DNA of 64,000 nt from Desulfomonile tiedjei. Lineage in GTDB: Bacteria > Desulfobacterota > Desulfomonilia > Desulfomonilales > Desulfomonilaceae. Numbering within the stretch: position 1 is the stretch's first letter; every line of letters begins with the position of its first letter. The stretch lies in assembly GCA_016218715.1 (NCBI GenBank), contig JACRDG010000121.1, positions 1 to 64,000 of the forward strand. The letters are read 5' to 3'. This document shows, piece by piece, positions 1 to 64,000 of this stretch. A program made the position numbers and the translations under genes. Under the pieces are notes generated by a model. The model ran no database searches and was not told the DNA's origin. It saw nothing but the letters and a program-made list of their open reading frames with translations.

Positions 1-1451
1 GACATCTCATTATCGGTCTTCTCAATCTCTTTGAGCTCAGGAGCCCGTTTCTTAGCCACCAAAATACCCGCGACCAATACAAAACCTGTCACCGTTGCCC
101 ACATCATGGTGCCATGGGGTTTCATTGAGGCCAGAAAGAAGAAACAGCTCATAAAAATAATCCAGATCATCAAGGTGATAAAACGGCTTGTATTGAATTG
201 GACGACCTCCTTAGTCCCCATGAAATAGCGGTAGATAATCAGGGAGCCCATGTTTATGGTGAAACAGGCCAGCAATCCAATGGCGTACATGTCGGCCAGG
301 ATCGTCTGACTCCCGCTCGTCAGGAGTATGATCCCCGAGAAAGTGACCCCGTTGACCACGTGGATGCGATACAGCGATTGCCGGCGGTTCGTCGCGATCA
401 ACCACTTGAAACCGTATCGGTCCGCCACCCGTTCCATGAGTTCGCTTGACGCGAGAAAAGCCGTATTCATGGCCATGATGAGCGTGATGCTTGCCAGAAC
501 CGCCACCGCAATCCCGAATGGAACGCCGTTCACTAGGGTCGCGTAATGGGTTATCAGGTCTCCTTCATGTTCCGAGAAGTTGATTGCAGCCGATAGGGCC
601 AGAGCCGCAACCAACGGGGTAACGATCCTGACCGTGAGCGCAAGAAAGCGGTAAGCCTTGGAAATGTCCCGCCAGCTTCGAACAAATCCCGCGGTCTGAA
701 GCACCGACTCCACTCCGGAATACGCGAGAATGCAACTGGCGACCGAAGCGATGAGGACTCCGTAATTCTGGGTCCATGAGCCGGTCTCGAGACTCTTGAG
801 CCCCTCTCCGACGGAACTGTGCAGGCGACCTACCGATTCCGGGTCCATTTCCACAATACCGGATGCAATCAGATTGACGAAGATGAACGCTGCCAGGATG
901 AACACGCCAAAGGTGAAACGGACGTTCTCCCGAATTCCGAGAATGTTGAGGCCGGCTATACACCAAACCATTGTTATGGCTGTGACCATCTTCCACATGT
1001 GCGATATCGGGTAGAACGAAGTGGCATTTTCTATGGCGCTGACGGCAGAGATACAGGCAGTGAGAATGTAGTCCACCATGATCGAAGAGACGGCCACAAA
1101 AGAAACCACGGGACCCAGCACCAGATAGGAAAAGGAATAGACCCCGCCGCCGAAGAGCTTATGATGATCGAGGATTTCCGCGATCTCTACCAGCCGGGTA
1201 GTGAGCCACCAAACCAGCCCCGCGGTCAAGGCGATGAAGAATACCGCGCCGGGGCCGAGGAAACGATAAGCCTCAGCCGGTGCATAAAACACCGACGTCA
1301 GCTCGTCCATGAGGGTAATGATACCGACGCCGAGCCATGTGAGCCAAAAGCGCCCGCCCGCGTAATAGGTGAGCAGTCCGGGTCTTCGGAGCAAGAACAC
1401 AAAAAGGCCCACTAGGGCCAAATTGACGATGACCAGGACCGGGATTTTCAT
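1..1451 (-). CDS. APC-family amino acid permease-like protein, C-terminus outside window
   Basis: The minus strand is open from an ATG at 1451 to the left edge, giving about 483 residues without a stop. The protein begins MKIPVLVIVNLALVGLF and is a chain of long hydrophobic segments typical of a polytopic permease, with stretches such as GGGVYSFSYLVLGPVVSF and LIASVASCILAYSGVESV that resemble the early conserved helices of the amino acid-polyamine-organocation family. It would import an amino acid or similar small solute across the inner membrane; the substrate cannot be read from sequence. The 3' end lies outside the window, so length and stop are unknown. The next gene, the AtoE-like carrier, is divergent, with 508 bases between them that can hold both promoters. 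The start is supported by a weak GGAG upstream. A different solute-symporter family is possible. Confidence 0.75.
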   Translation of the reverse strand, partial: MKIPVLVIVNLALVGLFVFLLRRPGLLTYYAGGRFWLTWLGVGIITLMDELTSVFYAPAEAYRFLGPGAVFFIALTAGLVWWLTTRLVEIAEILDHHKLFGGGVYSFSYLVLGPVVSFVAVSSIMVDYILTACISAVSAIENATSFYPISHMWKMVTAITMVWCIAGLNILGIRENVRFTFGVFILAAFIFVNLIASGIVEMDPESVGRLHSSVGEGLKSLETGSWTQNYGVLIASVASCILAYSGVESVLQTAGFVRSWRDISKAYRFLALTVRIVTPLVAALALSAAINFSEHEGDLITHYATLVNGVPFGIAVAVLASITLIMAMNTAFLASSELMERVADRYGFKWLIATNRRQSLYRIHVVNGVTFSGIILLTSGSQTILADMYAIGLLACFTINMGSLIIYRYFMGTKEVVQFNTSRFITLMIWIIFMSCFFFLASMKPHGTMMWATVTGFVLVAGILVAKKRAPELKEIEKTDNEM

Positions 1452-1959
1452 CGAGCTTTGCGCTCCATCGCATCGCCTCCACCCAAGAAACCAGGTGCCG
1501 GAAAACGCGGTCCGGAAGAATCGCGTGGAATGCGCCGGGGCAAATGTTCAGGTGCGGAGTATATCCGTCAACTTCAGTCTCCGTCAAGGAAATTTGCGAC
1601 GCGCTATACCGGGTTTTTCGTTGACACTCGGGGGCAATCGCCTTATCGTGGCACCCACTACAAGGATCTTTTCATCCGGCCGAGCGCCGGGTCTTCCACG
1701 GAACTTTCTCCCTGCAATAGCGGGGCTTCCACGATCAGCGATGATGGAGAGTCCATGAAGCGTTGCGTGCCGCTACACTTGGATTCCTGAGTTTCAGCCC
1801 AGCGGTCATCGATTTGCAGCCTGACTGCAGTTCATGAAAGTGAACGCAAAGACCGGGGTAACCGTTCACGGGACCGAGGCGATTGGTTGCAATCGCGACG
1901 GCAGAGACGATTACCAACCGGGAATGACGTCCACCATATTCCACAAAGGAGGACTCATT
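1452..1959. other. Divergent intergenic region, no gene seen
   Basis: This 508-base gap separates the divergent permease and AtoE-like genes. I see no credible coding region. It holds one sigma-70-like promoter candidate reading rightward and should contain the leftward promoter too, which I could not place. Confidence 0.5.
1621..1649 (+). promoter_or_regulatory. Candidate sigma-70 promoter upstream of the AtoE-like gene
   Basis: TTGACA at 1621 and TATCGT at 1644 are separated by 17 bases. The -35 box is perfect and the -10 box is weak. It lies about 310 bases upstream of the start at 1960, so a long leader or another promoter is possible. Confidence 0.35.
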
Positions 1960-3351
1960 ATGGCGCAAGAAAAAGGCTCCGGCTTCGAGGTTCTCAAGAA
2001 CTGGGGCGATGGTCTGACAAGATGGTCCGAGAAATGGATACCGGACGCTCTCGTCATTGTCTGGATTCTGACGATCATCGCCTTTGTGCTTGCCTTCATC
2101 TGGGGCAAGACAACTCCCATGGGGGCAGTTATTGCATGGGGAAAAGGGTTCTGGGCCTTGCTCGAGTTCGGCATGCAGATGTGCCTGATCATGCTGACGG
2201 GGTACATTGTGGCCACGTCGCCTCCGGTGAAGAGGATACTCGATGGCCTGGCGAGCATCCCCAATGCAGACCAACCCTGGCAAGCGATCATGGCCATGTG
2301 CCTCTTCTCGATGCTCACCGCGTGGCTCCAGTGGGGCTTGAGCCTGATCGGGAGCGCAATGTTCGCCCTGTTCCTCATACGGAGGAACCCGAAGACCGAT
2401 TACCGGCTGCTCGTCGCCGCGGCGTACCTCGGGCTTGGGTGTACCTGGCACGCAGGGCTCTCCGGGTCTGCCACCCTCCTCGTGAATACGCCGAACAATT
2501 TCCTTATCAAAGGAAAGATTCTGGATGCGACCATCCCGATCTCAGAGACCATATTCAGTCCGTTCAATCTCATCTTGACAGTCATCGTCATCGTCGTAGT
2601 GACTCTGCTCATGTGTGCGATGCATCCTACTCCAGAGAAGACGTACCGGGTCAAACCGGAGCTTCTCGATCAACTCAAGCTGTACGAACCGCCAGCGCGG
2701 CCGACCGGCGCGATTTCGCCCTCACTCTGGATGAACTGGTGGCCGGGCTTCAACCTTCTTGCCGCGGGCTTGGGATTGCTCTGGCTGGGTTGGGACATCA
2801 GCCAACGAGGCATGCGCGACTGCATAAATCTGAACAACATCAATTTGTTCTTCCTCATGCTCGGCATTCTGTTCCACTGGAGGCCGTGGTCGTTTCTCAA
2901 GGCCTGTGAGGACGCGGGGAGGGCCGTCTGGGGCGTGATCGTTCAGTTCCCGTTCTATGCGGGCATCTTCGGCCTGTTCAAGTTTACCGCGCTCGGGGAC
3001 GCCTTGGCCGGTGCGTTCGTTGCGATCTCTAACCCCCAGACCTTCTACCTGGTTATCTACTGGTACTCAGGTCTCGAAAACTATCTCGTCCCGTCCGGCG
3101 GATCAAAGTTTGCGATTACCGCGCCGTTCATCGTGCCCGCGGCGAAAACGTTGGGCGTGAGCATTCCGAAGACCGTTCTCACGTACGCATGGGGCGACAT
3201 GATGACCGACATGATCCAGCCGTTCTGGGCGATTGCCATGCTCGCGGTCGCCAAGCTGGAGTTCCGTGAAATCATGGGGTGGCTCATGCTCGTGTTCTTC
3301 GCGTTCTTCGTGATTACCTCAGCAGCATTCCTTATCTTGCCTTACGTCTAA
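1960..3351 (+). CDS. AtoE-like short-chain fatty acid transporter
   Basis: A 463-residue polytopic membrane protein that I recognise as the AtoE / short-chain fatty acid transporter family. Visible family features include an N-terminal WIPDALVIVWILTIIAFVLA helix, the WGKGFWALLEFGMQM segment, a PVKRIL motif, QFPFYAGIFGL in the second half, a PSGGSKF loop and a late MIQPFWAIAMLA helix. AtoE of E. coli is thought to take up acetoacetate and butyrate; here the natural substrate is likely a short-chain acid, which fits the propionate/acetate genes elsewhere in the window. The reading frame stays open upstream to 1834, but ATG 1960 follows a strong AAAGGAGGA site by seven bases, so I chose it. It stands just ahead of the TAXI-TRAP genes and may share their regulation. 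Confidence 0.85.
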   Translation: MAQEKGSGFEVLKNWGDGLTRWSEKWIPDALVIVWILTIIAFVLAFIWGKTTPMGAVIAWGKGFWALLEFGMQMCLIMLTGYIVATSPPVKRILDGLASIPNADQPWQAIMAMCLFSMLTAWLQWGLSLIGSAMFALFLIRRNPKTDYRLLVAAAYLGLGCTWHAGLSGSATLLVNTPNNFLIKGKILDATIPISETIFSPFNLILTVIVIVVVTLLMCAMHPTPEKTYRVKPELLDQLKLYEPPARPTGAISPSLWMNWWPGFNLLAAGLGLLWLGWDISQRGMRDCINLNNINLFFLMLGILFHWRPWSFLKACEDAGRAVWGVIVQFPFYAGIFGLFKFTALGDALAGAFVAISNPQTFYLVIYWYSGLENYLVPSGGSKFAITAPFIVPAAKTLGVSIPKTVLTYAWGDMMTDMIQPFWAIAMLAVAKLEFREIMGWLMLVFFAFFVITSAAFLILPYV

Positions 3352-3457
3352 GCTGTGCCCAAAGAATGCGGCTCCCTCTCACGCCACGAGGGGGAGCTGC
3401 TCCTATCAGGAGTGAATCAACTGATGGTTGAAACCCCGTGAATGAGCGAGGAGTGTA

Positions 3458-4468
3458 ATGGAACATCGTCGTCGATCTGAATCCGGCAACACGGTTGGCA
3501 GGCGCCAGTTTCTCCGCGTTGCGGCGGCAATGGGAGGTGCCGTGGTCCTCGGCGGACCCGCAAGCATCTGGGCACAGGGCAAGAAGAGCATTTCGGTGGC
3601 CACTGGCGGTATGGGAGGGGTGTATTACCCCCTGGGAGGCGCGATAGCAGCAGTCATTACAAAATATGTGCCCGACGTGGAAGCGGCCGCCGAGGTCACT
3701 GCAGCTTCTGTAGATAACTGCAAGCTCGTCGCTGCAGGGAAGTCGGATCTTGCAATTGTCATGGGCGACACTGCCTACGACGCGTTGCAAGGAACCGGAA
3801 AATTCAAAGGAAAGCTTCCGTTGAGAAGTCTTGGTGTCCTCTATCCGAACATCATGCAAATCGTCGCGCCGTTGGGAAAAAACCTCAAAACGGCCGTGAA
3901 CTTGAAAGGTAAGACGATCTCCACGGGAGCGCCGGGAAGCGGTGTAGAGGTCATGGCGCTGCGAATTCTGGAGGTCAACGGCATCAACCCGGACAAAGAC
4001 ATCAAACGGGACCGGTTGGGGGCCTCCGAATCGGCCGGCGCCTTCAAGGACGGCAAGATCGATGCCTTCTTCTGGTGTGGTGGCGTTCCCACGGCTGCGG
4101 TGCTCGATCTCGCAGCAGCTCCCGGGGTCAAGCTCTTTTTCATTCCCAATGACGATGCTGTCGACAAGATGAACGCGAAGTATGGCCCAGTCTACTATAA
4201 GACCGTGATCCCAAAGGGGGCTTACGCGGGAATCGACGCTGATGTGCCGGTTGGAGCCGTAGCGAACATCCTCATTGCTCACGAATCCATGGACGAAAAG
4301 CTCGTGTATGGAATTCTGGCCGCTCTGTTCGATCACAAAGACGAACTGGTGGCCGTGCACAAACAAGCCGAAGACATGGACCTGCAAAAAGCGACCATCG
4401 GGTCTCCACTTCCTTTGCACAAGGGAGCACTGAAATACTACAAAGACAAGGGCTTGACCGTGCAGTAG
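3458..4468 (+). CDS. TAXI-family TRAP transporter solute-binding protein
   Basis: A 336-residue exported receptor. Residues 1-41 form a Tat-type signal (GRRQFLRVAAAMGGAVVLGG followed by a hydrophobic stretch and an AQG cleavage region). The mature part starts with SVATGGMGGVYYPLGGAIA, the hallmark of the TAXI (TRAP-associated extracytoplasmic immunogenic) receptor family, and contains the A-G-KSDLAIVMGDTAYDA region and the TISTGAPGSGVEVMALRIL ligand-cleft segment. It would capture a small organic acid or amino acid in the periplasm and pass it to the fused permease encoded at 4951. The gene lies in an operon: its TAG stop overlaps the GTG start of the DUF1850 gene by one base. The order receptor, DUF1850, fused permease is usual for TAXI systems. 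Confidence 0.92.
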   Translation: MEHRRRSESGNTVGRRQFLRVAAAMGGAVVLGGPASIWAQGKKSISVATGGMGGVYYPLGGAIAAVITKYVPDVEAAAEVTAASVDNCKLVAAGKSDLAIVMGDTAYDALQGTGKFKGKLPLRSLGVLYPNIMQIVAPLGKNLKTAVNLKGKTISTGAPGSGVEVMALRILEVNGINPDKDIKRDRLGASESAGAFKDGKIDAFFWCGGVPTAAVLDLAAAPGVKLFFIPNDDAVDKMNAKYGPVYYKTVIPKGAYAGIDADVPVGAVANILIAHESMDEKLVYGILAALFDHKDELVAVHKQAEDMDLQKATIGSPLPLHKGALKYYKDKGLTVQ

Positions 4469-4947
4469 TGAGATGTTGCGCCGGGCGGCGGAACAGGGCC
4501 TTTGTCCTGGTTTCCGCAGCTCTTGCAGGGATCCTGTTCTTTGCAGGGCTCGCCAAGCCAATCCTGGTTCTCGAGATTAGCAGCCCGTCTGTTTTGCTGC
4601 CGGTGGCCGAAGGTGACTTGGTTGTCCATACGTACGTGCATTCCATGTACGATGCGGCCGTGAGCGAGAAATTCACAATCGAGCAGCGGCGTTTTCGCAT
4701 GTTTCACCTGATGACCGACTGCGAGGCATGTCTCGCATATCTGGGACTTGAGAAAAAGGACGAGCCCAATGTGGATCTCACGTTCCAGGAATTCGGTATT
4801 CCAGCGGCCAGCATAGGAAATCACGTGATCCAGGCTCATGGCAGAGAGATTCAACTCGACACACACGAGGATCGGACCGGCACGATCGTGGTGAAATTGA
4901 CGCAGATGTCCGTGCTGAGCTATTTCGCACGCCTTATCCGGGGTTAG
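4468..4947 (+). CDS. DUF1850 protein of the TAXI-TRAP operon
   Basis: A 159-residue protein with one N-terminal hydrophobic segment (about residues 10-29) and a mostly beta C-terminal part. The GTG start shares its first base with the TAG stop of the receptor gene, a clear sign of translational coupling, and the TRAP permease begins three bases after its stop. Its size and place match the DUF1850 proteins that accompany TAXI-type TRAP transporters; the biochemical role is not known. One can infer a periplasm-facing, membrane-anchored accessory protein. The family call is from memory of the operon context and of the motif VHTYVHSMYDAAVSEKF, which resembles the conserved W/Y-x-H-S-V region of DUF1850, so it is moderately secure. 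Confidence 0.75.
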   Translation: MRCCAGRRNRAFVLVSAALAGILFFAGLAKPILVLEISSPSVLLPVAEGDLVVHTYVHSMYDAAVSEKFTIEQRRFRMFHLMTDCEACLAYLGLEKKDEPNVDLTFQEFGIPAASIGNHVIQAHGREIQLDTHEDRTGTIVVKLTQMSVLSYFARLIRG

Positions 4948-4950
4948 AGC

Positions 4951-6903
4951 ATGGAGAATGAGAAGAGCCCGTGGATTATCGAAGATCGGCTCAAGAAGGT
5001 CGAAGAGGTTATCGAGAAAGAGGAAGGGATTACCAGAAAGCATAAAGCATTCTGGAGCATAATTGTTTCGGTCCTCGCGATCTCGTGCTCTCTGTTCGCA
5101 CTGTATTGCGCTATTGGCACAGTGACAACGCAAATACTTCGCGGCATTCACGTGGCGTTTGTGCTTACCTTGATCTTCATTCACTATCCGGCGCTCGCGC
5201 GGTTCAGAGACAAGGTTAACGTGCTGGACCTCGTTTTGGTTGGGCTGGGGCTGGCGGCAATCGGCTACATGCTGATAGATTTCGAGGAATTCATTTATAG
5301 AGCGGTAACTCCCGACAAATGGGACGACATCTTCGGCGCGATCCTGATCGTACTGTGTTTGGAAGCGGCACGCAGATCGACGGGCTGGATCATGCCCGTG
5401 ACAGTGGTGATCTTTCTCATCTTCTCCTACATCGGCCCCTGGTTGCCGCCACCCTGGACACACCGCGGGTATGATCTCGACCGGATCGTCGGGCACATGT
5501 ACATGACGTTGGAGGGGATCTTTGGGGTTCCGATCGACGTTTCTTCCACGTTTATCATCATGTTCACTATCTTCGGGTCTTTCCTGAGGGTGTCCGGCGC
5601 GGGCAGGTTTTATGTGGATTTCGCGTTTACAGCAATGGGGAGGAAACCCACAGGTGCGGGCCGCACCGTGTGCATGGCTTCGTTCTTTCTTGCCGGCGGT
5701 TCGGGAAGTGGAGTCGCGGACACGGTGACAGTGGGTTCGGTAGCGTACCCCATGCTCCGCAAAGCCGGGTACGACCGTGAAAACGCAGGTGGACTGCTCG
5801 CAGCGGGAGGGCTCGGGGCCGTGCTTACCCCGCCGGTGATGGGCGCGGCCGCTTTTCTCATCGCGGAGTTCTTGAGGATCAGCTATCTGGACGTCATCAA
5901 AATGGCCGCGATCCCCGCGACTCTCTACTACTGGAGCCTGTTGCTCATGGTGGAGTTCGATGCCCGGAAATTCGGCATTAAAATCGTGGAAGTAGATCAC
6001 CCCTATGACCTCTGGACCTTCACCCGCCTGTACGGATTTCATTTCTTGCCGGTCCTGACCTTGGTGGCCTTCCTGATTTCAGGATATACGCCGCCGATGT
6101 CCGTCTTTGCCGCGATCACGGTGTGCGTTGTCGCATGTTTCATCCGCAAGGAGACCAGATTCACTCCGTTGAAGCTTCTTGATGCACTCAGGGGGGGCAC
6201 GATGGCTGTTCTCCCCGTTGCGGCTGTCTGCGCTTGCGCGGGCGTCATCGTCGGCGTGGTGAGTCTCACTGGGCTTGGTTTGAAGCTTTCGACGATCATC
6301 GTCACCTACGCCGGAGGAAACCTGTTCCTGACCACCGTGTATACGGCCATCCTGCTCTGGATCATCGGACTGGCCGTTCCCATCACGGCCACCTACATCA
6401 TCGCGGCTGTCATTGCGGCGCCTGCACTCACGAAACTCGGCGTGCCGGATTACGCTGCGCACATGTTCGTTTTCTATTATGCGGTTCTCTCTGAGGTGTC
6501 ACCACCTACCGCGCTGTCTCCTTTTGCGGCTGCCGCCCTCACTGGAGGCGATCCCTTTAAGACCACGATGATGGCTTGGAAATACACTGCCGTGGCATTT
6601 ATCGTGCCGTTCATGTTCGTTCTCGACCCTTCCGGATACGCCCTGCTATTGAAGGGCGATAGCGTCCTCGGCACGTTGTGGGTGATCGCGACCTCTTATG
6701 TGGGCGTGTTCGCATTTGCATCTGCAGCGTCAGGGTGGCTCTTCAGGAAGGCCACGACGGTCGAGCGAGTCATTCTTGGCACAGCCGGACTGGCTCTTGT
6801 CCACCCGGCGTTATGGTCCGACTTCCTCGGGATTGCATTGGTGGGACTCGCCGTAGTTCTGCAGCTTGTGGTAAAGAAGCCGCAAGCGGCCCCGACTCAA
6901 TGA
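4951..6903 (+). CDS. TRAP transporter, fused small and large permease subunits
   Basis: A 650-residue membrane protein with a charged, probably coiled N-terminal 30 residues, about four helices (small DctQ-like part, roughly residues 30-190) and then a large DctM-like domain. The segment FFLAGGSGSGVADTVTVGSV with the following GLLAAGGLGAVLTPPVMGAAA is the characteristic glycine-rich re-entrant region of TRAP 4TM/12TM fusion permeases, and a second copy of this pattern is seen at YAVLSEVSPPTALSPFAAAA. It forms the ion-driven uptake channel for the TAXI receptor encoded two genes upstream, in the same operon. Length fits the family. No terminator was identified directly after the gene; about 180 bases separate it from the next gene. 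Confidence 0.93.
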   Translation: MENEKSPWIIEDRLKKVEEVIEKEEGITRKHKAFWSIIVSVLAISCSLFALYCAIGTVTTQILRGIHVAFVLTLIFIHYPALARFRDKVNVLDLVLVGLGLAAIGYMLIDFEEFIYRAVTPDKWDDIFGAILIVLCLEAARRSTGWIMPVTVVIFLIFSYIGPWLPPPWTHRGYDLDRIVGHMYMTLEGIFGVPIDVSSTFIIMFTIFGSFLRVSGAGRFYVDFAFTAMGRKPTGAGRTVCMASFFLAGGSGSGVADTVTVGSVAYPMLRKAGYDRENAGGLLAAGGLGAVLTPPVMGAAAFLIAEFLRISYLDVIKMAAIPATLYYWSLLLMVEFDARKFGIKIVEVDHPYDLWTFTRLYGFHFLPVLTLVAFLISGYTPPMSVFAAITVCVVACFIRKETRFTPLKLLDALRGGTMAVLPVAAVCACAGVIVGVVSLTGLGLKLSTIIVTYAGGNLFLTTVYTAILLWIIGLAVPITATYIIAAVIAAPALTKLGVPDYAAHMFVFYYAVLSEVSPPTALSPFAAAALTGGDPFKTTMMAWKYTAVAFIVPFMFVLDPSGYALLLKGDSVLGTLWVIATSYVGVFAFASAASGWLFRKATTVERVILGTAGLALVHPALWSDFLGIALVGLAVVLQLVVKKPQAAPTQ

Positions 6904-7082
6904 AAACGGAAACCCAAACCACTCGCTGACATCCTTATCTTAGTGAGATTCTACCTCTGTGGTCCTCAGAAGCACCTTGAAAGCGCCGGCTCCGTGATTA
7001 AACTCAGGGTAGGACTTCCATCGCTGGAGCGTCCTTCGCAGGAGCGAAACGGACGTCTTCAAGTGTGCATGAGGAGGCTACC

Positions 7083-7385
7083 ATGATGGACTGCAAGTTC
7101 GTGACAAAAGACATGCTTAACCGTCCTGTGATAGTGCAGGTCGAGGAGAGCCCGCTCACTTTCTCTACCGCGAGAACCATTGCCGACCGCAAGGCCAGGG
7201 AGCTGTCGTCGGACCCCATGCTCCTTGCGTGGTTCGATAGGCAAGCAGGGAAGTTTTCGCCCGACGTTATCTGCTGCGACCGGAACAAACCCACCTGGCT
7301 CGTGTACGCGGAAGCTCGCGGCGCGGACATATCGGTGGACATCAACAACGAAGACTATGTGTTCGTGTACCGGGCGGCCGAGTAG
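7083..7385 (+). CDS. Small AF1514-like (DUF5619) protein
   Basis: A 100-residue soluble protein that starts MMDCKFVTKDM. The frame is open from 7065, but the GAGGAGG site at 7071-7077 lies inside that extension, so ATG 7083 (or 7086) must be the start. The stretch DPMLLAWFDRQAGKFSP, the Cys-Cys pair in VICCDRN and the end PTWLVYAEARGADISVDIN recall a small family first known from the archaeal protein AF1514, now DUF5619. That assignment is from memory and uncertain. Function is not known; the conserved aromatic residues and paired cysteines could suit metal or redox binding. It stands alone between the TRAP operon and a small membrane protein and is followed by a strong hairpin. Confidence 0.7.
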   Translation: MMDCKFVTKDMLNRPVIVQVEESPLTFSTARTIADRKARELSSDPMLLAWFDRQAGKFSPDVICCDRNKPTWLVYAEARGADISVDINNEDYVFVYRAAE

Positions 7386-7772
7386 AACGGGTCGTCGGGG
7401 TACTCAGATCCAGGCCGATTGCAGGTCCCTCAGAGCCATTCTGAGGGACTTGCTCACTGGGGGCTGTCGGACGACGGCTCATATCAATTCGCTTTATAAC
7501 AGGTGATTTTGGAGTAGCCTGCCAAGGACTTCTCCTGAGAGGTTTCCTCCGCCACGGACGGCACAGCCTGACTGCGCTCCGGAGACCTTCCAGGAGCGCC
7601 CAGCGGCAGTACCACTTGTTTAATTGCGAATTGGTATCAAATGGCTCTAGGACGAGACGACCGTAGCTCACAAGGTGCGTTCCTCGCATAAATTCTTAGG
7701 GAACCTTGGGGCGGCCGATCTGTCTCAAAGGACGGAAGGAAACTTCCACGAGGAAACGACAGGAGGTCACAG
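7386..7772. other. Intergenic region with degenerate repeat tails
   Basis: No gene is seen in this 387-base gap. Besides the hairpin at 7425 it holds two short sequences, near 7483-7500 (reverse orientation) and 7618-7638, that resemble the AAAGCGAnTnGGTAT tail of the palindromic repeat family described at 8167, 18736 and elsewhere. They may be eroded copies. Confidence 0.35.
7425..7449 (+). terminator. Hairpin terminator after the AF1514-like gene
   Basis: A perfect 10-base stem (GTCCCTCAGA and TCTGAGGGAC) with a five-base loop lies 40 bases after the stop at 7385. The following tract has only TT before GC-rich sequence, so it is a weak intrinsic terminator or an mRNA-stabilising hairpin. 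Confidence 0.55.
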
Positions 7773-8123
7773 ATGAGTGTCTATTACCTCATGACCACAA
7801 TAGGAATCTCCATAGTGTCAATATGTAGTTTTATATTTCTGTCCACCGTGTTGGTGGGAAACTGGAGACGTATAGAAAGAGCCAAAGGATCACCATTTCG
7901 CATGTTCGACAAAGGACTCTCTTCCGGTCGTACGGCGCACCGTGCCGACTGCTTTGAAGGCTGTATGGCGAAATACGCTTGGGACGTCGACCAGTCAGCA
8001 TTCTGCACCGTGCAGTGCAAAACTCGGCCTTCAACCGGAGCGTCCTTGGGGCCGTCGGCCCGGCCTGGTATGAGGCACATCCAGGTCCCGCACCCGCCTC
8101 TGCCTGAGTTCGCCGCGCGGTGA
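7773..8123 (+). CDS. Small single-pass membrane protein with cysteine pairs, unknown
   Basis: A 116-residue protein preceded by an excellent AGGAGGT site at 7762-7768. Residues 4-30 (about YLMTTIGISIVSICSFIFLS) form one transmembrane helix; the rest is soluble and carries the cysteines of DCFEGCMAKYAWDVDQSAFC and one more shortly after, a spacing (C-x3-C, then C-x3-C) that could form two disulfides or bind a metal. The C-terminus is proline-rich. I do not recognise a family. It is convergent with the large cyclase gene, and a palindromic repeat lies between the two stops. The strong ribosome site and the well-formed helix argue for a real gene. Confidence 0.6.
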   Translation: MSVYYLMTTIGISIVSICSFIFLSTVLVGNWRRIERAKGSPFRMFDKGLSSGRTAHRADCFEGCMAKYAWDVDQSAFCTVQCKTRPSTGASLGPSARPGMRHIQVPHPPLPEFAAR

Positions 8124-8166
8124 GGCTCGATGCCCACCGAGCAAGCATGCCTCACAGCAAATCGCA

Positions 8167-8246
8167 TTCAATGAAGTAATAGTGGGGCAGCGTCTCTGCA
8201 TAGAGAAGTTACCCCCAACATTACTCGTTTGAAAGCGACTCGGTAT
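8167..8246 (+). repeat. Palindromic 3'-end repeat, copy A
   Basis: First of five copies of an imperfect palindrome: outer arms TTCAATGAAGTAAT and ATTACTCGTTTGAA flank a GGGG...CCCC stem, followed by the tail GAAAGCGACTCGGTAT. It separates convergent genes (stop at 8123 on plus, stop at 8221 on minus). In this copy the right arm and tail lie inside the last codons of the cyclase gene. Confidence 0.7.
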
Positions 8247-11200
8247 CCCTGTCGAGACGCTCATGGGCATCCGAGGGCTTCGTGGGAGACCGGTGTGCCA
8301 GACGCTGCTCCATTTCCATCAGCGTTGCAGTCAGATCGTGGCGCTGTCCGGAGGCTTCGGCGAGCTTCGCACTGCGATGCCACCACTTCCTGGCGCGGGT
8401 CGCGTTTCCCTTGAGGAATTCGCAGACGCCTTTGAGCCGCGCCGCTTCAGGGAGTAAGGCCTCGTAGGTCTTCGCGTTGCTCAAGGCCTCGGTGCAGGCC
8501 CTGCGGGCCAGTCTCAACGATCCGGCCCGGTCCGCCTCACAAGCTTGCTCCGAGGCAGCGAGGGCCCACTCACATTGGGCGTTGCGAGACGGCACCCAGA
8601 TGAGCCTCAGATGGCCGTGGCGCGCGATGAGGTCGCGGCTCAAACTCATGGCCGCGGCGGCCTCGTCCAGGCGATCTTGGCGCAAGCGGCAGCGACCCAA
8701 TTCGGAGGTGCTCCAGATGAGGATCACGTGATCCTGAATCGCCTCTGCAATGTCGATGGCTTGCCTCAAAAGGGATGCCGCTTCTTCGAACCGACCCATG
8801 AGCCGTAACACAAATCCTTCGGTCGCCAGGCCCCAACATCTGACTTGAAGGTCTGCCCCGTTATCTCCCAATGCTATGATTTCCGCGCAATGCAGCAGTG
8901 CGTCCGCGAAGTTGCCCTGGTAGGCCATGGCAACCGCGGCCATGTACAACGAGCAACCGAGGCCGCGCAGGTCTCCTATTTCCCGATAGATTTGAGCCGA
9001 GCGACGCGCGTGGTTGATCGCGATGTCCCACTTTGCGACGCAGAGGTGGTGGAGAGCCAAACCCATGTGAGCGGCTCCCTGTGCCGCAGGGTGTTGGATT
9101 TCCTCCGCGACTCTCTTGGCCCGCTGATGATACCATCGGGCTACTCGGAAGAGCGATCCGATGTCCGCTATGGTTCCCAATGCCATCAGCCCTTTGGCTG
9201 CCCCGCTCGCGTACCCCGTACGTTCCGAGACATTCAATCCTTTCAGCGCGATCAAGAAGAAATGCTCGTAATCCTCGAAAGCATCAATCCAGCCAATGAC
9301 CTCGTACAGGCGGAATTCCTCTTCCACATCGGGGGCTACATACTTTCGCATCGGTGCGCAGAAGAGGCGCGGGAAGAACCGATGCGCGACCTGGGTAACG
9401 ATCTCTCGGGCAATCATGAGCCTCGTCTTCCAGACCCCTGTGGGGACCGGCCGGCCCAGGTAGCCGAGCGCCAGGTTGAGATACTCCAACGCTGCTGAAT
9501 GCTCGCCGCGGCGGAACAGGGCCTCACCGATCTTACGATGCAGTGATGCCCGCTCGAAGGGGTCCCACTGGTCGCCGAAAGCCTTCTGGTATGCTTCGAT
9601 GGCCTGCCGGTAACTTGCCAGGGCCTCGGTGTCCGCGGCCATTCTCCCTGCATGGTCTCCGGCCAGCCGCAAATAGTGTTGGGCCTTGTCCCAGATTTCG
9701 GCTCGCGCGTAATGGTCGGCGAGAAGGCTGTACATCTCTTCCAACCGATCTGCAAAGACCGTCTCCAGAGTTTGCGCCACCCGGGCGTGTATTCCCCGTC
9801 GCTTTTTCAGCAGGATGCTCTCATACATGGCCTGCTGAGCGATCGCGTGCTTGAACATGTACTCGAGGTCGGCATGTCCGGGCTTTTCTTGTATGAATTC
9901 CAGATGCTGAAGGTCCGCGAGGTGCTGATCCAGCTTGCGATCCGCGTCCTGGACCGATCGCAGCACCTGATAGAAGAAACTGCGTCCTATGACCGATGCG
10001 GTGCTGAGCACCTGTCTCAGGTCCCGGTCCAACCGGTCCACTCGGGCCATTATGACCCCCTGAATGGTATCGGGAATGCTCACCGCCGCCAGATCCGGGG
10101 ATTGCCACCGCCCGGTCGGCGCGTCGCCAGGCCGCTTGCCGTTGTCGATCAGCGAACGGACGATTTCCTCGAGGAAAAACGGATTGCCCTCCGCTTTGCT
10201 CAGGATAGTCTCCTTGATCTTTGGCGGGACTGTCTCTGTTCGCAGGAGGTCTTGCACCAGTTGAGCGCTCTGCTTCTGCGACAGCGGCGACAGCGTGACC
10301 TCGGTGTACCAGGACGGATAATCCTGCTGAGCGATCCTGCGCACGCGCTCGGCCGGCGTGCCCGGGTCAGGCCGGCTCACGCATAGGATCAAGATGGGCA
10401 GGCGCCCTGCCAGCGGCAGCAGGTGCTCCAGGAGCAGTGCAGAAGAGTCGTCGACCCATTGCAGGTCCTCGAAAACCAGCACAACCGGTCTCGCCTGGGC
10501 GCAGGCCTCGAAGAATCGGCGAGATGCCAGGAATATCTGGCGGCGCATAGCCTCTCCGTCCAGGAACCTGACCCGATCCGCAAAGGTCTCGGGTGGATCC
10601 AGGGATACCAGCCGCGCCAGGTAAGGCAACACAGCCTCAGCCTCGTCACCAAAGAAGGCTTTCACCTTTGCCGCAAGCCTGCGCCACGCCTCGGCTGCCT
10701 CGCAGGTTTCCGTGATCCCCGCGAACTGCCATAATATCTCCTGAAAGGGGCGATAACCGATCGCCTGACCAAAAGAGACGGTGTGGCCTTCCAACCACTG
10801 AAGGGACGCAAGGCCGCTGTCGTGCAAAGCACGGTCGCGCACTTCAGCGACAAGCCGAGACTTACCCAATCCAGCCTCGCCCACGATTCCCACTATGCCG
10901 CCCGTGCCATCGGTCAGTCGTTCCATGCGCTGGTACACTGCTGCAAATGCATCGTCCCTGCCGATGAGCGTTGCAGCAAATCTACTGCTGAAAGGGCTTT
11001 CCATCCGGTCGGCCGCCTCTCTGAAACCGAGGACACGATAGACCTGGACTGGTTCGGCCTTTCCCTTTACGCGTACCTTCGGCAATGCTTGAAAGCGGAA
11101 GTACTTTTCCGCGGAGCGGTACGTATCCGGACCGACGAGAATCTCCCCCCGTTCCGAACGGTCTTCAAGCCGTGAGGCCAGGTTGACCGCGTCGCCCATC

Positions 11201-11736
11201 ACCGAGTAATCCTGCCGATCGTCCGAGCCGACCGATCCCGCGATGACGGGCCCGGTATTGATCCCGAAGTGCATGCCCAGGTCGAGTCCCCGTTCCGCGT
11301 TGAACTCCGCCAGGACATCCATCATCTCCAGAGCCGAAGCGATGGCGCGTTCCGGATCGTTTTCGTGAGTTCTCGGCGCGCCGAAGACAGCCATGATCTC
11401 ATCGCCTATGAACTTGTCTACCGTCCCCTCGTACTTTGCAATGACAGGAACCAGTCTCCCAAAGCACGCGTTCATGAGGTCTCGGACGGTCTCGGGATCG
11501 AGGTTTTCCGAGAGGGAAGTGAAACCTGAGATATCGGCAAACATGACGGTCACGAGCCTGCGCTCGGCAGGGCGCAATTGGCCCTCTTCCTGGGGCGTCC
11601 CGGCAGCTGAGCTATCCAGAGCAGCCAGCTCCTGGCGGACCGCGGCAAGCGCAGCATCCGTTGCGTCGTCCCCGAGGACGGAGCGCTGAGCGTTGAGTGC
11701 GGCGACCGCCTCGTCAAGCTGTTCCCGGGTTCTCAT
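8221..11736 (-). CDS. Class III adenylate/guanylate cyclase fused to AAA ATPase and TPR region
   Basis: A 1171-residue soluble regulator. Residues about 58-237 are a class III nucleotidyl cyclase domain with both metal aspartates in FADISGFTSL (Asp68) and GDEIMAVFGAP (Asp112) and the later YSVMGDAVNLASRLE segment. Residues about 255-520 are an STAND-like AAA ATPase, with Walker A GEAGLGKS at 286-293 and a Walker B-like VVLVFEDLQWVDD at 418-430. The remaining 600 residues are helical, TPR-like repeats, expected to sense a partner or ligand. Such proteins make cAMP or cGMP under control of the ATPase/TPR part. It is transcribed alone, divergent from the Bax-inhibitor gene. Its last eight codons (DTESLSNE) come from the palindromic repeat, so the C-terminus may have been changed by repeat insertion. 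Confidence 0.92.
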   Translation of the reverse strand: MRTREQLDEAVAALNAQRSVLGDDATDAALAAVRQELAALDSSAAGTPQEEGQLRPAERRLVTVMFADISGFTSLSENLDPETVRDLMNACFGRLVPVIAKYEGTVDKFIGDEIMAVFGAPRTHENDPERAIASALEMMDVLAEFNAERGLDLGMHFGINTGPVIAGSVGSDDRQDYSVMGDAVNLASRLEDRSERGEILVGPDTYRSAEKYFRFQALPKVRVKGKAEPVQVYRVLGFREAADRMESPFSSRFAATLIGRDDAFAAVYQRMERLTDGTGGIVGIVGEAGLGKSRLVAEVRDRALHDSGLASLQWLEGHTVSFGQAIGYRPFQEILWQFAGITETCEAAEAWRRLAAKVKAFFGDEAEAVLPYLARLVSLDPPETFADRVRFLDGEAMRRQIFLASRRFFEACAQARPVVLVFEDLQWVDDSSALLLEHLLPLAGRLPILILCVSRPDPGTPAERVRRIAQQDYPSWYTEVTLSPLSQKQSAQLVQDLLRTETVPPKIKETILSKAEGNPFFLEEIVRSLIDNGKRPGDAPTGRWQSPDLAAVSIPDTIQGVIMARVDRLDRDLRQVLSTASVIGRSFFYQVLRSVQDADRKLDQHLADLQHLEFIQEKPGHADLEYMFKHAIAQQAMYESILLKKRRGIHARVAQTLETVFADRLEEMYSLLADHYARAEIWDKAQHYLRLAGDHAGRMAADTEALASYRQAIEAYQKAFGDQWDPFERASLHRKIGEALFRRGEHSAALEYLNLALGYLGRPVPTGVWKTRLMIAREIVTQVAHRFFPRLFCAPMRKYVAPDVEEEFRLYEVIGWIDAFEDYEHFFLIALKGLNVSERTGYASGAAKGLMALGTIADIGSLFRVARWYHQRAKRVAEEIQHPAAQGAAHMGLALHHLCVAKWDIAINHARRSAQIYREIGDLRGLGCSLYMAAVAMAYQGNFADALLHCAEIIALGDNGADLQVRCWGLATEGFVLRLMGRFEEAASLLRQAIDIAEAIQDHVILIWSTSELGRCRLRQDRLDEAAAAMSLSRDLIARHGHLRLIWVPSRNAQCEWALAASEQACEADRAGSLRLARRACTEALSNAKTYEALLPEAARLKGVCEFLKGNATRARKWWHRSAKLAEASGQRHDLTATLMEMEQRLAHRSPTKPSDAHERLDRDTESLSNE

Positions 11737-12048
11737 GTCGTGTGCTCGTAGGCGCAGGTTTCTTCTGTCGCTCGTGAACCGTGCGGAGATCGCGATGGAG
11801 TGGTCATATCCCTCTCTGCTTCTCAGGACGCCACCCGCCGCGGGACCATTTTAACACTCTGGTATCATTGATCATCCATTCCTCACGCAGTCCTTTGCCA
11901 TAATGTATGCATGGACCAAGGGGTTTCCAAGCGCCTGCCCTGTGCCAATTCCGATGACCTTTTCCCTTCTGGTACTTGCCATCGACCAATGACCGTTGAC
12001 TGCGGAATTAACCGGTTTATACTACGGCTAGAATAACGGCAGGAGGTC
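11737..12048. other. Divergent promoter region
   Basis: This 312-base gap lies between the cyclase and Bax-inhibitor genes, which diverge. I see no gene. It contains a good rightward sigma-70 promoter at 11996-12023; the leftward promoter was not located. Confidence 0.5.
11996..12023 (+). promoter_or_regulatory. Sigma-70 promoter of the Bax-inhibitor-1 gene
   Basis: TTGACT at 11996 and TATACT at 12018 are spaced by 16 bases, and the AGGAGG site of the gene follows 18 bases later. Boxes, spacing and position all fit. Confidence 0.6.
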
Positions 12049-12804
12049 ATGATGATGAGGACAGCCAATCCTGCGCTGAGCGAGAGAGCGTTTGAAGGCG
12101 TAGGTCGTTATGTGGACGCGGAAAGCGCCATGACCGTGCAGGGAGCAGTGAACAAGACAGGCCTTCTGCTCCTTTGCGTCGTGGCTGGTGCAGGTTGGAC
12201 CTGGCACCTCTTTTTCCAGGGTGCGGCAGATCCCGCAATAGTGGCCCCGTGGATGATCGGCGGTCTCGTGGGGGGATTCATCCTGGCACTGGTGACGATT
12301 TTCAAGCAACAGTGGGCCCCGGTCACGGCTCCGCTGTACTCGCTCCTGGAAGGGCTGGCAATCGGCGGGATGTCCGCGATAGCGGAATCCCAGTATTCCG
12401 GCATTGCGGTTCAGGCAGTAGGCCTGACCTTCGGCACGTTGCTCGCTCTTCTCGTGGCCTATTCCTCCGGCCTCATAAAGGTCACCGAGAACTTCAAGCT
12501 GGGAGTGGTTGCGGCGACCGGAGGCATCGCGATCGTGTATTTGGTGTCACTGGTTCTCAGTCTTTTCGGCGTTCAAGTGCCGTTCATATTTAGCAATGGG
12601 CTCATTGGGATCGGATTCAGCGTGGTCGTGGTGATTATTGCGGCTCTCAATCTGGTGCTCGACTTCGACTTCATCGAAACCGGTGCACGCAGCGGTCTGC
12701 CCAAGTACATGGAGTGGTATGCAGCCTTTGGCCTCATGGTCACCTTGATCTGGCTCTACATTGAGATTCTTCGCCTTCTCATTAAACTGAGGAGCCGAGA
12801 CTAA
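12049..12804 (+). CDS. Bax inhibitor-1/YccA-like membrane protein
   Basis: A 251-residue protein with seven hydrophobic helices. The N-terminus NPALSERAFE is soluble, the helices begin near residue 35, and the segments APLYSLLEGLAIGGMSA and LDFDFIETGARSGLPKYMEWYAAFGLMVTL are hallmark sequences of the Bax inhibitor-1 superfamily subgroup with the DFDFIE-G motif (YetJ/YccA relatives). Characterised members are pH-sensitive calcium leak channels in the membrane; acidic residues of that motif are in place here. The gene starts with three consecutive ATG codons after AGGAGG at 12041-12046; the second or third (12052 or 12055) has better spacing than the first. It appears monocistronic, with a well-formed promoter upstream. 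Confidence 0.92.
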   Translation: MMMRTANPALSERAFEGVGRYVDAESAMTVQGAVNKTGLLLLCVVAGAGWTWHLFFQGAADPAIVAPWMIGGLVGGFILALVTIFKQQWAPVTAPLYSLLEGLAIGGMSAIAESQYSGIAVQAVGLTFGTLLALLVAYSSGLIKVTENFKLGVVAATGGIAIVYLVSLVLSLFGVQVPFIFSNGLIGIGFSVVVVIIAALNLVLDFDFIETGARSGLPKYMEWYAAFGLMVTLIWLYIEILRLLIKLRSRD

Positions 12805-12913
12805 ATTCGAGAGCAGTTGCTGCTGCGCATAATGACCGATCGGAGGGCCGACGGGTTGGCGCACCAGTCGGATGATTTGGCAACTGCCCGGTTTCACGGG
12901 AAAGGGAGGATCG

Positions 12914-13249
12914 ATGAGAATAGCGATTATTGTTGCCGTGTTCCTGGTGTCCGCGGGACTGTCCGGGTTGGCCGTTGCACAGACCGTTGAGATGGCGGCT
13001 CAATGCGACAAGGCCGAGAAACAATTGGCCGAACTGATCAAGAAGCCGGACTCGACGGACGCTCGGAAGATCAAAGAGGCCCTGGGGCTGGATATCCTCG
13101 ACTCATGCAGCAGCCCCAAGGGGGACATCATTTGCTACCAGTGTGTGGACAAGGATCAGAAGCTTCGCACGCTCCAATTGTTGCAGAACCGCGAGACGAA
13201 GCGATTCGAGCTGTTGGGATTTGGCTGTCGCTGCAGGGATGAGAAGTAG
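12914..13249 (+). CDS. Small secreted cysteine-containing protein, unknown
   Basis: A 111-residue protein. ATG 12914 follows AAAGGGAGGA closely; the frame stays open further up (12872) but the ribosome site decides the start. Residues 1-23 are a clear Sec signal peptide (MRIAIIVAVFLVSAGLSGLAVAQ) and the mature part has a helical region followed by seven cysteines, among them C-x7-C-x2-C in SCSSPKGDIICYQC and the terminal GFGCRC. I recognise no family. The cysteines probably form disulfides in the periplasm. It follows the Bax-inhibitor gene in the same direction after 109 bases and may be co-transcribed. Confidence 0.7.
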   Translation: MRIAIIVAVFLVSAGLSGLAVAQTVEMAAQCDKAEKQLAELIKKPDSTDARKIKEALGLDILDSCSSPKGDIICYQCVDKDQKLRTLQLLQNRETKRFELLGFGCRCRDEK

Positions 13250-13350
13250 CGCGAGCAAGCCCGAGTGTGGCTTTGCCTATCTGGTGGCGTGCAGATACCC
13301 CCGGGTCGTTCCTGCCTCAGTCTGCCCGGTTTCTACTATCCGAGAACTCT

Positions 13351-14067
13351 CTACAACCTTATGCGGGGATTCTCCGGGGCGAGGATTTCATAGCGGGTCG
13401 TTCCGCCGCAGAATCGTTCGATCAGCTCGATGACTTCCCTGCATGCCTCTTCCACCTCGGCGACGGGGACCGGCGGCATCCCATCGACGTTGACCTCCAC
13501 GGCAGTAGTCGTCGGTTGGATCAGCGTGTGCCGCGCCTGCCGCCAGGTCCATCGACGCGTCATCACGGTCTTTCCTTCGACGAAGATGATTTCTCCCGGC
13601 ATGGGGTGTTCTGTCTGGTCCGAGTCCATTGGCGTAAATTCCTCATCTCCGTTTGCAGGCCGCAGCTCCATATCGCCCGCGATGACATCGATGGCATGTC
13701 CGCCCGCGGGAACGAGGTGCCGCAAGGAGACCACGTTTCCTATGGCGGCCAGCGTGCTGATGGGAGGAAGAGACTCGTCTTTCAGGATACGCCTCGTCAT
13801 GGCTTCCATGGAAGGGCGAAACTTGCTCGGTTTCGCGCCGAAGGCACGATACGCTTCTCTCCACGAGACGATTCTCGGATCTTGAGCAAGGGTGTCCAGG
13901 TTGAGCCGCTCGCGCAGCGATTCTTCCGCATCACGTAACAAGGAGACCAGCGCGTCCGGTGCTTCGCCGTTCGTCAGCCCGTGAGCCACCACAACTCCCC
14001 GGACATAGCCGGGAAACTGAATGAAAACCTGTTCCGATACCAGACAGTATTTTTCGTCAGGATGCAC
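13351..14067 (-). CDS. B3/B4 tRNA-binding domain protein
   Basis: A 238-residue protein related to the B3/B4 editing domain of phenylalanyl-tRNA synthetase beta subunits, occurring as a free-standing protein. Support: the opening FIQFPGYVRGVVVAHGL, the central WREAYRAFGAKPSKFRPSMEAMTRR and the stretch SLRHLVPAGGHAIDVIAGDMEL, which are typical of B3/4-domain proteins. Some relatives clear mischarged aminoacyl-tRNA; that role here is inference. The frame is open to 14139, but a GTG at 14067 preceded by GGAGG at five bases gives a protein of normal family length, so I prefer it. It is convergent with the small secreted protein gene. Confidence 0.82.
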   Translation of the reverse strand: MHPDEKYCLVSEQVFIQFPGYVRGVVVAHGLTNGEAPDALVSLLRDAEESLRERLNLDTLAQDPRIVSWREAYRAFGAKPSKFRPSMEAMTRRILKDESLPPISTLAAIGNVVSLRHLVPAGGHAIDVIAGDMELRPANGDEEFTPMDSDQTEHPMPGEIIFVEGKTVMTRRWTWRQARHTLIQPTTTAVEVNVDGMPPVPVAEVEEACREVIELIERFCGGTTRYEILAPENPRIRL

Positions 14068-14680
14068 GTTGCCTCCGAGCAGGGAGAATGGAATGCCGAT
14101 GACCCGAAGAACTCTGCCACAGCCGGTCCTCCTTGACAAGGGTGACGCTGCGGCGAGCGAACTGGGTCAGTCCAGTGGGGGGGCTGGGCATGTGCGTCGC
14201 GAAATGTCTGGGTCAAGCAAAGAACAGCCCTGAAGGGGCTGCCCTTGAATAGTCGTGGGTTTCAACCCACGGTTGTAAGACCAAGCAAAACGAGTCAGGA
14301 CCCTGAAGGGGTCCACCAATTCCAGGAATGGACGACCCTTTCAGGGTCGGTAGGACGCCGGGGTTGGCGGCCGTGTTCCGTAGGTTGAAACCTACGGCTA
14401 TTCAAAGTGCGCCCCGCTGGGGCGCTGCCAGAAGTGGCATTTCCCCCACGTAAGCGAATGCTTCCGACCGGTTTGCCCAACGCAGGCCTGCCTGGCAGCC
14501 AATCCACGACCCGAGGTTGACCGCATGGACGGGTATAGAGTAACCTTTTAGCATGTAGACCGTCTCTTGCCGTTGCAAAAACGCAAGAAGAGGCTTCCAG
14601 GGCAGCGTTAGAGTCTCTGAAGTGCGTGCCGCGGGATCGGTTGCCGTGCAGGTTGCCTCCTCGCGAAAGGAGTTCCACGA
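14068..14680. repeat. Intergenic region with tandem hairpin repeats
   Basis: No gene is seen. From 14227 to 14429 there is a run of short inverted repeats: GTGGGTTTCAACCCAC at 14255, GACCCTGAAGGGGTC near 14299, GACCCTTTCAGGGTC at 14334, CGTAGGTTGAAACCTACG at 14379 and a GCGCCCC/GGGGCGC hairpin near 14408. Alternate units share the GAAGGGG and GGTTTCAACC cores, so this looks like a small cluster of REP-like elements upstream of the leader-like gene at 14681. Confidence 0.6.
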
Positions 14681-15541
14681 ATGGGGGATTCGTCGGACCA
14701 GGACCGAAAGACCTTCCCGGACAGCAGCCGAGACAAGGCTGAGGTCGAGCCGACCATCGTGGGCGGTCGGCCATTGACAAGGTGCCAGTTGCTCAAGGGG
14801 ATTCCGCGTGGCATCGAGGTGCTGATCAAGAAGGCGTCCATCGATCCGGAGTTCCGGGCGATCCTGTTGGAAAAACGAGCAGAAGCCGCGACTGAGATCG
14901 ACCTGGATCTTTCTGCCACCGAGACTACCATGCTCAACACTCTTCCCGCGGAGCAGATCGAAAAGATCATCGGGAGTACCACCGTGCCCATCGAGCATCG
15001 CCGGGTCTTTCTGGGAAGAGCCGCGGCCGCGATGCTGTCGGTGCTCGCGGGAGTCGGGTTGTCGAGATGCACAGTAAATACCGGGATCACGCCAGACATG
15101 AAGCCCATTGGGCCGGGGGAAGGCCCGCCGTTTCGGGTCAGCGGCACCAAAGTCCCGCAGGGCAGCGAACAATTGGCGGTTACCCCAATCGAGAAGAGCC
15201 CTGATGCGGTCGATGTGTCGGTGGGGTTCGACGGTCCCTTCGATTCGGGGGAAATAAGCATATCGTTCCGGTACAATAACGGGCAGCGAGCACTAGATAT
15301 AACCTGTGAGTCAACGATGCTTCTCGTTGGGAAAGGCAGACGCGACGTTACATTTCATGCGATCGGGCCATCGGGCGAGACGCGATGGATTCAGGCAGAA
15401 CTTGCCAACAGGGGCGAAAAACGTGAGCCCGCCGCCGATCCGGGACCGCTGAACCGCAACGAATACCAGGCTGGCGAATTCGTGGTTGAGGATCGTCTTA
15501 TTACGCACATCATCGAGGTCCGCAAGACATGGAAAGCCTAG
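14681..15541 (+). CDS. Leader-like module protein with Tat/TM segment, paralogue 1
   Basis: A 286-residue protein, closely similar over its first 125 residues to the product of 16250. Order: a polar start with EPTIVGGRP; a helical module, residues about 41-108, with IPRGIEVLIKKASIDPEFR and LLEKRAEAATEIDLDLS; then HRRVFLGRAAAAMLSVLAG, a twin-arginine-like hydrophobic segment ending near Cys130; then TGITPD; then a beta-rich domain (about 170-285). The DPEFR-LLekR pattern resembles nitrile-hydratase-like leader peptides that guide RiPP modification enzymes (established knowledge of that family; similarity judged by eye). GGAGAAA-like ribosome site is weak: CGAAAGGAG lies at 14665-14673. Function unknown; I infer a precursor-like or membrane-anchored substrate of the radical SAM enzyme at 17245. 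Confidence 0.72.
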   Translation: MGDSSDQDRKTFPDSSRDKAEVEPTIVGGRPLTRCQLLKGIPRGIEVLIKKASIDPEFRAILLEKRAEAATEIDLDLSATETTMLNTLPAEQIEKIIGSTTVPIEHRRVFLGRAAAAMLSVLAGVGLSRCTVNTGITPDMKPIGPGEGPPFRVSGTKVPQGSEQLAVTPIEKSPDAVDVSVGFDGPFDSGEISISFRYNNGQRALDITCESTMLLVGKGRRDVTFHAIGPSGETRWIQAELANRGEKREPAADPGPLNRNEYQAGEFVVEDRLITHIIEVRKTWKA

Positions 15542-16249
15542 GAAGCGGGCAAATGTCAGCCGACCGCACATGGATAAGCCTAAATCGGTATCGGAGCCTC
15601 ACCGGCTGTTGTGGTGGGACAGGCATCCTGCCTGTCATTTCTTAATGGCGAGGCAAGCCTGCGTAGGGTGTGGTGAGCGAAGCGAACCGCACCATTCGAG
15701 GTATGCGCGGCAGCCAGCCCAGCCACAACAACCGGCGAGCGGTGCGGTTCGCACGCCTTTGCCGTGCTCACCGGCACCCTACGCGTGCGGCCCAGCTTGC
15801 TGGCAAGTTAGGCCTCTCCCTTGGGGTCCCTGCTCTTGGCTGTTCAGTGGGGACGGCATCTTGCCGGTCACTCTTCTGGAGACAGTCCTCCCAGAGGGGC
15901 TCAGCCGATGGCCGATTCCCGGCCGTTCGCATGGGTGGAACTGCTGGTTTGTCCAGCAGTGTCTAGCCGGAAACACTGCTGTACAAGCCAGCAGTGCCAC
16001 CCTGACCCGCGAGCCTGCGAACGGGACGACAATAACGGCGAGGCATGCCAATCGCAGGCGGTTATACTTCATCACTGCGGCCTCACCGGCTGTATTGGTG
16101 GGACAGGCATCTTGCCTGTCATTCTTTGATGGACCGGCAAGATGCCGGCCCCACTGAACAGCCATTAAAGCCGCGGTGATAAATAGGGCCCTCGCGTTAC
16201 AGGAATACGGGGATGTATTTGTTAACAAAATTACTAAGGAGAGCCACGA
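15542..16249. repeat. Repeat-filled gap between the two leader-like genes
   Basis: No real gene is seen. The 708 bases are a patchwork: a GACAGGCATCCTGCCTGTC hairpin at 15617-15635; an inverted pair around 15670 and 15745 built on GAAGCGAACCGCACC and GGTGCGGTTCGCACGCC; a TTGGCTGTTCAGTGGGG plus GGCATCTTGCC unit at 15836-15868; a CAGCAGTG inverted unit near 15953-15995; and a full composite at 16098-16163 with GACAGGCATCTTGCCTGTC then GACCGGCAAGATGCCGGCC. The same modules recur at 28739, 36158 and 40651. The gap may reflect tandem duplication of the flanking paralogues followed by repeat insertion. Confidence 0.65.
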
Positions 16250-17254
16250 ATGGGCGATTCGTCAGACCGAGACCGAAACGGCGTCTCTGACAGCAGGCGC
16301 GAGACCGGGAAGGCCGAGCCGACCATCGTCGGCGGAAGGCCGCCCGGCCGCGGCAGTGGGGTGCGAAAGATTCCTCGCGGGATCGACGTGCTCATCAAGA
16401 AAGCGTCCATCGATCCGGAGTTCCGCGCGATCCTCCTGGAAAAGCGCGCAGATGCCGCGGCCGAGATAGATCTCGATCTGTCTCCGGCCGAGGCTGCCAC
16501 GCTCAACGCGGTCCCACGGTCCCAGATCGAGAAGATCATAGAAACGGCCACCGTTCCGGACGAGCAACGCCGCATCTTCCTCGGCAAAGCCGCAGCCGCG
16601 ATGCTCGCAGTGCTCTGTATGCCGGTGTTGGCAATTGCGTGGGAATTTCAAATGACGGGGCATCGAGAAGATCGGTTGCGCTATTTTGGCCGAGCGCGGC
16701 GGCGGATCGTGGCCCAACGGCTGGGTGTTCACATTCTCAGCGAAGGACCAAACGGACTCGTTTTGTCGGTTCACTATTCCTGTCCGTTTGACCAGGGGGA
16801 AATCGCGATCATGTTCCGAGATCGCGATGACTCAGCCTGTCCATTCGTACGGTGCGCTCCCGTGAGAGCAGTTGTCTCAAAAGGGGAAGGAGAGGTCCAC
16901 TTCCAGGTGCGTCGTAACGGCGGAACAACGGAATGGCTGGTCATTCGCCTCGGCCGAACGGGCGACGACGATCCGGGAGAAAAGACTTCAGCTTTGTTGG
17001 GCACCCGTGCCAAGTATTCCGTTTCACCATTCAATAAGATTTCCGATTCTGCAAAGTATCCACCGCTTCTGTGCCCTCCGCCTGGCTTACCGGAGAGTGA
17101 GTACATCGACCGTCGGCAACTGCCTCTCTGGCCTCCGGCCAAGTACCGACCCGGTGAGTTCCTTGATGGAGACCGTGCGATTTACCGGGTCGAGCAATTC
17201 CGTAGGATCTGGCCGTCAGATTCTCAGCCTTTGCTAACTGACGAATGGGAATGA
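16250..17254 (+). CDS. Leader-like module protein with TM segment, paralogue 2
   Basis: A 334-residue protein with the same architecture as the product of 14681: MGDSSD start, EPTIVGGRPPGRG, the helical module IPRGIDVLIKKASIDPEFR with LLEKRADAAAEIDLDLS, then QRRIFLGKAAAAMLAVL and a hydrophobic stretch, then a divergent beta-rich C-terminal part with SVHYSCPFDQGEIAIMF (compare GFDGPFDSGEISISF in paralogue 1) and a shared YRPGEF / YQAGEF segment near the end. AAGGAGAG lies about eight bases ahead of ATG 16250. The gene overlaps the radical SAM gene by ten bases, so both proteins are made from one message. The near-identity of the N-terminal module against the loose similarity of the rest suggests the module is what a shared partner recognises. 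Confidence 0.75.
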   Translation: MGDSSDRDRNGVSDSRRETGKAEPTIVGGRPPGRGSGVRKIPRGIDVLIKKASIDPEFRAILLEKRADAAAEIDLDLSPAEAATLNAVPRSQIEKIIETATVPDEQRRIFLGKAAAAMLAVLCMPVLAIAWEFQMTGHREDRLRYFGRARRRIVAQRLGVHILSEGPNGLVLSVHYSCPFDQGEIAIMFRDRDDSACPFVRCAPVRAVVSKGEGEVHFQVRRNGGTTEWLVIRLGRTGDDDPGEKTSALLGTRAKYSVSPFNKISDSAKYPPLLCPPPGLPESEYIDRRQLPLWPPAKYRPGEFLDGDRAIYRVEQFRRIWPSDSQPLLTDEWE

Positions 17255-18738
17255 AGAACATGTCAGCCGATATCACTTTGGTCAACTTGAACATGCTCTT
17301 GATCCGGTACGGCGAAGAGGCTGACCGGGAGCGGCACGTGCCCCTCGGCTGCCTCTATTTGACGAGAGCATGGGAAGACGTGGGTTTTTCCGTGGATTTC
17401 CGCGACTATCAGATGTGCGACGCGGAAGATCCCTTTGCCATCGAGACATTCCTCGCGTTCCTGGAAGATCCAGCGCGCATGATCGGGCTCTCGTGCATGG
17501 CGAATCTCCTGCCGTTCACCATCCTCGCGGCAAAGGCGCTCAAGGAACGCTATCCGGACCGCACCATCGTGCTCGGCGGCGTGGGCTCCAAGGCGGTCGA
17601 ACAGGCGATCCTCACCCGGTTTCCCTGGATCGACGTCATTGCCCGCGGTGAGGGTGAACTGACCGGGCTGGAACTCTTGAGAGCGCTGGTCCACAGAGGC
17701 GATCTTTCCACGGTCGCGGGAATCTCCTATCGGCAAAACGGAGCAGTCCGGCACACCGCGGACCGGCAGCGCATCGCGGATCTCGACGCGATCCCGCATC
17801 CTGCGTACCACAGGATCGATCTGATGCAATACGCGGGATACGGCATGATGACCAGCCGGGGCTGTCCGTATCCGTGTACGTTCTGCTCGGTCGCACCGGT
17901 GTGGAACAACGAGAGCTACTCGCGGAGCCCGCGGAGCATCGTCGAGGAAATGAAGGTCCTGCACCGAGAGGCTGGAGTGCAGCTTTTCCTCTTTCAGGAC
18001 GAATTCTTCGTCTCCGGCAAACAGCACGTGCTCGGTTTCTGCCGCGAGCTGGAACGATCGGGCCTCGCGGTGCACTGGAAGGCCTTCGGCCGGGTGAACC
18101 TCACTGACGAAGAAATGATGCACGCGATGGCAGATTGCGGATGTGTAGAGCTGCGCTTCGGCATCGAGTCGGGGTCGGACGCGATCCTGCGCCGCATCAG
18201 GAAGGGCTTCACCGCAGAAGAGTCGGTCGACCTCGTCTCCCGCGCGGTGGAGATCTTTCCGCGGGTCGACGCGTTCTACATCTGGGGGTTCCCCTTCGAG
18301 ACCATGGACGATTTCAACCAGACCCTGTTCCAGATGGTCTCGTTCCGCATGATGGGCGCGCGCATTTTGCCGAGCCTGCTCGCGTATCTCCCCCAAACCA
18401 GAGTCTATCAGGATTTGCCGCCCGAGACTCGACTCGAATTCTGCCCCTATCTCCTGCCGGAATTCATCTTCACCGGGCACGAGGTGCTCAAAGCAGGAAC
18501 GGTCGAGCTTCCGGAAAAGTATCGGCACTACTTCGACCTGGTCACCGCAAACCCGGATATCTTTCCCGGTTTCTTCCACGCGGATCTTCAAGGCAATGTG
18601 CTGCCGAAACTGGCATTGCTCCGTGAATTCGGTTTCTACCCGCAAGAGGAAGAGCCGGAGCCTGACCAGCAGAATACCGAGAGCTGCGGGGCACACTCAC
18701 CGCGAGTCTCTCCGCCGGACCTGGCGACCCGCGCCTGA
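17245..18738 (+). CDS. B12-binding-type radical SAM protein
   Basis: A 497-residue enzyme. Residues about 10-145 form a Rossmann-like cobalamin-binding-type domain (VPLGCLYLTRAWEDVG, then GLSCMANLLPF and VLGGVGSKA, RGEGE), without the classical DxHxxG motif, as is usual in this class. The radical SAM core has TSRGCPYPCTFCSV with cluster cysteines 207, 211 and 214, and the FGIESGSDAILRRIRKG region of the SAM site. Such enzymes methylate or otherwise modify unreactive carbons, in lipids, cofactors or peptides. Its start overlaps the end of the leader-like gene at 16250, so modification of that protein or its paralogue is the natural hypothesis. In-frame ATGs at 17251 and 17260 are alternative starts. 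The C-terminal 30 residues are acidic and low in complexity. Confidence 0.88.
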   Translation: MGMKNMSADITLVNLNMLLIRYGEEADRERHVPLGCLYLTRAWEDVGFSVDFRDYQMCDAEDPFAIETFLAFLEDPARMIGLSCMANLLPFTILAAKALKERYPDRTIVLGGVGSKAVEQAILTRFPWIDVIARGEGELTGLELLRALVHRGDLSTVAGISYRQNGAVRHTADRQRIADLDAIPHPAYHRIDLMQYAGYGMMTSRGCPYPCTFCSVAPVWNNESYSRSPRSIVEEMKVLHREAGVQLFLFQDEFFVSGKQHVLGFCRELERSGLAVHWKAFGRVNLTDEEMMHAMADCGCVELRFGIESGSDAILRRIRKGFTAEESVDLVSRAVEIFPRVDAFYIWGFPFETMDDFNQTLFQMVSFRMMGARILPSLLAYLPQTRVYQDLPPETRLEFCPYLLPEFIFTGHEVLKAGTVELPEKYRHYFDLVTANPDIFPGFFHADLQGNVLPKLALLREFGFYPQEEEPEPDQQNTESCGAHSPRVSPPDLATRA

Positions 18739-18800
18739 CACCAGCTCGCGTTCAAACGAGTAATACCGGGGAACTTCTTTGTGTAAAGAAGCTGCCCCGC
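18736..18800 (-). repeat. Palindromic 3'-end repeat, copy B
   Basis: In reverse orientation to copy A: the tail CACCAGCTCGCGTTCAAACG starts in the stop codon of the radical SAM gene (TGA 18736-18738) and is followed by GAGTAATACC and the hairpin GGGGAACTTCTTT / AAAGAAGCTGCCCC at 18769-18797. It lies between convergent genes and may terminate transcription. Confidence 0.7.
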
Positions 18801-18896
18801 GCACGGCGAACGATCCGTCCCGAAAGTCCGAGGCGTTGCCCGAGGCCTCGACAGTGGGGGATGAACAGATCTCCAGGCTGAGTGACCCGAGCCCCC

Positions 18897-20408
18897 TCAA
18901 GATACTCTATAACCCCTGGCTGTCTCGGCCACCTGCGGCCTTTCGATGTATACGTCCGCAGCGGCGCCCCGGACCCGTTTGGTCACCCGCAGCGTCTCGT
19001 CCGCAGAAGCGTGGAGGCGGAACACGGTGATCTCGGGCGGGCAATGCACGCGCCACGGCACGAACGTCATTCCGGCCCCGCGGTTGAGGTACATGATGCT
19101 CTTTCCGACACCATACCATCCGTGGGTAAAGGGTGATGCGACCCGCGCAATGCTCACCCCGCGCTCCGTCCCCGGGACCGGCATGATGATCTGGCCTCCG
19201 TGCACGTGACCGGCCAGTACCAGATCTATATTGTTTGTCGTAGCCACGGGCAGGACATTCGGCCGATGGGACAACAGAAGCCGAAAACCGGGGCCTGGCG
19301 GTGTCCGCCGCGCGAATTCCGGAAAATTTGGAAACTGAGTTCCCCACACCCAGTTAACCATCGGATCGTCGATGCCGCCCAGTTGGATCCGAGCGTTCTG
19401 GTGTCGCAGGGTCACCCACCGGTTTCTGAGCAGAATGAAACCGCTGTCCAGGAGGTTTGTTACCGAGCGGGCCTCACCGGTGTAGAAGTCGTGATTGCCG
19501 AGGATCGCGTAATTTCCCACCCGTCTCGGCCTCAGCTTCTTAAGCACCGGCGTGGCCAATTCCACCGGAGACAAAGGCGAGTGATACATGTCGCCGGTAC
19601 AGAAAAGGGCGTCCCCTTCCAGAGAATTGACCATTTCTACGAGCCTTTCCAGCTCCGTGGTCCCGAGGAACATGCCGAAGTGGAAATCGCTGAACTGGAT
19701 GAACGTGAAGGGGCGGTCGGCCCCGCTCAGAGCGGAGTGGAACAGGTCGAATTCCTCGATAACCGGCCGTTCGTACCCTTCCGCGGTCCCCACGCTCGCT
19801 TCTGCCAAGACCAGAGCGAGTCCACCTGCAGCCGTCCACTTGAGGAAGTTCCTCCGGCCCTTATGCGTTCGAAGCGGCCGTTTCGCAAGGGCAATGGGAG
19901 CAGCGCATCCCGGACCCAGCTCAGCGTGAGCGGTCGGGAGCTCGGCTTTACAGCAACCCAACCGTAATTCGGGAATGGCTTGCGCTGCATCGGACCGCTT
20001 GTCAGCGGAAGGGATGCACCCTGTCCGCTCGATCTCGCGGGAGTCACCGCCCCTCCGGTACTTCAAAGTCAAGGTCGCTATGAAATCCTTGAACCTCAGA
20101 GTGCAGGTCAGAGCGTCGAGAACGAGCCATAGGAGGCACAGTGCCAGGACGCAACCAAGGTAGCTGAAAAACAGGGCAGCAGCGATTTTCTGGCCCAGGC
20201 TGTCCGGCAGCAAGACATCGGACTGAGTAGCCAGCCTGAGGCCGACTGCATTCACCAGTCCGAGGAGAAGGAGCACCGGATAGGCCGTCCATCTGCCAAC
20301 GGGTTCGTACCTTTGGAACAGGTATTTCCGCACAGACCGAAAGACATACCACTGACACAGCATAGCCAGAGCGCCGAGGGCTGCGAGAAAGAGAAAGACA
20401 CGATCCAT
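18897..20408 (-). CDS. Membrane-anchored calcineurin-like metallophosphoesterase
   Basis: A 503-residue protein of the YkuE-like class. Residues 1-115 hold about four transmembrane helices; a soluble linker follows; residues about 183-205 (RRNFLKWTAAGGLALVLAEA) look like an internal twin-arginine signal or further helix; the catalytic domain covers about 232-470. All metallophosphoesterase motifs are visible: FSDFHFG, GDMYH, ILGNHD, LLSHRPN and GHVHGGQ. Relatives with membrane segments act on phospholipid or nucleotide substrates such as UDP-diacylglucosamine; the substrate here cannot be told. It is convergent with the radical SAM gene (repeat copy B between them) and divergent from the hemerythrin gene. 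Confidence 0.9.
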   Translation of the reverse strand: MDRVFLFLAALGALAMLCQWYVFRSVRKYLFQRYEPVGRWTAYPVLLLLGLVNAVGLRLATQSDVLLPDSLGQKIAAALFFSYLGCVLALCLLWLVLDALTCTLRFKDFIATLTLKYRRGGDSREIERTGCIPSADKRSDAAQAIPELRLGCCKAELPTAHAELGPGCAAPIALAKRPLRTHKGRRNFLKWTAAGGLALVLAEASVGTAEGYERPVIEEFDLFHSALSGADRPFTFIQFSDFHFGMFLGTTELERLVEMVNSLEGDALFCTGDMYHSPLSPVELATPVLKKLRPRRVGNYAILGNHDFYTGEARSVTNLLDSGFILLRNRWVTLRHQNARIQLGGIDDPMVNWVWGTQFPNFPEFARRTPPGPGFRLLLSHRPNVLPVATTNNIDLVLAGHVHGGQIIMPVPGTERGVSIARVASPFTHGWYGVGKSIMYLNRGAGMTFVPWRVHCPPEITVFRLHASADETLRVTKRVRGAAADVYIERPQVAETARGYRVS

Positions 20409-20794
20409 AGAATGGTACTCCCAGCGAGCGCGATGCTCTGCCTATATAATATACGGCATGTCATAGACAATGCCACAAAGACCCCAGTACCGCGAGCTCG
20501 GTTTTTTACACAACGCGATGACATGTTCGCCATTTTGGGTCGATTCATATCGACGTGCTTTGGCGAAGTGGGCCTAATCTCACGCCGCTCCAGTATAACT
20601 GAAAGGCGGGAGAAACCGAAGAGGCCACTAATTGACCGTTCCGACACGGTCCTTTATAGTGAAAGGGATCGACATCCACCGAGCTGCGCAGATATTCGAT
20701 CGCCGTGCACAACGTGTGATGGGCCGGACGCAGGGGGCGCAGTGGAACCCGCCACACGGCCCGGTCGGTCGACTTCGCCACAAGGGGGGCAATC
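20409..20794. other. Divergent intergenic region
   Basis: 386 bases between the divergent phosphoesterase and hemerythrin genes. No credible gene. It contains an AT-rich patch (TATATAATATAC near 20441) that could hold the leftward promoter, and a rightward sigma-70 promoter at 20632-20660. Confidence 0.5.
20632..20660 (+). promoter_or_regulatory. Sigma-70 promoter of the hemerythrin gene
   Basis: TTGACC at 20632 and TATAGT at 20655 are separated by exactly 17 bases. The gene starts 135 bases further on. Confidence 0.55.
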
Positions 20795-21517
20795 ATGAGT
20801 GGTGCCATTGACGAATCTGCCGCGCGCAGGAGCTTCCTTTGGAAGACGGGGCTCCTCATTACAAATGCGGCTCTCATCTATCCGATCACCCGATTGGCGC
20901 AGGCACAGAGCCGGGAGGACGAAAAGAAGGCCGAGGACGTGTTCCCTCCTGAAGACCTGATGCGCGAACACGGGGTGTTGCGTCGCATTCTCCTTATGTA
21001 CGAAAACCTTCGAGATCGTCTGAGCAGAGAAGAGAAGTTCCCGGTGGAAGCACTTTCCGGCGCTGCCCACATCATTCAGAGCTTCATCGAGAACTATCAC
21101 GAGAAGCTCGAGGAGGACCATCTCTTCCCGCGGTTTGAGAAGGCGCGAAAACTCGTCGATTTGGTAGAGGTTCTCAGAGCACAACACGAGGCCGGGCGGC
21201 TCATAACCGCGCTCATCCTCAAGTTTTCAGGAGCTGATTCTCTGAAGGAAGCTGCAAAGCGGAAAGAGATCGCGGAGGCGTTGCACCGGTTCATCGTGAT
21301 GTACCGGCCTCATGCCGCACGGGAGGACACCGTGCTGTTTCCGGCGTTGCGGTCCGTGGTGTCTGAGCGAGAGTTCGATTTGATGGGTGAAGCCTTTGAG
21401 GACAAGGAACAGGAGCTGTTTGGTAAGAACGGTTTTGAAAAGATCGTCACCCAAGTGGCAGACCTGGAAAAGCTGCTCGGCATCTACGACCTGGCACAAT
21501 TTACGCCGCCGAAATGA
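20795..21517 (+). CDS. Tat-exported hemerythrin HHE domain protein
   Basis: A 240-residue protein. The N-terminus has a twin-arginine signal (ARRSFLWKTGLLITNAALIY, cleavage near residue 38). The mature part is a four-helix hemerythrin fold with the expected iron ligands: His in MREHGVLRR, His and Glu in NYHEKLEEDHLFPRFE, His in RAQHEAGR and His/Glu in YRPHAAREDTVLFP. It should carry a di-iron site in the periplasm and bind oxygen, NO or protect against oxidants; in an anaerobe oxygen sensing or detoxification is likely. A GGGGGG-rich ribosome site precedes ATG 20795. It is convergent with the anti-sigma gene, with composite repeats between them. Confidence 0.93.
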   Translation: MSGAIDESAARRSFLWKTGLLITNAALIYPITRLAQAQSREDEKKAEDVFPPEDLMREHGVLRRILLMYENLRDRLSREEKFPVEALSGAAHIIQSFIENYHEKLEEDHLFPRFEKARKLVDLVEVLRAQHEAGRLITALILKFSGADSLKEAAKRKEIAEALHRFIVMYRPHAAREDTVLFPALRSVVSEREFDLMGEAFEDKEQELFGKNGFEKIVTQVADLEKLLGIYDLAQFTPPK

Positions 21518-21546
21518 AACGCGGCCTGGACGTCCAAGTACCGCTT

Positions 21547-21674
21547 TTCATAAATACGGTATCTCCCTTGGGCCAGCCCTTGGCTGTTCGGTGGGACGGT
21601 CCCGCGCCTCGCGGAACTGTCCTGCCATGCTCCCCGAAATGGGTAGCTGGACGTGCGAAAACGAGTGCTTAAGT
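21547..21674. repeat. Composite repeat between convergent genes
   Basis: Contains the ATACGGTATCTC and CCTTGGCTGTTC modules, a CCCGCGCC/GGCGCGGG-like inverted region and, at 21655-21670, the end motif GCGAAAACGAGTGCTTA that runs up to the stop codon of the anti-sigma gene. The same end motif occurs at 28838, 36222, 40751 and 51892. Confidence 0.5.
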
Positions 21675-23137
21675 CAGTCGAGCAAGGAAGCAACCAGCGA
21701 AAGGATTCGGTCCTGAAGGTCCGCCCTGGCCACGCCGATTGCTTCGACGCGCTTCGTCTCCCGGCCTGAAGAGGGGTCGAGCCGCTTTGCATCGAGGTCG
21801 AAGATATCCCCGCGTTGGTGCAGTTGGATCAGCAAGGGTATCGCTGGGTTGGCGGTGTCTGCAAAGCCGAGGCCGCCTGCCTTGCCCGGGGCACTCTCGC
21901 CTGCCGCCGCGGGCGGTTTCTCCTCATCTTGCGTTTGCGCCAGCCGATACCGGCTCTCAAGACCCGGCGGAAGAGCCGGCCTGATCCACGAGACCTCCCG
22001 GCCGTCTGCGTCCACGACCCGCAGGGTTACCGGAATCCGGGTGTCAACCCCTTCCCGGAGGCGACCCGGCGGAGCTGCAGCCTCCTTCTCTACCGACGCA
22101 CCAAGGCTCGGCGTTGCTCCTGCTTTCTTCCGTGCGGTCGCCACTTCCGGCGTCTTCGCGGGTTCCTGACGCGCCGGGGTTGACGCAGCAGGTGCCTGGG
22201 GTTCGGCTCTCCGCGCGAGAGCCCTCCTCTCCTGGGGAACCGATTCGTACTTCTTGGCTGATGAGGGAGCCGCTTCTTGAGGGGCTGCCCGCTCATCAGG
22301 CTTCGCTCCGGTGCCCATTAGCTCGCCTGGCTTGTCGGCTTCGGCTGCAGGAGCAGCCGGTTTCTGGGGGGCTTGGGGAGGCGCGGCCACGCGATCCCGG
22401 GCACTGTCGGTTTCTTTGTCCTTGCTGTATGGCATGCCTTGGAGGGGCGGCATGCCGCCCGGGTATGGCACGCCGCCTCCGTAGGGCATGACTTGCCGGA
22501 CGGCATCTCTGCCCGGGATAGCGGCTTTCCTCTCCGCCGCAGCCCCAGGATGCTCGGCGAGCTGCTCGGGCGCGGATTGAGGGGTTACGACCGGTACCTC
22601 CTGACGTGGAATCAACACAACGATCAAGATAACCGCTGCAGCAGCAGTCCCGAGCGCAAACATCGGCAGTCGGAACGGGAAGGCAAAGAATTCACGCAAT
22701 GAGGCAACGACTCGTGTGGGCAGGCTTTCCGGCTTTTGCGTAGGATGGAGCCGCTCGATCTGGCGAACGAGTCCCGCGGGAATTGTCGGCTGCGGCTCCG
22801 CGACCTCCGTTCCGAGGCGGGCCATCTCCCGAAGCAGTTCCACATCCTCGGCGCATGCGTGACAGGATGCCAAATGGGCTGTGATCTTCCCATCCCTGTC
22901 CTCACCGGAGATGACGAACCGATGCAGCGCCTCTTCATCTGGGTGGAACGCGAGGGTTCGGTGCCGCAAGAGCGAATCCATGCTCCGCAGCGACTTCAGC
23001 TCCGCGGCGCACACCTCGCAGGTCCGGAGATGGGTCTCGAGCTCCGCGCGGACCTCCGGGGCCAGATCTCCTTCCAAGTAGGCGAGGAGCTCTGCCGGGT
23101 CCCATCCTTCCGAGCACGATGGTACTGAGTCGGTCAC
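21674..23137 (-). CDS. Transmembrane anti-sigma factor with two zinc-finger (HC2) motifs
   Basis: A 487-residue protein encoded with the ECF sigma factor, overlapping it by four bases (ATGA). The cytoplasmic N-terminus has two anti-sigma zinc motifs, H36-x3-C40-x2-C43 and H88-x3-C92-x2-C95. One transmembrane helix lies at about 156-177 (LPMFALGTAAAAVILIVVLI). The periplasmic part is long, proline/alanine/lysine-rich and disordered to about residue 385, ending in a folded region (TRIPVTLRVVDADGREVSW and PLLIQLHQRGDIFDL). It should hold the sigma factor inactive until an envelope signal arrives. A doubled HC2 motif in one protein is less common than a single one. Confidence 0.85.
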   Translation of the reverse strand: MTDSVPSCSEGWDPAELLAYLEGDLAPEVRAELETHLRTCEVCAAELKSLRSMDSLLRHRTLAFHPDEEALHRFVISGEDRDGKITAHLASCHACAEDVELLREMARLGTEVAEPQPTIPAGLVRQIERLHPTQKPESLPTRVVASLREFFAFPFRLPMFALGTAAAAVILIVVLIPRQEVPVVTPQSAPEQLAEHPGAAAERKAAIPGRDAVRQVMPYGGGVPYPGGMPPLQGMPYSKDKETDSARDRVAAPPQAPQKPAAPAAEADKPGELMGTGAKPDERAAPQEAAPSSAKKYESVPQERRALARRAEPQAPAASTPARQEPAKTPEVATARKKAGATPSLGASVEKEAAAPPGRLREGVDTRIPVTLRVVDADGREVSWIRPALPPGLESRYRLAQTQDEEKPPAAAGESAPGKAGGLGFADTANPAIPLLIQLHQRGDIFDLDAKRLDPSSGRETKRVEAIGVARADLQDRILSLVASLLD

Positions 23138-23769
23138 GTTTCACCCGCCCCCTGGTGAGCAGCCTTTGTATAGGTTCGACCCAGCGCGGATAGGCATCGC
23201 TGAACCTGACTCCGAAGGGTCACTTCTTTCAGGCCGAGAGACTCGGCAATCTCTTTGTAAGAGAGCCCCCGATCGTACCGCAACCCGAGAAGTTTTCGAC
23301 AGCTCTCCGAAATGGCATCGAGGGCCTTTCTCAGAAAATGCGTCTCCTGGGCCCTGATGAGCTGAGCCTCCTGATCCGTGTCCGCTGCTGCGAGGGAGAG
23401 GTATCCTGCCTCATCGCCCCCGTCGTGCAGGTCCACCCGTGTCGAGCCGGGATTGGCACCGCCTCGTTTGGCCGCGGACAGTCTCCGGTACCGGCTGATG
23501 CGCACGCGGCGCACGATTTCCAGGATGTATGCCTCCAGCGACCGTGCCGGGTCGTAACTCCTCAAGGCATCGAACAGTTGAATGAAGATCTCCTGGACCG
23601 TATCCTCGATCTCGTGCGGTTCGGTCCGGCAGTACTTTCTGACTGAAGTGGACACCAGTCCGAGATAACGGGCGTAGAACTCTTCCCACGCTCGCCGGTC
23701 GCCTCGATTGCAGCGTTCTATCAGACTCGCTCGTTGATCGGTGGTGCCGGACAATGGAACGCCTTTCAC
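23134..23769 (-). CDS. ECF-type RNA polymerase sigma factor
   Basis: A 211-residue sigma-70 family protein of the extracytoplasmic function class. Region 2 is visible at AWEEFYARYLGLVSTSVRKY and EIEDTVQEIFIQLFDALRSYD, and region 4 at LLGLRYDRGLSYKEIAESLG with KEVTLRSQVQRCL as the recognition helix. Upstream of the anti-sigma factor and overlapping it, it should be released on envelope stress. The downstream VIT-VWA gene is on the same strand on the other side and is not part of this transcript, since it ends before this gene begins. Target promoters are not evident. Start: ATG 23769 has a short AAAG-type site; the alternative at the internal valine is less likely. Confidence 0.9.
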   Translation of the reverse strand: MKGVPLSGTTDQRASLIERCNRGDRRAWEEFYARYLGLVSTSVRKYCRTEPHEIEDTVQEIFIQLFDALRSYDPARSLEAYILEIVRRVRISRYRRLSAAKRGGANPGSTRVDLHDGGDEAGYLSLAAADTDQEAQLIRAQETHFLRKALDAISESCRKLLGLRYDRGLSYKEIAESLGLKEVTLRSQVQRCLSALGRTYTKAAHQGAGET

Positions 23770-23852
23770 GGCATGGTTCTCGGATGCAACTCCATTGTAT
23801 GGCGCATTTCCTCCGGTTTCAAACAGAAATGCCGAATGCTGGACGAATCCTA

Positions 23853-23991
23853 AACCCTCACCCTGTCCCTCTCCCAGAGGGAGAGGGGATTCCCAGTGGC
23901 GGCGGCATCTTGCCGGTGACTTCCCTCTCCCTTTGGGAGAGGGGCAGGGCGAGGGCAGGATACGTTCACGCTCTTAAAGCGAATGGTATTA
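23853..23991. repeat. CCCTCTCCC inverted repeat unit plus repeat tail
   Basis: ACCCTCACCCTGTCCCTCTC near 23853 and its counterpart GGGAGAGGGGCAGGGCGAGG near 23935 form a large inverted repeat, each arm itself containing a hairpin (CCCTCTCCC-AGA-GGGAGAGGG). Between them lies a GGCGGCATCTTGCCGGTGAC unit. After it, CTCTTAAAGCGAATGGTATT at 23971 matches the tail of the palindromic repeat family and runs into the stop codon (TTA, 23989) of the VIT-VWA gene. Confidence 0.55.
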
Positions 23992-26466
23992 ACCCGCTGC
24001 GACCGGCTCGATGAGGCGCACGTCAGGGATCTTCGCCAGCTCTTCCAGCTTGTCCACCGCTATGAGGCCGATCACCATTTTTCCGGTACTCGCGGTGAAC
24101 GACACCTCCAGGCCCGCGGCTTTCAACTTCTTGAGCACCTCGTCCGTCGTCTTCGCGACCCAGACCTGCACCGTGGTCTTGCCGTCTTTCACGATGACTT
24201 TCCCTGCAGCGTAGTCTTTGGGCTTTTCCTTGAGCGCCACGAGCGCGGCCAGATCGGGCGAAAGTTTCCGTTCAAGTGCTGCGACCTTGCGCTCTTCTCT
24301 TTCCACCAGCACCGCAGGGGAGTCCTTTTCCCCGGGCGCTTGAAGCTTGTCCGCGACCGAGGCGGGCTCTGTCTCTTCTTTCAGCGGTGACCCGAGAACC
24401 GCTTGTCTCGTCATCGGAGCCGTCGCAGGCATTTCCAGAGACCTGGCACGTTTGGCAGCGACCCGGCCGGCCGGGAGACCGTGAAACTGCAGGGCTCCTT
24501 GAGGAGCTGCTACCGCGGCCGCATCGCCGAATATGCGCTCTCTGCTCACGCCATCTGGCATTTCAACGGGCACTGCAACCCTGGTCGGTTTGCCTCCGAT
24601 CGTGACAACCGTCTCCTCGACCGCCACGAAACTGGTGAACTGGGTCATGATGCGATGTTCCAGAGCCACGCGGACGATCTCCTCCTTGATGTCGGACTTG
24701 GGATTCCCTCGTTGCATGCCCATCCAATCCCGCCCCATGAGATCGTCCACCTTGGCCCTTGCCCAGAGGGGACCGAGCGAGCTGTTGGCCGCTTCCTTGT
24801 CCGGCAGGGTAACCTCGAGTCTCTGCTCGTACGGCTTCCCGCCGCTGAACCCCTTGATCGTGACGGTCCCTTTTCCTGGACTGGTATAGCGTGCCTTGAA
24901 GATCAGAGGCTTGCGATCCCACAGGTCCGCGACGGCTTCCGGGAATCGTTCTTCGAGAGAGAGCCCGTCCAGAGACAGGGAAATGTCGGTTAAAACCGGG
25001 GTGGCAATGCGCTGGTAGAACTTCTTCCCGACCTCTTCCGCCGAGCTGTTGAGCAGGACGTAATCGACTTCGCCTCCGCCAACCCGAGCCATCTGGTCCA
25101 GGAGGAATCGGTTGACCGAATTGCCGGTGCCGAACGGGAACCATCGGCTCTTTCCCCTCAGCTTCTGCACGAGCGAGATAATCTCGAAATCGTTCCCCAC
25201 GTACCCGTCTGTCATGAACGTAACGATGCGGAGCCGGTTCTCCGGAGGCGGGGTCTTGCACACCAGTTCGACAGCAGGCCCCATCCAGGTGCCGCCATTG
25301 GCATTGAGCGATTCGATGTATCGAAGGGCCTTGCCACGATACTCCGGGGTATTCTTCTTCGGTTCGGAGAAGAGCATGTTGGCCGTGGAACCGAAGTCGA
25401 TCACGTTGAACGTGTCGTCGGGATTCATGCGATCGATCACGTATTTCATGGTCTCAACGGCCTTTTGCAAGGGTTTGCCGTGCTGCGAGCCCGAGCGATC
25501 GATCACGAAGATCATCTCTTTGCCCGCGATTTGTTCCGGTTTGACCCGCTTCGGAGGGATCAGGATCAGGGCGACCTGCCCTTCTTTCCCCTCTTTGTGC
25601 GAGAGGAACCCCGATCGAATCCGATCGTCCGCAACGAGATAACTCAGGACAAAATCCCGGTTCGGTATTTCTTTCTTGTCCTTCAAGGCTATGGTTGCGC
25701 GATTCTTGCCATCCCGAGCGATAGCCACCTCATGGAGCTTGGACTCCATCCCGAGGATTGGAACTCCCGCGTCGACGGTTACGGTCAGGTCGATGTCGTG
25801 ACCGGCCCGGGTACCCTCGGGGGTCACTGGCGGAGTTATCTTACTCGCGTCGGGAACCTGGGTCGTATCCTCAGCCCAACCGGTCCCCTGCTTGCCCACC
25901 GGTTGGCCGGGGATGAACCTCGGCCCGACCACCATAGGAAAGACGAATTTGAAGGAGCCGTCATCGTACGGGAGCATTTCTACGTACTTGATAGTGATCT
26001 CCACCTTCTGGCCGGGCATGATGTTCGCCACGGACTGGGTGAAGATGTTGGGCCGTTCCTGGTCGAGCAGCGACGCGACGTGCCCTTTGTCGCGCGCCTC
26101 TTCGTAGATGCGCCGCGCTTCTTCCCGTCGCTTGATCTCTCCCCGCACGACCCGCTCTCCGACCCGCATCACCATGTCGTCCACCGCCGCATCGGAGGGG
26201 AGCGGGAACGTATAAACCGCCTCGATCTTGTCCTCCCGCGGATTGTGGAAGGTCTGGGTCACCGACACCCGCGAAACAAACCCGGATACCTCGGCTTTTA
26301 CAGAGGTATGTTCGAGTGGGCACCCGCGGCCGGGTTTGCCGTCCGGTTCGATGATCGTTAAGGTGCCTTGACCGGGAACTTCTCCCAGGCTCAATCCCGC
26401 GGCCCAGCAGATGGCTGCCACGACGAAGAACATGCCGGCCGCAATGTGAAGTCTTTGCCTTTTCAT
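23989..26466 (-). CDS. VIT and von Willebrand A domain protein, exported
   Basis: An 825-residue secreted or periplasmic protein. The frame is open to 26649, but GGAGG lies eight bases before ATG 26466 and this start gives a clean signal peptide (RLHIAAGMFFVVAAICWAAG). Domain order: VIT domain at about 35-175 (VSGFVSRVSVTQTFHNP, EAVYTFPLPSDAAVDDM, and RREEARRIYEEARDKGHVA, a diagnostic VIT stretch), then a VWA domain near 325-500 with the metal-site motif VIDRSGS, then a proline/alanine-rich linker and a C-terminal segment of about 90 residues resembling a ferredoxin-like repeat (KTTVQVWVAKTTDEVLKKLK). Relatives form inter-alpha-trypsin inhibitor-like surface proteins; the role in bacteria is mostly unknown. 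Confidence 0.88.
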   Translation of the reverse strand: MKRQRLHIAAGMFFVVAAICWAAGLSLGEVPGQGTLTIIEPDGKPGRGCPLEHTSVKAEVSGFVSRVSVTQTFHNPREDKIEAVYTFPLPSDAAVDDMVMRVGERVVRGEIKRREEARRIYEEARDKGHVASLLDQERPNIFTQSVANIMPGQKVEITIKYVEMLPYDDGSFKFVFPMVVGPRFIPGQPVGKQGTGWAEDTTQVPDASKITPPVTPEGTRAGHDIDLTVTVDAGVPILGMESKLHEVAIARDGKNRATIALKDKKEIPNRDFVLSYLVADDRIRSGFLSHKEGKEGQVALILIPPKRVKPEQIAGKEMIFVIDRSGSQHGKPLQKAVETMKYVIDRMNPDDTFNVIDFGSTANMLFSEPKKNTPEYRGKALRYIESLNANGGTWMGPAVELVCKTPPPENRLRIVTFMTDGYVGNDFEIISLVQKLRGKSRWFPFGTGNSVNRFLLDQMARVGGGEVDYVLLNSSAEEVGKKFYQRIATPVLTDISLSLDGLSLEERFPEAVADLWDRKPLIFKARYTSPGKGTVTIKGFSGGKPYEQRLEVTLPDKEAANSSLGPLWARAKVDDLMGRDWMGMQRGNPKSDIKEEIVRVALEHRIMTQFTSFVAVEETVVTIGGKPTRVAVPVEMPDGVSRERIFGDAAAVAAPQGALQFHGLPAGRVAAKRARSLEMPATAPMTRQAVLGSPLKEETEPASVADKLQAPGEKDSPAVLVEREERKVAALERKLSPDLAALVALKEKPKDYAAGKVIVKDGKTTVQVWVAKTTDEVLKKLKAAGLEVSFTASTGKMVIGLIAVDKLEELAKIPDVRLIEPVAAG

Positions 26467-26831
26467 CGTTGAATCCTCCAGGTTTGGTTCGCTCATGGTT
26501 CGGGGCTCGCATTGTTGAGCCTTACCCATCACTTCGCAGGGCGAACCGCAATGTTGCAGCAGGGAAGAGACTTTTTTCCCATAAACCAAAAGGAATTGTA
26601 AAATTAGGGGATTATGACCGTTGTTGGTGCAGTGACTCCAGGGTGACACATCGGGTCAGGGGAAGCGTAAGGAGAGCAAGTGCCGATCCAGGCTCTGGGT
26701 GCTCCTTTCTGGTGTTCTGGAGAGAAATCGTGAATCTTCTCGTCTCATACCGCATCTTATTTATGACGGGATGGTGTAGTACGCCACGAAGATTCAGACA
26801 AAGAATATAAAAGCAAGGAGGAGGGCATATC
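26467..26831. other. Divergent intergenic region
   Basis: 365 bases between the divergent VIT-VWA and small secreted protein genes. No gene or convincing promoter was recognised. Confidence 0.4.
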
Positions 26832-27200
26832 ATGACATCCTCAATGAAACTATTAGGAATGGGAATTCTTGCGATGCTGATCGGAATAGCGATGGCCGTT
26901 CCGGTCGCCGCTAATCCGCTTGTCGGAACCGTGGGAACAACACTGTCTCCGGTGAGCGATTACGGGAGTGGAGGGACAGGGGCCCCGGTCCTGAACGTAA
27001 AGTTCCGTCACGGTTTCCAAGGAGGAAGCGGTTACTGGAGCGGAAACTACTGGGGTTACCCCTACTCTGGGGGCAGCTATTACTACAGCCCTTATGGCTA
27101 CTCCACGATCGATCCCTGGTACAACAAAGGAGGCACGCGCGTGTGTACGTTTAACGGCTATGGGTACACATGCTACGGGCCTGACCGTAGTTTCTATTAG
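26832..27200 (+). CDS. Small secreted glycine/tyrosine-rich protein
   Basis: A 122-residue protein behind a strong AGGAGGAG site at 26816-26823. Residues 1-27 are a Sec signal peptide (MKLLGMGILAMLIGIAMAVP core, AxA cleavage at VAANP). The mature part is rich in Gly, Tyr, Ser and Trp, with GGSGYWSGNYWGYPYSGG and YYYSPYGYST, and has two cysteines in the tail (RVCTFNGYGYTC) that may form one disulfide. Such composition suits a surface or envelope structural protein. I do not recognise a family. It stands alone. Confidence 0.65.
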   Translation: MTSSMKLLGMGILAMLIGIAMAVPVAANPLVGTVGTTLSPVSDYGSGGTGAPVLNVKFRHGFQGGSGYWSGNYWGYPYSGGSYYYSPYGYSTIDPWYNKGGTRVCTFNGYGYTCYGPDRSFY

Positions 27201-27655
27201 CCGGTGGTTCGGGTCCCGGGTTGTATAGGAGGCTGTCGCTTAACGTCGCGTATCGAGGACATGATGGCATGTCAGCGAATAAGCGCACGGATCGACTTCG
27301 TTCGGCAGGCTCTTATGAGTCTGACATACTAAACGTTGCCGGTGCCGACAGTTCAGCAACCTTGTCGAAGTGGGTACCGTCGCGCCAAGACTCGGGAAAG
27401 CATTGCGGAACGCTACAGCCTTCCAGGCGCAACCCGGACGACCCCCCTTGAGTCCGTGGAGGGATGCCGCAATAGAAATGCGGCAACGGACTTCCCCATT
27501 GCCGAGAACCTGAAGTGCCCAAACCCGTGGAGGCGGGTTCCGTTTATCCGCTTAAGGGAGCACCGGGCGGATGGGCGGCAACCATCGACGGGCTGTCACA
27601 CGGAACCTGGAAACTCGTGACGCGATGGCACTGCCGTCGAGCACGGCGGGCAGCT
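27201..27655. other. Intergenic region with one hairpin
   Basis: 455 bases without a supported gene. A seven-base stem (TGCCGCA at 27465, TGCGGCA at 27479) with a seven-base loop is the only clear structure; it could end the transcript of the small secreted protein gene. Confidence 0.4.
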
Positions 27656-27886
27656 TCAGGCTCCTTTCTTTTCTCCGATCGCCGAACAGGCTTCCATTGC
27701 CTTTCCAAGCTCAACGAGGGCCTCTACCCATTCGGCATCGAGCACAGATGCCTCTTGCACCATCTTCGCGCGGAGGTCCTTGCCGACCTCGGATTCTTTC
27801 AGTTCAGCCATGATCTTCTGTCTCTTACGAAACGGCCCCACGGCCTTGTCGAAAGCCCTTCGCACCGGATCGAGCGGATTACTCAT
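27656..27886 (-). CDS. Small soluble alpha-helical protein, unknown
   Basis: A 76-residue protein. GGGGAGGT lies five bases ahead of ATG 27886, which I take as the start although the frame stays open to 27985. The product (MSNPLDPVRRAFDKAVGPFR at the start, ending IGEKKGA) is highly charged and helical throughout, with an EEL/KAM-type amphipathic pattern, no signal peptide and no membrane segment. I recognise no family. A second small helical gene lies 400 bases upstream on the same strand. Confidence 0.5.
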   Translation of the reverse strand: MSNPLDPVRRAFDKAVGPFRKRQKIMAELKESEVGKDLRAKMVQEASVLDAEWVEALVELGKAMEACSAIGEKKGA

Positions 27887-28286
27887 CGTTACCTCCCCGA
27901 AAGTCCCCGACCGAAACGGGTGCAGCAGGTGACGCACGCTGCCGGTTTTCGCCTGTCGTGCCGACGGCCGCCATCCCCGTTGCACGCGAAAACCGCAGCC
28001 AGGACAGACCTCTCATGCCCCCGCCGGTTATTGGTACTGAGAACCTTATATGCCAGTCTTTACCACGAGGGGAGCCAAAAAGGAAGGAGATTGCCGTCGC
28101 CGTTCCATGAAACCGATACTGGTGCGCCAACCCCCGGAGCTGGACTTCGATTCGGGGACTTGCCAAGGCTCGGATCGAGCATGACAGGTCTCTCGGGACC
28201 TGTTCCGATCGTACAGGAGGGGGCCGTTCCAGGGCTTCCTGGAGCGTTGGAGGTGCAACAAGGCGACAACAAGGCGGGTAGGTTCG

Positions 28287-28430
28287 CTATTCGTTTACCC
28301 GAGGAAGAAGCTTTTCCAGTTGGGCCAGCTTCAACAAGAACTCGTTGGTAGCGTCTTCCATTTCCTTGGACAGGAGGTGCAACCTCTTTTCTGACAGCGC
28401 CTTGTCGTTCTTCTTGGTCTGCTCGGTCAT
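28287..28430 (-). CDS. Very small charged coiled-coil-like protein
   Basis: A possible 47-residue product from ATG 28430 (MTEQTKKNDKALSEKRLHLL at the start, ending LEKLLPRVNE), all charged helix with heptad-like leucines. The ribosome site is weak (AAGG ten bases ahead). The frame extends to 28565 but the extra residues look non-coding. Size, orientation and helical nature are like the neighbouring 76-residue gene. Real but unproven. Confidence 0.35.
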   Translation of the reverse strand: MTEQTKKNDKALSEKRLHLLSKEMEDATNEFLLKLAQLEKLLPRVNE

Positions 28431-28887
28431 TAGTGCCAACCTTTGCAGCGGACACGCGGTCCACACAGCATGGACAGACATCCTAAAAAGTATTGCACAC
28501 TTATGACAATAATGCAAGCTAAGACTTTGTGAGGACTGGGAGTTTCGGTTCCGAGAGGAGAGCAAGAGCGCAGGCAGTGCCTGACCCCGACCGAGGCCGG
28601 GGTCCAGAAATCCTGGATTCCGGTTTTCGCCGGGGTGACGAAGGATGATTCCGACAAGCAGTCCATACCTGACCGAACTTGCGAAAAGGTGCGCTTAGTA
28701 CGCCATTTCAGAAGTCCGGTGGCGGATTTTGGGTTTCTTGGTGGGACAGGCATCTTGCCTGTCACTTCTTAATGGACCGGCACGATGCCGGCCCCACGAA
28801 CAACCAAGAGCAGAGTCTCCAAGCGCGACCGTACTTATGAAAACGAGTACTTAGGAAATGCGTCGAGCTTGAGCCAGGCCGCAATCC
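28431..28887. repeat. Intergenic region with three repeat types
   Basis: No gene is seen. At 28577-28642 lies an inverted unit of the kind GACCCCGACCGAGGCCGGGG followed by TCCAGAAATCCTGGATTCCG, which recurs in opposite orientation at 51808. At 28739-28805 is a full composite GACAGGCATCTTGCCTGTC plus GACCGGCACGATGCCGGCC. At 28830-28855 is the end motif ATGAAAACGAGTACTTAG. Confidence 0.65.
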
Positions 28888-28965
28888 ACGGAGTAGCTCT
28901 GGGGAGAGCCTATTTGTGCAAAGAAGTTCTCCCCAGTCTAGTTCTTTGAAAGCAACTGGGTATTA
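28888..28965 (+). repeat. Palindromic 3'-end repeat, copy C
   Basis: A perfect nine-base stem CTGGGGAGA (28899) / TCTCCCCAG (28928) around TTTGTGCAAAGAAG-like loop sequence, then TTTGAAAGCAACTGGGTATT whose following A completes the TAA stop (reverse strand) of the lysine-rich gene at 28963. It may terminate that gene. Confidence 0.7.
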
Positions 28966-29361
28966 GCTGCGATGAGGCGACCGCTTGGAAGCGCGGACTT
29001 TCCCGTTGTGCGCCTTCTTGTGCGGTGCGCTCTTGCGATGGAGACCTCGCTTGGACGACTTGCTCTTTTTGTGAGCCAGTTTCTTGGACGTTGCATGGGT
29101 CGCCTTAGTAAGCTTCTTGGACTTGCCCGTCGCCGATTTGAGGTCCGTTTTGCTCTTCTTGGAGCTCATCTTACTCGTGGACGAAGTAAGTGGTTGGGAA
29201 TTCTTGAGGATCCGTGCAAGAGAGGTAGAAGACTTCAGCTCACTATTCTTGAACGACGAAACAGGGTCCTTCCCCTCACTTTGCGCTGCAAAGAGATTGA
29301 CGCCGGGAAGCGCCAGCAGACATACTGCCAAAAAAGACACCAGAAACAGGAATCTTGGCAT
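28963..29361 (-). CDS. Secreted lysine/serine-rich basic protein
   Basis: A 132-residue protein. ATG 29361 follows CTGGAG by about ten bases and gives a clean signal peptide (MPRFLFLVSFLAVCLLALPG, cleavage near FAAQ); the longer frame to 29406 would spoil it. After a Ser/Lys linker the C-terminal half is nearly all K, S, A, H, T and R (for example KKLTKATHATSKKLAHKKSK), like the tails of histone H1 or AlgP. A highly basic exported protein could bind acidic polysaccharide or nucleic acid outside the cell. This is inference from composition alone. Its end abuts palindromic repeat copy C. Confidence 0.6.
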   Translation of the reverse strand: MPRFLFLVSFLAVCLLALPGVNLFAAQSEGKDPVSSFKNSELKSSTSLARILKNSQPLTSSTSKMSSKKSKTDLKSATGKSKKLTKATHATSKKLAHKKSKSSKRGLHRKSAPHKKAHNGKVRASKRSPHRS

Positions 29362-29706
29362 GGCTTTGATACTCCAGGTTGCAATAGTTTTGTGCAACCA
29401 TAACACATGATGAGTTATTTGTCACGGGGGAATCGTGTCGCGCTACGAGGAACCTGCAACCCGCTATACCCACCGCGCGTGCAGGGCCAACTGGCTTTGT
29501 TGCAGAAAAGTCGTTGTTGACAAAGCATTGCGTTGTGATAGAAGTGGTGCCGTTCTCAATCCCGGTTGTCACGCCCAACAACGCAGCAAGGTCAGGCGCC
29601 TCAAAGGATTCCCGAGGTCGCCGGCGCGACCCGTGGGCATGAGGCAACGAGGGAGAGGGCGGTAGGTTTGCACGAAACCTTCCCGAGAAGCGTACCGGTC
29701 GAGGTT
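29362..29706. other. Divergent intergenic region
   Basis: 345 bases between the divergent lysine-rich and radical SAM genes. No gene seen. TTGACA at 29517 is a perfect -35 box, but no good -10 box follows at 16-18 bases, so the promoter is only possible. Confidence 0.4.
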
Positions 29707-31095
29707 ATGATGCACAAGATCCTGTTTGTAACCGCAGCGGACTCCACATCGGAATTCGAGAACCGCTACCGTCCCTTGTGGCCGGGCTACCTGGCGGCCT
29801 TTGCCGAAAAACAGTTGGGGCTGGGAGCACTCGATTTCCGATACATGGCCGGCAATCTGGAAAGTGAACTCGCTGAATATCGGCCGGACATTGTAGCCAT
29901 CGGCTCGGTCTCGCAGAATTTCGGCTATGCGATCGAATATGCCCGCATCGCGAAGGAGCATGGGAAAAACGTCCTCGTAGGTGGCGCCCATATCACGCTC
30001 CTTCCCAGGTCTCTCACCACCCACATGGATGTGGGAGTGATCGGGGAGGGAGAGCAGACCTTTTCGGAATTGATGGAACTGTACCTGGATCAGGGTGGTT
30101 TTCCCGCAGACAGGCTCGCCAAAATCAAGGGGATCGTTTACCGCGAGGACGGCCAATTGGTAACCACCCCACCGCGGCCGCTGATCGAGAAGCTCGACGA
30201 CATCCCACATCCGAAGAGATCGTTGATCGGATACCGGCACGATTCGTACATCATGAGTTCACGCGGATGTCCGTACAATTGTTCATTCTGTGCCTCGACT
30301 AAATTCTGGAATAGCTACCGCAACGCGTCCGCCGAGTACCTGGTGGAAGAGATCGAAGACCTCGCTGCGCATGGCTGCACTGTGATCCGGGTGAACGACG
30401 ATCTCTTTGCGTCGCATAAGAAGCGCCTGCAAAAGGTTGCAGACCTCATGGTCGCTCAGGGGTTACGCGAGAAAGTAGGTTTCGGCTGCCTGGCGCGGGC
30501 GAATCACGTAACCAAAGAGCTGGTGCAACTGCTCAAAGAAATGAAGGTTGTCTCCGCATCCATGGGTTTGGAGAGTGGTTCGGAACGCACCCTGGCCTAC
30601 CTCAAGGGGAAAAACGTCACAGTCGAGGATAACGAGCGGGCAGTGCATCTATTCAAGGAGGCCGGCATCCAGACGAATGGTTACTTCATTATCGGTGCCC
30701 CCGATGAAACCGAAGAAGAAATCATGGATACGTACCGATTCATTAAACGCAGCCCCCTGGATTTTATCGAGATACTCGTCCTGGTACCTTTGCCCGGAAC
30801 AATCATCTGGCAGTGGGCCCTCGATCGCGGTCTCGTTTCCGAGGACATGGATTGGAACCTGCTGAATATTAACTTTGAGTACAATCACGAGAAATCAATC
30901 ATTGTTTCGGAGCGATTGACCCGAGAGGAAATTCATCGCCTGTACAAGAAATTTCGGCGGCTCCGTTTCTATCGCATCGCTCGGAGCCTTCCGACCTCCC
31001 CGTGGCTTGGACAGGTCCCGCGAGTCGTCGCGAGCAAGATTGTGGCACGGGCGTCCCGCGCCAAGGCACGGCTCCTGGCTGCTGTTGGTTCGTGA
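29707..31095 (+). CDS. B12-binding-type radical SAM protein, first of a tandem pair
   Basis: A 462-residue enzyme. The frame is open to 29566, but GAGGTT just before the ATG-ATG pair at 29707/29710 and alignment with the next gene set the start here. Residues 1-140 form the cobalamin-type Rossmann domain (PDIVAIGSVSQNF, VLVGGAHITLLP, GVIGEGEQTFSEL). The radical SAM domain has MSSRGCPYNCSFCAS with cluster cysteines 188, 192 and 195, and later GLESGSERTLAYLKGKNVTV and FIIGAPDETEEEI. The C-terminal 60 residues are basic. Substrate unknown. It is closely similar to the following gene throughout, so the two arose by duplication. Confidence 0.87.
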   Translation: MMHKILFVTAADSTSEFENRYRPLWPGYLAAFAEKQLGLGALDFRYMAGNLESELAEYRPDIVAIGSVSQNFGYAIEYARIAKEHGKNVLVGGAHITLLPRSLTTHMDVGVIGEGEQTFSELMELYLDQGGFPADRLAKIKGIVYREDGQLVTTPPRPLIEKLDDIPHPKRSLIGYRHDSYIMSSRGCPYNCSFCASTKFWNSYRNASAEYLVEEIEDLAAHGCTVIRVNDDLFASHKKRLQKVADLMVAQGLREKVGFGCLARANHVTKELVQLLKEMKVVSASMGLESGSERTLAYLKGKNVTVEDNERAVHLFKEAGIQTNGYFIIGAPDETEEEIMDTYRFIKRSPLDFIEILVLVPLPGTIIWQWALDRGLVSEDMDWNLLNINFEYNHEKSIIVSERLTREEIHRLYKKFRRLRFYRIARSLPTSPWLGQVPRVVASKIVARASRAKARLLAAVGS

Positions 31096-31198
31096 AACGT
31101 TCTTGGAGCGGGAGAGTGCCCGTAAGAGTCATCCCGAGTCCGCCGCTCCGGCTGGCAGCCAACCGGGAGAACGCGGATGGCATCGCCCGGAGGTTGTT

Positions 31199-32563
31199 GT
31201 GATAAACGTCCTATGCGTCAACATAGTGGATCCGATCTCAGAGGTCGAGAATCGCTATCCGCCACTATGGCCCGCCTATTTGGCCGCGTATGCGGACAGG
31301 ACCCTCGGAGAGGGTCGCGTGGATTTTCGGGTCGTGACCAAAGGGCTCGAACAGGAAATTGAATCCTACAAGCCGCACATTGTGGCCCTCGGGTCGGTAT
31401 CGCAGAATTTTGCCCTGGCGAAACAGCAGGCACGCGTGTGCAAGGAGCGTGGGCTGCCGGTGGTCATCGGCGGTCCCCACATCTCGCTCTTGCCTGAGTG
31501 CCTCACCCGGGACATGGATGTAGGGTGCATCGGAGAAGGAGAGCAAACCTTCTCGGAACTTCTGGAACTGTTTCTGGACCAGGGTCGATTTACACCGGAC
31601 GCGCTCAGCGACATAGCGGGTATCGCCTATCATGAGGACGGCCGGGTGAAAGTAACCCCGAGGCGTGAGCTGATCCGGAATTTGGACGACGTTCCCCATC
31701 CCAAGAGGTCGCTCATCGGTTACGGGCGAGATCCGTATATTATCGGTTCGCGCGGGTGCCCGTACAAGTGTACGTACTGCGCATCCTCGCGTTTTTGGAA
31801 GACATATCGCGTTGCTTCCGCGGATTACGCGGTGGAAGAAATTGTCGAACTCGCTGTGCACGGCTCCCGATTGATTCGGTTCAATGATGACCTGTTCATG
31901 AGCAACCGGACCCGTGTGGAGAAGATCATCACTGGGTTGGAGGACCAGGGACTGCTCGGAAAGATAGCTTTCTCCTGTTCTCTGAGGGCCAACCTGGTCA
32001 CCAAGGAACTCGCTGCGCTGCTGAAGCGCATGAATGTGGCTTCTGTGACCATGGGACTGGAAAGCGGTTCCAACCGCGTTCTGGCATCCCTTAAAGGGGG
32101 CGTAACCGTCGAGCAGAACGAGGCCGCTGTGAACTCCTTGAAGGACGCCGGCATTCAATCCAACGCATTCTTCGTCATCGGAGCCCCGGATGAGACCGAG
32201 GACGAGATCATGCAAACCTATCGGTTTATCAAGCGCAGTCGCCTTGACTTTGTCGGTGTGTACGTTCTCGTTCCCCTTCCGGGTACACCCATATGGGACT
32301 TCGCTGCCGAGAAGGGGTTGGTCTCCGCGGACATGGATTGGACGTTGCTGAACATGAATTTTGAGTACAATGCCGACAGACTCGTAATCGTCTCCCAGAA
32401 TCTCACCCGCGACGAAATCAAACACTTGTACCGGAAATTTCGGCGACAGCGTCTCTACCGGATCCTGAAGGCTCTGCCAAGCTCCCCGTGGCTTTGGGAC
32501 ATTCCGCGCGTGGCCCTTGGCGATCTGCTGGAGAGAATGCGCAGGCTGGTCGCCAAGGCATAA
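31199..32563 (+). CDS. B12-binding-type radical SAM protein, second of a tandem pair
   Basis: A 454-residue paralogue of the preceding protein. I chose GTG 31199, preceded by CGGAGG at about five bases; its first residues INVLCVNIVDPISEVENRYP align directly with the start of the first copy, whereas the longer open frame (to 31007) overlaps that gene and looks non-coding. Cluster cysteines are 187, 191 and 194 in GSRGCPYKCTYCAS. Other conserved blocks: GGPHISLLP, IGEGEQTFSEL, DDVPHPKRSLIGYG, GLESGSNRVLASLKGG. About 100 bases separate the pair. Retention of all catalytic motifs in both copies implies two active enzymes with related substrates, perhaps acting in series. Confidence 0.87.
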   Translation: MINVLCVNIVDPISEVENRYPPLWPAYLAAYADRTLGEGRVDFRVVTKGLEQEIESYKPHIVALGSVSQNFALAKQQARVCKERGLPVVIGGPHISLLPECLTRDMDVGCIGEGEQTFSELLELFLDQGRFTPDALSDIAGIAYHEDGRVKVTPRRELIRNLDDVPHPKRSLIGYGRDPYIIGSRGCPYKCTYCASSRFWKTYRVASADYAVEEIVELAVHGSRLIRFNDDLFMSNRTRVEKIITGLEDQGLLGKIAFSCSLRANLVTKELAALLKRMNVASVTMGLESGSNRVLASLKGGVTVEQNEAAVNSLKDAGIQSNAFFVIGAPDETEDEIMQTYRFIKRSRLDFVGVYVLVPLPGTPIWDFAAEKGLVSADMDWTLLNMNFEYNADRLVIVSQNLTRDEIKHLYRKFRRQRLYRILKALPSSPWLWDIPRVALGDLLERMRRLVAKA

Positions 32564-32752
32564 AGCAGTCATCAACAATAGAGTTCGATTGGATGGCCGA
32601 CGAGTTCCTTCTCGTGAACGGGTCGGAACCTCCGGGTCCGAGCGCGACCGCAGGTTGGGAAGCTCGATACCGGAAGCATCTGCGCGGTTCGCAGTAGCCT
32701 CTGGAGCCATCGTAATTGGTGTGTTTCCAGAGGCAGGGGCGAGTCCACACGA

Positions 32753-32781
32753 TTGACATTCATGGTGTTTTAGAATACAAT
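32753..32781 (+). promoter_or_regulatory. Strong sigma-70 promoter of the primase-like gene
   Basis: TTGACA at 32753 and TACAAT at 32776 with a 17-base spacer, in an AT-rich patch unlike the surrounding GC-rich DNA. The gene begins 40 bases downstream. Confidence 0.7.
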
Positions 32782-32821
32782 AATAAAAAGATAGTTACGT
32801 GCAAACCTTCACGCGAGTCTT

Positions 32822-33817
32822 GTGATGGGCGGGAAATTTAACCGAAAAGACTTCTTGGATGCCCTTTTCTTCAGGTATTGCCGCGACGTGGGCGGCTTCA
32901 TCATGGTGCGAACGTCCGACCAGCACAACGTCAAGAGTAGTACACGCTATTTTCCCAAGCCCGACGCACTCGCGCGCGAGCAGTTCGGACAGGATCAGAA
33001 CGTGCTCTTCGGTGTTTGCCCGCGTGAGAAAATGAAACCGGGAAAAGAGCATATCCGGCATGTCATCGCGATCTGGGCAGGGCTCGATATCGGGCCGGAC
33101 GGCTATTCCGGCAAGGAGAGGCATTTCGCGACCGACAGACTGGCGATCATGGCGGTTAAGAGTTTCCCTCTGCAACCGTCCGCGGTGGTGCTTTCAGGCC
33201 GAGGATTGCATCTGTATTGGCTGCTCAAAGACGTCAAGGAGGTTTCCGATCCGGAGGTCACGGAAAACGTGCTCCGACGTATAGCCGAGTTCTTCCAATG
33301 CGGGTCGGAAGTCGGCCTGGATTCCGTTTTGAGACTCCCCGAAACCTGGAACCCAAAGCATATGGGACATCCGCTAGAATGCCGAGTGCAGCATCTGGAC
33401 ACCTCCTTGCGTTACGATTTTCGTGAACTCGAAGAGGTCGACGTCCGGATGATTATCCCCTCGAAACGCCCGCCGAAAGTTCAACAGCCTCTACCACCGA
33501 TCGCTCACGGTCGCGTCACGGTCGTTCGCGACAGCGAGGAACCTCCTCCGTCCGTCGCCGAAGCCGACGACCTCGACAGCCCGTCTGAAGCAGTCGCGTC
33601 GATCGTTGAGGCTTTGGAAGGTAGACACAAGAACGGGTTCCCGGAATATGTCGGCGAGCCGGAGGTCGAGGCAACTCCCGGAAGCTCCGGACCGGATATG
33701 GAAGGACTCGTAGACCGGTTTATCGACACTTTTTCCGACAGGCTTCTGGACAAACTTGCGGACCGGATTGTGGAAAAGCTCCTTGAACGGCTTCCCATTT
33801 CCGGCGCGAAACAGTGA
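32822..33817 (+). CDS. RepB/AEP primase-like protein, orphan
   Basis: A 331-residue protein starting at GTG 32822 (ATG 32825 is alternative). Residues about 10-210 resemble the archaeo-eukaryotic primase-like domain of RepB-type and phage primases: VIAIWAGLDIGPDG in the place of the first metal-binding acidic motif, and SAVVLSGRGLHLYWLLKDV, the serine-glycine-histidine motif of that fold. The second half is acidic and disordered (about 225-290) and ends in an amphipathic helix (DMEGLVDRFIDTFSDRLLDK). No helicase, recombinase or phage gene stands nearby, so a mobile-element relic or a domesticated repair primase are both possible. It ends convergent with the hydratase-like gene, with repeat copy D between. 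Confidence 0.65.
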   Translation: MMGGKFNRKDFLDALFFRYCRDVGGFIMVRTSDQHNVKSSTRYFPKPDALAREQFGQDQNVLFGVCPREKMKPGKEHIRHVIAIWAGLDIGPDGYSGKERHFATDRLAIMAVKSFPLQPSAVVLSGRGLHLYWLLKDVKEVSDPEVTENVLRRIAEFFQCGSEVGLDSVLRLPETWNPKHMGHPLECRVQHLDTSLRYDFRELEEVDVRMIIPSKRPPKVQQPLPPIAHGRVTVVRDSEEPPPSVAEADDLDSPSEAVASIVEALEGRHKNGFPEYVGEPEVEATPGSSGPDMEGLVDRFIDTFSDRLLDKLADRIVEKLLERLPISGAKQ

Positions 33818-33849
33818 AAGTCGGTCATGCTCAGTCGCAATCCTAAAGA

Positions 33850-33922
33850 GTAACCTTGGGGGGGAACTTATTTGTGCAAAGAGGTTCCCCCCAGATTATT
33901 TCTTTGAAAACGAATCGGTATC
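33850..33922 (+). repeat. Palindromic 3'-end repeat, copy D
   Basis: A perfect nine-base stem GGGGGGAAC (33859) / GTTCCCCCC (33884) with TTATTTGTGCAAAGAG in the loop, then TTTCTTTGAAAACGAATCGG and TAT. It lies between the convergent primase-like and hydratase-like genes and ends 12 bases before the stop codon of the latter. Confidence 0.7.
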
Positions 33923-33933
33923 ACCCTTTCACG

Positions 33934-34773
33934 CTATTTGACGCTCCAGGAGAGCTTGCCGAGCGGTCCCCAGTTCCCTTCGTACGATCCGGGCTTACCG
34001 GGGATCATGTTCCCCATCGCGCCGGTGATGAGGATGTGTCCCGGTTCCAGCGTCCAACCTTCTGAGACTGCTCCGTTCACCAGCCAGAGCAGCGCCTTCC
34101 ATTGGTCGCCCATGGCGTCCGCGGCCTTGCCCTGGTTCACTTCCTTCCCGTCCAGGTTCAGCGTCACGGTCACCTGACTCACGTCCACCGCGGAGACCGG
34201 AACCTTCTTGCCGACAATGTACTGAGCGCATCCCACCGCGTCGCAGACGAGGTCGGTTCCTTTGAGATTCTTCATGTCCGCGAAGCGGATGTCGGGCAAC
34301 TCCACCGCGGGGAACACTTCGGAGATCATTGTCTTCAAGGCGTCCACGTCCTTGACCGGTTCGGAGATCTTTCGGCCCACCACGTACCCGATCTCCGTTT
34401 CGATAAACAGCCGATTGAACTGCTTGGGATCCACCGCCGCGGCAGGTGCCAGTTCGCCGGATTTGAAGAGCGGACCGAGCAGGGGTTTATCCATGCCGAA
34501 TTTTTTCTGCCCTGCTTCTGAGGTGAGACCTGCCTTGAAACCGCTGACCCGGTCGCCTTTGGCGAGGATCGCCTTGGCGAGGCTTTTCTGAATGGCATAC
34601 GCCTTTTCTGTGGACAGGTCAGGCACCATAGCCGATGGGAGCGGGGCCGGCTTCACGGCCGTGCGCGCGTCCATGAGAGCCTTGACCGCCTCGTCGTTTC
34701 CAGCCCACGACGCAGCTCCAAAGATCAGGAGCAAACCAAGGAGAAAGACGATCGCACCGGAAAATCTTTTCAT
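33934..34773 (-). CDS. Exported 2-keto-4-pentenoate hydratase-like protein
   Basis: A 279-residue protein with an N-terminal signal peptide (RFSGAIVFLLGLLLIFGAAS, cleavage near WAG-ND) followed by a domain of the fumarylacetoacetase / 2-oxopent-4-enoate hydratase family (MhpD/HpaH type). Family features: EKAYAIQKSLAKAILAKGDR, VSGFKAGLTSEAGQKKFGMD, the metal-site region FIETEIGYVV, and the later EVFPAVELPDIRF. In aromatic degradation the family hydrates or decarboxylates keto-acids in the cytoplasm; a secreted member is odd. An internal pair of cysteines (LVCDAVGCAQY) may form a disulfide after export. AGGAGGTG lies well placed before ATG 34773. Single gene; substrate unknown. Confidence 0.8.
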   Translation of the reverse strand: MKRFSGAIVFLLGLLLIFGAASWAGNDEAVKALMDARTAVKPAPLPSAMVPDLSTEKAYAIQKSLAKAILAKGDRVSGFKAGLTSEAGQKKFGMDKPLLGPLFKSGELAPAAAVDPKQFNRLFIETEIGYVVGRKISEPVKDVDALKTMISEVFPAVELPDIRFADMKNLKGTDLVCDAVGCAQYIVGKKVPVSAVDVSQVTVTLNLDGKEVNQGKAADAMGDQWKALLWLVNGAVSEGWTLEPGHILITGAMGNMIPGKPGSYEGNWGPLGKLSWSVK

Positions 34774-34962
34774 CGCACACCTCCTGCCTGCGTGAAACGC
34801 GGTTTGGTGAAGCGCTCCGAACGTCCCGAAACGGGCTCACCCACAGCCGACGCCCGGAACTCCCCATGGGATCGATAGCGATTGCATAGCCACATCGTGG
34901 GTCTCCAGTTTATCTCAGACAGCCGCGGTCGGGAACTGATTTTCTCGTGGCAACGACCGATC

Positions 34963-34991
34963 TTGACACCTCGGGCGCGTTCCCCTATCCT
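34963..34991 (+). promoter_or_regulatory. Sigma-70 promoter of the PfkB kinase gene
   Basis: TTGACA at 34963 and TATCCT at 34986, spacer exactly 17 bases, 44 bases ahead of the start codon. Confidence 0.6.
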
Positions 34992-35034
34992 ACCCGATCC
35001 AGGAGCCTTTCCCAATTCAGCGAGGAGCAACGAC

Positions 35035-35976
35035 ATGCGCATCTTGATCTCCGGTTCACTGGCCTTCGACAGGATCATGGACTTCCCCGACAGGTTTTCC
35101 AATCATATCCTCCCGGACAAGATCCATGTGCTCAACGTCTGCTTCGTGGTGAACGGAATGGAGGAGAAATTCGGCGGCACCGCGGGGAACATCGCGTATA
35201 ACCTCGCGCTCCTCGAGGAACGGCCGCTCATCCTGGCCACCGCGGGTAAGGACTTCGACAGCTACGAGACGTGGCTGAAAGGCCTCGGACTTCCCCTTGA
35301 CGGGATCCGGCGAGTTCCCACCGAATTCACTGCGGGCGCGTACATCACCACGGACAAGGCGGACAACCAAATCACAGGTTTCAATCCCGGCGCCATGAGG
35401 CATCAGTGCCTGTACCCGATTGACGGTGAAGATCCCGCGAATACCCTCGCGATCGTCGCACCCGGAAACCCCGAAGACATGCTCGCGTATTCGAAAGCCT
35501 ATCAGGAGCGCTCAATTCCTTACATCTTCGATCCGGGCCAACAGATCCCCGTGCTCCCGAAAGACCGCCTGATCGAGATGATCACGGGTTCCCGGTTGCT
35601 GATTTCCAATGACTACGAATTGGAAATGATTATGCGATCGACCGGCCTTGCCAGGAGCGACCTCCTCCAGAAGACTGAGGCGATCATCACAACCCTCGGA
35701 GAACGAGGCGCCGACGTGGTGACTCAGGACGGGGAAACGCGAATTCCCGCGGTCAACGTATCCCGCGTGCTGGACCCGACCGGCGCGGGTGATGCATTCC
35801 GAGCGGGGCTGCTGAAAGGCATGGTGAGCGGCAAGGATATGATTGACGCCGCGCGCATGGGCGCAGTCTCCGCAAGCTTCGGGCTGGAATGCCAGGGAAC
35901 CCAGTGCCACCGATTTACCCTGGCTGACTTCTGGGCCCGTTTTGAAGAGACCTTCGGAACGGCCGCCTCCTGTTAA
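35035..35976 (+). CDS. PfkB-family carbohydrate/nucleoside kinase
   Basis: A 313-residue cytoplasmic kinase. GAGGAG at 35022 lies seven bases ahead of ATG 35035; the frame is open upstream to 34882 across the promoter, which rules out the longer form. Signatures: GGTAGNIAYNLALLEERPLIL near residue 45 (first PfkB signature region) and DPTGAGDAFRAGLLKGM near 240 with the catalytic Asp of GAGD (second signature). The glycine-rich start ISGSLAFDRIMDF and the ITGFNPGAM lid region point to the adenosine-kinase/ribokinase-like subgroup. It would phosphorylate a sugar or nucleoside; which one is not clear. Monocistronic. Confidence 0.9.
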   Translation: MRILISGSLAFDRIMDFPDRFSNHILPDKIHVLNVCFVVNGMEEKFGGTAGNIAYNLALLEERPLILATAGKDFDSYETWLKGLGLPLDGIRRVPTEFTAGAYITTDKADNQITGFNPGAMRHQCLYPIDGEDPANTLAIVAPGNPEDMLAYSKAYQERSIPYIFDPGQQIPVLPKDRLIEMITGSRLLISNDYELEMIMRSTGLARSDLLQKTEAIITTLGERGADVVTQDGETRIPAVNVSRVLDPTGAGDAFRAGLLKGMVSGKDMIDAARMGAVSASFGLECQGTQCHRFTLADFWARFEETFGTAASC

Positions 35977-36039
35977 ACGAATCATAAGGCATTCTTGGTA
36001 CACCTTTGCATAAAGTCGGTGTCGGATTGGGGGACGGCT

Positions 36040-36242
36040 TGCTCTGCCCGTGTCTTGTCGGAAGCATTGCTGGGCAAGGCAGCAGTAGCACTCATGCGAG
36101 CAGCCGGGATTCGGCAACCGGCATAGCTCCGATGGAGGGGACTGCCTCCGGAAGAGTGACCGGCAAGATGCCGGCCCCACTGAACAGCCAAGAACGGGGA
36201 CCACAAGGGAAACACCATATTTGTGAAACGCAGTACTTAGTG
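36040..36242. repeat. Composite repeat between convergent genes
   Basis: Contains a GCATTGCTGGGCAAGGCAGC unit (36064), GACCGGCAAGATGCCGGCC with CACTGAACAGCCAAG (36158-36191) and the end motif TTTGTGAAACGCAGTACTTA (36220-36239). The order of modules is the same as at 28739-28855. It separates the kinase gene from the unknown gene at 36279. Confidence 0.6.
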
Positions 36243-36278
36243 GAGAGTTCGGGGGAGGGAAACGGAGGAAGACTGCTG

Positions 36279-37286
36279 CTAGTGCAGTTCCTTGTGGCGG
36301 TCTATGTTCTTGAAGTACTCGACCTCATTGAGGGAGAGCAAGTCTTCCAGGAGACCCGTCTCGCCGATTATCTTCTCGATCTGATCGGCAAAAAATTGTC
36401 GGAGGACGCGGTTCTGTCCCGCGGTCCTTCTATCCTTGTTCTTGTAGAAGGCCTTGAGGTAGATGTGAATTCGGGCATAGCAGTTTTCGAGCTGGTCGAG
36501 ATCTTCCCGCACCATTTGCTCGTAGATTTCAGCGCGGGGAATGTCCGGGTTGTTTTCGAGCATCATGCGCTTTTTCTGAATTCGTTCGCTTCGGGAGACC
36601 ACGTGTCCGACGTACTGGTTGATTTCCGCGAACATACTGTCGTCGGCCATAACCTGCAGGATGTTGTCCTGGGATCCCGCTTTCCCCCCCAGCGCGGCAG
36701 ATGAGGCTCGGAGCGTGGGTTCCTCGTTGTCTTTCCAGGGTTCGTCCTCATCCGCGTTCTTGGAGAGAGCCAGCTTTTCCAATCTCCTGGTTACTCCTTC
36801 ACCCAGGAAAGACTGCACCCTGTCCACCAGGCGTTTGAGCTGGTTCCCGTACAGGGTGGTCAGTATCCGGTATCCGACATCCATGGAGCTGCTTAGCATT
36901 GAGAACACGGCCACCGTGCGTCGATCCTCCAGAGATATCAACTGGAGCATGATCTCCTGGACCGTCGAGGTGAGCATGAATTTAAAGCTCTTCCCCCCAT
37001 CGGCCATTTTCTTCGCATAGACGCGGAAGTTTTCGGCAGCGGGATCGGGGCGAGCCTCAAATTGGAACCCCACCACCAAACGACCCGGGAGGTTGAGGAT
37101 TTTTGCTGCGGTTTCCGGGCCCATTTTGCTCCGTTCAAGGGAAAACAATTCGCGCAGGCGTTCGCCCTTGAGCGCATTATCCGTGAACGCGTTAATCCTG
37201 TTCTGCGCCTCCCCGATGATCATCGCGTACTTGTCATCTATGGTCAGGTCCGGAATTATCTGAATTGCTAAGCTCGCGGAATCCAT
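36279..37286 (-). CDS. Conserved-looking soluble protein of unknown function
   Basis: A 335-residue mostly helical protein without signal peptide or membrane segment. It begins MDSASLAIQIIPDLTIDDKY and includes VGFQFEARPDPAAENFRVYA, a run MLTSTVQEIMLQLISLEDRR and a helical second half with many charged residues. I recognise no family. It lies 45 bases downstream of the PAC2 gene on the same strand, so the pair is probably an operon and the function may be linked. Start ATG 37286 has no strong Shine-Dalgarno site (TTGGAC only), which fits coupling to the upstream gene. Confidence 0.65.
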   Translation of the reverse strand: MDSASLAIQIIPDLTIDDKYAMIIGEAQNRINAFTDNALKGERLRELFSLERSKMGPETAAKILNLPGRLVVGFQFEARPDPAAENFRVYAKKMADGGKSFKFMLTSTVQEIMLQLISLEDRRTVAVFSMLSSSMDVGYRILTTLYGNQLKRLVDRVQSFLGEGVTRRLEKLALSKNADEDEPWKDNEEPTLRASSAALGGKAGSQDNILQVMADDSMFAEINQYVGHVVSRSERIQKKRMMLENNPDIPRAEIYEQMVREDLDQLENCYARIHIYLKAFYKNKDRRTAGQNRVLRQFFADQIEKIIGETGLLEDLLSLNEVEYFKNIDRHKELH

Positions 37287-37330
37287 ACTTCAAATCCAGG
37301 TCCAGCAAAGTTTGGAGATCACGATTCCCA

Positions 37331-38215
37331 TCATTCCGGGTCCTTCTTGGAATCTCGGTGTAAGAAGTCGTCGAGGTGAATGACTTTTTCGGCACGGGAC
37401 GACACATCCGGTGACCTGCCCTTGCCTTCTACGGACTCCACAAGCTGTTTCAAATTGGGGTCCCTGGAGATTGCCTCGTTGATCTTGTGGTCAAGGTCGG
37501 CCGACCGTTGCCGCAAGAGGTCCAGAGAACATTCCATCCCCGTTGCCCGGTTGAGGATCGACACTATCTTGATCACGAGCCGCGGATGTCGCTGCAGGTA
37601 AGCCGGCGCATGGCCCCACAGACTTGCCGCATCGATCCCCGCTGCTTTGCACCCCATGATGAGCAGCGAATGAATGCTGATCGGGCCGTGGTAATCGGCA
37701 CGCTGGAGACCGCGTTCAAGCCGCATGGTTCGGTCTACCACCTCGGGCGAGGAGCCTACAACGCTTACCACAGGCGGAGCCGTGTGCGGCACCGTGTCCT
37801 GAACTCCTCCCACGGTGTAGAGTTCCTCCACGCCAAGTTTTCGCGCGATCTGAAGCACCACGTCCGTATACGTGTGCCAGTTCATATGGGGTTCTCTCCC
37901 CAGGAGGAACACCATGTCTCGGCTGCTGTACGGATTGATCCAGTAGGACAGCTCGGTGGATGTGGATTCCAGGTCCACGATAATCCCGTCCTCGATGCGC
38001 GCGACCGGTCGATCGAGGCTGTAGTTCACGAACGGTTCGCCCTTTACGGTCGCCAGCAGTGTGGTTTTGAGGGTTTCCCGCAGATAGAGCAGAGTTTCCG
38101 AAGAGACGCTCGCCGCGTCAGACCACCCGTGGAAGCCAACCACGAGGTACGGGGCCCTCAAAATCGGGTTTTCGACCCACTCGACGGACGGGGAACTTTT
38201 CTCCTGTTCAATCAT
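37331..38215 (-). CDS. PAC2 family (proteasome assembly chaperone-like) protein
   Basis: A 294-residue protein of the PAC2 family, shown by LRAPYLVVGFHGWSDAASVS near the start, FLLGREPHMNWHTYTDVVLQ, ELYTVGGVQDTVPHTAPPVV and GPISIHSLLIMGCKAAGIDA, all typical positions of bacterial and archaeal PAC2 proteins. In eukaryotes PAC2 helps build proteasomes; bacterial members are of unknown function, sometimes near ATP-grasp or proteasome-like genes. ATG 38215 follows AGGGGT by eight bases and is preferred over a GTG at 38224. It heads a two-gene unit with the unknown protein at 36279; no proteasome gene is in view. Confidence 0.88.
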   Translation of the reverse strand: MIEQEKSSPSVEWVENPILRAPYLVVGFHGWSDAASVSSETLLYLRETLKTTLLATVKGEPFVNYSLDRPVARIEDGIIVDLESTSTELSYWINPYSSRDMVFLLGREPHMNWHTYTDVVLQIARKLGVEELYTVGGVQDTVPHTAPPVVSVVGSSPEVVDRTMRLERGLQRADYHGPISIHSLLIMGCKAAGIDAASLWGHAPAYLQRHPRLVIKIVSILNRATGMECSLDLLRQRSADLDHKINEAISRDPNLKQLVESVEGKGRSPDVSSRAEKVIHLDDFLHRDSKKDPE

Positions 38216-38359
38216 TCGAGGCACCCCTAATTCACGCGCTTATTCTACCCTGCTTCGCTCATCCAGATCAAGAACGGAAGCAACCCTTACCACTTCGGTG
38301 AGGGCTGCGTAATCGGGTTATTCGGCATCATGCCGAGGCGGAGAATGCCGGAACGCCTG

Positions 38360-39187
38360 TCAGGGTTTCTCTCCGTATGGTCGCAGATCCAGCGTCACGC
38401 TGGTGAGGCCCAGGGCTGTTAGCCGAGAGACGATTTCTTGCCGAATCTCCTTCCGCTGCAAAATGGTTGAGATTCCGGCCTCATCGGTCACCACTCGGCC
38501 CAGGGAGCCGTGTATCCGTAACCGGATCAGCCCCAATCCGTAGGTTCTCAGTACCGACTCGCCGCGTTGCACGATCTCCAGCGCCTCGACGGTTATCGGA
38601 GCACCTGCGGCAATTCGCGTGGCAAGGCACGGTTGCGCCTGCTTTTCTGCAAGGTCGTGGAAGCCTTCCTCTCGCAAGATCTCCCTGATTTCCTCTTTGG
38701 TGAGCCCCGCATCAGCGAGAGGCGTTCCGATACCGAGTTCCTCGAGAGCGCGCATTCCCGGCCGGTCGGCCGGATCGTCGTCGGACTGGGTCCCGTCGAA
38801 CAACGCGGCACAGCCCAGTCGCCGAGCAAGCGATTGTAAGGATCGGTACCTGATACTCTTGCAAACATAGCAGCGGTCCGGTGGATTCCTCACGAACGAC
38901 GGATCCTCGCATTCGTCCGTGGGAATAACGAGATGCTCCACGTTCAGCCCGTGTGCAAAGATCCTCGCAGCATATTCCTCTTCAGGAATCGACGTAGGGG
39001 AAGTCGCGGTCACCGCAACGACTCGGTCGGGCCCGAGGGTCTGAACCGTTTCCCAAAGGAGCAGACTCGAATCCACCCCGCCGGAGAACCCGATAATGAC
39101 GCGGCCGTTGGCTTCACTGGCCGCGACCCTACCGATGATCTCGCGCAGGAGCTGCTCCTTTCGCTCTATTCCGGTCGATCGCGCCAC
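38360..39187 (-). CDS. larE: LarE-like ATP-dependent sacrificial sulfur transferase
   Basis: A 275-residue PP-loop enzyme. The ATP site is FSGGVDSS at 34-41. Cysteines 106 and 109 (PPDRCYVCKS) and 187 (AQPCLATRI) are placed like the three cysteines of LarE; in some LarE proteins these bind a [4Fe-4S] cluster that carries the sulfur, in others one cysteine is consumed. LarE thiolates the nickel-pincer precursor used by lactate racemase and related enzymes. The frame extends to a TTG at 39301, but GGAGG stands nine bases ahead of GTG 39187 and this gives the usual family length. LarB, LarC and LarA are not in the window. It sits just downstream of mnmA, another PP-loop sulfur-transfer gene. Confidence 0.85.
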   Translation of the reverse strand: MARSTGIERKEQLLREIIGRVAASEANGRVIIGFSGGVDSSLLLWETVQTLGPDRVVAVTATSPTSIPEEEYAARIFAHGLNVEHLVIPTDECEDPSFVRNPPDRCYVCKSIRYRSLQSLARRLGCAALFDGTQSDDDPADRPGMRALEELGIGTPLADAGLTKEEIREILREEGFHDLAEKQAQPCLATRIAAGAPITVEALEIVQRGESVLRTYGLGLIRLRIHGSLGRVVTDEAGISTILQRKEIRQEIVSRLTALGLTSVTLDLRPYGEKP

Positions 39188-39303
39188 GGTAATCTGCCTC
39201 CACAAGGTGAATTCGTGTTGCGCTGCCACCAATGCGGTTTCGAGACACTTGTCTGGAGAGAACTTCTTTGGAACGAAAGTATCTCCCCGCACCCTCTCCA
39301 ATA

Positions 39304-40431
39304 TTAGTCACTCAAATCCGAACCGGTATTGCGCCAGGCAGTGTCGATCCACCCGCCGCAGACGACTCTTTCTCCAGCATAGAGGACCGCGAATTGACCC
39401 GGGGCAATTCCCGCCTGAGGCACGTCCAATCGGAGTTCCGCCGTGTCATGGACAGAGGCAATCACCGTGGACGAAGCAGGCTTCGCGGTGGACCGTACCT
39501 TGACCCGAAACTGCGCCCCAATGACGAGCGGAGCGGCAGTTAGAAGATTGATGCCTCGAATGCGCACGAGGTCGGCCAGACTCTCTTCTCGTGTCCCGAT
39601 AACCACGGTGTTGGTCCGCGGGTCGATGCGGATAACGTAGTACGGTTCCGGTCCGCACACCCCCAAGCCTCTGCGCTGCCCCACCGTATACCCGGTAATG
39701 CCTCGATGCTTGCCCAGCACGCTACCCCGCAGGTCCGTTATGGGTCCCGGCCGAGGCTCGATCCCGTGCTGCATGAGGAAAGCCCGGTAGTCCCCTTCAG
39801 GAACGAAACAGAGTTCCTGTGATTCCTCTGATTGCCACACCGAGATCCCTTGACGTCTTAAGAAATCCCGAACAGCCGACTTGGTATGGATCCCCAGCGG
39901 AAACATGCACTGCCTGAGCATGTCGCGCGTCAACAGAGCCAAAAAGTACGACTGATCTTTCTTCCGATCGATTCCCCGTAGAAGTTCGGGCCCGTCGTCG
40001 CCGTCGGCTATACGCGCATAGTGGCCGGTGGCTATCCGATCGAAACCCAGAGCCTGCACGCGCTCGAAGAGCAAGGCCAGCTTGATCGTCCGATTGCAGC
40101 GAGGGCAAGGCGACGGAGTGCTCCCCGACGCGTACTCCTTGACGAATGGCGTCACGATGCGATCGGCAAACTCCCGTGAGAAATCTAGCTGTTGAACCGG
40201 AACGCCGATGCTCTCTGCCGCCCTTTGGGCTTGAGGCCATGAGCGATCTGAGAGTGCATGCAGCCTCATGTGGAATCCGGCCACGTCGTGCCCCGCGGTC
40301 TTGAGCAGGAGCCCCGCGGCGGTGCTGTCCATGCCACCGCTCATGGCAAGCGCTATTCTGCGTCGCGTGCCGGTTGCATCCGTTGGCGGTTCCTGAAATG
40401 AGGGTACACGGTCCACGTTGGTACATACCAT
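39304..40431 (-). CDS. mnmA: tRNA-specific 2-thiouridylase MnmA
   Basis: A 375-residue enzyme that puts sulfur on U34 of Lys, Glu and Gln tRNAs. PP-loop AMSGGMDSTAAGLLL at 29-43 (the usual GGVDS is GGMDS here). The catalytic cysteines are in SPCPRCNR (Cys109/112) and ELCFVPEGDY (Cys208), with DQSYFL, the K-SAVRDFLRRQG segment and the GQRRGLG loop of the C-terminal half all in place. Length is normal for the family. The start ATG 40431 is acceptable, although the first 20 residues before RRRIALAMSGG could be shorter in nature. It is 117 bases upstream of the preferred larE start. Confidence 0.93.
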   Translation of the reverse strand: MVCTNVDRVPSFQEPPTDATGTRRRIALAMSGGMDSTAAGLLLKTAGHDVAGFHMRLHALSDRSWPQAQRAAESIGVPVQQLDFSREFADRIVTPFVKEYASGSTPSPCPRCNRTIKLALLFERVQALGFDRIATGHYARIADGDDGPELLRGIDRKKDQSYFLALLTRDMLRQCMFPLGIHTKSAVRDFLRRQGISVWQSEESQELCFVPEGDYRAFLMQHGIEPRPGPITDLRGSVLGKHRGITGYTVGQRRGLGVCGPEPYYVIRIDPRTNTVVIGTREESLADLVRIRGINLLTAAPLVIGAQFRVKVRSTAKPASSTVIASVHDTAELRLDVPQAGIAPGQFAVLYAGERVVCGGWIDTAWRNTGSDLSD

Positions 40432-40495
40432 TGAGTATCCTGTATCTTAAGGTCGGTGCCGTATTGGTGCAACCCTTCACGGCCTCGGGAGTGCA

Positions 40496-40762
40496 GGGTG
40501 CCACTGCTGGACGAGCCAGCAGTGGCACCTATCCAAGCAGCCTCGATTCGTCCGAAATAATTTCGCCGATGAAAGGGAGTTCGACCGCCTTTGCGAAATC
40601 AGGCGCTAAGTGCACCTTTTCGCACATACGGGGGCTCCTTCGAGCCCTGCCCTTGGCTGTTCAGTGGAGCCGGCATCTTGTCGGTCCAATCAGAAATGAC
40701 AGGCAAAATTCCGGTCCCACCAAGGCCCCCGAAATGCTCGACCGAACTTGCGAAAACGAGTA
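40496..40762. repeat. Composite repeat between mnmA and the PBP gene
   Basis: Holds a GCCACTGCTGGACGAGCCAG inverted unit (40499-40529), the composite TTGGCTGTTCAGTGGAGCC plus GGCATCTTGTCGGTCC and GACAGGCAAAATTCCGGTCC (40652-40722), a CGCTAAGTGCACCTTTTCGC unit near 40602 and the end motif TTGCGAAAACGAGTACTA at 40748, whose last three bases are the PBP stop codon. No gene is seen in the gap. Confidence 0.6.
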
Positions 40763-43588
40763 CTAAGGGTTCCCAGGCTGCTGGTCATACATCGGTGGGC
40801 CGGGTCGCGGCTCCGCACCGCGATCCTGGCCCGGAGGCCGTTGTTGCGGTGCAGGCCGAGGCGGCGGGCCGTACCCCGGCGGTGGCCCGACTGCGGCAGG
40901 CGGTCCCTCGTTCCTCAGTTGTGGTGGAATCACCACGGGCTGGGCCGGGACCCCCACGCGCGGACCCGGTGAGATCTGCCAGCCGAGAGGTTGTCCGGGA
41001 CCCTGCAAGCCAGGCTGCGCTGCCGGATAGCCGGGAGTCCCGGGATAAACATCCGGGGGAGTGGCAGGCCGGGTCAAGTACTCTTGCAGAGCATCGGGAG
41101 GGTCGAGGGGATGCAGCACGAGGGTCCTGCCGACGAACGGCTGGTACACCGGCTCGCTAACCATTTTCGGCTGGAAGCCGTCTTTGGTGTTGCCTCCGTA
41201 GGTCACCATCTCCTCGAAAGCTATGTCAGGGGGAACGGGGAACTCGGTCTGTTTCTTGTTGGCCAGGATGTCCCTCATGAAATAGCCCCAAACGGGGAGG
41301 GCCGCTATGCCACCCGCCTCCCGCTTACCGAGTGGTCTCTTCTCATCGAAGCCCACCCACACCCCTGCAGTGTAGTCTGGACTGAAGCCGAGAAACCACG
41401 TATCCTCAGCGCGGTTGGTGGTCCCGGTCTTTCCTGCCAAATCCTTCCGCTTCAAGTAGTTGCTGAGCCTGGACCCGGTCCCTTCTCTCACGCCCCCCTG
41501 CAGGAGCGACGTCATGATGTACGCCGTCTGAGGAGACATCGCGGGTCGTACGCGCGAAGCATTCCCTTCGGAACGATGGTCTGCAGGCCCGTCTCCCGCG
41601 GCTTTCCCGTTGTGGCTGCCTGCGGATGCGGACGAGCGAGGGTCTTTCCTGATCCCCACCCCCGTGGGCCGCTCGTGCTTGGCAGTTTGAGCCTGGCCTG
41701 CCCAGAGGTGCTGGAACGCTTCTCGCGGAACCGGTCTCGGTATTTGCGATTCGTCCAGGGTATCGATCTCGGTGTTGTCCTCGAGGACATCGCCGAACCG
41801 GTCCTCTATGCGTTTGACGAGGACGGGCTTCACGTATACGCCGCTGTTGGGAAAGACCGTGTACGCAGACGTCAATTCGTACAGGGATACTTCCGACGTG
41901 CCGAGGCTCAGCGAGAGGTTATGCCCCAGTGGGGAGGTGATCCCCATCTTTCGCGCCATCTCGATTACCGGATCGAGTTCGACATCCATGAGAATCTTGA
42001 TCGTACAGATGTTGCGCGACAACTCCAGCGCACGCCGAAAACTGAGCGGACCGAAAAAGTCGCCCCCCGCGTTCCTGGGTGACCAGTCCTCGCTCTGTCC
42101 TTCCATATCCACTTCGATGGGCTCGTCCACGATGATGGTACCGGGACTGTAGCTCTTCTGCTCCAACGCGACGGAGTAGATGATGGGTTTGAACGCGCTC
42201 CCCGGCTGACGTTTTGCCTGGGTCGCTCGATTGAACTGAAAACGTTCACCCGAAACGCCGCCGACCAGGGCCCGCACATAGCCGGTTCTGTTTTCGATGC
42301 AAACCACGGCCCCCTGAAGTTTCGGATCGTCGTCCGGCACGAAGTACGGCATGTCGTCGATGAAGCGATCGAACCTGAGTGCCAGTAGATGCCCCACCTT
42401 GTAGACCGATGTTTTGGCCGGCAGCCTGACCCGTCCGGTCAGGTTCTTGCTCATTGCAACATGCAGCTCGATCTCCTTGGTAGGCAGGGTTGTGATTCGT
42501 GTTACAACCCCCTGGTAGATCCTGTCGTCGCGAAGCTCAGGCGTGGTACGCCTGGCGAGGAGTTCGGCCCTCTCCTCCTTGTTCACGGTCCGGAGAATCG
42601 CGAGGTTTTTCTGCCGGCTCTTTATTTCCTGCAGACCTTTTTCCAGGGCTTCCTGCGCCTTTTGCTGGAAATCGACGCGGCAGGTCGTGAATACCTTGAG
42701 CCCTTCTTTGTTGAGCTTTTCTTTGCCGTACTTTGCGACAATATAGCTACGGACAGCCGAAGTGAAATCAGGCACCAGATCGACGGGATTGGCCACTTCC
42801 TTTTTGATGCGAAGCGGTTGATCCTTGGCTTTCTGGTACTCCTCCTCGGTGATGAATCCGGCGCGCTGCATGCGCTGCAACACAGTCCCCTGTCGTTGCG
42901 AGGCGAGATCGATGCTCTTGAACGGGTTATACTTGGCAGGGCTTGCCACCAACCCCGCGATCATCGCGGCCTCGGCCACGGTCAGATGTTGCACCGGTTT
43001 GTCGAAGTACGTCCTGGCCGCGGCTTCCACGCCATACGATCCTTCGCCGAGGTAGATCTCATTCAGATAAATGTGGAGGATCTTGTCCTTGCCCCAGAGC
43101 TTCTCCAGGTCGTGGGCAAGGATGATCTCTTTGAATTTTCGAGCGAATTTCCTCTGGGGAGTCAGAAAGAAATTCCTCGTCACCTGCATGGTTATGGTGC
43201 TTCCGCCCTGCCCGATGTGGCCGGTTTTCAACAGAACGAACGCGGCCCGAGCCAGCGCGACCCAGTCCACGCCGTTATGCTGGAAGAAGCGCCGGTCTTC
43301 TGCCCCAAGGAACGCGTTGATCACATGAGGCGGAATTTGATCCAGGTCCACTACAAATCGCTTCTGCTCGAAAAAGACCCCAATAACCGTCCCGTCATCT
43401 GCAAAGAACGTGGAAACTGTTTTCGGTTGATATTCGGTGAGCTTCGGAATGACGGGCAAATCGCGCGAGAATACGAGATACGCGCCCAGGGTGGCGCCGG
43501 CCATGAAGACAGGAATCTCGATTATGATCGCGAGGGGAATGAGAAACACGATCACAAAGATTCCCTTACTGAAAAACCGACGCAGCAT
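40763..43588 (-). CDS. Class A penicillin-binding protein (PBP1a type)
   Basis: A 941-residue inner-membrane bifunctional peptidoglycan synthase. One membrane helix at 9-38; glycosyltransferase domain about 60-235 with EDRRFFQHNGVD (Glu97) and QGGSTITMQ; transpeptidase domain with SAFK (Ser464), SRN (524-526) and KTGTTN (720-725). Two oddities: a low-complexity insert of about 50 residues at 635-685 (rich in G, A, S, H, R) between the second and third transpeptidase motifs, and a proline/glycine-rich tail of about 110 residues. ATG 43588 follows GAGGAAG closely and lies nine bases after the MBL gene, so the two are co-transcribed. The TAG stop coincides with the end of a repeat motif. Confidence 0.92.
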   Translation of the reverse strand: MLRRFFSKGIFVIVFLIPLAIIIEIPVFMAGATLGAYLVFSRDLPVIPKLTEYQPKTVSTFFADDGTVIGVFFEQKRFVVDLDQIPPHVINAFLGAEDRRFFQHNGVDWVALARAAFVLLKTGHIGQGGSTITMQVTRNFFLTPQRKFARKFKEIILAHDLEKLWGKDKILHIYLNEIYLGEGSYGVEAAARTYFDKPVQHLTVAEAAMIAGLVASPAKYNPFKSIDLASQRQGTVLQRMQRAGFITEEEYQKAKDQPLRIKKEVANPVDLVPDFTSAVRSYIVAKYGKEKLNKEGLKVFTTCRVDFQQKAQEALEKGLQEIKSRQKNLAILRTVNKEERAELLARRTTPELRDDRIYQGVVTRITTLPTKEIELHVAMSKNLTGRVRLPAKTSVYKVGHLLALRFDRFIDDMPYFVPDDDPKLQGAVVCIENRTGYVRALVGGVSGERFQFNRATQAKRQPGSAFKPIIYSVALEQKSYSPGTIIVDEPIEVDMEGQSEDWSPRNAGGDFFGPLSFRRALELSRNICTIKILMDVELDPVIEMARKMGITSPLGHNLSLSLGTSEVSLYELTSAYTVFPNSGVYVKPVLVKRIEDRFGDVLEDNTEIDTLDESQIPRPVPREAFQHLWAGQAQTAKHERPTGVGIRKDPRSSASAGSHNGKAAGDGPADHRSEGNASRVRPAMSPQTAYIMTSLLQGGVREGTGSRLSNYLKRKDLAGKTGTTNRAEDTWFLGFSPDYTAGVWVGFDEKRPLGKREAGGIAALPVWGYFMRDILANKKQTEFPVPPDIAFEEMVTYGGNTKDGFQPKMVSEPVYQPFVGRTLVLHPLDPPDALQEYLTRPATPPDVYPGTPGYPAAQPGLQGPGQPLGWQISPGPRVGVPAQPVVIPPQLRNEGPPAAVGPPPGYGPPPRPAPQQRPPGQDRGAEPRPGPPMYDQQPGNP

Positions 43589-43596
43589 GAACTTCC

Positions 43597-44358
43597 TCAA
43601 ACGGCGATCTTCATGAGATCCCGTGCCTTCACGATATGCCCCGAGAACACCTTCGCGGCCTGGCCGACCACGTCCTCGTCCTCGCAGGGCGGATAAAAGT
43701 GGGTAAGCACCAATTTTCCGACGCCTGCTCTCTGAGCCATGGTTCCCGCCTCGGACGGGGTAAGGTGCCCGGGAACCTTCATCCCGTCGGGCAAGGAGCA
43801 CTCACAGACGAACACATCCGTTCCTCGCGCGAGGTCCACGATCTCATCCGAGACGTCCGTGTCGCCCGTAATCGTAACCGACACACCGTTCGATTCGATC
43901 CTGTACGCCCTGCAGGGAGCCGAATGAGCGGAACACACGGAACGAATCACGATCCCCTCGATGTCACCAAAGACCGGGGCCGCGTCCGTCAGTTCCCGTA
44001 GCTGCAACCGGCCGCCGGTCGGTTGAATCCAGCCGTCGTACACTCGGACCAGCCCCTCATAGAATTGTTCCAGACCTTCAGGGCCAACCACCGAGAAGGG
44101 GTCGGTCCTGACCGGACCGAACGCATAGTTCGCGGCAAAGAGAAACGGGACCAGGTCGGACACGTGATCGGGGTGAAAGTGAGTGATCAGGATCAGATCA
44201 ACCAGCTTGGAGTCGATTCCCGCTTCGCACATTCTCCGCAGGATGCCGGGGCCGATATCCACGAGAATCAGCCGATTCCGTGCAGTCACCGCCAGGCCTG
44301 ATGCGTTCCGGTCAAGCAGCGGTGTCGCGGTGCCGCTTCCAAGGATGGTCATCTCCAT
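43597..44358 (-). CDS. MBL-fold metallo-hydrolase, RNase Z-like
   Basis: A 253-residue metallo-beta-lactamase-fold hydrolase. It starts MEMTILGSGTATPLLDRN, has the metal motif THFHPDHVSD, then VTITGDTDVSDEI and VLTHFYPP as the later metal ligands, and CSAHSAPCRAYRI in the middle. The pattern is that of the RNase Z / ElaC and phosphodiesterase-like subgroup, so it may process tRNA 3' ends or split a cyclic phosphodiester. ATG 44358 is chosen over a TTG further up (44373). It is the first gene of a two-gene unit with the class A PBP; a shared pathway is not evident. Confidence 0.88.
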   Translation of the reverse strand: MEMTILGSGTATPLLDRNASGLAVTARNRLILVDIGPGILRRMCEAGIDSKLVDLILITHFHPDHVSDLVPFLFAANYAFGPVRTDPFSVVGPEGLEQFYEGLVRVYDGWIQPTGGRLQLRELTDAAPVFGDIEGIVIRSVCSAHSAPCRAYRIESNGVSVTITGDTDVSDEIVDLARGTDVFVCECSLPDGMKVPGHLTPSEAGTMAQRAGVGKLVLTHFYPPCEDEDVVGQAAKVFSGHIVKARDLMKIAV

Positions 44359-44727
44359 ACGGGAAACTCTCAAACAAGGCCCAGGATGAAAACTCTTTCC
44401 CGAAAGGGTTTTCCTTCGGGTCCGGCTGTCTCTGGAACTCCTCTCGTGGCAACGAAGCCAGTTCCGTCACCCATTATTCTGTCGCGCATCCGGCCGCGGA
44501 ATGCAATGCACGACCATCACTGCACAATCGGCCACGACCGCAGCGCGTCGAAGTTCGATTACCACCTCTGCGGAGCAATTTCAATCCGTAGTTGAGGCCG
44601 ATCGTGTTATGGTGAGCGTTCCGACCGTGCCGCGACCATCGAACGGCCGGTGAGGGCTGGGCGCGTCCCACGGGGTTTCGGTTTGCCCGTGCAGCCCGGC
44701 GTTGTGAACATTCGGAGACAACTATCC
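44359..44727. other. Divergent intergenic region
   Basis: 369 bases between the divergent MBL and amidohydrolase genes. I see no gene, clear promoter or repeat here. Confidence 0.4.
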
Positions 44728-45624
44728 ATGCCCCTGTTGCCATTGCCTGCATTAAACGACCCCGAAGGAGAGCTGATTCCCGATTCGCTCCCCTTTGTCG
44801 TGGACGCGCACGTCCATCTCTTTCCCGATGCACTTTTCTCGGCCATCTGGAGCTGGTTCGCGCAGTTCGGCTGGCCGATACGGTATCAGCTCGGCGCGAG
44901 GGAGCTGATAGAATTTCTTCTCTCGCGTGGTGTTGGGCATATTGTCGGCTTGCACTACGCTCACCGACCGGGGATCGCGCGCGGCCTCAACGTTCACATG
45001 GCCGAGCTGTGCCGCCAGTACCCGCAAGTTACCGGCCTCGCCACGGTCTTTCCGGGAGAAGATGGAGCGGCCGACATCCTGCGGGAGGCGCTGCAGACTG
45101 GGCTCGCGGGAGTGAAACTCCATGCCCACGTGCAGTTCTTCGAGATGGATAGCCCGGCCATGCACGAGATCTACGGCATCTGCGCGGAGTTCGACAAGCC
45201 TTTGGTCATGCACGTCGGGCGAGAACCCAAGAACCCCGAATTCCCGTACCCGCGCGATCCTTACCTCATATGCGCCGCAGAAAAGGTCGAAGCAGTACTC
45301 AAGGATTATCCGAAGCTGCGCGTCTGCGTACCGCATCTCGGCGCGGACGAATTCGACGCGTACCGAAGTCTCCTCGATCGCTACGACAACCTGTGGCTCG
45401 ACACGACGATGGTGTTCGCGGATTATCTGCCCGTCGCGGAGATGCCTCGTCTGGCTGACTTTCGGAGCGATCGGGTCATGTACGGCACTGATTTCCCCAA
45501 CATCCCGTACGCGTGGGACCGGGAGCTTAAACGCCTCAGTGAGCAGGGCCTGTCTGCGAATTCGCTGGAGAAGCTCCTGGGTGGAAATGCAGTGAGCTTC
45601 TTCGGTCTGCCTCCGATTCGATAG
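44728..45624 (+). CDS. Amidohydrolase 2 family metal-dependent hydrolase
   Basis: A 298-residue TIM-barrel hydrolase. Motifs in order: VDAHVHLFPD (first two metal-binding His), GVKLHAHVQFF (Lys/His on the barrel), PLVMHVGREP (His), VPHLGADEFD (His) and YGTDFPNIP (catalytic Asp). This is the amidohydrolase-2 subgroup, which includes decarboxylases and hydrolases of aromatic or dicarboxylic acids; the substrate is unknown. CGGAGA precedes ATG 44728 by about nine bases; the frame is open back to 44650. Seventeen bases downstream begins the SPL-like gene, so three genes (this, SPL, phospholipase-like) form an operon. Confidence 0.88.
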   Translation: MPLLPLPALNDPEGELIPDSLPFVVDAHVHLFPDALFSAIWSWFAQFGWPIRYQLGARELIEFLLSRGVGHIVGLHYAHRPGIARGLNVHMAELCRQYPQVTGLATVFPGEDGAADILREALQTGLAGVKLHAHVQFFEMDSPAMHEIYGICAEFDKPLVMHVGREPKNPEFPYPRDPYLICAAEKVEAVLKDYPKLRVCVPHLGADEFDAYRSLLDRYDNLWLDTTMVFADYLPVAEMPRLADFRSDRVMYGTDFPNIPYAWDRELKRLSEQGLSANSLEKLLGGNAVSFFGLPPIR

Positions 45625-45641
45625 GGGACCGGCAGACACCC

Positions 45642-46733
45642 ATGAAGTTTGCTATAGAGGAAATCTGGATAGATGAAGATGCCGAAGGCGAGCGTCTGAC
45701 CGGGGAGATCCTTGCTCGCCTTCCTCGTGCCAAGGTCTTTGTGGGCGATCGGTTCCTCGTCCGGAGCCGCAACCTGGGCCTCGAGCCGGACCCGTTCCGT
45801 CAGGGAAAGCGGATTCTCAAACTGGTGAAGCACAGAGGGGCGTTTGTGAAACCGTGCCCCGGAACCCCGGCGTACGTCTGTTGCGGCCTCGAGATACTGC
45901 ACATCGGCCAGGGGTGCCCGATGGACTGCCGGTACTGTGCGCTGCAAGTCTACCTCAACCGGCCGGTGCTGGAGGTCCTTGTCAATACCGAAGACCTGTT
46001 CGCCGCGCTGCGTGCCCATCTGGACGCGCACTCAGGCCGGATGCATCGGATCTGCACTGGGGAGTTCGCGGATTCTCTCGCACTTGACCCGCTGACCGGC
46101 CTGGCTCGCGAGTTGGTGGTCTTGTTCGCCAATCGGACCGACGCTTCTCTCGAAATCAAGACCAAGACCGATTTTGTCGACTCCCTCCTGGACGTGGATC
46201 CACGGGGACGGGTCGTGCTCAGCTTTTCCGTGAACTCCGCGCCTGTCACGAGAAGCGACGAACTGCGGGCAGCTCCGCTGGAGAGAAGACTCGCCGCCGC
46301 TCGCCGGGCTGCCGCGGCCGGTTACCGCCTGGGGTTTCACTTCGATCCGATCATACCCTTGCCCGGCTGGGAAGACGCGTATCGGGAGACCGTGGACGCG
46401 ATTTACCGCGCGGTCGACCCGGACAGTGTCGCGTGGATTTCCCTCGGTGTGCTCCGATTCGTTCCACAATTGAAGGAGATCGCGGAAGATCGTTTCGGCC
46501 CAATCCGTTATTACCACGACAGCTTTCTGCAGGGGCTCGACGGCAAGAGCCGGTTGCCCGTCGACGTCCGAATCAGCGTGTACCGCCAGTTGGCAGAGAG
46601 CATACGCCGACACTCACCAAATGCTCGGATATACCTGTGCATGGAATCGCCGCAGGTGTGGATGGAATCGCTCGGTCTGGCAATCCACGCTGACGAGGAC
46701 CTGGCATCCTACCTGGATGCCGCGATAACATGA
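45642..46733 (+). CDS. SPL family radical SAM protein (spore photoproduct lyase-like)
   Basis: A 363-residue radical SAM protein with the cluster motif GCPMDCRYCALQ (Cys92, 96, 99). The surrounding PAYVCCGLEILHIGQG, the YLNRPVLEVLVNTEDL and the later EIKTKTDFV, LSFSVNS and GFHFDPIIPLPGWED stretches match the spore photoproduct lyase family, whose founding member repairs the thymine dimer of UV-treated spores. The host shows no sign of sporulation in this window, so the role is probably different or a DNA repair one. Its last four bases overlap the start of the phospholipase-like gene (ATGA), so the two are translationally coupled. Confidence 0.88.
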   Translation: MKFAIEEIWIDEDAEGERLTGEILARLPRAKVFVGDRFLVRSRNLGLEPDPFRQGKRILKLVKHRGAFVKPCPGTPAYVCCGLEILHIGQGCPMDCRYCALQVYLNRPVLEVLVNTEDLFAALRAHLDAHSGRMHRICTGEFADSLALDPLTGLARELVVLFANRTDASLEIKTKTDFVDSLLDVDPRGRVVLSFSVNSAPVTRSDELRAAPLERRLAAARRAAAAGYRLGFHFDPIIPLPGWEDAYRETVDAIYRAVDPDSVAWISLGVLRFVPQLKEIAEDRFGPIRYYHDSFLQGLDGKSRLPVDVRISVYRQLAESIRRHSPNARIYLCMESPQVWMESLGLAIHADEDLASYLDAAIT

Positions 46734-48013
46734 CCGACCTGAACGGCAAAAACAGAGAGGCGCCCGTGCAAGGACTGTCGTGGAGCACTCATTACCTTTT
46801 AACCCGCATCGCGTTGCAGACTTGCTCGGACTCAAGCCTGGACAACGCCATTCCTGTTACGCCTCTGGAAGATTTCCTTTCTCGCAGCCATAACGCGCTT
46901 CGGGACCCGATACGATGGTATTGGGGCTTGCTGGAAAGGAAGGGTGGGCCCACGGCGAGCGTGCATGCCGGGCCCGGCGCCATCACGACGCAGCAGGACT
47001 TCCTGACCGCCCTGCGGCTCAACCCGGAGGTGTCCATCCCGTATGTCCGCTGCATTACTCCGGAAGAAGCTCCGCCGGACGCACCGTACGACCCGTCCCG
47101 ATCCGGTCCGCCCCACGGCTCGTACCAAGAGACCGCCGAAGGCGAGGCAGTCAAAGTCAGCGAGATCGTGTCGGTCTTTTCCGATGAGCCTGACTGGGGG
47201 ATGGATCAGGATCTGTTCCGTGCCGAATCGTACGGATATGGCCCGATCCCTTTTGGAACGCCGACTGGGCACAGTTCTCAGGCCTGTTTTCACATGGCCT
47301 TTCTCCATGAGCCTCCACTGCTGACAGCGGTTCTTCCGAGATTGAAGAAAAGCTTCCTGGAAGAGCGGGTGCGCGTATTCCTGGCGCTGGCAGGGGTTGC
47401 TTTTGATGAACGAGCTGATTACTGGGGCTGGCGTTTCACCGCGTGGGCCATACACTACTTGCAGGACGTCACCCAGCCGTATCATGCAAGGGCGCTCCCG
47501 TTCCCCTTGTGGCGAATCCTTCTGCGCCTGCTTGCACATCCCGTTCCGAAGAGATTCGCGGAAAAGAACGGAAACGTCCTGATGAACCGCCATTACCTCT
47601 TTGAGGCGCTGGTGCATCTGATTTTCAACACTGCGGTGAAACGACGCGACGATCATGCCTTTATGACCGCGCTGAAAATGGCCGGAGAGAGTTACCGAGG
47701 ACCGTTGGCCGCGGTGATAGACCGCGCGTCCGCGATCGCAGCGACTCGGGCTCTGCGCGTGAATGCCCTCCTGGAGCTGATCCTGAACGATCCACGCATC
47801 AACCGGAGCGATTACGTCGCGAGCAACGACCCGTCGTATCCGCTCGCAGAAAAGCTCGCTCAGGTTTCAGCGGATCAACCTGCTATGGTACGGGAATTTG
47901 TCGAGCTGGTGGCCGAGTGCTTGGCCCAAGCAGGCATGGTCAGCCGCTACGTGGTCGAAAGAACCGGCACGGCTCCCCGCAGGCCTGATAGCAAAGGGCT
48001 ATCAACGAGGTAA
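46730..48013 (+). CDS. Zinc-dependent phospholipase C / S1-P1 nuclease-like protein
   Basis: A 427-residue all-helical protein without a signal peptide. WSTHYLLTRIAL near residue 18 gives an early Trp and His, as at the mature N-terminus of zinc phospholipase C; HSSQACFHMAF (about 185) and AIHYLQDVTQPYHARALP (about 245-262) carry the H-x3-D-x5-H pattern typical of the phospholipase C / S1-P1 nuclease zinc fold, and further His residues follow (NRHYLFEALVH). Lack of an export signal is unusual for that fold. The gene overlaps the SPL gene by four bases. Substrate cannot be told. Its TAA stop lies inside the left arm of repeat copy E. Confidence 0.7.
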   Translation: MTDLNGKNREAPVQGLSWSTHYLLTRIALQTCSDSSLDNAIPVTPLEDFLSRSHNALRDPIRWYWGLLERKGGPTASVHAGPGAITTQQDFLTALRLNPEVSIPYVRCITPEEAPPDAPYDPSRSGPPHGSYQETAEGEAVKVSEIVSVFSDEPDWGMDQDLFRAESYGYGPIPFGTPTGHSSQACFHMAFLHEPPLLTAVLPRLKKSFLEERVRVFLALAGVAFDERADYWGWRFTAWAIHYLQDVTQPYHARALPFPLWRILLRLLAHPVPKRFAEKNGNVLMNRHYLFEALVHLIFNTAVKRRDDHAFMTALKMAGESYRGPLAAVIDRASAIAATRALRVNALLELILNDPRINRSDYVASNDPSYPLAEKLAQVSADQPAMVREFVELVAECLAQAGMVSRYVVERTGTAPRRPDSKGLSTR

Positions 48014-48079
48014 TCTGAGGGAACTTCTTTACAGCAAGAAGTTCCCTCGGATATTACCCTTGAAAGCGACTTGGTGTTA
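48000..48079 (+). repeat. Palindromic 3'-end repeat, copy E
   Basis: The best copy: GAGGGAACTTCTT at 48017 and its perfect 13-base complement AAGAAGTTCCCTC at 48036, loop TACAGC, outer arms ATCAACGAGGTAAT and ATTACCCTTGAAAG, then CGACTTGGTGTTA, which ends in the stop codon of the carboxyltransferase gene. The left arm contains the stop of the phospholipase-like gene, so both convergent genes end inside the element. Confidence 0.8.
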
Positions 48080-49417
48080 ATTCTTGGCAGTCTCCGCAAA
48101 ATAGCCCGCCGCTTCGTGCGGAAAGATCGCGTGAATCAGGATCTCCTCTTCGGTTAGCATGGGAAACTTCTTAACTAATTCCGGCCACATGGGAGGGATC
48201 AACTCGGCGGGCCGAACGGTCGTAGGTTGTTGGCCGTTGAGGACCCGGGCTTGCAACTCGGCGTTGACCGGAGCTGGGGTTTCGCCGTACAGCCCTTTGA
48301 GCACGTTCGCCGTGTGGTTGGCGATAATCTTGTACCGGCCGAGCAGCACGTTGAAGGTCGCCTGCGAAACAACGATCTGCGATGTGGGGGTCACCAGGGG
48401 TATCCAGCCGAGGTCTTCCCGCACCTGAGGGATCTCGTCGATGATTTCGCTGAGACGATGGAGCGCGTTCTGGCCTTTCAACTGGCTCGTGAGATTGGAC
48501 ATAACCCCACCCGGAATCTGGGTCACGAGCATCTTGCAGTCCACGCCGCTGTAAGGGGCCTCGAAGTCGCTATAGAGGGCCCGAACCGCTTTGGCTTCTT
48601 CCGCGGCCTTCGTCAGCTTCGCGAGATCGCACCCTGTCTCGTACCCAAGGCGGTGCAACGAATAGACCAGGGATTCGGTACACGGGTGCCCTGTGCCGCC
48701 GGCAAACGGGCTTAAGACCGAGTCGATCATGTCGCACCCGGCTTCGACCGCCTTCAGGATCGACATCATGCCGAGCCCACAGTTGTCGTGGGTGTGCAGG
48801 TGAAGCGGAACGCTCACGGCCTTCTTCAGAGCGGAGACGAGTTCGTACGTGGTGCTGGGGTCAATGAGACCGGCCATGTCTTTGATGGCGATCTGGTGAA
48901 CTCCCATGTCCTCGAGCTGCCTCGCTTTGTCGATGAATTTCTCGATGGTGTGGACCGGGCTTATGGTGAAACAGACCGCACCTTCAGCGGTCTTGCCCAC
49001 TTCCCTGACCGCCTTGATCACGGCTGTGTGGTTCCTCACGTCGTCCAGAGCGTCGAAGATGCGAAACACGTCGATACCGTTCCGTGCCGCGGCCTGCACG
49101 AACTTGTCTACGAGGTCGTCGGAAAAATTTGAGTACGCGACGAGGTTTTGGCCGCGAATGAGCATCATGCTCTGGACGTCGGGCATGGCCTCTTTCAGTG
49201 CTCGCGCCCGCTCCCACGGATCCTCCCGCAGGTACCGCACGCACACGTCGAACGTGGCTCCGCCCCAGGTCTCAACGCCGTATATGCCGGAATCCGCCAG
49301 TTTTGGAGCGATCTTGAGTAGATCGACAAGCTTGATGCGTGTGGCCACCTTGCTCTGAGAGCCGTCGCGCATGGTGATATCGAAAATCTTGACCTGTTTT
49401 GCCTGTTCGGGCTTCAT
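48077..49417 (-). CDS. Oxaloacetate decarboxylase / pyruvate carboxylase carboxyltransferase subunit
   Basis: A 446-residue TIM-barrel carboxyltransferase. It has the conserved IFDITMRDGSQSKVAT start (usual form DTTLRDAHQS), YGVETWGGATFDVCVRYL, FRIFDALDD, IKDMAGL with the catalytic Lys, LHLHTHDNCGLG with the metal-binding His pair, and GGTGHPCTESLV. No biotin-carrier domain follows, so the carrier must be a separate protein, as in two-subunit pyruvate carboxylases and sodium-pumping decarboxylases. It moves CO2 between oxaloacetate (or methylmalonyl-CoA) and biotin. It stands upstream of no partner here; the propionyl-CoA ligase lies beyond a 318-base gap with a terminator. That pair makes sense in propionate metabolism. 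Confidence 0.88.
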   Translation of the reverse strand: MKPEQAKQVKIFDITMRDGSQSKVATRIKLVDLLKIAPKLADSGIYGVETWGGATFDVCVRYLREDPWERARALKEAMPDVQSMMLIRGQNLVAYSNFSDDLVDKFVQAAARNGIDVFRIFDALDDVRNHTAVIKAVREVGKTAEGAVCFTISPVHTIEKFIDKARQLEDMGVHQIAIKDMAGLIDPSTTYELVSALKKAVSVPLHLHTHDNCGLGMMSILKAVEAGCDMIDSVLSPFAGGTGHPCTESLVYSLHRLGYETGCDLAKLTKAAEEAKAVRALYSDFEAPYSGVDCKMLVTQIPGGVMSNLTSQLKGQNALHRLSEIIDEIPQVREDLGWIPLVTPTSQIVVSQATFNVLLGRYKIIANHTANVLKGLYGETPAPVNAELQARVLNGQQPTTVRPAELIPPMWPELVKKFPMLTEEEILIHAIFPHEAAGYFAETAKN

Positions 49418-49735
49418 GTTCTCCTCCTATCTTCTCGTACCGTAATCGTCTCCCCATCGTTATTTCGAGGGACTTCATTTGTCCCGAGGAACGGTACGTC
49501 GTACCCTTTTCCGGGATTGCGAAGGGGCTTCGTAGCATTTCGCACCGGCCGGCACCAGTATCCCTTCGCAGCCGGCGGAAGCGATGCAACTGAGCACGTT
49601 CCGAGAATTTCTGATTTTTGGTAGTATAAAAGTTGGCGCCGGAGTGTACGTGCAACTCCTCCGGCGCCATGTTGGGGGCCGATTCGCAGTGATTTCGCTC
49701 GAACGCGACCCTTTTCCGTGAACGATCCTGCCCGG
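49418..49735. other. Intergenic region between carboxyltransferase and ligase genes
   Basis: 318 bases with no gene. The right half carries the intrinsic terminator of the ligase gene; the left half should hold the promoter of the carboxyltransferase gene, not located. Confidence 0.45.
49627..49668 (-). terminator. Rho-independent terminator of the PrpE-like gene
   Basis: A perfect ten-base stem (GGCGCCGGAG and CTCCGGCGCC, 49635-49668) with a 14-base loop, followed on the minus strand by AACTTTTATAC. It lies about 70 bases after the ligase stop. Confidence 0.75.
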
Positions 49736-51640
49736 TCAGTTGGGCGGGTTGGTTGCGTAGCCGATGTGTCTCAATGCCTCCTGGATCTCACCGAGAACAG
49801 CCGGGTCGTCAATCGTGGAAGGCACCGAATAAGACTCTCCGTCGGCTATTTTCCTCATGGTCCCGCGCAAGACCTTGCCCGACCTCGTTTTCGGCAGCCT
49901 GTTCACGATCACTGCCTTCTTGAACGAGGCGACGGCTCCTACATCCTCGCGGACCATCCGTACCAGTTCGGCCACGATCTCGTCTTTCGGTCGATCCACC
50001 CCGGACTTGAGCACCACCAATCCCACGGGGAGCTGTCCCTTCAGGTCGTCGGTCGCGCCGATGACCGCACACTCCGCGACCGCGGGATGCTTTGCCAGGA
50101 CCTCTTCCATGCTTCCCGTGGAGAGCCGGTGGCCTGCGACGTTGATGACGTCATCCACGCGACCCATGACAAACACGTAACCGTCCTCGTCTATGTACCC
50201 TCCGTCTCCCGTCAGATAGTAGCCCGGATACGGACTCATGTACGACTCGACGAACCTCTGGTCATCGTTCCACAACGTGGGCAGATTGCCGGGAGCGAGG
50301 GGGAGTTTCACCGCAATCACTCCCGTCTCATTGGGGCCCATTTCCTGGGCGGTTCCGGGATCGAGGACCTTCACGTCGTAGCCTGGCATGGGTTTCGTGG
50401 CCGAGCCCGGTTTGGGGCTAAAGAACTCCAAGCCCCTGAAGTTCCCGCAGATCGCCCAGGCCGTTTCGGTCTGCCACCAGTGATCGATAACCGGTTTGTC
50501 GAGCAGCTTTGTGGCCCAATAGTACGTGTCGGGGTCCAATCGCTCCCCGGCGAGAAAGAGCGTGTCGAAGCACGAGATGTCGTACGACTTCAGGAATTTT
50601 CCGTCCGGGTCCTCTCTCTTGATGGCCCTTATGGCGGTAGGCGCGGTGAAGAGGGCTTTTACCTGGTGTTCCGAAATAACTCGCCAGAAAGCCCCCGGAT
50701 CGGGAGTGCCAACGGGTTTTCCTTCAAAGATGATCGTCGTAGCCCCGATCAGCAGCGGGGCATACACGATGTACGAGTGTCCCACGACCCATCCTACGTC
50801 CGACGCAGCCCAGTAGACGTCGCCAGGTCCGATCCCGTAGATGTATTTCATGCTCCAGAGTAATGCCACCGCGTGACCGCCGTTGTCGCGCACAACTCCC
50901 TTGGGTTTCGCAGTGGTTCCGGAGGTATACAGAATGTAGAGCGGGTCCGTCGCCTCGACCGCGACGCAACCGGCAGGCTCCGCGGCAGCTTCAAGCTCGT
51001 GCCAATCGAGATCCCTGTCGGGCATGAGCTGCGCCAGGACCTGGGACCTCTGAAAGATGACGCATTTGTCCGGCTTGGGACCTGCAAGCTCTATGGCCTT
51101 GTCCAGCAGCGGTTTGTACGGAATGATCTTTTGGACTTCAATTCCACATGAGGCTGAGAGAATCACCTTCGGTTTCGCGTCATCAATCCGCACCGCCAAC
51201 TCAGGGGCTGCAAATCCTCCAAAGACCACGGAGTGGATTGCCCCCAGGCGCGCGCACGCGAGCATGGATATGAGCGCTTCAGGGATCATCGGCATGTAGA
51301 TGAGGACGGTGTCCCCCTTGCCGACTCCCAGTTTTTTCAGAAATCCTGCCACCTTGGAGACTCTCTCCATCAAATCCCCGTAGGTGATCTTTTGGATGGT
51401 GCCGGTGACTGGACTGTCATACACGACGGCCGTCTGTTCGCCGCGGCCTCGAAGGACGTGGCGGTCCACACAGTTGTAGCACGTGTTGAGCTTTCCACCC
51501 GAGAACCACTTGAAGAACGGTGAGTTGGACTTGTCCAGCACGGAGTCCCACTTCCGATCCCAGTCGATTTCGTCGGCGACTCGCCCCCAGAAATCGTCAG
51601 GGTGCTCTAAGGACTCTTTGAAAACCTCTGCATATTTCAT
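49736..51640 (-). CDS. prpE: Propionyl-CoA synthetase-like acyl-CoA ligase
   Basis: A 634-residue AMP-forming ligase. The ATP motif YTSGTTAKPKGVVRDNGGH at about 236 is the form seen in propionate ligase PrpE (TSGTTGKPKGVQRD-GG) rather than in acetate ligase Acs. Other hallmarks: WWQTETAWAICGNF, YYLTGDGGYIDEDGYVFVMG and, near the C-terminus, KTRSGKVLRGTMRKI with the catalytic lysine. Activation of propionate and/or acetate to the CoA ester is expected. GGAGGT precedes ATG 51640 by six bases (a GTG at 51643 is too close). Next gene upstream is the acetate permease ActP on the same strand, but a terminator and repeats separate them. Confidence 0.88.
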   Translation of the reverse strand: MKYAEVFKESLEHPDDFWGRVADEIDWDRKWDSVLDKSNSPFFKWFSGGKLNTCYNCVDRHVLRGRGEQTAVVYDSPVTGTIQKITYGDLMERVSKVAGFLKKLGVGKGDTVLIYMPMIPEALISMLACARLGAIHSVVFGGFAAPELAVRIDDAKPKVILSASCGIEVQKIIPYKPLLDKAIELAGPKPDKCVIFQRSQVLAQLMPDRDLDWHELEAAAEPAGCVAVEATDPLYILYTSGTTAKPKGVVRDNGGHAVALLWSMKYIYGIGPGDVYWAASDVGWVVGHSYIVYAPLLIGATTIIFEGKPVGTPDPGAFWRVISEHQVKALFTAPTAIRAIKREDPDGKFLKSYDISCFDTLFLAGERLDPDTYYWATKLLDKPVIDHWWQTETAWAICGNFRGLEFFSPKPGSATKPMPGYDVKVLDPGTAQEMGPNETGVIAVKLPLAPGNLPTLWNDDQRFVESYMSPYPGYYLTGDGGYIDEDGYVFVMGRVDDVINVAGHRLSTGSMEEVLAKHPAVAECAVIGATDDLKGQLPVGLVVLKSGVDRPKDEIVAELVRMVREDVGAVASFKKAVIVNRLPKTRSGKVLRGTMRKIADGESYSVPSTIDDPAVLGEIQEALRHIGYATNPPN

Positions 51641-52021
51641 CACTGACCTCCAGGAAATCTGCGAGAAACGATATCGTGTGATCTGCTGAAGCGCTTTGCG
51701 AAGGATTCCTTTCGCAATGGCGCTTCATAGCAGGGATGGTTCCTCGACAAGCTCAGCGCTCCTTTTCGCAAGTTCGGTGCCGCGTCGATTACTTTCCAGA
51801 ATCTTTGACCGTCATTCCGGCGTAGGCCGGAATCCAGGATTTCTGGACCCCGGCCCCGCCGGGGTGACGTGCTGGAAACCGCAACCGTATTTGTGAAATC
51901 GAGTACTAAATCAGGAACCATCTTTGAAGCATTCTGAGTCGGCCCCACGGAATTCCGTTTGAAAAAGAGCCTTCCTCCCCGGGCGGCCGGAGAGGAAAGG
52001 CTTCTCAGCTAAGGGGCAGCG
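51641..52021. repeat. Repeat-rich gap upstream of the ligase gene
   Basis: No gene is seen. 51808-51867 holds the inverted unit GTCATTCCGGCGTAGGCCGG followed by AATCCAGGATTTCTGGACCC, reverse orientation of the unit at 28577. 51885-51908 holds CGTATTTGTGAAATCGAGTA followed by CTAA, the recurring end motif. The actP terminator occupies 51962-52002. Confidence 0.6.
51962..52002 (-). terminator. Rho-independent terminator of actP
   Basis: Directly after the actP stop, the minus strand forms AGCCTTTCCTC / GAGGAAGGCT around a GC-rich loop, then TTTTTC. Stem, loop and U-tract are all present. Confidence 0.8.
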
Positions 52022-53944
52022 CTAATGGCCAACCACCTGTGAAACGCCAATACCGGTAACCTGCCTGATGTAGATTTGATCGAAGGCATCCTCCTCGCGT
52101 TTACTTGGAAACAGCAGGGAGAAGAGAATCGATGCCAAGAACCCGAGCGGGATGCACACAATGGCAGGGATCTTCAACGGGAAGAGCGGCTTGGACAAGC
52201 CCAGCATGGAGGTCCCGTTCTTGTTTTTCTCGTAGGAAGCCTTGGCCTTGTTGAGCGTTGCCTGGTCTTTTTCAGTAAGGGTAGCGCCCTCTTGTACCTT
52301 CTTCTCAAGAGTTTGAATGATCTTCTGATCGCTTGCGGCAATAAGCTGTGGGTACTGCATGTTGGGCGAGATCAGCACGAGGAATATGCCGCTCAGCGTC
52401 CCTACCAGCAATCCGGCGCAGATCCCCGCGGTGCTCATCTTCTTCCAGAAGAGTGAGAACACTACCGTCGGCAGGACTCCTGCCGCGGAAACCGCAAAGG
52501 CCAGGGCAACCAGGTGCGCAACGTTCTGGGTTTCGCAGGCAAGTGCGATGACCACTCCCGCAACTCCCACCACACCGCAGGTGATCCGGGCAGCCTTGAC
52601 TTGCTGGGACTGCGAAGCCTTCCCCTCCTTGATCACGCTCGTGTAAATGTCATGAGAGATTGCCGCGGAAGAAGCAAGGACCAGACCGGACACCACCGCC
52701 AGTATCGTAGCGAATGCAACCGCGCAGACAAAGGCCTGCAGAAAGTCTCCGATCACCGGGTGGGCCAAGCCACCGAGGTACCGGGCGAGGAGCGGGTTGG
52801 CCATATTCCCGGATGCATCGACGACGCTGATTCCTTGGGGAGTCAGGAGAGCTGCAGCGCCGTACCCCATTACGCTCGTCAAGATGAAGAATGTCGCGAT
52901 GAGAAACATGGAAACGACGACTGACTTGCGCGCGGTCTGCGCATCCGGCACGGTGAAGAAACGCATGAGGATGTGAGGCATTCCCGCGGTACCAAGGCAG
53001 GTGGCCATACCGAGGGATACCTGATCCCACACGTTCTTCAGGAACAACCCCGGCTCGAGAAATCTTTGGCCGTAATCGAAACCGGGCTGAGCAACTGCGT
53101 GGGCCAAGAGCTTGACGCGTACCCAGTCCTGAATCTGAGCATTGGTTGCTACTTCAGTGAATAGCCTGACGGGATTGCCTCCCATCTTGATGATAACGAG
53201 GATGGACAGCAAGACCCCCGAACCCACCAGGAGGGCTGCCTTTATGATCTGAACCCAGGTCGTTGCGATCATTCCCCCGAAGATTACGTAGATGATGATC
53301 AAGCATCCCACCCCCACGACAGACATGAAGTAGGGAATACCGAGGAGAAGCTGCATGAGCTTCCCTGCGCCCACCATCTGCCCGGTCAAGTAGAACGTGG
53401 ACACCAGAAGAGTGGTGATCGCGGCGCAGGCCCGGACCGGTTTGGGGCTGGCCCTGACGCACAGGACGTCTCCCACGGTGTACTTGCCCGAGTTGCGACA
53501 CGGTTCCGCCATGACCAACAGGACGGTCACGAACGCGACCATCCAGCCGGTCGGATACAGGAATCCGTCAATTCCATAAAACGAGATGAGCCCCGCCATG
53601 CCCAGGAACGTGGCCGCGGACATGTAATCGCCTGCGATGGCCCAACCATTCTGCCAACCTGTGATCGACGATTTCGCCGCATAGAAGTCCGCAGTGGTCT
53701 TGGTGCGTTGGGCCGCCCAATAGACGATGTACAGGGTGATCGCGATGATGACGCAAAACATCCCCAAGGTGAGAGGTTTGTTGGCCTTTTGCTGCCAGGC
53801 AGGTGATTGTGCCGGCGCGGCCTGGGCCACTACGGCATTGGATATTGCGGTTTCAGGACCGGCAAACGTGGTCGCCGGCACAGCCGCGTCGATCAGTAAA
53901 CCCAGGCCGACGGCCAGGATAAGTGCGATGCAAGCTCTTTTCAT
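52022..53944 (-). CDS. actP: Cation/acetate symporter ActP
   Basis: A 640-residue sodium:solute symporter. A signal-like first helix (about 1-22) and a linker are followed by roughly 12-13 transmembrane helices. Diagnostic sequences: RTKTTADFYAAKSSITGWQN, GDYMSAATFLGMAGLI, GKYTVGDVLCVR and LGTAGMPHILMRFFTVPD, all matching the ActP branch. A hydrophilic segment of about 40 residues (QKIIQTLEKKVQEGATLTEK) lies between late helices and is longer than usual. GGAGG precedes ATG 53944; a GTG/ATG extension to 53962 is less likely. It forms an operon with the DUF485 gene at 53959, the usual partner, and imports acetate or other short-chain acids for the ligase encoded downstream. Confidence 0.93.
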   Translation of the reverse strand: MKRACIALILAVGLGLLIDAAVPATTFAGPETAISNAVVAQAAPAQSPAWQQKANKPLTLGMFCVIIAITLYIVYWAAQRTKTTADFYAAKSSITGWQNGWAIAGDYMSAATFLGMAGLISFYGIDGFLYPTGWMVAFVTVLLVMAEPCRNSGKYTVGDVLCVRASPKPVRACAAITTLLVSTFYLTGQMVGAGKLMQLLLGIPYFMSVVGVGCLIIIYVIFGGMIATTWVQIIKAALLVGSGVLLSILVIIKMGGNPVRLFTEVATNAQIQDWVRVKLLAHAVAQPGFDYGQRFLEPGLFLKNVWDQVSLGMATCLGTAGMPHILMRFFTVPDAQTARKSVVVSMFLIATFFILTSVMGYGAAALLTPQGISVVDASGNMANPLLARYLGGLAHPVIGDFLQAFVCAVAFATILAVVSGLVLASSAAISHDIYTSVIKEGKASQSQQVKAARITCGVVGVAGVVIALACETQNVAHLVALAFAVSAAGVLPTVVFSLFWKKMSTAGICAGLLVGTLSGIFLVLISPNMQYPQLIAASDQKIIQTLEKKVQEGATLTEKDQATLNKAKASYEKNKNGTSMLGLSKPLFPLKIPAIVCIPLGFLASILFSLLFPSKREEDAFDQIYIRQVTGIGVSQVVGH

Positions 53945-53958
53945 TGGGCCGGTCCTCC

Positions 53959-54309
53959 TCACTTGACCTTTAGTTCGTTCAGTAGCTCCACAGTGAGCTT
54001 ATCGGCTTTCGTGCGAGCCCAGTGGGCGTAGTAGATGGCAATAAACAGGCACAGCGCGTACTGTGCCAGGGCAAATAGGTACAAGAGAGGAATATGACCG
54101 ATGACCTGGGTGTTGAAGAAGTCGGACTGGCCGGTGGTATAACCTGCCGCGACGGGGAGAATGAAATAGAATATCGTTGAAACCAGCCACCACCCCACAA
54201 GGAAAGAGAACTTCCTGCGGGAGAGCTCCCGAAACTTGGGACTCTGCGCGATCCCATCCCAGTCGGCCCGGGTGAACTCATCAACGTTCTTGTTCAGCGG
54301 TTGTGACAT
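53959..54309 (-). CDS. DUF485 membrane protein, partner of ActP
   Basis: A 116-residue protein with two membrane helices, like E. coli YjcH of the acs-yjcH-actP operon. Support: FRELSRRKFSFLVGWWLVST with the conserved RRKF lead-in to helix 1, IGHIPLLYLFALAQYALCLF as helix 2 and the end YYAHWARTKADKL. It lies 14 bases upstream of actP and is co-transcribed with it. The family's exact function is not settled; it is thought to assist the transporter. AGGAAGGAG stands before ATG 54309. Confidence 0.92.
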   Translation of the reverse strand: MSQPLNKNVDEFTRADWDGIAQSPKFRELSRRKFSFLVGWWLVSTIFYFILPVAAGYTTGQSDFFNTQVIGHIPLLYLFALAQYALCLFIAIYYAHWARTKADKLTVELLNELKVK

Positions 54310-55529
54310 AGCAAACGCTCCTTCCTCGATTGCCGGAGACGCTGTCCGGCCCTCCTTGGTTCTGCGGACATGTCCATTGACTCCCAGAGCGACTCAACAG
54401 CACAGCTCACCAGGACAGCCTTCGGTCGCGCACGGGGTATCGCTGGGCACACCTCGAGTACCGACGGAAGGTAACGTCGTTGTCCGGGACTGATTTGCCT
54501 GCTGGCTGCCTTATGAGCCGTAGGACCGATGAGACACGATGGTGTACGGAGGAGATCGCCCTGTGGCGACAATGAAGAAAATGACTCTCCCAGGTATTTC
54601 TGGGGACTGCCATCGAGCGTGCCTGCCCTTAGGCGCCTGCTTCCATCCGGTGCCAACCGTGCCGGCGTCCAGTTGGCAAACGCAGAGAGCCAACGCGTAA
54701 CCCCTCCCACTCCTGCCTTCCGTGGCTGAAACGGTGGCTGATGGAATCGTGAACAGTATCGCCACCATCAGGCACGCGTGTCGCCTGGAAGGAGCGAGAG
54801 GGTCGATAACGGTGCCTTGGAGTTTCTTGATGAAGCGTGCGAAACGATGTGGACAGATGAGAAGAACCGGAGGAGTGGTTTGAACGTACGATCGTTTGAG
54901 TTTCCAGAAATCCAGAGGAAGCGGTTCCACGCAGAAATCTCCCAACGCGGGGCCTGCCCGTCCGGGCCCGAAGCGTACCAGCCGGATACCGTCCCGGGAG
55001 GTTTGATGGCGCCCGTTTCGGGGCTTGCTACCACCATCGACGTCAGGGGTTCGCCGCGGCATCAGAGGTTCCGCCTCTCCTGGAGATGCTCATGTGTGAG
55101 GTTTGACGTGTGTTGTTCGTTTCACGAACTACGTGTCACTCTGAAGGCTCAGCACTGAAGGTGCCGATGGCCGAGGAGTCCGATCCACGGGAGTGTGGCC
55201 TCCCGAATGAGAGTTGTGATGCCGCGCACTGAGTTAAGTGCGGAGGCCTGCCCGCAGTTTCAGGCCCCCTTCGAGGTTCCCATCGCTCGATCACGAACCT
55301 CAGGGGCGGCACCACAACCCCTTCCCAAATTGGAAGGAGTGCACGTTATAGAGCAATTCGCGTGCCGTTCTGCTCGGCGAGGCGGATAAACTGGCAACCT
55401 ATTGGTTTAACAGACGATTGTTGTTCAAGGAGGTACGGCTGGAGGTTGAAGAGGGGTCGAGTCGAGGTGCTCTCAGGGGTGGGGGAAATCCACCCACCAC
55501 GCTCAGAACAACCTACTTATGGTGTTTTG
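54310..55529. other. 1.2-kb region without a supported gene
   Basis: Between the acetate transport operon and the sigma-54 activator gene (all on the minus strand) I find no frame with credible codon pattern, motifs or ribosome site, and none of the repeat families of the window. It should contain the promoter of the DUF485-actP unit near its left end. I looked for a TGGCAC-N5-TTGCA sigma-54 site by eye and found no convincing one. Confidence 0.4.
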
Positions 55530-58500
55530 TCAATCAGGTAGGCTGGCGCTTTTCCCCCAGGGGGTCCCCAAGATGGTGGGTGTATCTCCCCCTCGTCGGT
55601 GCAGCGCCTTGATGTGGTGACGCAGGGCATCCCGTGAAACGCCGAGCAGCCGGGCGGCCGCCGTCACATTTCCCCCGCTGCGCCTCATCGCTGACGCCAC
55701 CATAAGGCGTTTGGCAGTTTCCAATGCTTCATTCATGTTACAACGGTCAGAAATCGTAACGGAAACCGGGATCTCCTTCCCGTCATGCCGTTCATCCGCC
55801 TTTTTCCTGGGAAGATTGATGTCCTCGGATCGAATGACATTGCCGCGGCACAGGATGAGGGACCTCTCGAGCACGTTCCTCAGCTCTCTGACGTTGCCCG
55901 GCCACTGGTAGCGGGACAAGGACTCCAGCGCGGAGACATCCAGGACCGGGGGGGTGGGTCTGCCGAGCTTCATGCAGAGTCCTTCCAGGATATCGCGGGC
56001 CAGGAAGGGGAGGTCCTCCTTGCGCTCCCGTAATGACGGCACGCGGATGGCAAAGACGTTCAGGCGATAGTAGAGGTCTTGCCGGAACCTCCCCTCGTGG
56101 GCCTCCCGTTCCAGGTCCTGGTTGGTAGCCGCGACGATTCGCGCGTTGACCTTGATGGTCTTTTCGCCTCCGACGCGGGTGAAGGACTGGGTGTCGAGGA
56201 ACGTCAGGAGCTTCGCCTGGAGTTCGAGAGAGAGTTCACCGATCTCGTTGAGGAGAAGGGTGCCGCCTTCGGCCATTTCCAGCAATCCGAGCTTGCGCCC
56301 GCGGGAACCGGTAAACGACCCTGATTCGTGACCGAAGAGTTCCGACTCGGCAAGATACGGGGTCAGGGCGGCACAGTTTATGCCGAAGTACGGCCCGCCG
56401 GTGCGCCGTGAAAGGTCGTGGAGATGTTTCGCCAGGTAGTCTTTCCCGCTGCCGCTCTCTCCCAAGAGCAGGACGATGCTCTCGCTTTCGGCCGCGAGGC
56501 GCATTTGCTCCAGCGTGGCTTCCATAACGGCCGATCGGTAACGTCCGGTCGGGCGAGGGCACCGACGCTCCAGGGCCCTGCGATGGGTGACGTCACGGGC
56601 AATGCCGCAAATTCCTATCGTTTCACCTGCCGCGTTTCGCATCGGCACGCGGACACAGTAGAAGGTCCGTGGGGATCGGTGGGTCGTCAGATTGTACGTC
56701 GCTTCTATGACCTGCCCTTCGAGCACGCGATCCTCCAGGTCCTTGATGTAGCGGGCCTCTTGATCGCTGAAGATCCCCTCACCGGTCTTCCCGATGACCT
56801 GGTCCTCTTCCAGGTCCAACGCCCTGAGAAAGGCCGGGTTGATATGCGTAAAAACGAGATTACGATCCTTAAGGAAAATACAGTCTTGAGCGGTCTCGAA
56901 GACTGCCCTGAAGCGCTCTTCGCTTTCGCATAGAGCGGCTTCGGCCTGCTTCCGGTAGGTTATGTCTTCAACGGTGGCTTGAACGCCGTTGATCTTGCCG
57001 GCACCGTCTCGCGTGGGGACCATGCGCACACGTAGCCAGGCAAATTTTCCCCATGTGCTGTTATACGGGCACTCGAAGACTCTCGGACCGCCCCATTCGA
57101 TGCATCGTTGAATCTCCTGCGCGACGCCTGCTTCGACCAAAGGAGAATGGGTGAGCAGATTGAGGGCTTTGGTTTCCTCGGGAGACGGAGCACCGAGGAT
57201 CGCGAGGAGATTGGAGTTGACTTGAATGATGCTCCCTTGGACGTCGCACCAGATAATCCCCAGCGGGGCGTTCTCGACCAGCATGCGATGGCGGGATTCG
57301 CTCTCCCGTACGCGCTCCTCAGCGTGCTCCCGTTCGCTGATTTCCAGTCTGAGTTGCTCGTTGATTTTGGCGAGTTCCGCGGTTCGCTGCTGCACTCGCA
57401 GCTCGAGTTCGTCGTGCGCCCTTTGCAGTGCTTCCTCGGCTCGCTTGCGTTCGGTGATGTCACGATGAATGACAATGCTCTCGCGCATTTTGCCATCGGC
57501 ATCACGTAAAGTAGCGGTCCGCAATTGGATGTGCAGGAGGTCGCCCGCTTTGGTTCGTCGCTTTGTCTCGAGGAGCACCTTCTCGCCCTCGAGGGTCCTC
57601 TGCCAGGCAGCGAGGGTGCGTTCCATCTCCTCAGGTGGAACGAAATCCACGGCCTTGCCGAGGAGTTCTTCGCCAGTCCATCCGTAGAGCTGGATAAAGC
57701 CGTCGTTGACGTACGTAACCCGCCCTTCGGGATCGTAGGCGACGATGCCGTCGGGGATCGCCTTAATCAGGTTGGAATAGCGGGCTTCGCTTTTGCGGAG
57801 CGCCTTCTCCGCTTCTTTCAGGTCGGTGATGTTACGGCCCACAGCCTGAATTTCGACCGTCTCACCACGAGCGTTGAATATCCCCTTGATGCGCCACTGC
57901 CGCCAGCCAGGAGTTCCTTTGTCGGTGATGATTTGTTGCTGGTAAGCGAACCAGGGGTGTTCCGGTGCGAGCCAAGCCAGCGGCCTCGATACTTCCAGGC
58001 GCTGCGACTCTGATAGGAACTCGTAAAAGCTCCTGCCAATCGGCAGCTTGGCCCCGAAGGCCACATGGCGGCGAAACGCGGCATTGACGAACGTAAGCGT
58101 TCCGTCCGGGTCGAACCGGCACACCGGCTCGGTTTGGTCTTCCACCACCGCGCGGTACCGCTCCTCGCTCTTCTTCAGGGATTCGTTCCGGAGGCTCGTC
58201 TCGGTGATATCGCGGTTGCTCGCCCGTCGGCCGAGAAGCTCTCCGTTCTTTCCCAGTACCGGTCGACAGACGTGACTGACCCAGCGCAGGGCACCCGAAC
58301 GGTGAAGGATCCGGAATTCGAGCGGCTCCGAGTCAGCCGTGATCTCTGTTGCCAGAGAAGAGAAATGATCCCTGACACGGTCGCGATCGTCAGGGTGAAG
58401 GATTGTTTCCAGTAATGAGGGGTCTTGGAGGAAGGTTTCCGGAGAATAACCGGTGATGGGCTCGCAGGATGGAGAGACGTAGACAAGCCTCCCGTCTCGA

Positions 58501-58679
58501 TCGATCAGGTAATCCCAATCGCAGGAGAACTCAGCGAGCACGCGACAGAATTCGTCAGTTCTGCTTTCCGGCTGGCCGCTCAGCCGTTCGGCCGCCTCGA
58601 TCTCCGGTACGCAATTCGTACTTTCGCGGAGGAGAGGTTCGCCACACCCCTCGTTCTGGATGTTGTCCGGTTCCGGCAT
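55530..58679 (-). CDS. Sigma-54-dependent transcriptional activator with five PAS domains
   Basis: A 1049-residue regulator. Five PAS domains lie at about 40-160, 170-292, 298-412, 460-575 and 585-700, with a coiled region near 415-455 between the third and fourth. The AAA+ domain (about 715-955) has Walker A LLLGESGSGKD (740-747), ELFGHESGSFTGS at the sigma-54 contact loop (canonical GAFTGA) and GTLLLNEIGEL at Walker B (canonical LDEIGE, so Asp is Asn). A Fis-type helix-turn-helix ends the protein (GGNVTAAARLLGVSRDALRH). It should bind DNA, sense cytoplasmic ligands or redox through PAS, and activate sigma-54 promoters, perhaps the acetate genes downstream. ATG 58679 follows CCGGAG; 58697 is the alternative start. 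Confidence 0.9.
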   Translation of the reverse strand: MPEPDNIQNEGCGEPLLRESTNCVPEIEAAERLSGQPESRTDEFCRVLAEFSCDWDYLIDRDGRLVYVSPSCEPITGYSPETFLQDPSLLETILHPDDRDRVRDHFSSLATEITADSEPLEFRILHRSGALRWVSHVCRPVLGKNGELLGRRASNRDITETSLRNESLKKSEERYRAVVEDQTEPVCRFDPDGTLTFVNAAFRRHVAFGAKLPIGRSFYEFLSESQRLEVSRPLAWLAPEHPWFAYQQQIITDKGTPGWRQWRIKGIFNARGETVEIQAVGRNITDLKEAEKALRKSEARYSNLIKAIPDGIVAYDPEGRVTYVNDGFIQLYGWTGEELLGKAVDFVPPEEMERTLAAWQRTLEGEKVLLETKRRTKAGDLLHIQLRTATLRDADGKMRESIVIHRDITERKRAEEALQRAHDELELRVQQRTAELAKINEQLRLEISEREHAEERVRESESRHRMLVENAPLGIIWCDVQGSIIQVNSNLLAILGAPSPEETKALNLLTHSPLVEAGVAQEIQRCIEWGGPRVFECPYNSTWGKFAWLRVRMVPTRDGAGKINGVQATVEDITYRKQAEAALCESEERFRAVFETAQDCIFLKDRNLVFTHINPAFLRALDLEEDQVIGKTGEGIFSDQEARYIKDLEDRVLEGQVIEATYNLTTHRSPRTFYCVRVPMRNAAGETIGICGIARDVTHRRALERRCPRPTGRYRSAVMEATLEQMRLAAESESIVLLLGESGSGKDYLAKHLHDLSRRTGGPYFGINCAALTPYLAESELFGHESGSFTGSRGRKLGLLEMAEGGTLLLNEIGELSLELQAKLLTFLDTQSFTRVGGEKTIKVNARIVAATNQDLEREAHEGRFRQDLYYRLNVFAIRVPSLRERKEDLPFLARDILEGLCMKLGRPTPPVLDVSALESLSRYQWPGNVRELRNVLERSLILCRGNVIRSEDINLPRKKADERHDGKEIPVSVTISDRCNMNEALETAKRLMVASAMRRSGGNVTAAARLLGVSRDALRHHIKALHRRGGDTPTILGTPWGKSASLPD

Positions 58680-58857
58680 TTTCCATGCTCCGGGCAAGCA
58701 CGAATGGTTCTTCTAAATGCTCAACGGAGTTGCCTGCACGCGGCTTTGGGCTTTCTGGTAGCATAGCATGCTCCTTATACGATAGCAAGCCGCTGCATTC
58801 ACCTACATCCTCGGTCTCCCCGTCCGCGACGATCAGTAAAGATCTCCAAAGAAGACC

Positions 58858-58889
58858 TTGACTCCGTAGTATAGTACAAGGTTTATACT
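58858..58889 (+). promoter_or_regulatory. MerR-type promoter with 20-base spacer
   Basis: TTGACT at 58858 and TATACT at 58884 are separated by 20 bases, three more than optimal. Between them CTCCGTAGTATAGTACAAGG carries the imperfect dyad typical of mer operators (compare CTCCGTAC of known mer operators). It lies 21 bases ahead of the merR-like gene, so autoregulation and activation by DNA distortion are expected. Confidence 0.8.
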
Positions 58890-58909
58890 AATCCTGGAGG
58901 AACTCGGCG

Positions 58910-59332
58910 ATGAACCTCAACGAACCCGAAGGACTCACCATCGGACAGGTTGCTCGCAGAGCCGGCTTCGGTATCGAGACCGTGAGGTTCTACGAACGGA
59001 ACGGACTTATAGACGAGCCTCCCAGAAGGCCCTCAGGGTACAGACAGTACCCCGAGAGCGTGATTTCCCGGTTACGGTTCATCAAGCGAGCCAAAGAACT
59101 CGGATTTTCACTCAGAGAGATTAAGGAACTGCTCGCTCTTCGGGTCGAGCCGACAACGACCTGCTCCGACATCCGGGAGCGGGCAGAAGCAAAAGTCACC
59201 GATATAGAAGGTAAAATCCAATCTCTGCAGCGGATGAAAGAGGTTCTCATGGAATTGACCATGTCCTGCACAGGAATGGGCCCGGTGTCTGAATGCCCGA
59301 TTGTCGAAGCGCTCGAACGAGAAGAAAGGTAG
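58910..59332 (+). CDS. MerR-family metal-responsive regulator
   Basis: A 140-residue MerR protein. The N-terminal winged helix is LTIGQVARRAGFGIETVRFY and the linking helices include YRQYPESVISRLRFIKRAKE. Three cysteines, in TTTCSDIRE, MSCTGMG and SECPIVEA (about residues 83, 118 and 127), match the three mercury-binding cysteines of classical MerR in order and spacing, so Hg(II) or another thiophilic metal is the likely signal. CTGGAGG sits well before ATG 58910. It is autoregulated from the promoter just upstream and shares its transcript with the thioredoxin-like gene. No merT, merP or merA is present here. Confidence 0.9.
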   Translation: MNLNEPEGLTIGQVARRAGFGIETVRFYERNGLIDEPPRRPSGYRQYPESVISRLRFIKRAKELGFSLREIKELLALRVEPTTTCSDIRERAEAKVTDIEGKIQSLQRMKEVLMELTMSCTGMGPVSECPIVEALEREER

Positions 59333-59338
59333 GAGCCG

Positions 59339-59608
59339 ATGCCTGACACAAGGGACACCATAGGAGTAAGTGGCATCGTTCAGATTCGCATACTCTGCTC
59401 GGAAGGATGTGCCAATACCCCTCCGACAGTGGAGTTGGTGAAGAATGTCGCTCAGGACCTCAATATCCCCGTTAATATAGAGACGGTATTGGTCGGCACA
59501 GAGGAACAGGCACGGGAATTGCGTTTCCTGGGAAGCCCAACCGTCCTCGTCGAAGGCTCGGACATCGAGCCCTCAGCCCGAGGCAGCCTTGCATTTGGCC
59601 TCACCTGA
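59339..59608 (+). CDS. Small thioredoxin-fold protein linked to the MerR gene
   Basis: An 89-residue protein that starts six bases after the regulator's stop. VQIRILCSEGCANTPPTVEL gives a first beta strand followed by C-x3-C at the active-site place and a helix; FLGSPTVLVEGSDIEP contains the cis-proline segment (SPTV) expected of thioredoxin folds. The protein ends within a few residues of ARGSLAFGLT, shorter than relatives that carry further cysteines. Similar small thioredoxin-like proteins accompany mercury or arsenic regulators. I infer metal or thiol handling in the cytoplasm. Confidence 0.75.
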   Translation: MPDTRDTIGVSGIVQIRILCSEGCANTPPTVELVKNVAQDLNIPVNIETVLVGTEEQARELRFLGSPTVLVEGSDIEPSARGSLAFGLT

Positions 59609-59819
59609 CGACGCTACGGGGCATCGGGTGTGCCTCCTGAAGGGATGGTACGAGAAGCATTGCTGAGGCTGAGGGTTTCAGGGTAAAGGAGGATCGCAAA
59701 CACAGCCTTTTGTGGCGCTGTCCACACATCCGGAGTTCTATGGCTCGGTTGCTCGGGAAGCTTCGGAATGATATGATCTACCTTTGGACGTCAATTGCTA
59801 CGAAGGGGCACATGCATCC

Positions 59820-60023
59820 ATGGACGCGACAATACTATTCTTAGGCGTGATCCTGGGCTCCGTAGGCCTCGGGTACATAGTATACGGACGAAAACAAAAG
59901 AAACCGATAGCGCTTGTTTCCGGATTGGTCTTGTGCGGAATACCCTATTTCATATCAAATACGTTCCTTCTCCTTGCAGTAGGGGCTGCACTCATAGCTT
60001 TACCCTTTCTCCTCAGGTACTGA
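59820..60023 (+). CDS. Small two-to-three-helix membrane protein
   Basis: A 67-residue hydrophobic protein. ATG 59820 follows AAGGGG by 11 bases; the frame is open back to a TTG at 59784. Helices are LFLGVILGSVGLGYIVYG, a central IALVSGLVLCGIPYFIS and a C-terminal LLLAVGAALIALPFLL, with a short basic loop (RKQKKP) between the first two. This resembles small amino-acid-transport-like leftover proteins annotated only as membrane proteins. Function unknown. It is convergent with the DegT aminotransferase gene. Confidence 0.6.
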   Translation: MDATILFLGVILGSVGLGYIVYGRKQKKPIALVSGLVLCGIPYFISNTFLLLAVGAALIALPFLLRY

Positions 60024-60036
60024 AGACACGGTTGCT

Positions 60037-60090
60037 CAAGGACCGTGGCACTCCCCTCCACCGGTGGCAGTCCGCTGGACACTGTCCTTG
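60037..60090. terminator. Possible two-way terminator between convergent genes
   Basis: CAAGGAC at 60037 pairs with GTCCTTG at 60084, extended by GTG/CAC, around a loop of about 30 bases that itself has a CCACCGGTGG palindrome. TTTT follows on the plus strand. Confidence 0.35.
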
Positions 60091-60113
60091 GTTTTGAGAC
60101 AGTCTCCACCACT

Positions 60114-61241
60114 CTACTTCAACAGTGATTCCAAGGCTCGGCAGACGCGGTCCTGTTGGGCCGCGGTCATGTGGGAATAGAGAGGCAAGGCGAGCGCCTG
60201 TGCGCTGATCGACCACGTCCGGGGGAGGTCTCCTACCACGCGGTGCGGGCGAGTCCGAAATGCCGTCTGGGCATGGACCGGCGGATAAAAGTACCGCTTG
60301 CTCTGGATGTTTCGGGTCTTCAATGCATGAAAGACCGCGTCTCGGTCCTTGGCCGCGGTCTGGCCGATGTGGAGCGTGAAGTAATTGCCGCTTGACGTCC
60401 GATCCTCGGGAAAATCCTGCACGGTACACCCGTGCAGTTCTGCAGCCCGCTCTCTGTACCTCCGGATCAAGTTGAGCCTGGCCTCGATCAGCGCCTCCGC
60501 ATTTCGGAGACTGAGCAAACCGACCGCGGCATGGAATTCGCTCATGCGTGCCGAGAGGCCGTTGAAGAGCATCTCCTCGCCGTCCGGCCCCTTGCCGTAA
60601 TCCCTCATGGACCGGAGCTTCGCGGCGAGTCCGCTGTCGTTGGTCGTGACGACTCCCCCCTCGATGGCGGTGATGACCTTTGTAGGGCTCAGTGAAAAGA
60701 CCTCGCAGCGGCCGAACCCTCCTGCCGCGGCGCCCTGATACGTACTGCCCAACCCTTGGGCGGAATCGGAGACCAAAGGGATCCCTTGTTCCCTGGAAAT
60801 CTCCGAGAGCCGGTCGCAATCGGGCGGCAGCCCGTAGATGGTCACGGGCATGATTGCCGCGGTCCTGGTGCTGAGGGCTTTCTCCACTTCATTCGGATCT
60901 ACGGTCATGGTGCCGGGGAGGCAATCGACGTAAACCGGGGTCAGGTCATTCCAGAGTACCGCTTGCGCCGTTGCCGCGAACGTGAAGGAGGGAACAATCA
61001 CTTCAGCTCCTTTCGGAGCATCCAGGGCCGCAAGGGAGAGCATGAGACCGGATGTGCAGCTCGACACGGCAACCGCATGGTCCACGCCGCAGAAACGGCA
61101 GATCTCCCGCTCGAAGCGATCGACCACCTTGCCCACGGTCACGGTCCCGGAGTCATAGGAATCCCGGACCGCGGCAAAGACTGCTTCCAGATCCGGTAGC
61201 GTAGGTCGAATAATGGGGAGTGGATCGTTAACGTTTCCCAT
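60114..61241 (-). CDS. DegT/DnrJ/EryC1/StrS-family PLP aminotransferase
   Basis: A 375-residue type-I fold PLP enzyme. It has DHAVAVSSCTSGLMLSLAAL (phosphate-binding region), VIVPSFTFAATAQAV, VSDSAQGLGSTYQG with the PLP-binding Asp, and SLSPTKVITAIEGGVVTTND with the Schiff-base lysine. The family transfers amino groups onto nucleotide-linked keto sugars for polysaccharide or glycoprotein synthesis. The next gene on the far right is a glycosyltransferase, so this part of the genome may serve surface sugar synthesis. Length is normal. GGGAAAC-like ribosome site is weak at ATG 61241. It follows the V4R gene on the same strand after a short gap. Confidence 0.92.
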   Translation of the reverse strand: MGNVNDPLPIIRPTLPDLEAVFAAVRDSYDSGTVTVGKVVDRFEREICRFCGVDHAVAVSSCTSGLMLSLAALDAPKGAEVIVPSFTFAATAQAVLWNDLTPVYVDCLPGTMTVDPNEVEKALSTRTAAIMPVTIYGLPPDCDRLSEISREQGIPLVSDSAQGLGSTYQGAAAGGFGRCEVFSLSPTKVITAIEGGVVTTNDSGLAAKLRSMRDYGKGPDGEEMLFNGLSARMSEFHAAVGLLSLRNAEALIEARLNLIRRYRERAAELHGCTVQDFPEDRTSSGNYFTLHIGQTAAKDRDAVFHALKTRNIQSKRYFYPPVHAQTAFRTRPHRVVGDLPRTWSISAQALALPLYSHMTAAQQDRVCRALESLLK

Positions 61242-61271
61242 GTCAAGTCCGGCAAACAGGATTGAGGCGCT

Positions 61272-61868
61272 TCATTTCCGGGCGTGAACAGACCAGTCCA
61301 CGCCGCCGGGGGCGACCGACTGCCCTGTCCATCTGATGTCGTACACGCAGGTCGGGTCGCCGCGCCTCACGCACTGGATCTGCTTGGCAGATCCATCTCG
61401 GATTCCACAAATATGCAGGAGTCCCTCGAAGACCCCTTCAATGAGTATGCAGTTATAACCAGGTGACGGAGCTTCTACGACAATGTTGCCTTCGTCGATT
61501 TTAATGAATTTTCGGGGGACCACTTCTGGGCCCCGGTGATTCAGCATGAAGCCGTCAGCCTCGAACTTGACGAAGTCCACCGGCGTTTGCAGGTGCGGCG
61601 GAAGTCCGACGGTGCTCCTGATGGTCGGATACACGAGTTGTCCGATGACTTTTATCGAAGCCCATCCCAGGATCCCCTCGGCGTTGGCCTCGATGGCGGA
61701 AAAAACCGCGTCAAAGACTCTGGTATCGTACCACCCTTCCGGATCCAGTTCGTAAGGATCCGTTCCGGTCAAGTGCTTTACCGCGTCCATAGCGGCCTGT
61801 CGCGCCACCGGCTTTGACTTGATCAGATCGCAAGCCAACGTTATGAACTTTCCTTTCACCTCGGCCAC
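61272..61868 (-). CDS. V4R-domain protein
   Basis: A 198-residue cytoplasmic protein. The C-terminal half carries the V4R (4-vinyl reductase) fold signature: a CILIEGVFEGLL segment, then IQCVRRGDPTCVYDIRW, where the Cys-x-Arg/Lys-Gly-Asp-x-x-Cys pattern is the family mark of predicted small-molecule or metal binding. The N-terminal part (EPEGWYDTRVFDAVFSAIEA) is helical as in relatives with HNOB/V4R-like architecture. V4R proteins bind hydrocarbons, heme-like groups or zinc; role here unknown. AAAGGAGA stands before ATG 61868. It lies between a chemoreceptor-like fragment (upstream) and the aminotransferase gene (downstream). Confidence 0.8.
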   Translation of the reverse strand: MAEVKGKFITLACDLIKSKPVARQAAMDAVKHLTGTDPYELDPEGWYDTRVFDAVFSAIEANAEGILGWASIKVIGQLVYPTIRSTVGLPPHLQTPVDFVKFEADGFMLNHRGPEVVPRKFIKIDEGNIVVEAPSPGYNCILIEGVFEGLLHICGIRDGSAKQIQCVRRGDPTCVYDIRWTGQSVAPGGVDWSVHARK

Positions 61869-61966
61869 GGCGGGTCTCCTTTCAGTTGGATGGAGTTCGT
61901 TGATGCTGATCCCAGAGCTTCAGTGGAGGCGGTTACATGAGTCCGCAAAGTCTGCCGCGAGTCATT

Positions 61967-62266
61967 TCAGAGCCTGTAACAGGAGAGCAGCTCCGTAATT
62001 GATCGGGATAGCTCCTCCAATTGATGGGCAGCGGTCTCAAGATGTGTGATTCCTTCCAAAACCTGGTGCATCGCCTCCTCGATGTTTCTCATGGCCAGCG
62101 ACACCTGCTCTGCGCCGGTTGCCTGTTGCGCGATCGATGCATCCACGACGCTCGCGGCCTGGACCCAGTTCTGAATGTCGGGAAAGTGCACCTGGATGGA
62201 TTCCCCGGCCACTCCGGCCTGCTTCATCCCGAGGTAATCATCCACCATCGTGATCCTGGCAGACAC
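61967..62266 (-). pseudogene. Fragment of a methyl-accepting chemotaxis protein
   Basis: A 99-residue frame starting at GTG 62266. From VDASIAQQATGAEQVSLAMR on to the end HQLEELSRSITELL, it matches the last 60-70 residues of MCP signalling domains (helix leading to the C-terminus). The highly conserved hairpin tip and the receptor part are missing, and the region upstream (to 62340) shows no continuation in any frame. It is likely the remnant of a deleted receptor, though a short free-standing helical protein working with the V4R neighbour cannot be excluded. Confidence 0.45.
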
Positions 62267-62906
62267 GGTCGTCCCGGTGAGCGGTGTTCAGCAAACTATA
62301 AGGGGGCTCTCTCGGCAAAGCAACAGAAACCTTGTGGCTGAAGCATAGATTTATTCAAGAGAACGAGAGTCTTCTCAGCCCCCATCGGTGTAAAAGGCAG
62401 GCCGGACTGTGGATCAACGAGTTCAGCACTGCCCTTCGCAACGTAGGTCACGCATTTCATGGAGCCTGGTACAAAAAGCATCTAGCCTCTCTACCAGGGA
62501 CTGACAGGCAAGATACCTGTCACCCAAGGCATGCTCTTTGTCGGACATTATTCTTGGAAACGGGGATACTGCTCAAGTCAGCATCCACTGCCCATCGGAC
62601 TTGGCGTCATTATGGCTGCGGACGATTCTTGTACGATAACAACTTTTCCCATGCTATCATAGGTCGCCAAGCGCCGACAGCACTCTTCTTTGGAGGCTTG
62701 GAGCCTGCCGGGGCCAGTCTCCAGGGCCTGCAAGGCTTCGCACCCACCGGATAGACACCGTCTACCGGCCACAGGCTCGCAGTCACGGCACCCAGCGCAC
62801 GGGGGAGCGTTTTCTCGTGCCCTACGTGAGACTTTCTCGGTCGCCGACGGGGCTGCAAGGCTCACGGAGGCTCGACAATTCCCACTCATGAGCGGAGGGA
62901 CGGTCA
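62267..62906. other. Intergenic region upstream of the selenoprotein
   Basis: 640 bases with no supported gene. Near 62500 the hairpin-like GACAGGCAAGATACCTGTC is a diverged copy of the intergenic GACAGGCATCTTGCCTGTC unit. A GAGCGGAGGG ribosome site for the selenoprotein gene lies at the right end. Confidence 0.45.
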
Positions 62907-63263
62907 ATGGCCCAATTCTTGTTTGTTTTGACCCGAGGATTGGAGGATCCCACACGCGCGACCAGGTGCATGCAACTCGCGCACATTGCGAAACAAGCGG
63001 GACACGATGTCCACGTCTTCTTCACCGATGATGGGGTTTTCCTCGCCAAGAAGGGAATGGCTGAAAACGTGGTCGCCCCCACCGGTGATGAGATGAGCGA
63101 TTACATTGGATTGCTCACTGAGGCAAAGGTGCCGTTCTACGTCTGAATCCCCTGTGCGAAAGCTCGTCAGGTGGACGAGCAGGACCTCATCGACGGCGCC
63201 AAGCTCGATACTGCAAAGACACTGATCGCGCTGGCAGCCGAGTCCAAGGTCTTCACATTCTAG
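62907..63263 (+). CDS. DsrE-like selenoprotein, in-frame UGA read as selenocysteine
   Basis: A 118-residue DsrE/DsrF-like protein if the UGA at 63144-63146 is recoded. Before it: QFLFVLTRGLEDPTRATRCM, AKQAGHDVHVFFTDDGVFLA and VPFYV, a normal DsrE fold start. After it: U-I-P-C-A-K-A-R, then VDEQDLIDGAKLDTAKTLIA and the end SKVFTF before TAG 63261. Without recoding the product would stop at 79 residues and lose the conserved last third, where DsrE relatives carry C-x-x-C followed by A-R. UxxC is a usual selenocysteine redox motif, and DsrE-like proteins are a known prokaryotic selenoprotein family. A fitting SECIS hairpin follows the UGA. Likely role: sulfur or selenium transfer or redox control. 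Confidence 0.88.
63144..63180 (+). promoter_or_regulatory. UGA codon and bacterial SECIS-like hairpin
   Basis: The stem GCTCGTC (63162-63168) / GACGAGC (63174-63180) is perfect over seven base pairs with loop AGGTG. It starts 16 bases after the UGA, and a GG pair stands in the apical loop 23-24 bases after the codon, within the range known for bacterial SECIS elements, whose loop G is recognised by SelB. Confidence 0.8.
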
Positions 63264-63475
63264 TGGAGCTTTTCAGAAGTTGCTCAACCCCGGCAGGGGA
63301 GAAGCCTTCTGCCACAGGAAGTCTTGTCCCGGAAAAAGGTTTCGGGCAGTTTTTGGGGCCGTCTTTCCTTGGGTCTTGACACAGCCCGTTGTTTGCGAGG
63401 AAACTCCAGGAAGCACTGGCGGAACGAGGGCACGAGCATGTGCTCCGCCACTCGTAATCACTGGAGGCTTTCGCG

Positions 63476-64000
63476 ATGCGCATAGCCATGTTGGCCCCCA
63501 TTGCTCGGCGCACATCCCCCGTACCGTGCGGCCCGCGGGAGAGGATGGTCGCGCTCCTTGTCGAGGGGCTCGTGGCAGCAGGGATCGACGTGACCGTGAT
63601 CGAACTGGTGGGTGCTTCCGGCTTCGACCACGAGCGTGACGTCAGAGCGGGGGATTCGCTGCGCGGGAAGAGCCGTGATCCAAAGGTGTTGGAATGCCTC
63701 CGCATGAGCGAACTTTTCGAGAAGGCCGACGATTTCGACCTGATCCACAACCATCACGACTTTGTTGCCCTCAGCTATTCCGGTCTGGTGAGGACCCCTG
63801 TCGTGACCACGATCCACGGCCTGTGCTCCCAGACGAGCCTGTCGGTTTACAAGAAGTACGATGGCCGCGCCTATTACGTCTCGGTCAGCGACGCGGATCG
63901 GTCACCTGAACTCAGCTATGTGGCCACCGTACACCACGGAATCGACGTCAAGGCGTTTCCGTTCAACAAAATCGGCGGTGATTATCTGCTCTTCTCCGGC
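63476..64000 (+). CDS. Family 4 glycosyltransferase, C-terminus outside window
   Basis: The first 175 residues of a GT-B fold glycosyltransferase. MRIAMLAPIARRTSPVPCGP is the typical N-terminus (first strand and glycine/proline loop, with PRERMVALLVEGLVAAGIDV following), FDLIHNHHDFVALSYSGLVR, TPVVTTIHGL and YYVSVSDADRSP are hallmarks of the GT4 acceptor domain, and VHHGIDVKAFPF begins the hinge to the donor domain. It would add a sugar to a lipid or polysaccharide using a nucleotide sugar. GGAGG stands eight bases ahead of ATG 63476. It lies 212 bases after the selenoprotein gene in the same direction. Confidence 0.88.
   Translation, partial: MRIAMLAPIARRTSPVPCGPRERMVALLVEGLVAAGIDVTVIELVGASGFDHERDVRAGDSLRGKSRDPKVLECLRMSELFEKADDFDLIHNHHDFVALSYSGLVRTPVVTTIHGLCSQTSLSVYKKYDGRAYYVSVSDADRSPELSYVATVHHGIDVKAFPFNKIGGDYLLFSG

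Follow-up and report, generated by a model that had tools for sequence, protein, structure and literature searches.

A nitrile-hydratase-like leader module coupled to a B12-binding radical SAM enzyme: a putative protein-modification cassette of Desulfomonilaceae and Planctomycetota

RiPP chemistry has been observed mostly on short peptides that have a disposable leader and a dedicated exporter. The precursors of the NHLP type carry a nitrile-hydratase-like leader, a Gly-Gly site and a short variable core, and are associated with an ABC exporter (Haft 2010, PMC2887384). Os1348 of Pseudomonas Os17 (PDB 6LK7) is a stand-alone protein of 85 aa, encoded together with acetyltransferase, peptidase and SagB-type genes (PMC7726476). 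Precursors bearing signal peptides have been described as rare, with the MNIO systems as the main case (PMC12452194). Cobalamin-dependent radical SAM enzymes mostly methylate carbon, and they also perform ring contraction, thioether formation and ring formation (PMC13331322). ApyD acts on a RiPP precursor, and non-methylating enzymes such as BchE and OxsB also belong to the wider family. For C-methylation of Arg or Gln within a full-size protein, the enzymes acting on methyl-coenzyme M reductase provide a precedent. In the literature searched, we found no description of the system of module, motif and enzyme reported here.

The window (the whole stretch of DNA analyzed, 64,000 nucleotides of a Desulfomonile tiedjei contig) contains three genes, whose existence and coordinates were confirmed as originally predicted; they and all features within them are on the + strand. 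Two of them encode leader-module proteins: P0001 (14681–15541; 286 aa; NF038399, E 3.6e-8; homologues found) and P0002 (16250–17254; 334 aa; NF038399, E 6.1e-7). In both, an N-terminal module is followed by a hydrophobic segment and a diverging tail. The gene located directly 3′ encodes P0003, a B12-binding radical SAM enzyme (17245–18738; 497 aa; PF02310, 1.4e-10; PF04055, 3.9e-19). The claimed ten-base overlap of P0002 with this gene held only in part, since it varies with the start codon chosen: the overlap is 10 bases with ATG 17245 and 4 bases (ATGA) with ATG 17251, and there is none with ATG 17260 (MSADITL), the place at which the orthologues begin.

The shared N-terminal module of approx. 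125 residues was also confirmed; "near identity" was too strong a term for 71% over residues 25–122 and 68% over residues 1–122. Within the module, pN was 0.19 and pS 0.52, which indicates purifying selection, and this shared, constrained module shows that P0001 and P0002 are genuine proteins whose likeness is not due to chance. The tails diverged further (pN 0.47, pS saturated), yet both contain a related beta domain, so the statement that the C-terminal parts simply differ was only partly correct. The region between the paralogues (15596–16164) contains direct and inverted repeats (the GTGGGACAGGCATCTTGCCTGTC family), including one inverted pair of 33 nt (97%), and terminator-like hairpins.

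In order of increasing residue number, the module comprises a TIVGGRP motif (14753–14773 in P0001, 16322–16342 in P0002), invariant in the 13 full-length aligned modules and lacking in some tandem paralogues, and an NHLP-clan, Os1348-type domain (P0001 residues 44–95, 14810–14965; P0002 residues 45–95, 16382–16534). The model NF038399 (Os1348 family, NHLP clan) matched all 13 module sequences scanned, at best with 6.2e-11; P0001 (33.4 bits) and P0002 (29.4 bits) remained slightly below its curated cut-off of 40. Four of the 13 modules also matched nitrile hydratase alpha weakly, and one matched TIGR03793 weakly. When a profile of the module was compared with all PDB sequences, the best match was nitrile hydratase alpha 4ob1 (7e-5), followed by 6lk7, i.e. 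Os1348 (0.022), and then by more nitrile hydratases with weak E-values. As two independent libraries (NCBIfam and PDB) agree on the NHLP/nitrile hydratase origin, its kinship with the NHLP leader domains is real, though distant. An alignment of 17 modules revealed no conserved Gly-Gly at the module end; the hydrophobic segment is found there instead.

P0003 has the architecture of cobalamin-dependent radical SAM enzymes: a B12-binding domain (residues 31–142, 17335–17670; PF02310) and a radical SAM domain with the CxxxCxxC iron-sulphur motif CPYPCTFC (17863–17886), whose cysteines C207, C211 and C214 are invariant in 15 orthologues. Also invariant in these is S480–H484 of the conserved tail SCGAHSPR...LATRA (18682–18735). 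The best NCBIfam relatives (ApyD, BchE and HpnJ) all scored far under the cut-off, and the nearest solved relatives in PDB were CysS, OxsB, AprD4 and TokK.

Two more B12-type radical SAM genes, overlapping and BchE/HpnJ-like, are located in the window at 29566–31095 and 31007–32563; they too missed every curated cut-off by far. The region 21674–26649 contains sigma and anti-sigma genes beside a protein that comes close to TIGR03788, the marine sortase target family, with 501 bits against a cut-off of 552.

The module was found in 4 of 42 genomes of the window's class and in 2 of 395 genomes sampled from its phylum. It was also found in 10 of 397 genomes from the class of Phycisphaerae bacterium SG8_4 (one of these, G421, was a weak match and was excluded from later counts) and in 9 of 392 from the phylum of that bacterium. 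Counting each genome once, there were 21 strong-module genomes from two phyla. In 19 of these an orthologous B12 radical SAM gene is adjacent to the module and on the same strand; one of these enzymes (L038) is truncated by a contig end, and the complete ones are 56–79% identical to P0003. The 20th genome (G976, L075) retains only the C-terminal tail of the enzyme; the module continues in frame into this tail (8722–9198 of L075), as an internal deletion would leave it. In the 21st (G005), which belongs to the same family as the window genome, the enzyme orthologue is absent genome-wide. In the reverse direction, the enzyme was detected in 9/397 genomes and the module accompanied it in eight; in the ninth, the contig stops about 100 bases upstream of the enzyme. 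No other recurring function was observed among the ten neighbouring proteins scanned, and these included no ABC exporter (the scan did not extend to every neighbour or to whole genomes) and no conserved peptidase. No relative was found in viral contigs.

In the enzyme tree, the Desulfomonilaceae are placed among most of the Planctomycetota, and four deeper Planctomycetota are split off by a fully supported branch. This topology suggests inter-phylum transfer; however, most of the inner branches are weak and the tree was midpoint-rooted.

The loci contain from one to five module genes. In L071 (6639–10096), five tandem leader-module genes precede a single enzyme gene, and only the first and the last have kept TIVGGRP. 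L010 has a frameshift in its second leader gene (5567–5990), and the enzyme gene of L042 (8912–10324) runs out of frame near the C-terminus, in both cases by sequencing error or decay. In L070 (5768–6948), two diverged module genes with prepilin-like tails and no GIRPD motif are located downstream of the enzyme.

The hydrophobic segment is present in all 39 module proteins, with a mean hydropathy of at least 1.69 across 15 residues, and typically reads FLGKxAAAMLxALG. In P0001 this is RRVFLGRAAAAMLSVLAGVGLSRC (14999–15070) and in P0002 RRIFLGKAAAAMLAVLCMPVLAIA (16568–16642), the latter with a possible signal peptidase I site. A twin arginine precedes the segment in all five Desulfomonilaceae proteins and in several Planctomycetota (with a textbook SRREFLK in L077); the others lack it. 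Export through Tat was therefore rejected for the members as a whole. In many cases a lipobox (LSGC, VAGC, LAGC or LTGC) or an AxA-type site comes after the segment, which suggests a general signal peptide in those members without a twin arginine. Our reading of the segment as a signal peptide located approx. 105 residues inside the protein is inferred from sequence alone, without a dedicated predictor; given this internal position, signal peptidase would take off the module as well.

Behind the segment we identified a recurrent and often repeated motif, [TS][RK]GIRPDxP, which is at times exactly C-terminal. In a count with no preset pattern, GI.PD, G.RPD and RPD.P ranked top, each present in 10 of 17 post-module regions, while no pattern exceeded six regions in 50 shuffles. 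Sites of the form G[IVML].P[DE] numbered 26, against 0.7 expected from shuffles. Among the 12,922 aa of the module proteins, the form G[IV]xPDxP (x = R, T, Q, E or S) occurred 40 times, compared with a single occurrence among 126,108 aa of other ORFs. A matrix trained on Planctomycetota alone detected 69 sites, spread over 26 of the 34 proteins from that phylum, with the consensus [TS][RK]GIRPDRPP. The remaining eight are without a site at the threshold applied; for most of them, the operon includes both the enzyme gene and paralogues with the motif (the exceptions are L043 and L010). Four of the five tandem proteins of L071 terminate exactly in GIRPDRP or GIQPDRP, and several precursors (L042, L044, L079) repeat the motif in tandem. 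Tandem paralogues without TIVGGRP nonetheless bear it. A genome-wide search with a DNA pattern for GIRPDxP (Ser allowed at Arg) returned additional sites beyond the module loci, in excess of the control with the reversed pattern, so the motif may have a wider use. We found nothing relevant on GIRPD in this sense in the literature searched, which does not exclude work elsewhere.

The Desulfomonilaceae had been held out from the matrix. Where the enzyme is present, sites were detected in L012 and L011 (p 0.0005 each), in P0001 (NTGITPDMKP, 15077–15106; shuffle p 0.024) and in P0002 (the degenerate MTGHREDRLR, 16652–16681; shuffle p 0.025; cf. SRGHRADRPP in L077), each at most some 20 residues away from the module. 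The two window proteins carry a single degenerate copy each, at p about 0.025. The homologue in the enzyme-free genome G005 has no motif (p 0.97), and its TIVGGRP has been lost as well (IVDERS). The joint absence of motif and enzyme depends on this one clear genome.

The motif is located in proline-rich linkers and C-termini, and its carriers vary by locus: proline-rich tails, a beta-sandwich (Desulfomonilaceae only), thioredoxin-like and hydrolase-like parts in L076/L077, and the prepilin-like tails of L070. Except for the beta-sandwich, these names come from inspection or sub-threshold Pfam matches. The AlphaFold models of the window and L010 proteins were poor (mean pLDDT 47–48) and did not permit docking; the only usable part was the beta-sandwich of P0002 (16721–16957; pLDDT about 65–79), which has weak Ig/PapD-like matches.

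The original prediction had likened the module to NHLP leaders, proposed that it occurs together with radical SAM genes and recruits the enzyme, and regarded the C-terminal part, with its folded-looking beta domain, as variable cargo exported through a Tat-like segment. The likeness, whose non-significance had been named as a refuting outcome, is significant (NF038399 and the PDB profile), and the co-occurrence, whose absence from most module homologues had been named as another, was borne out by the adjoining orthologous enzyme genes in both phyla. The export and cargo claims were only partly upheld: an export segment behind the module is supported, with a twin arginine in some members only, and the beta domain is merely one among several carriers. 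Recruitment is still an inference. The recurrent GIRPDRP motif had been overlooked, and is likelier than the beta domain to be the modified core.

The gene coupling, the NHLP homology, the recurrent motif and the hydrophobic segment are established by these results. The reading that we favour, with moderate confidence and without biochemical data, is a leader-guided protein-modification cassette consisting of one or more substrate proteins and a single B12-dependent radical SAM enzyme. As in a RiPP, a leader, a core and an enzyme can be recognized, while leader-dependent modification itself is inferred. According to this model, the NHLP-type module with its TIVGGRP would be a cytoplasmic docking domain for the enzyme, and the docked module would present the G-I-R-P-D-x-P motif (or motifs) behind the hydrophobic segment. 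The enzyme would then most likely C-methylate Ile, Arg, Pro or Asp of the motif, or carry out another carbon-centred reaction. C-methylation is a first guess, made because the family mostly methylates carbon and because of the methyl-coenzyme M reductase precedent; it is possible by analogy and has not been shown. Export would follow modification, with the segment acting as a signal peptide, Tat-like in Desulfomonilaceae and deep Planctomycetota, and signal peptidase I or II would cut away the leader module along with the signal, so that a modified lipoprotein or secreted protein remains. Docking, target residue, chemistry, export and cleavage are all inferred. A bolder version, which we consider somewhat less likely than not, is a general unrecognized modification and export pathway, in which the NHLP docking module, together with its internal signal peptide, would bring diverse full-size exported proteins to one B12 radical SAM enzyme for modification of their repeated GIRPDRP tags, and signal peptidase would double as the leader peptidase.

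A possible alternative is that the enzyme targets the TIVGGRP/NHLP module itself, a folded domain or a small metabolite, and that GIRPDRP stays unmodified and tags exported proteins for sorting, anchoring or binding. In its favour, TIVGGRP is invariant in full-length modules and degenerate in the enzyme-free genome, the motif occupies proline-rich linkers and C-termini as sorting tags do, and eight module proteins have no clear motif. However, the enzyme-free genome lacks the motif as well, no recurring gene able to read such a tag was found among the scanned neighbours, and the tandem paralogues devoid of TIVGGRP still bear the motif. Moreover, the carrier domains vary between loci, therefore no common folded domain can be the enzyme target.

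It could also be argued that this is an ordinary RiPP system, in which a protease frees short modified GIRPDRP peptides and the long carriers are incidental. The tandem repeats resemble multi-core RiPPs, and the module belongs to a RiPP leader clan. We consider this unlikely, given that no conserved peptidase or ABC exporter was found among the scanned neighbours, that there is no Gly-Gly site behind the module, and that many precursors, including the window proteins, are several hundred residues long with folded parts. Least likely of all, and very improbable, is that module and enzyme genes are neighbours by shared ancestry or chance, without joint action. The module protein without an enzyme in one genome could be cited in support of this, but the adjacency persists in two phyla, at enzyme identities of 56–79% and in loci that have anything from one to five module genes, and no enzyme gene was found without a module, apart from the one at a contig end.

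With the cassette as our preferred reading, the system may represent a route, not described so far, by which whole secreted proteins are modified chemically, the modification being inferred. A leader domain of the RiPP kind is here placed on putatively secreted proteins and joined to what would be an ordinary signal peptide and a short recurrent tag. If the tag is indeed modified, one enzyme and a seven-residue motif would bring about C-H modification of entire proteins under the guidance of a leader, and what these marks do on the proteins exported by Planctomycetota and Desulfomonilaceae could be tested directly.

Compared with described systems, the module proteins resemble NHLP/proteusin precursors (TIGR03793) in their nitrile hydratase alpha-derived N-terminal domain, the adjacent peptide-modifying enzyme and the tandem paralogues. 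They differ in lacking a Gly-Gly site and, as far as the ten scanned neighbours reveal, a dedicated ABC exporter; moreover, their putative core is a conserved proline-rich motif instead of a short variable peptide rich in Cys, Ser or Thr, and the proteins reach several hundred residues. Of the four NHLP precursor traits (PMC2887384), they meet leader homology alone. The Os1348 family (NF038399) provides the closest domain model, but Os1348 has no radical SAM gene, signal segment or tag. P0003 shares the B12-binding and radical SAM architecture of ApyD, BchE, HpnJ, CysS and TokK; in contrast to these, its family scores are far below curated cut-offs and it has its own invariant SCGAH tail. The MNIO-modified bufferins (PMC12452194) are similar in their cytoplasmic modification and signal-peptide export, both of which are inferred for the module proteins, and in that some precursors are long or lipoproteins. 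However, they depend on another enzyme family and on Cys motifs, and their signal peptide stands in for the leader, whereas in the module proteins the signal segment comes after the NHLP domain.
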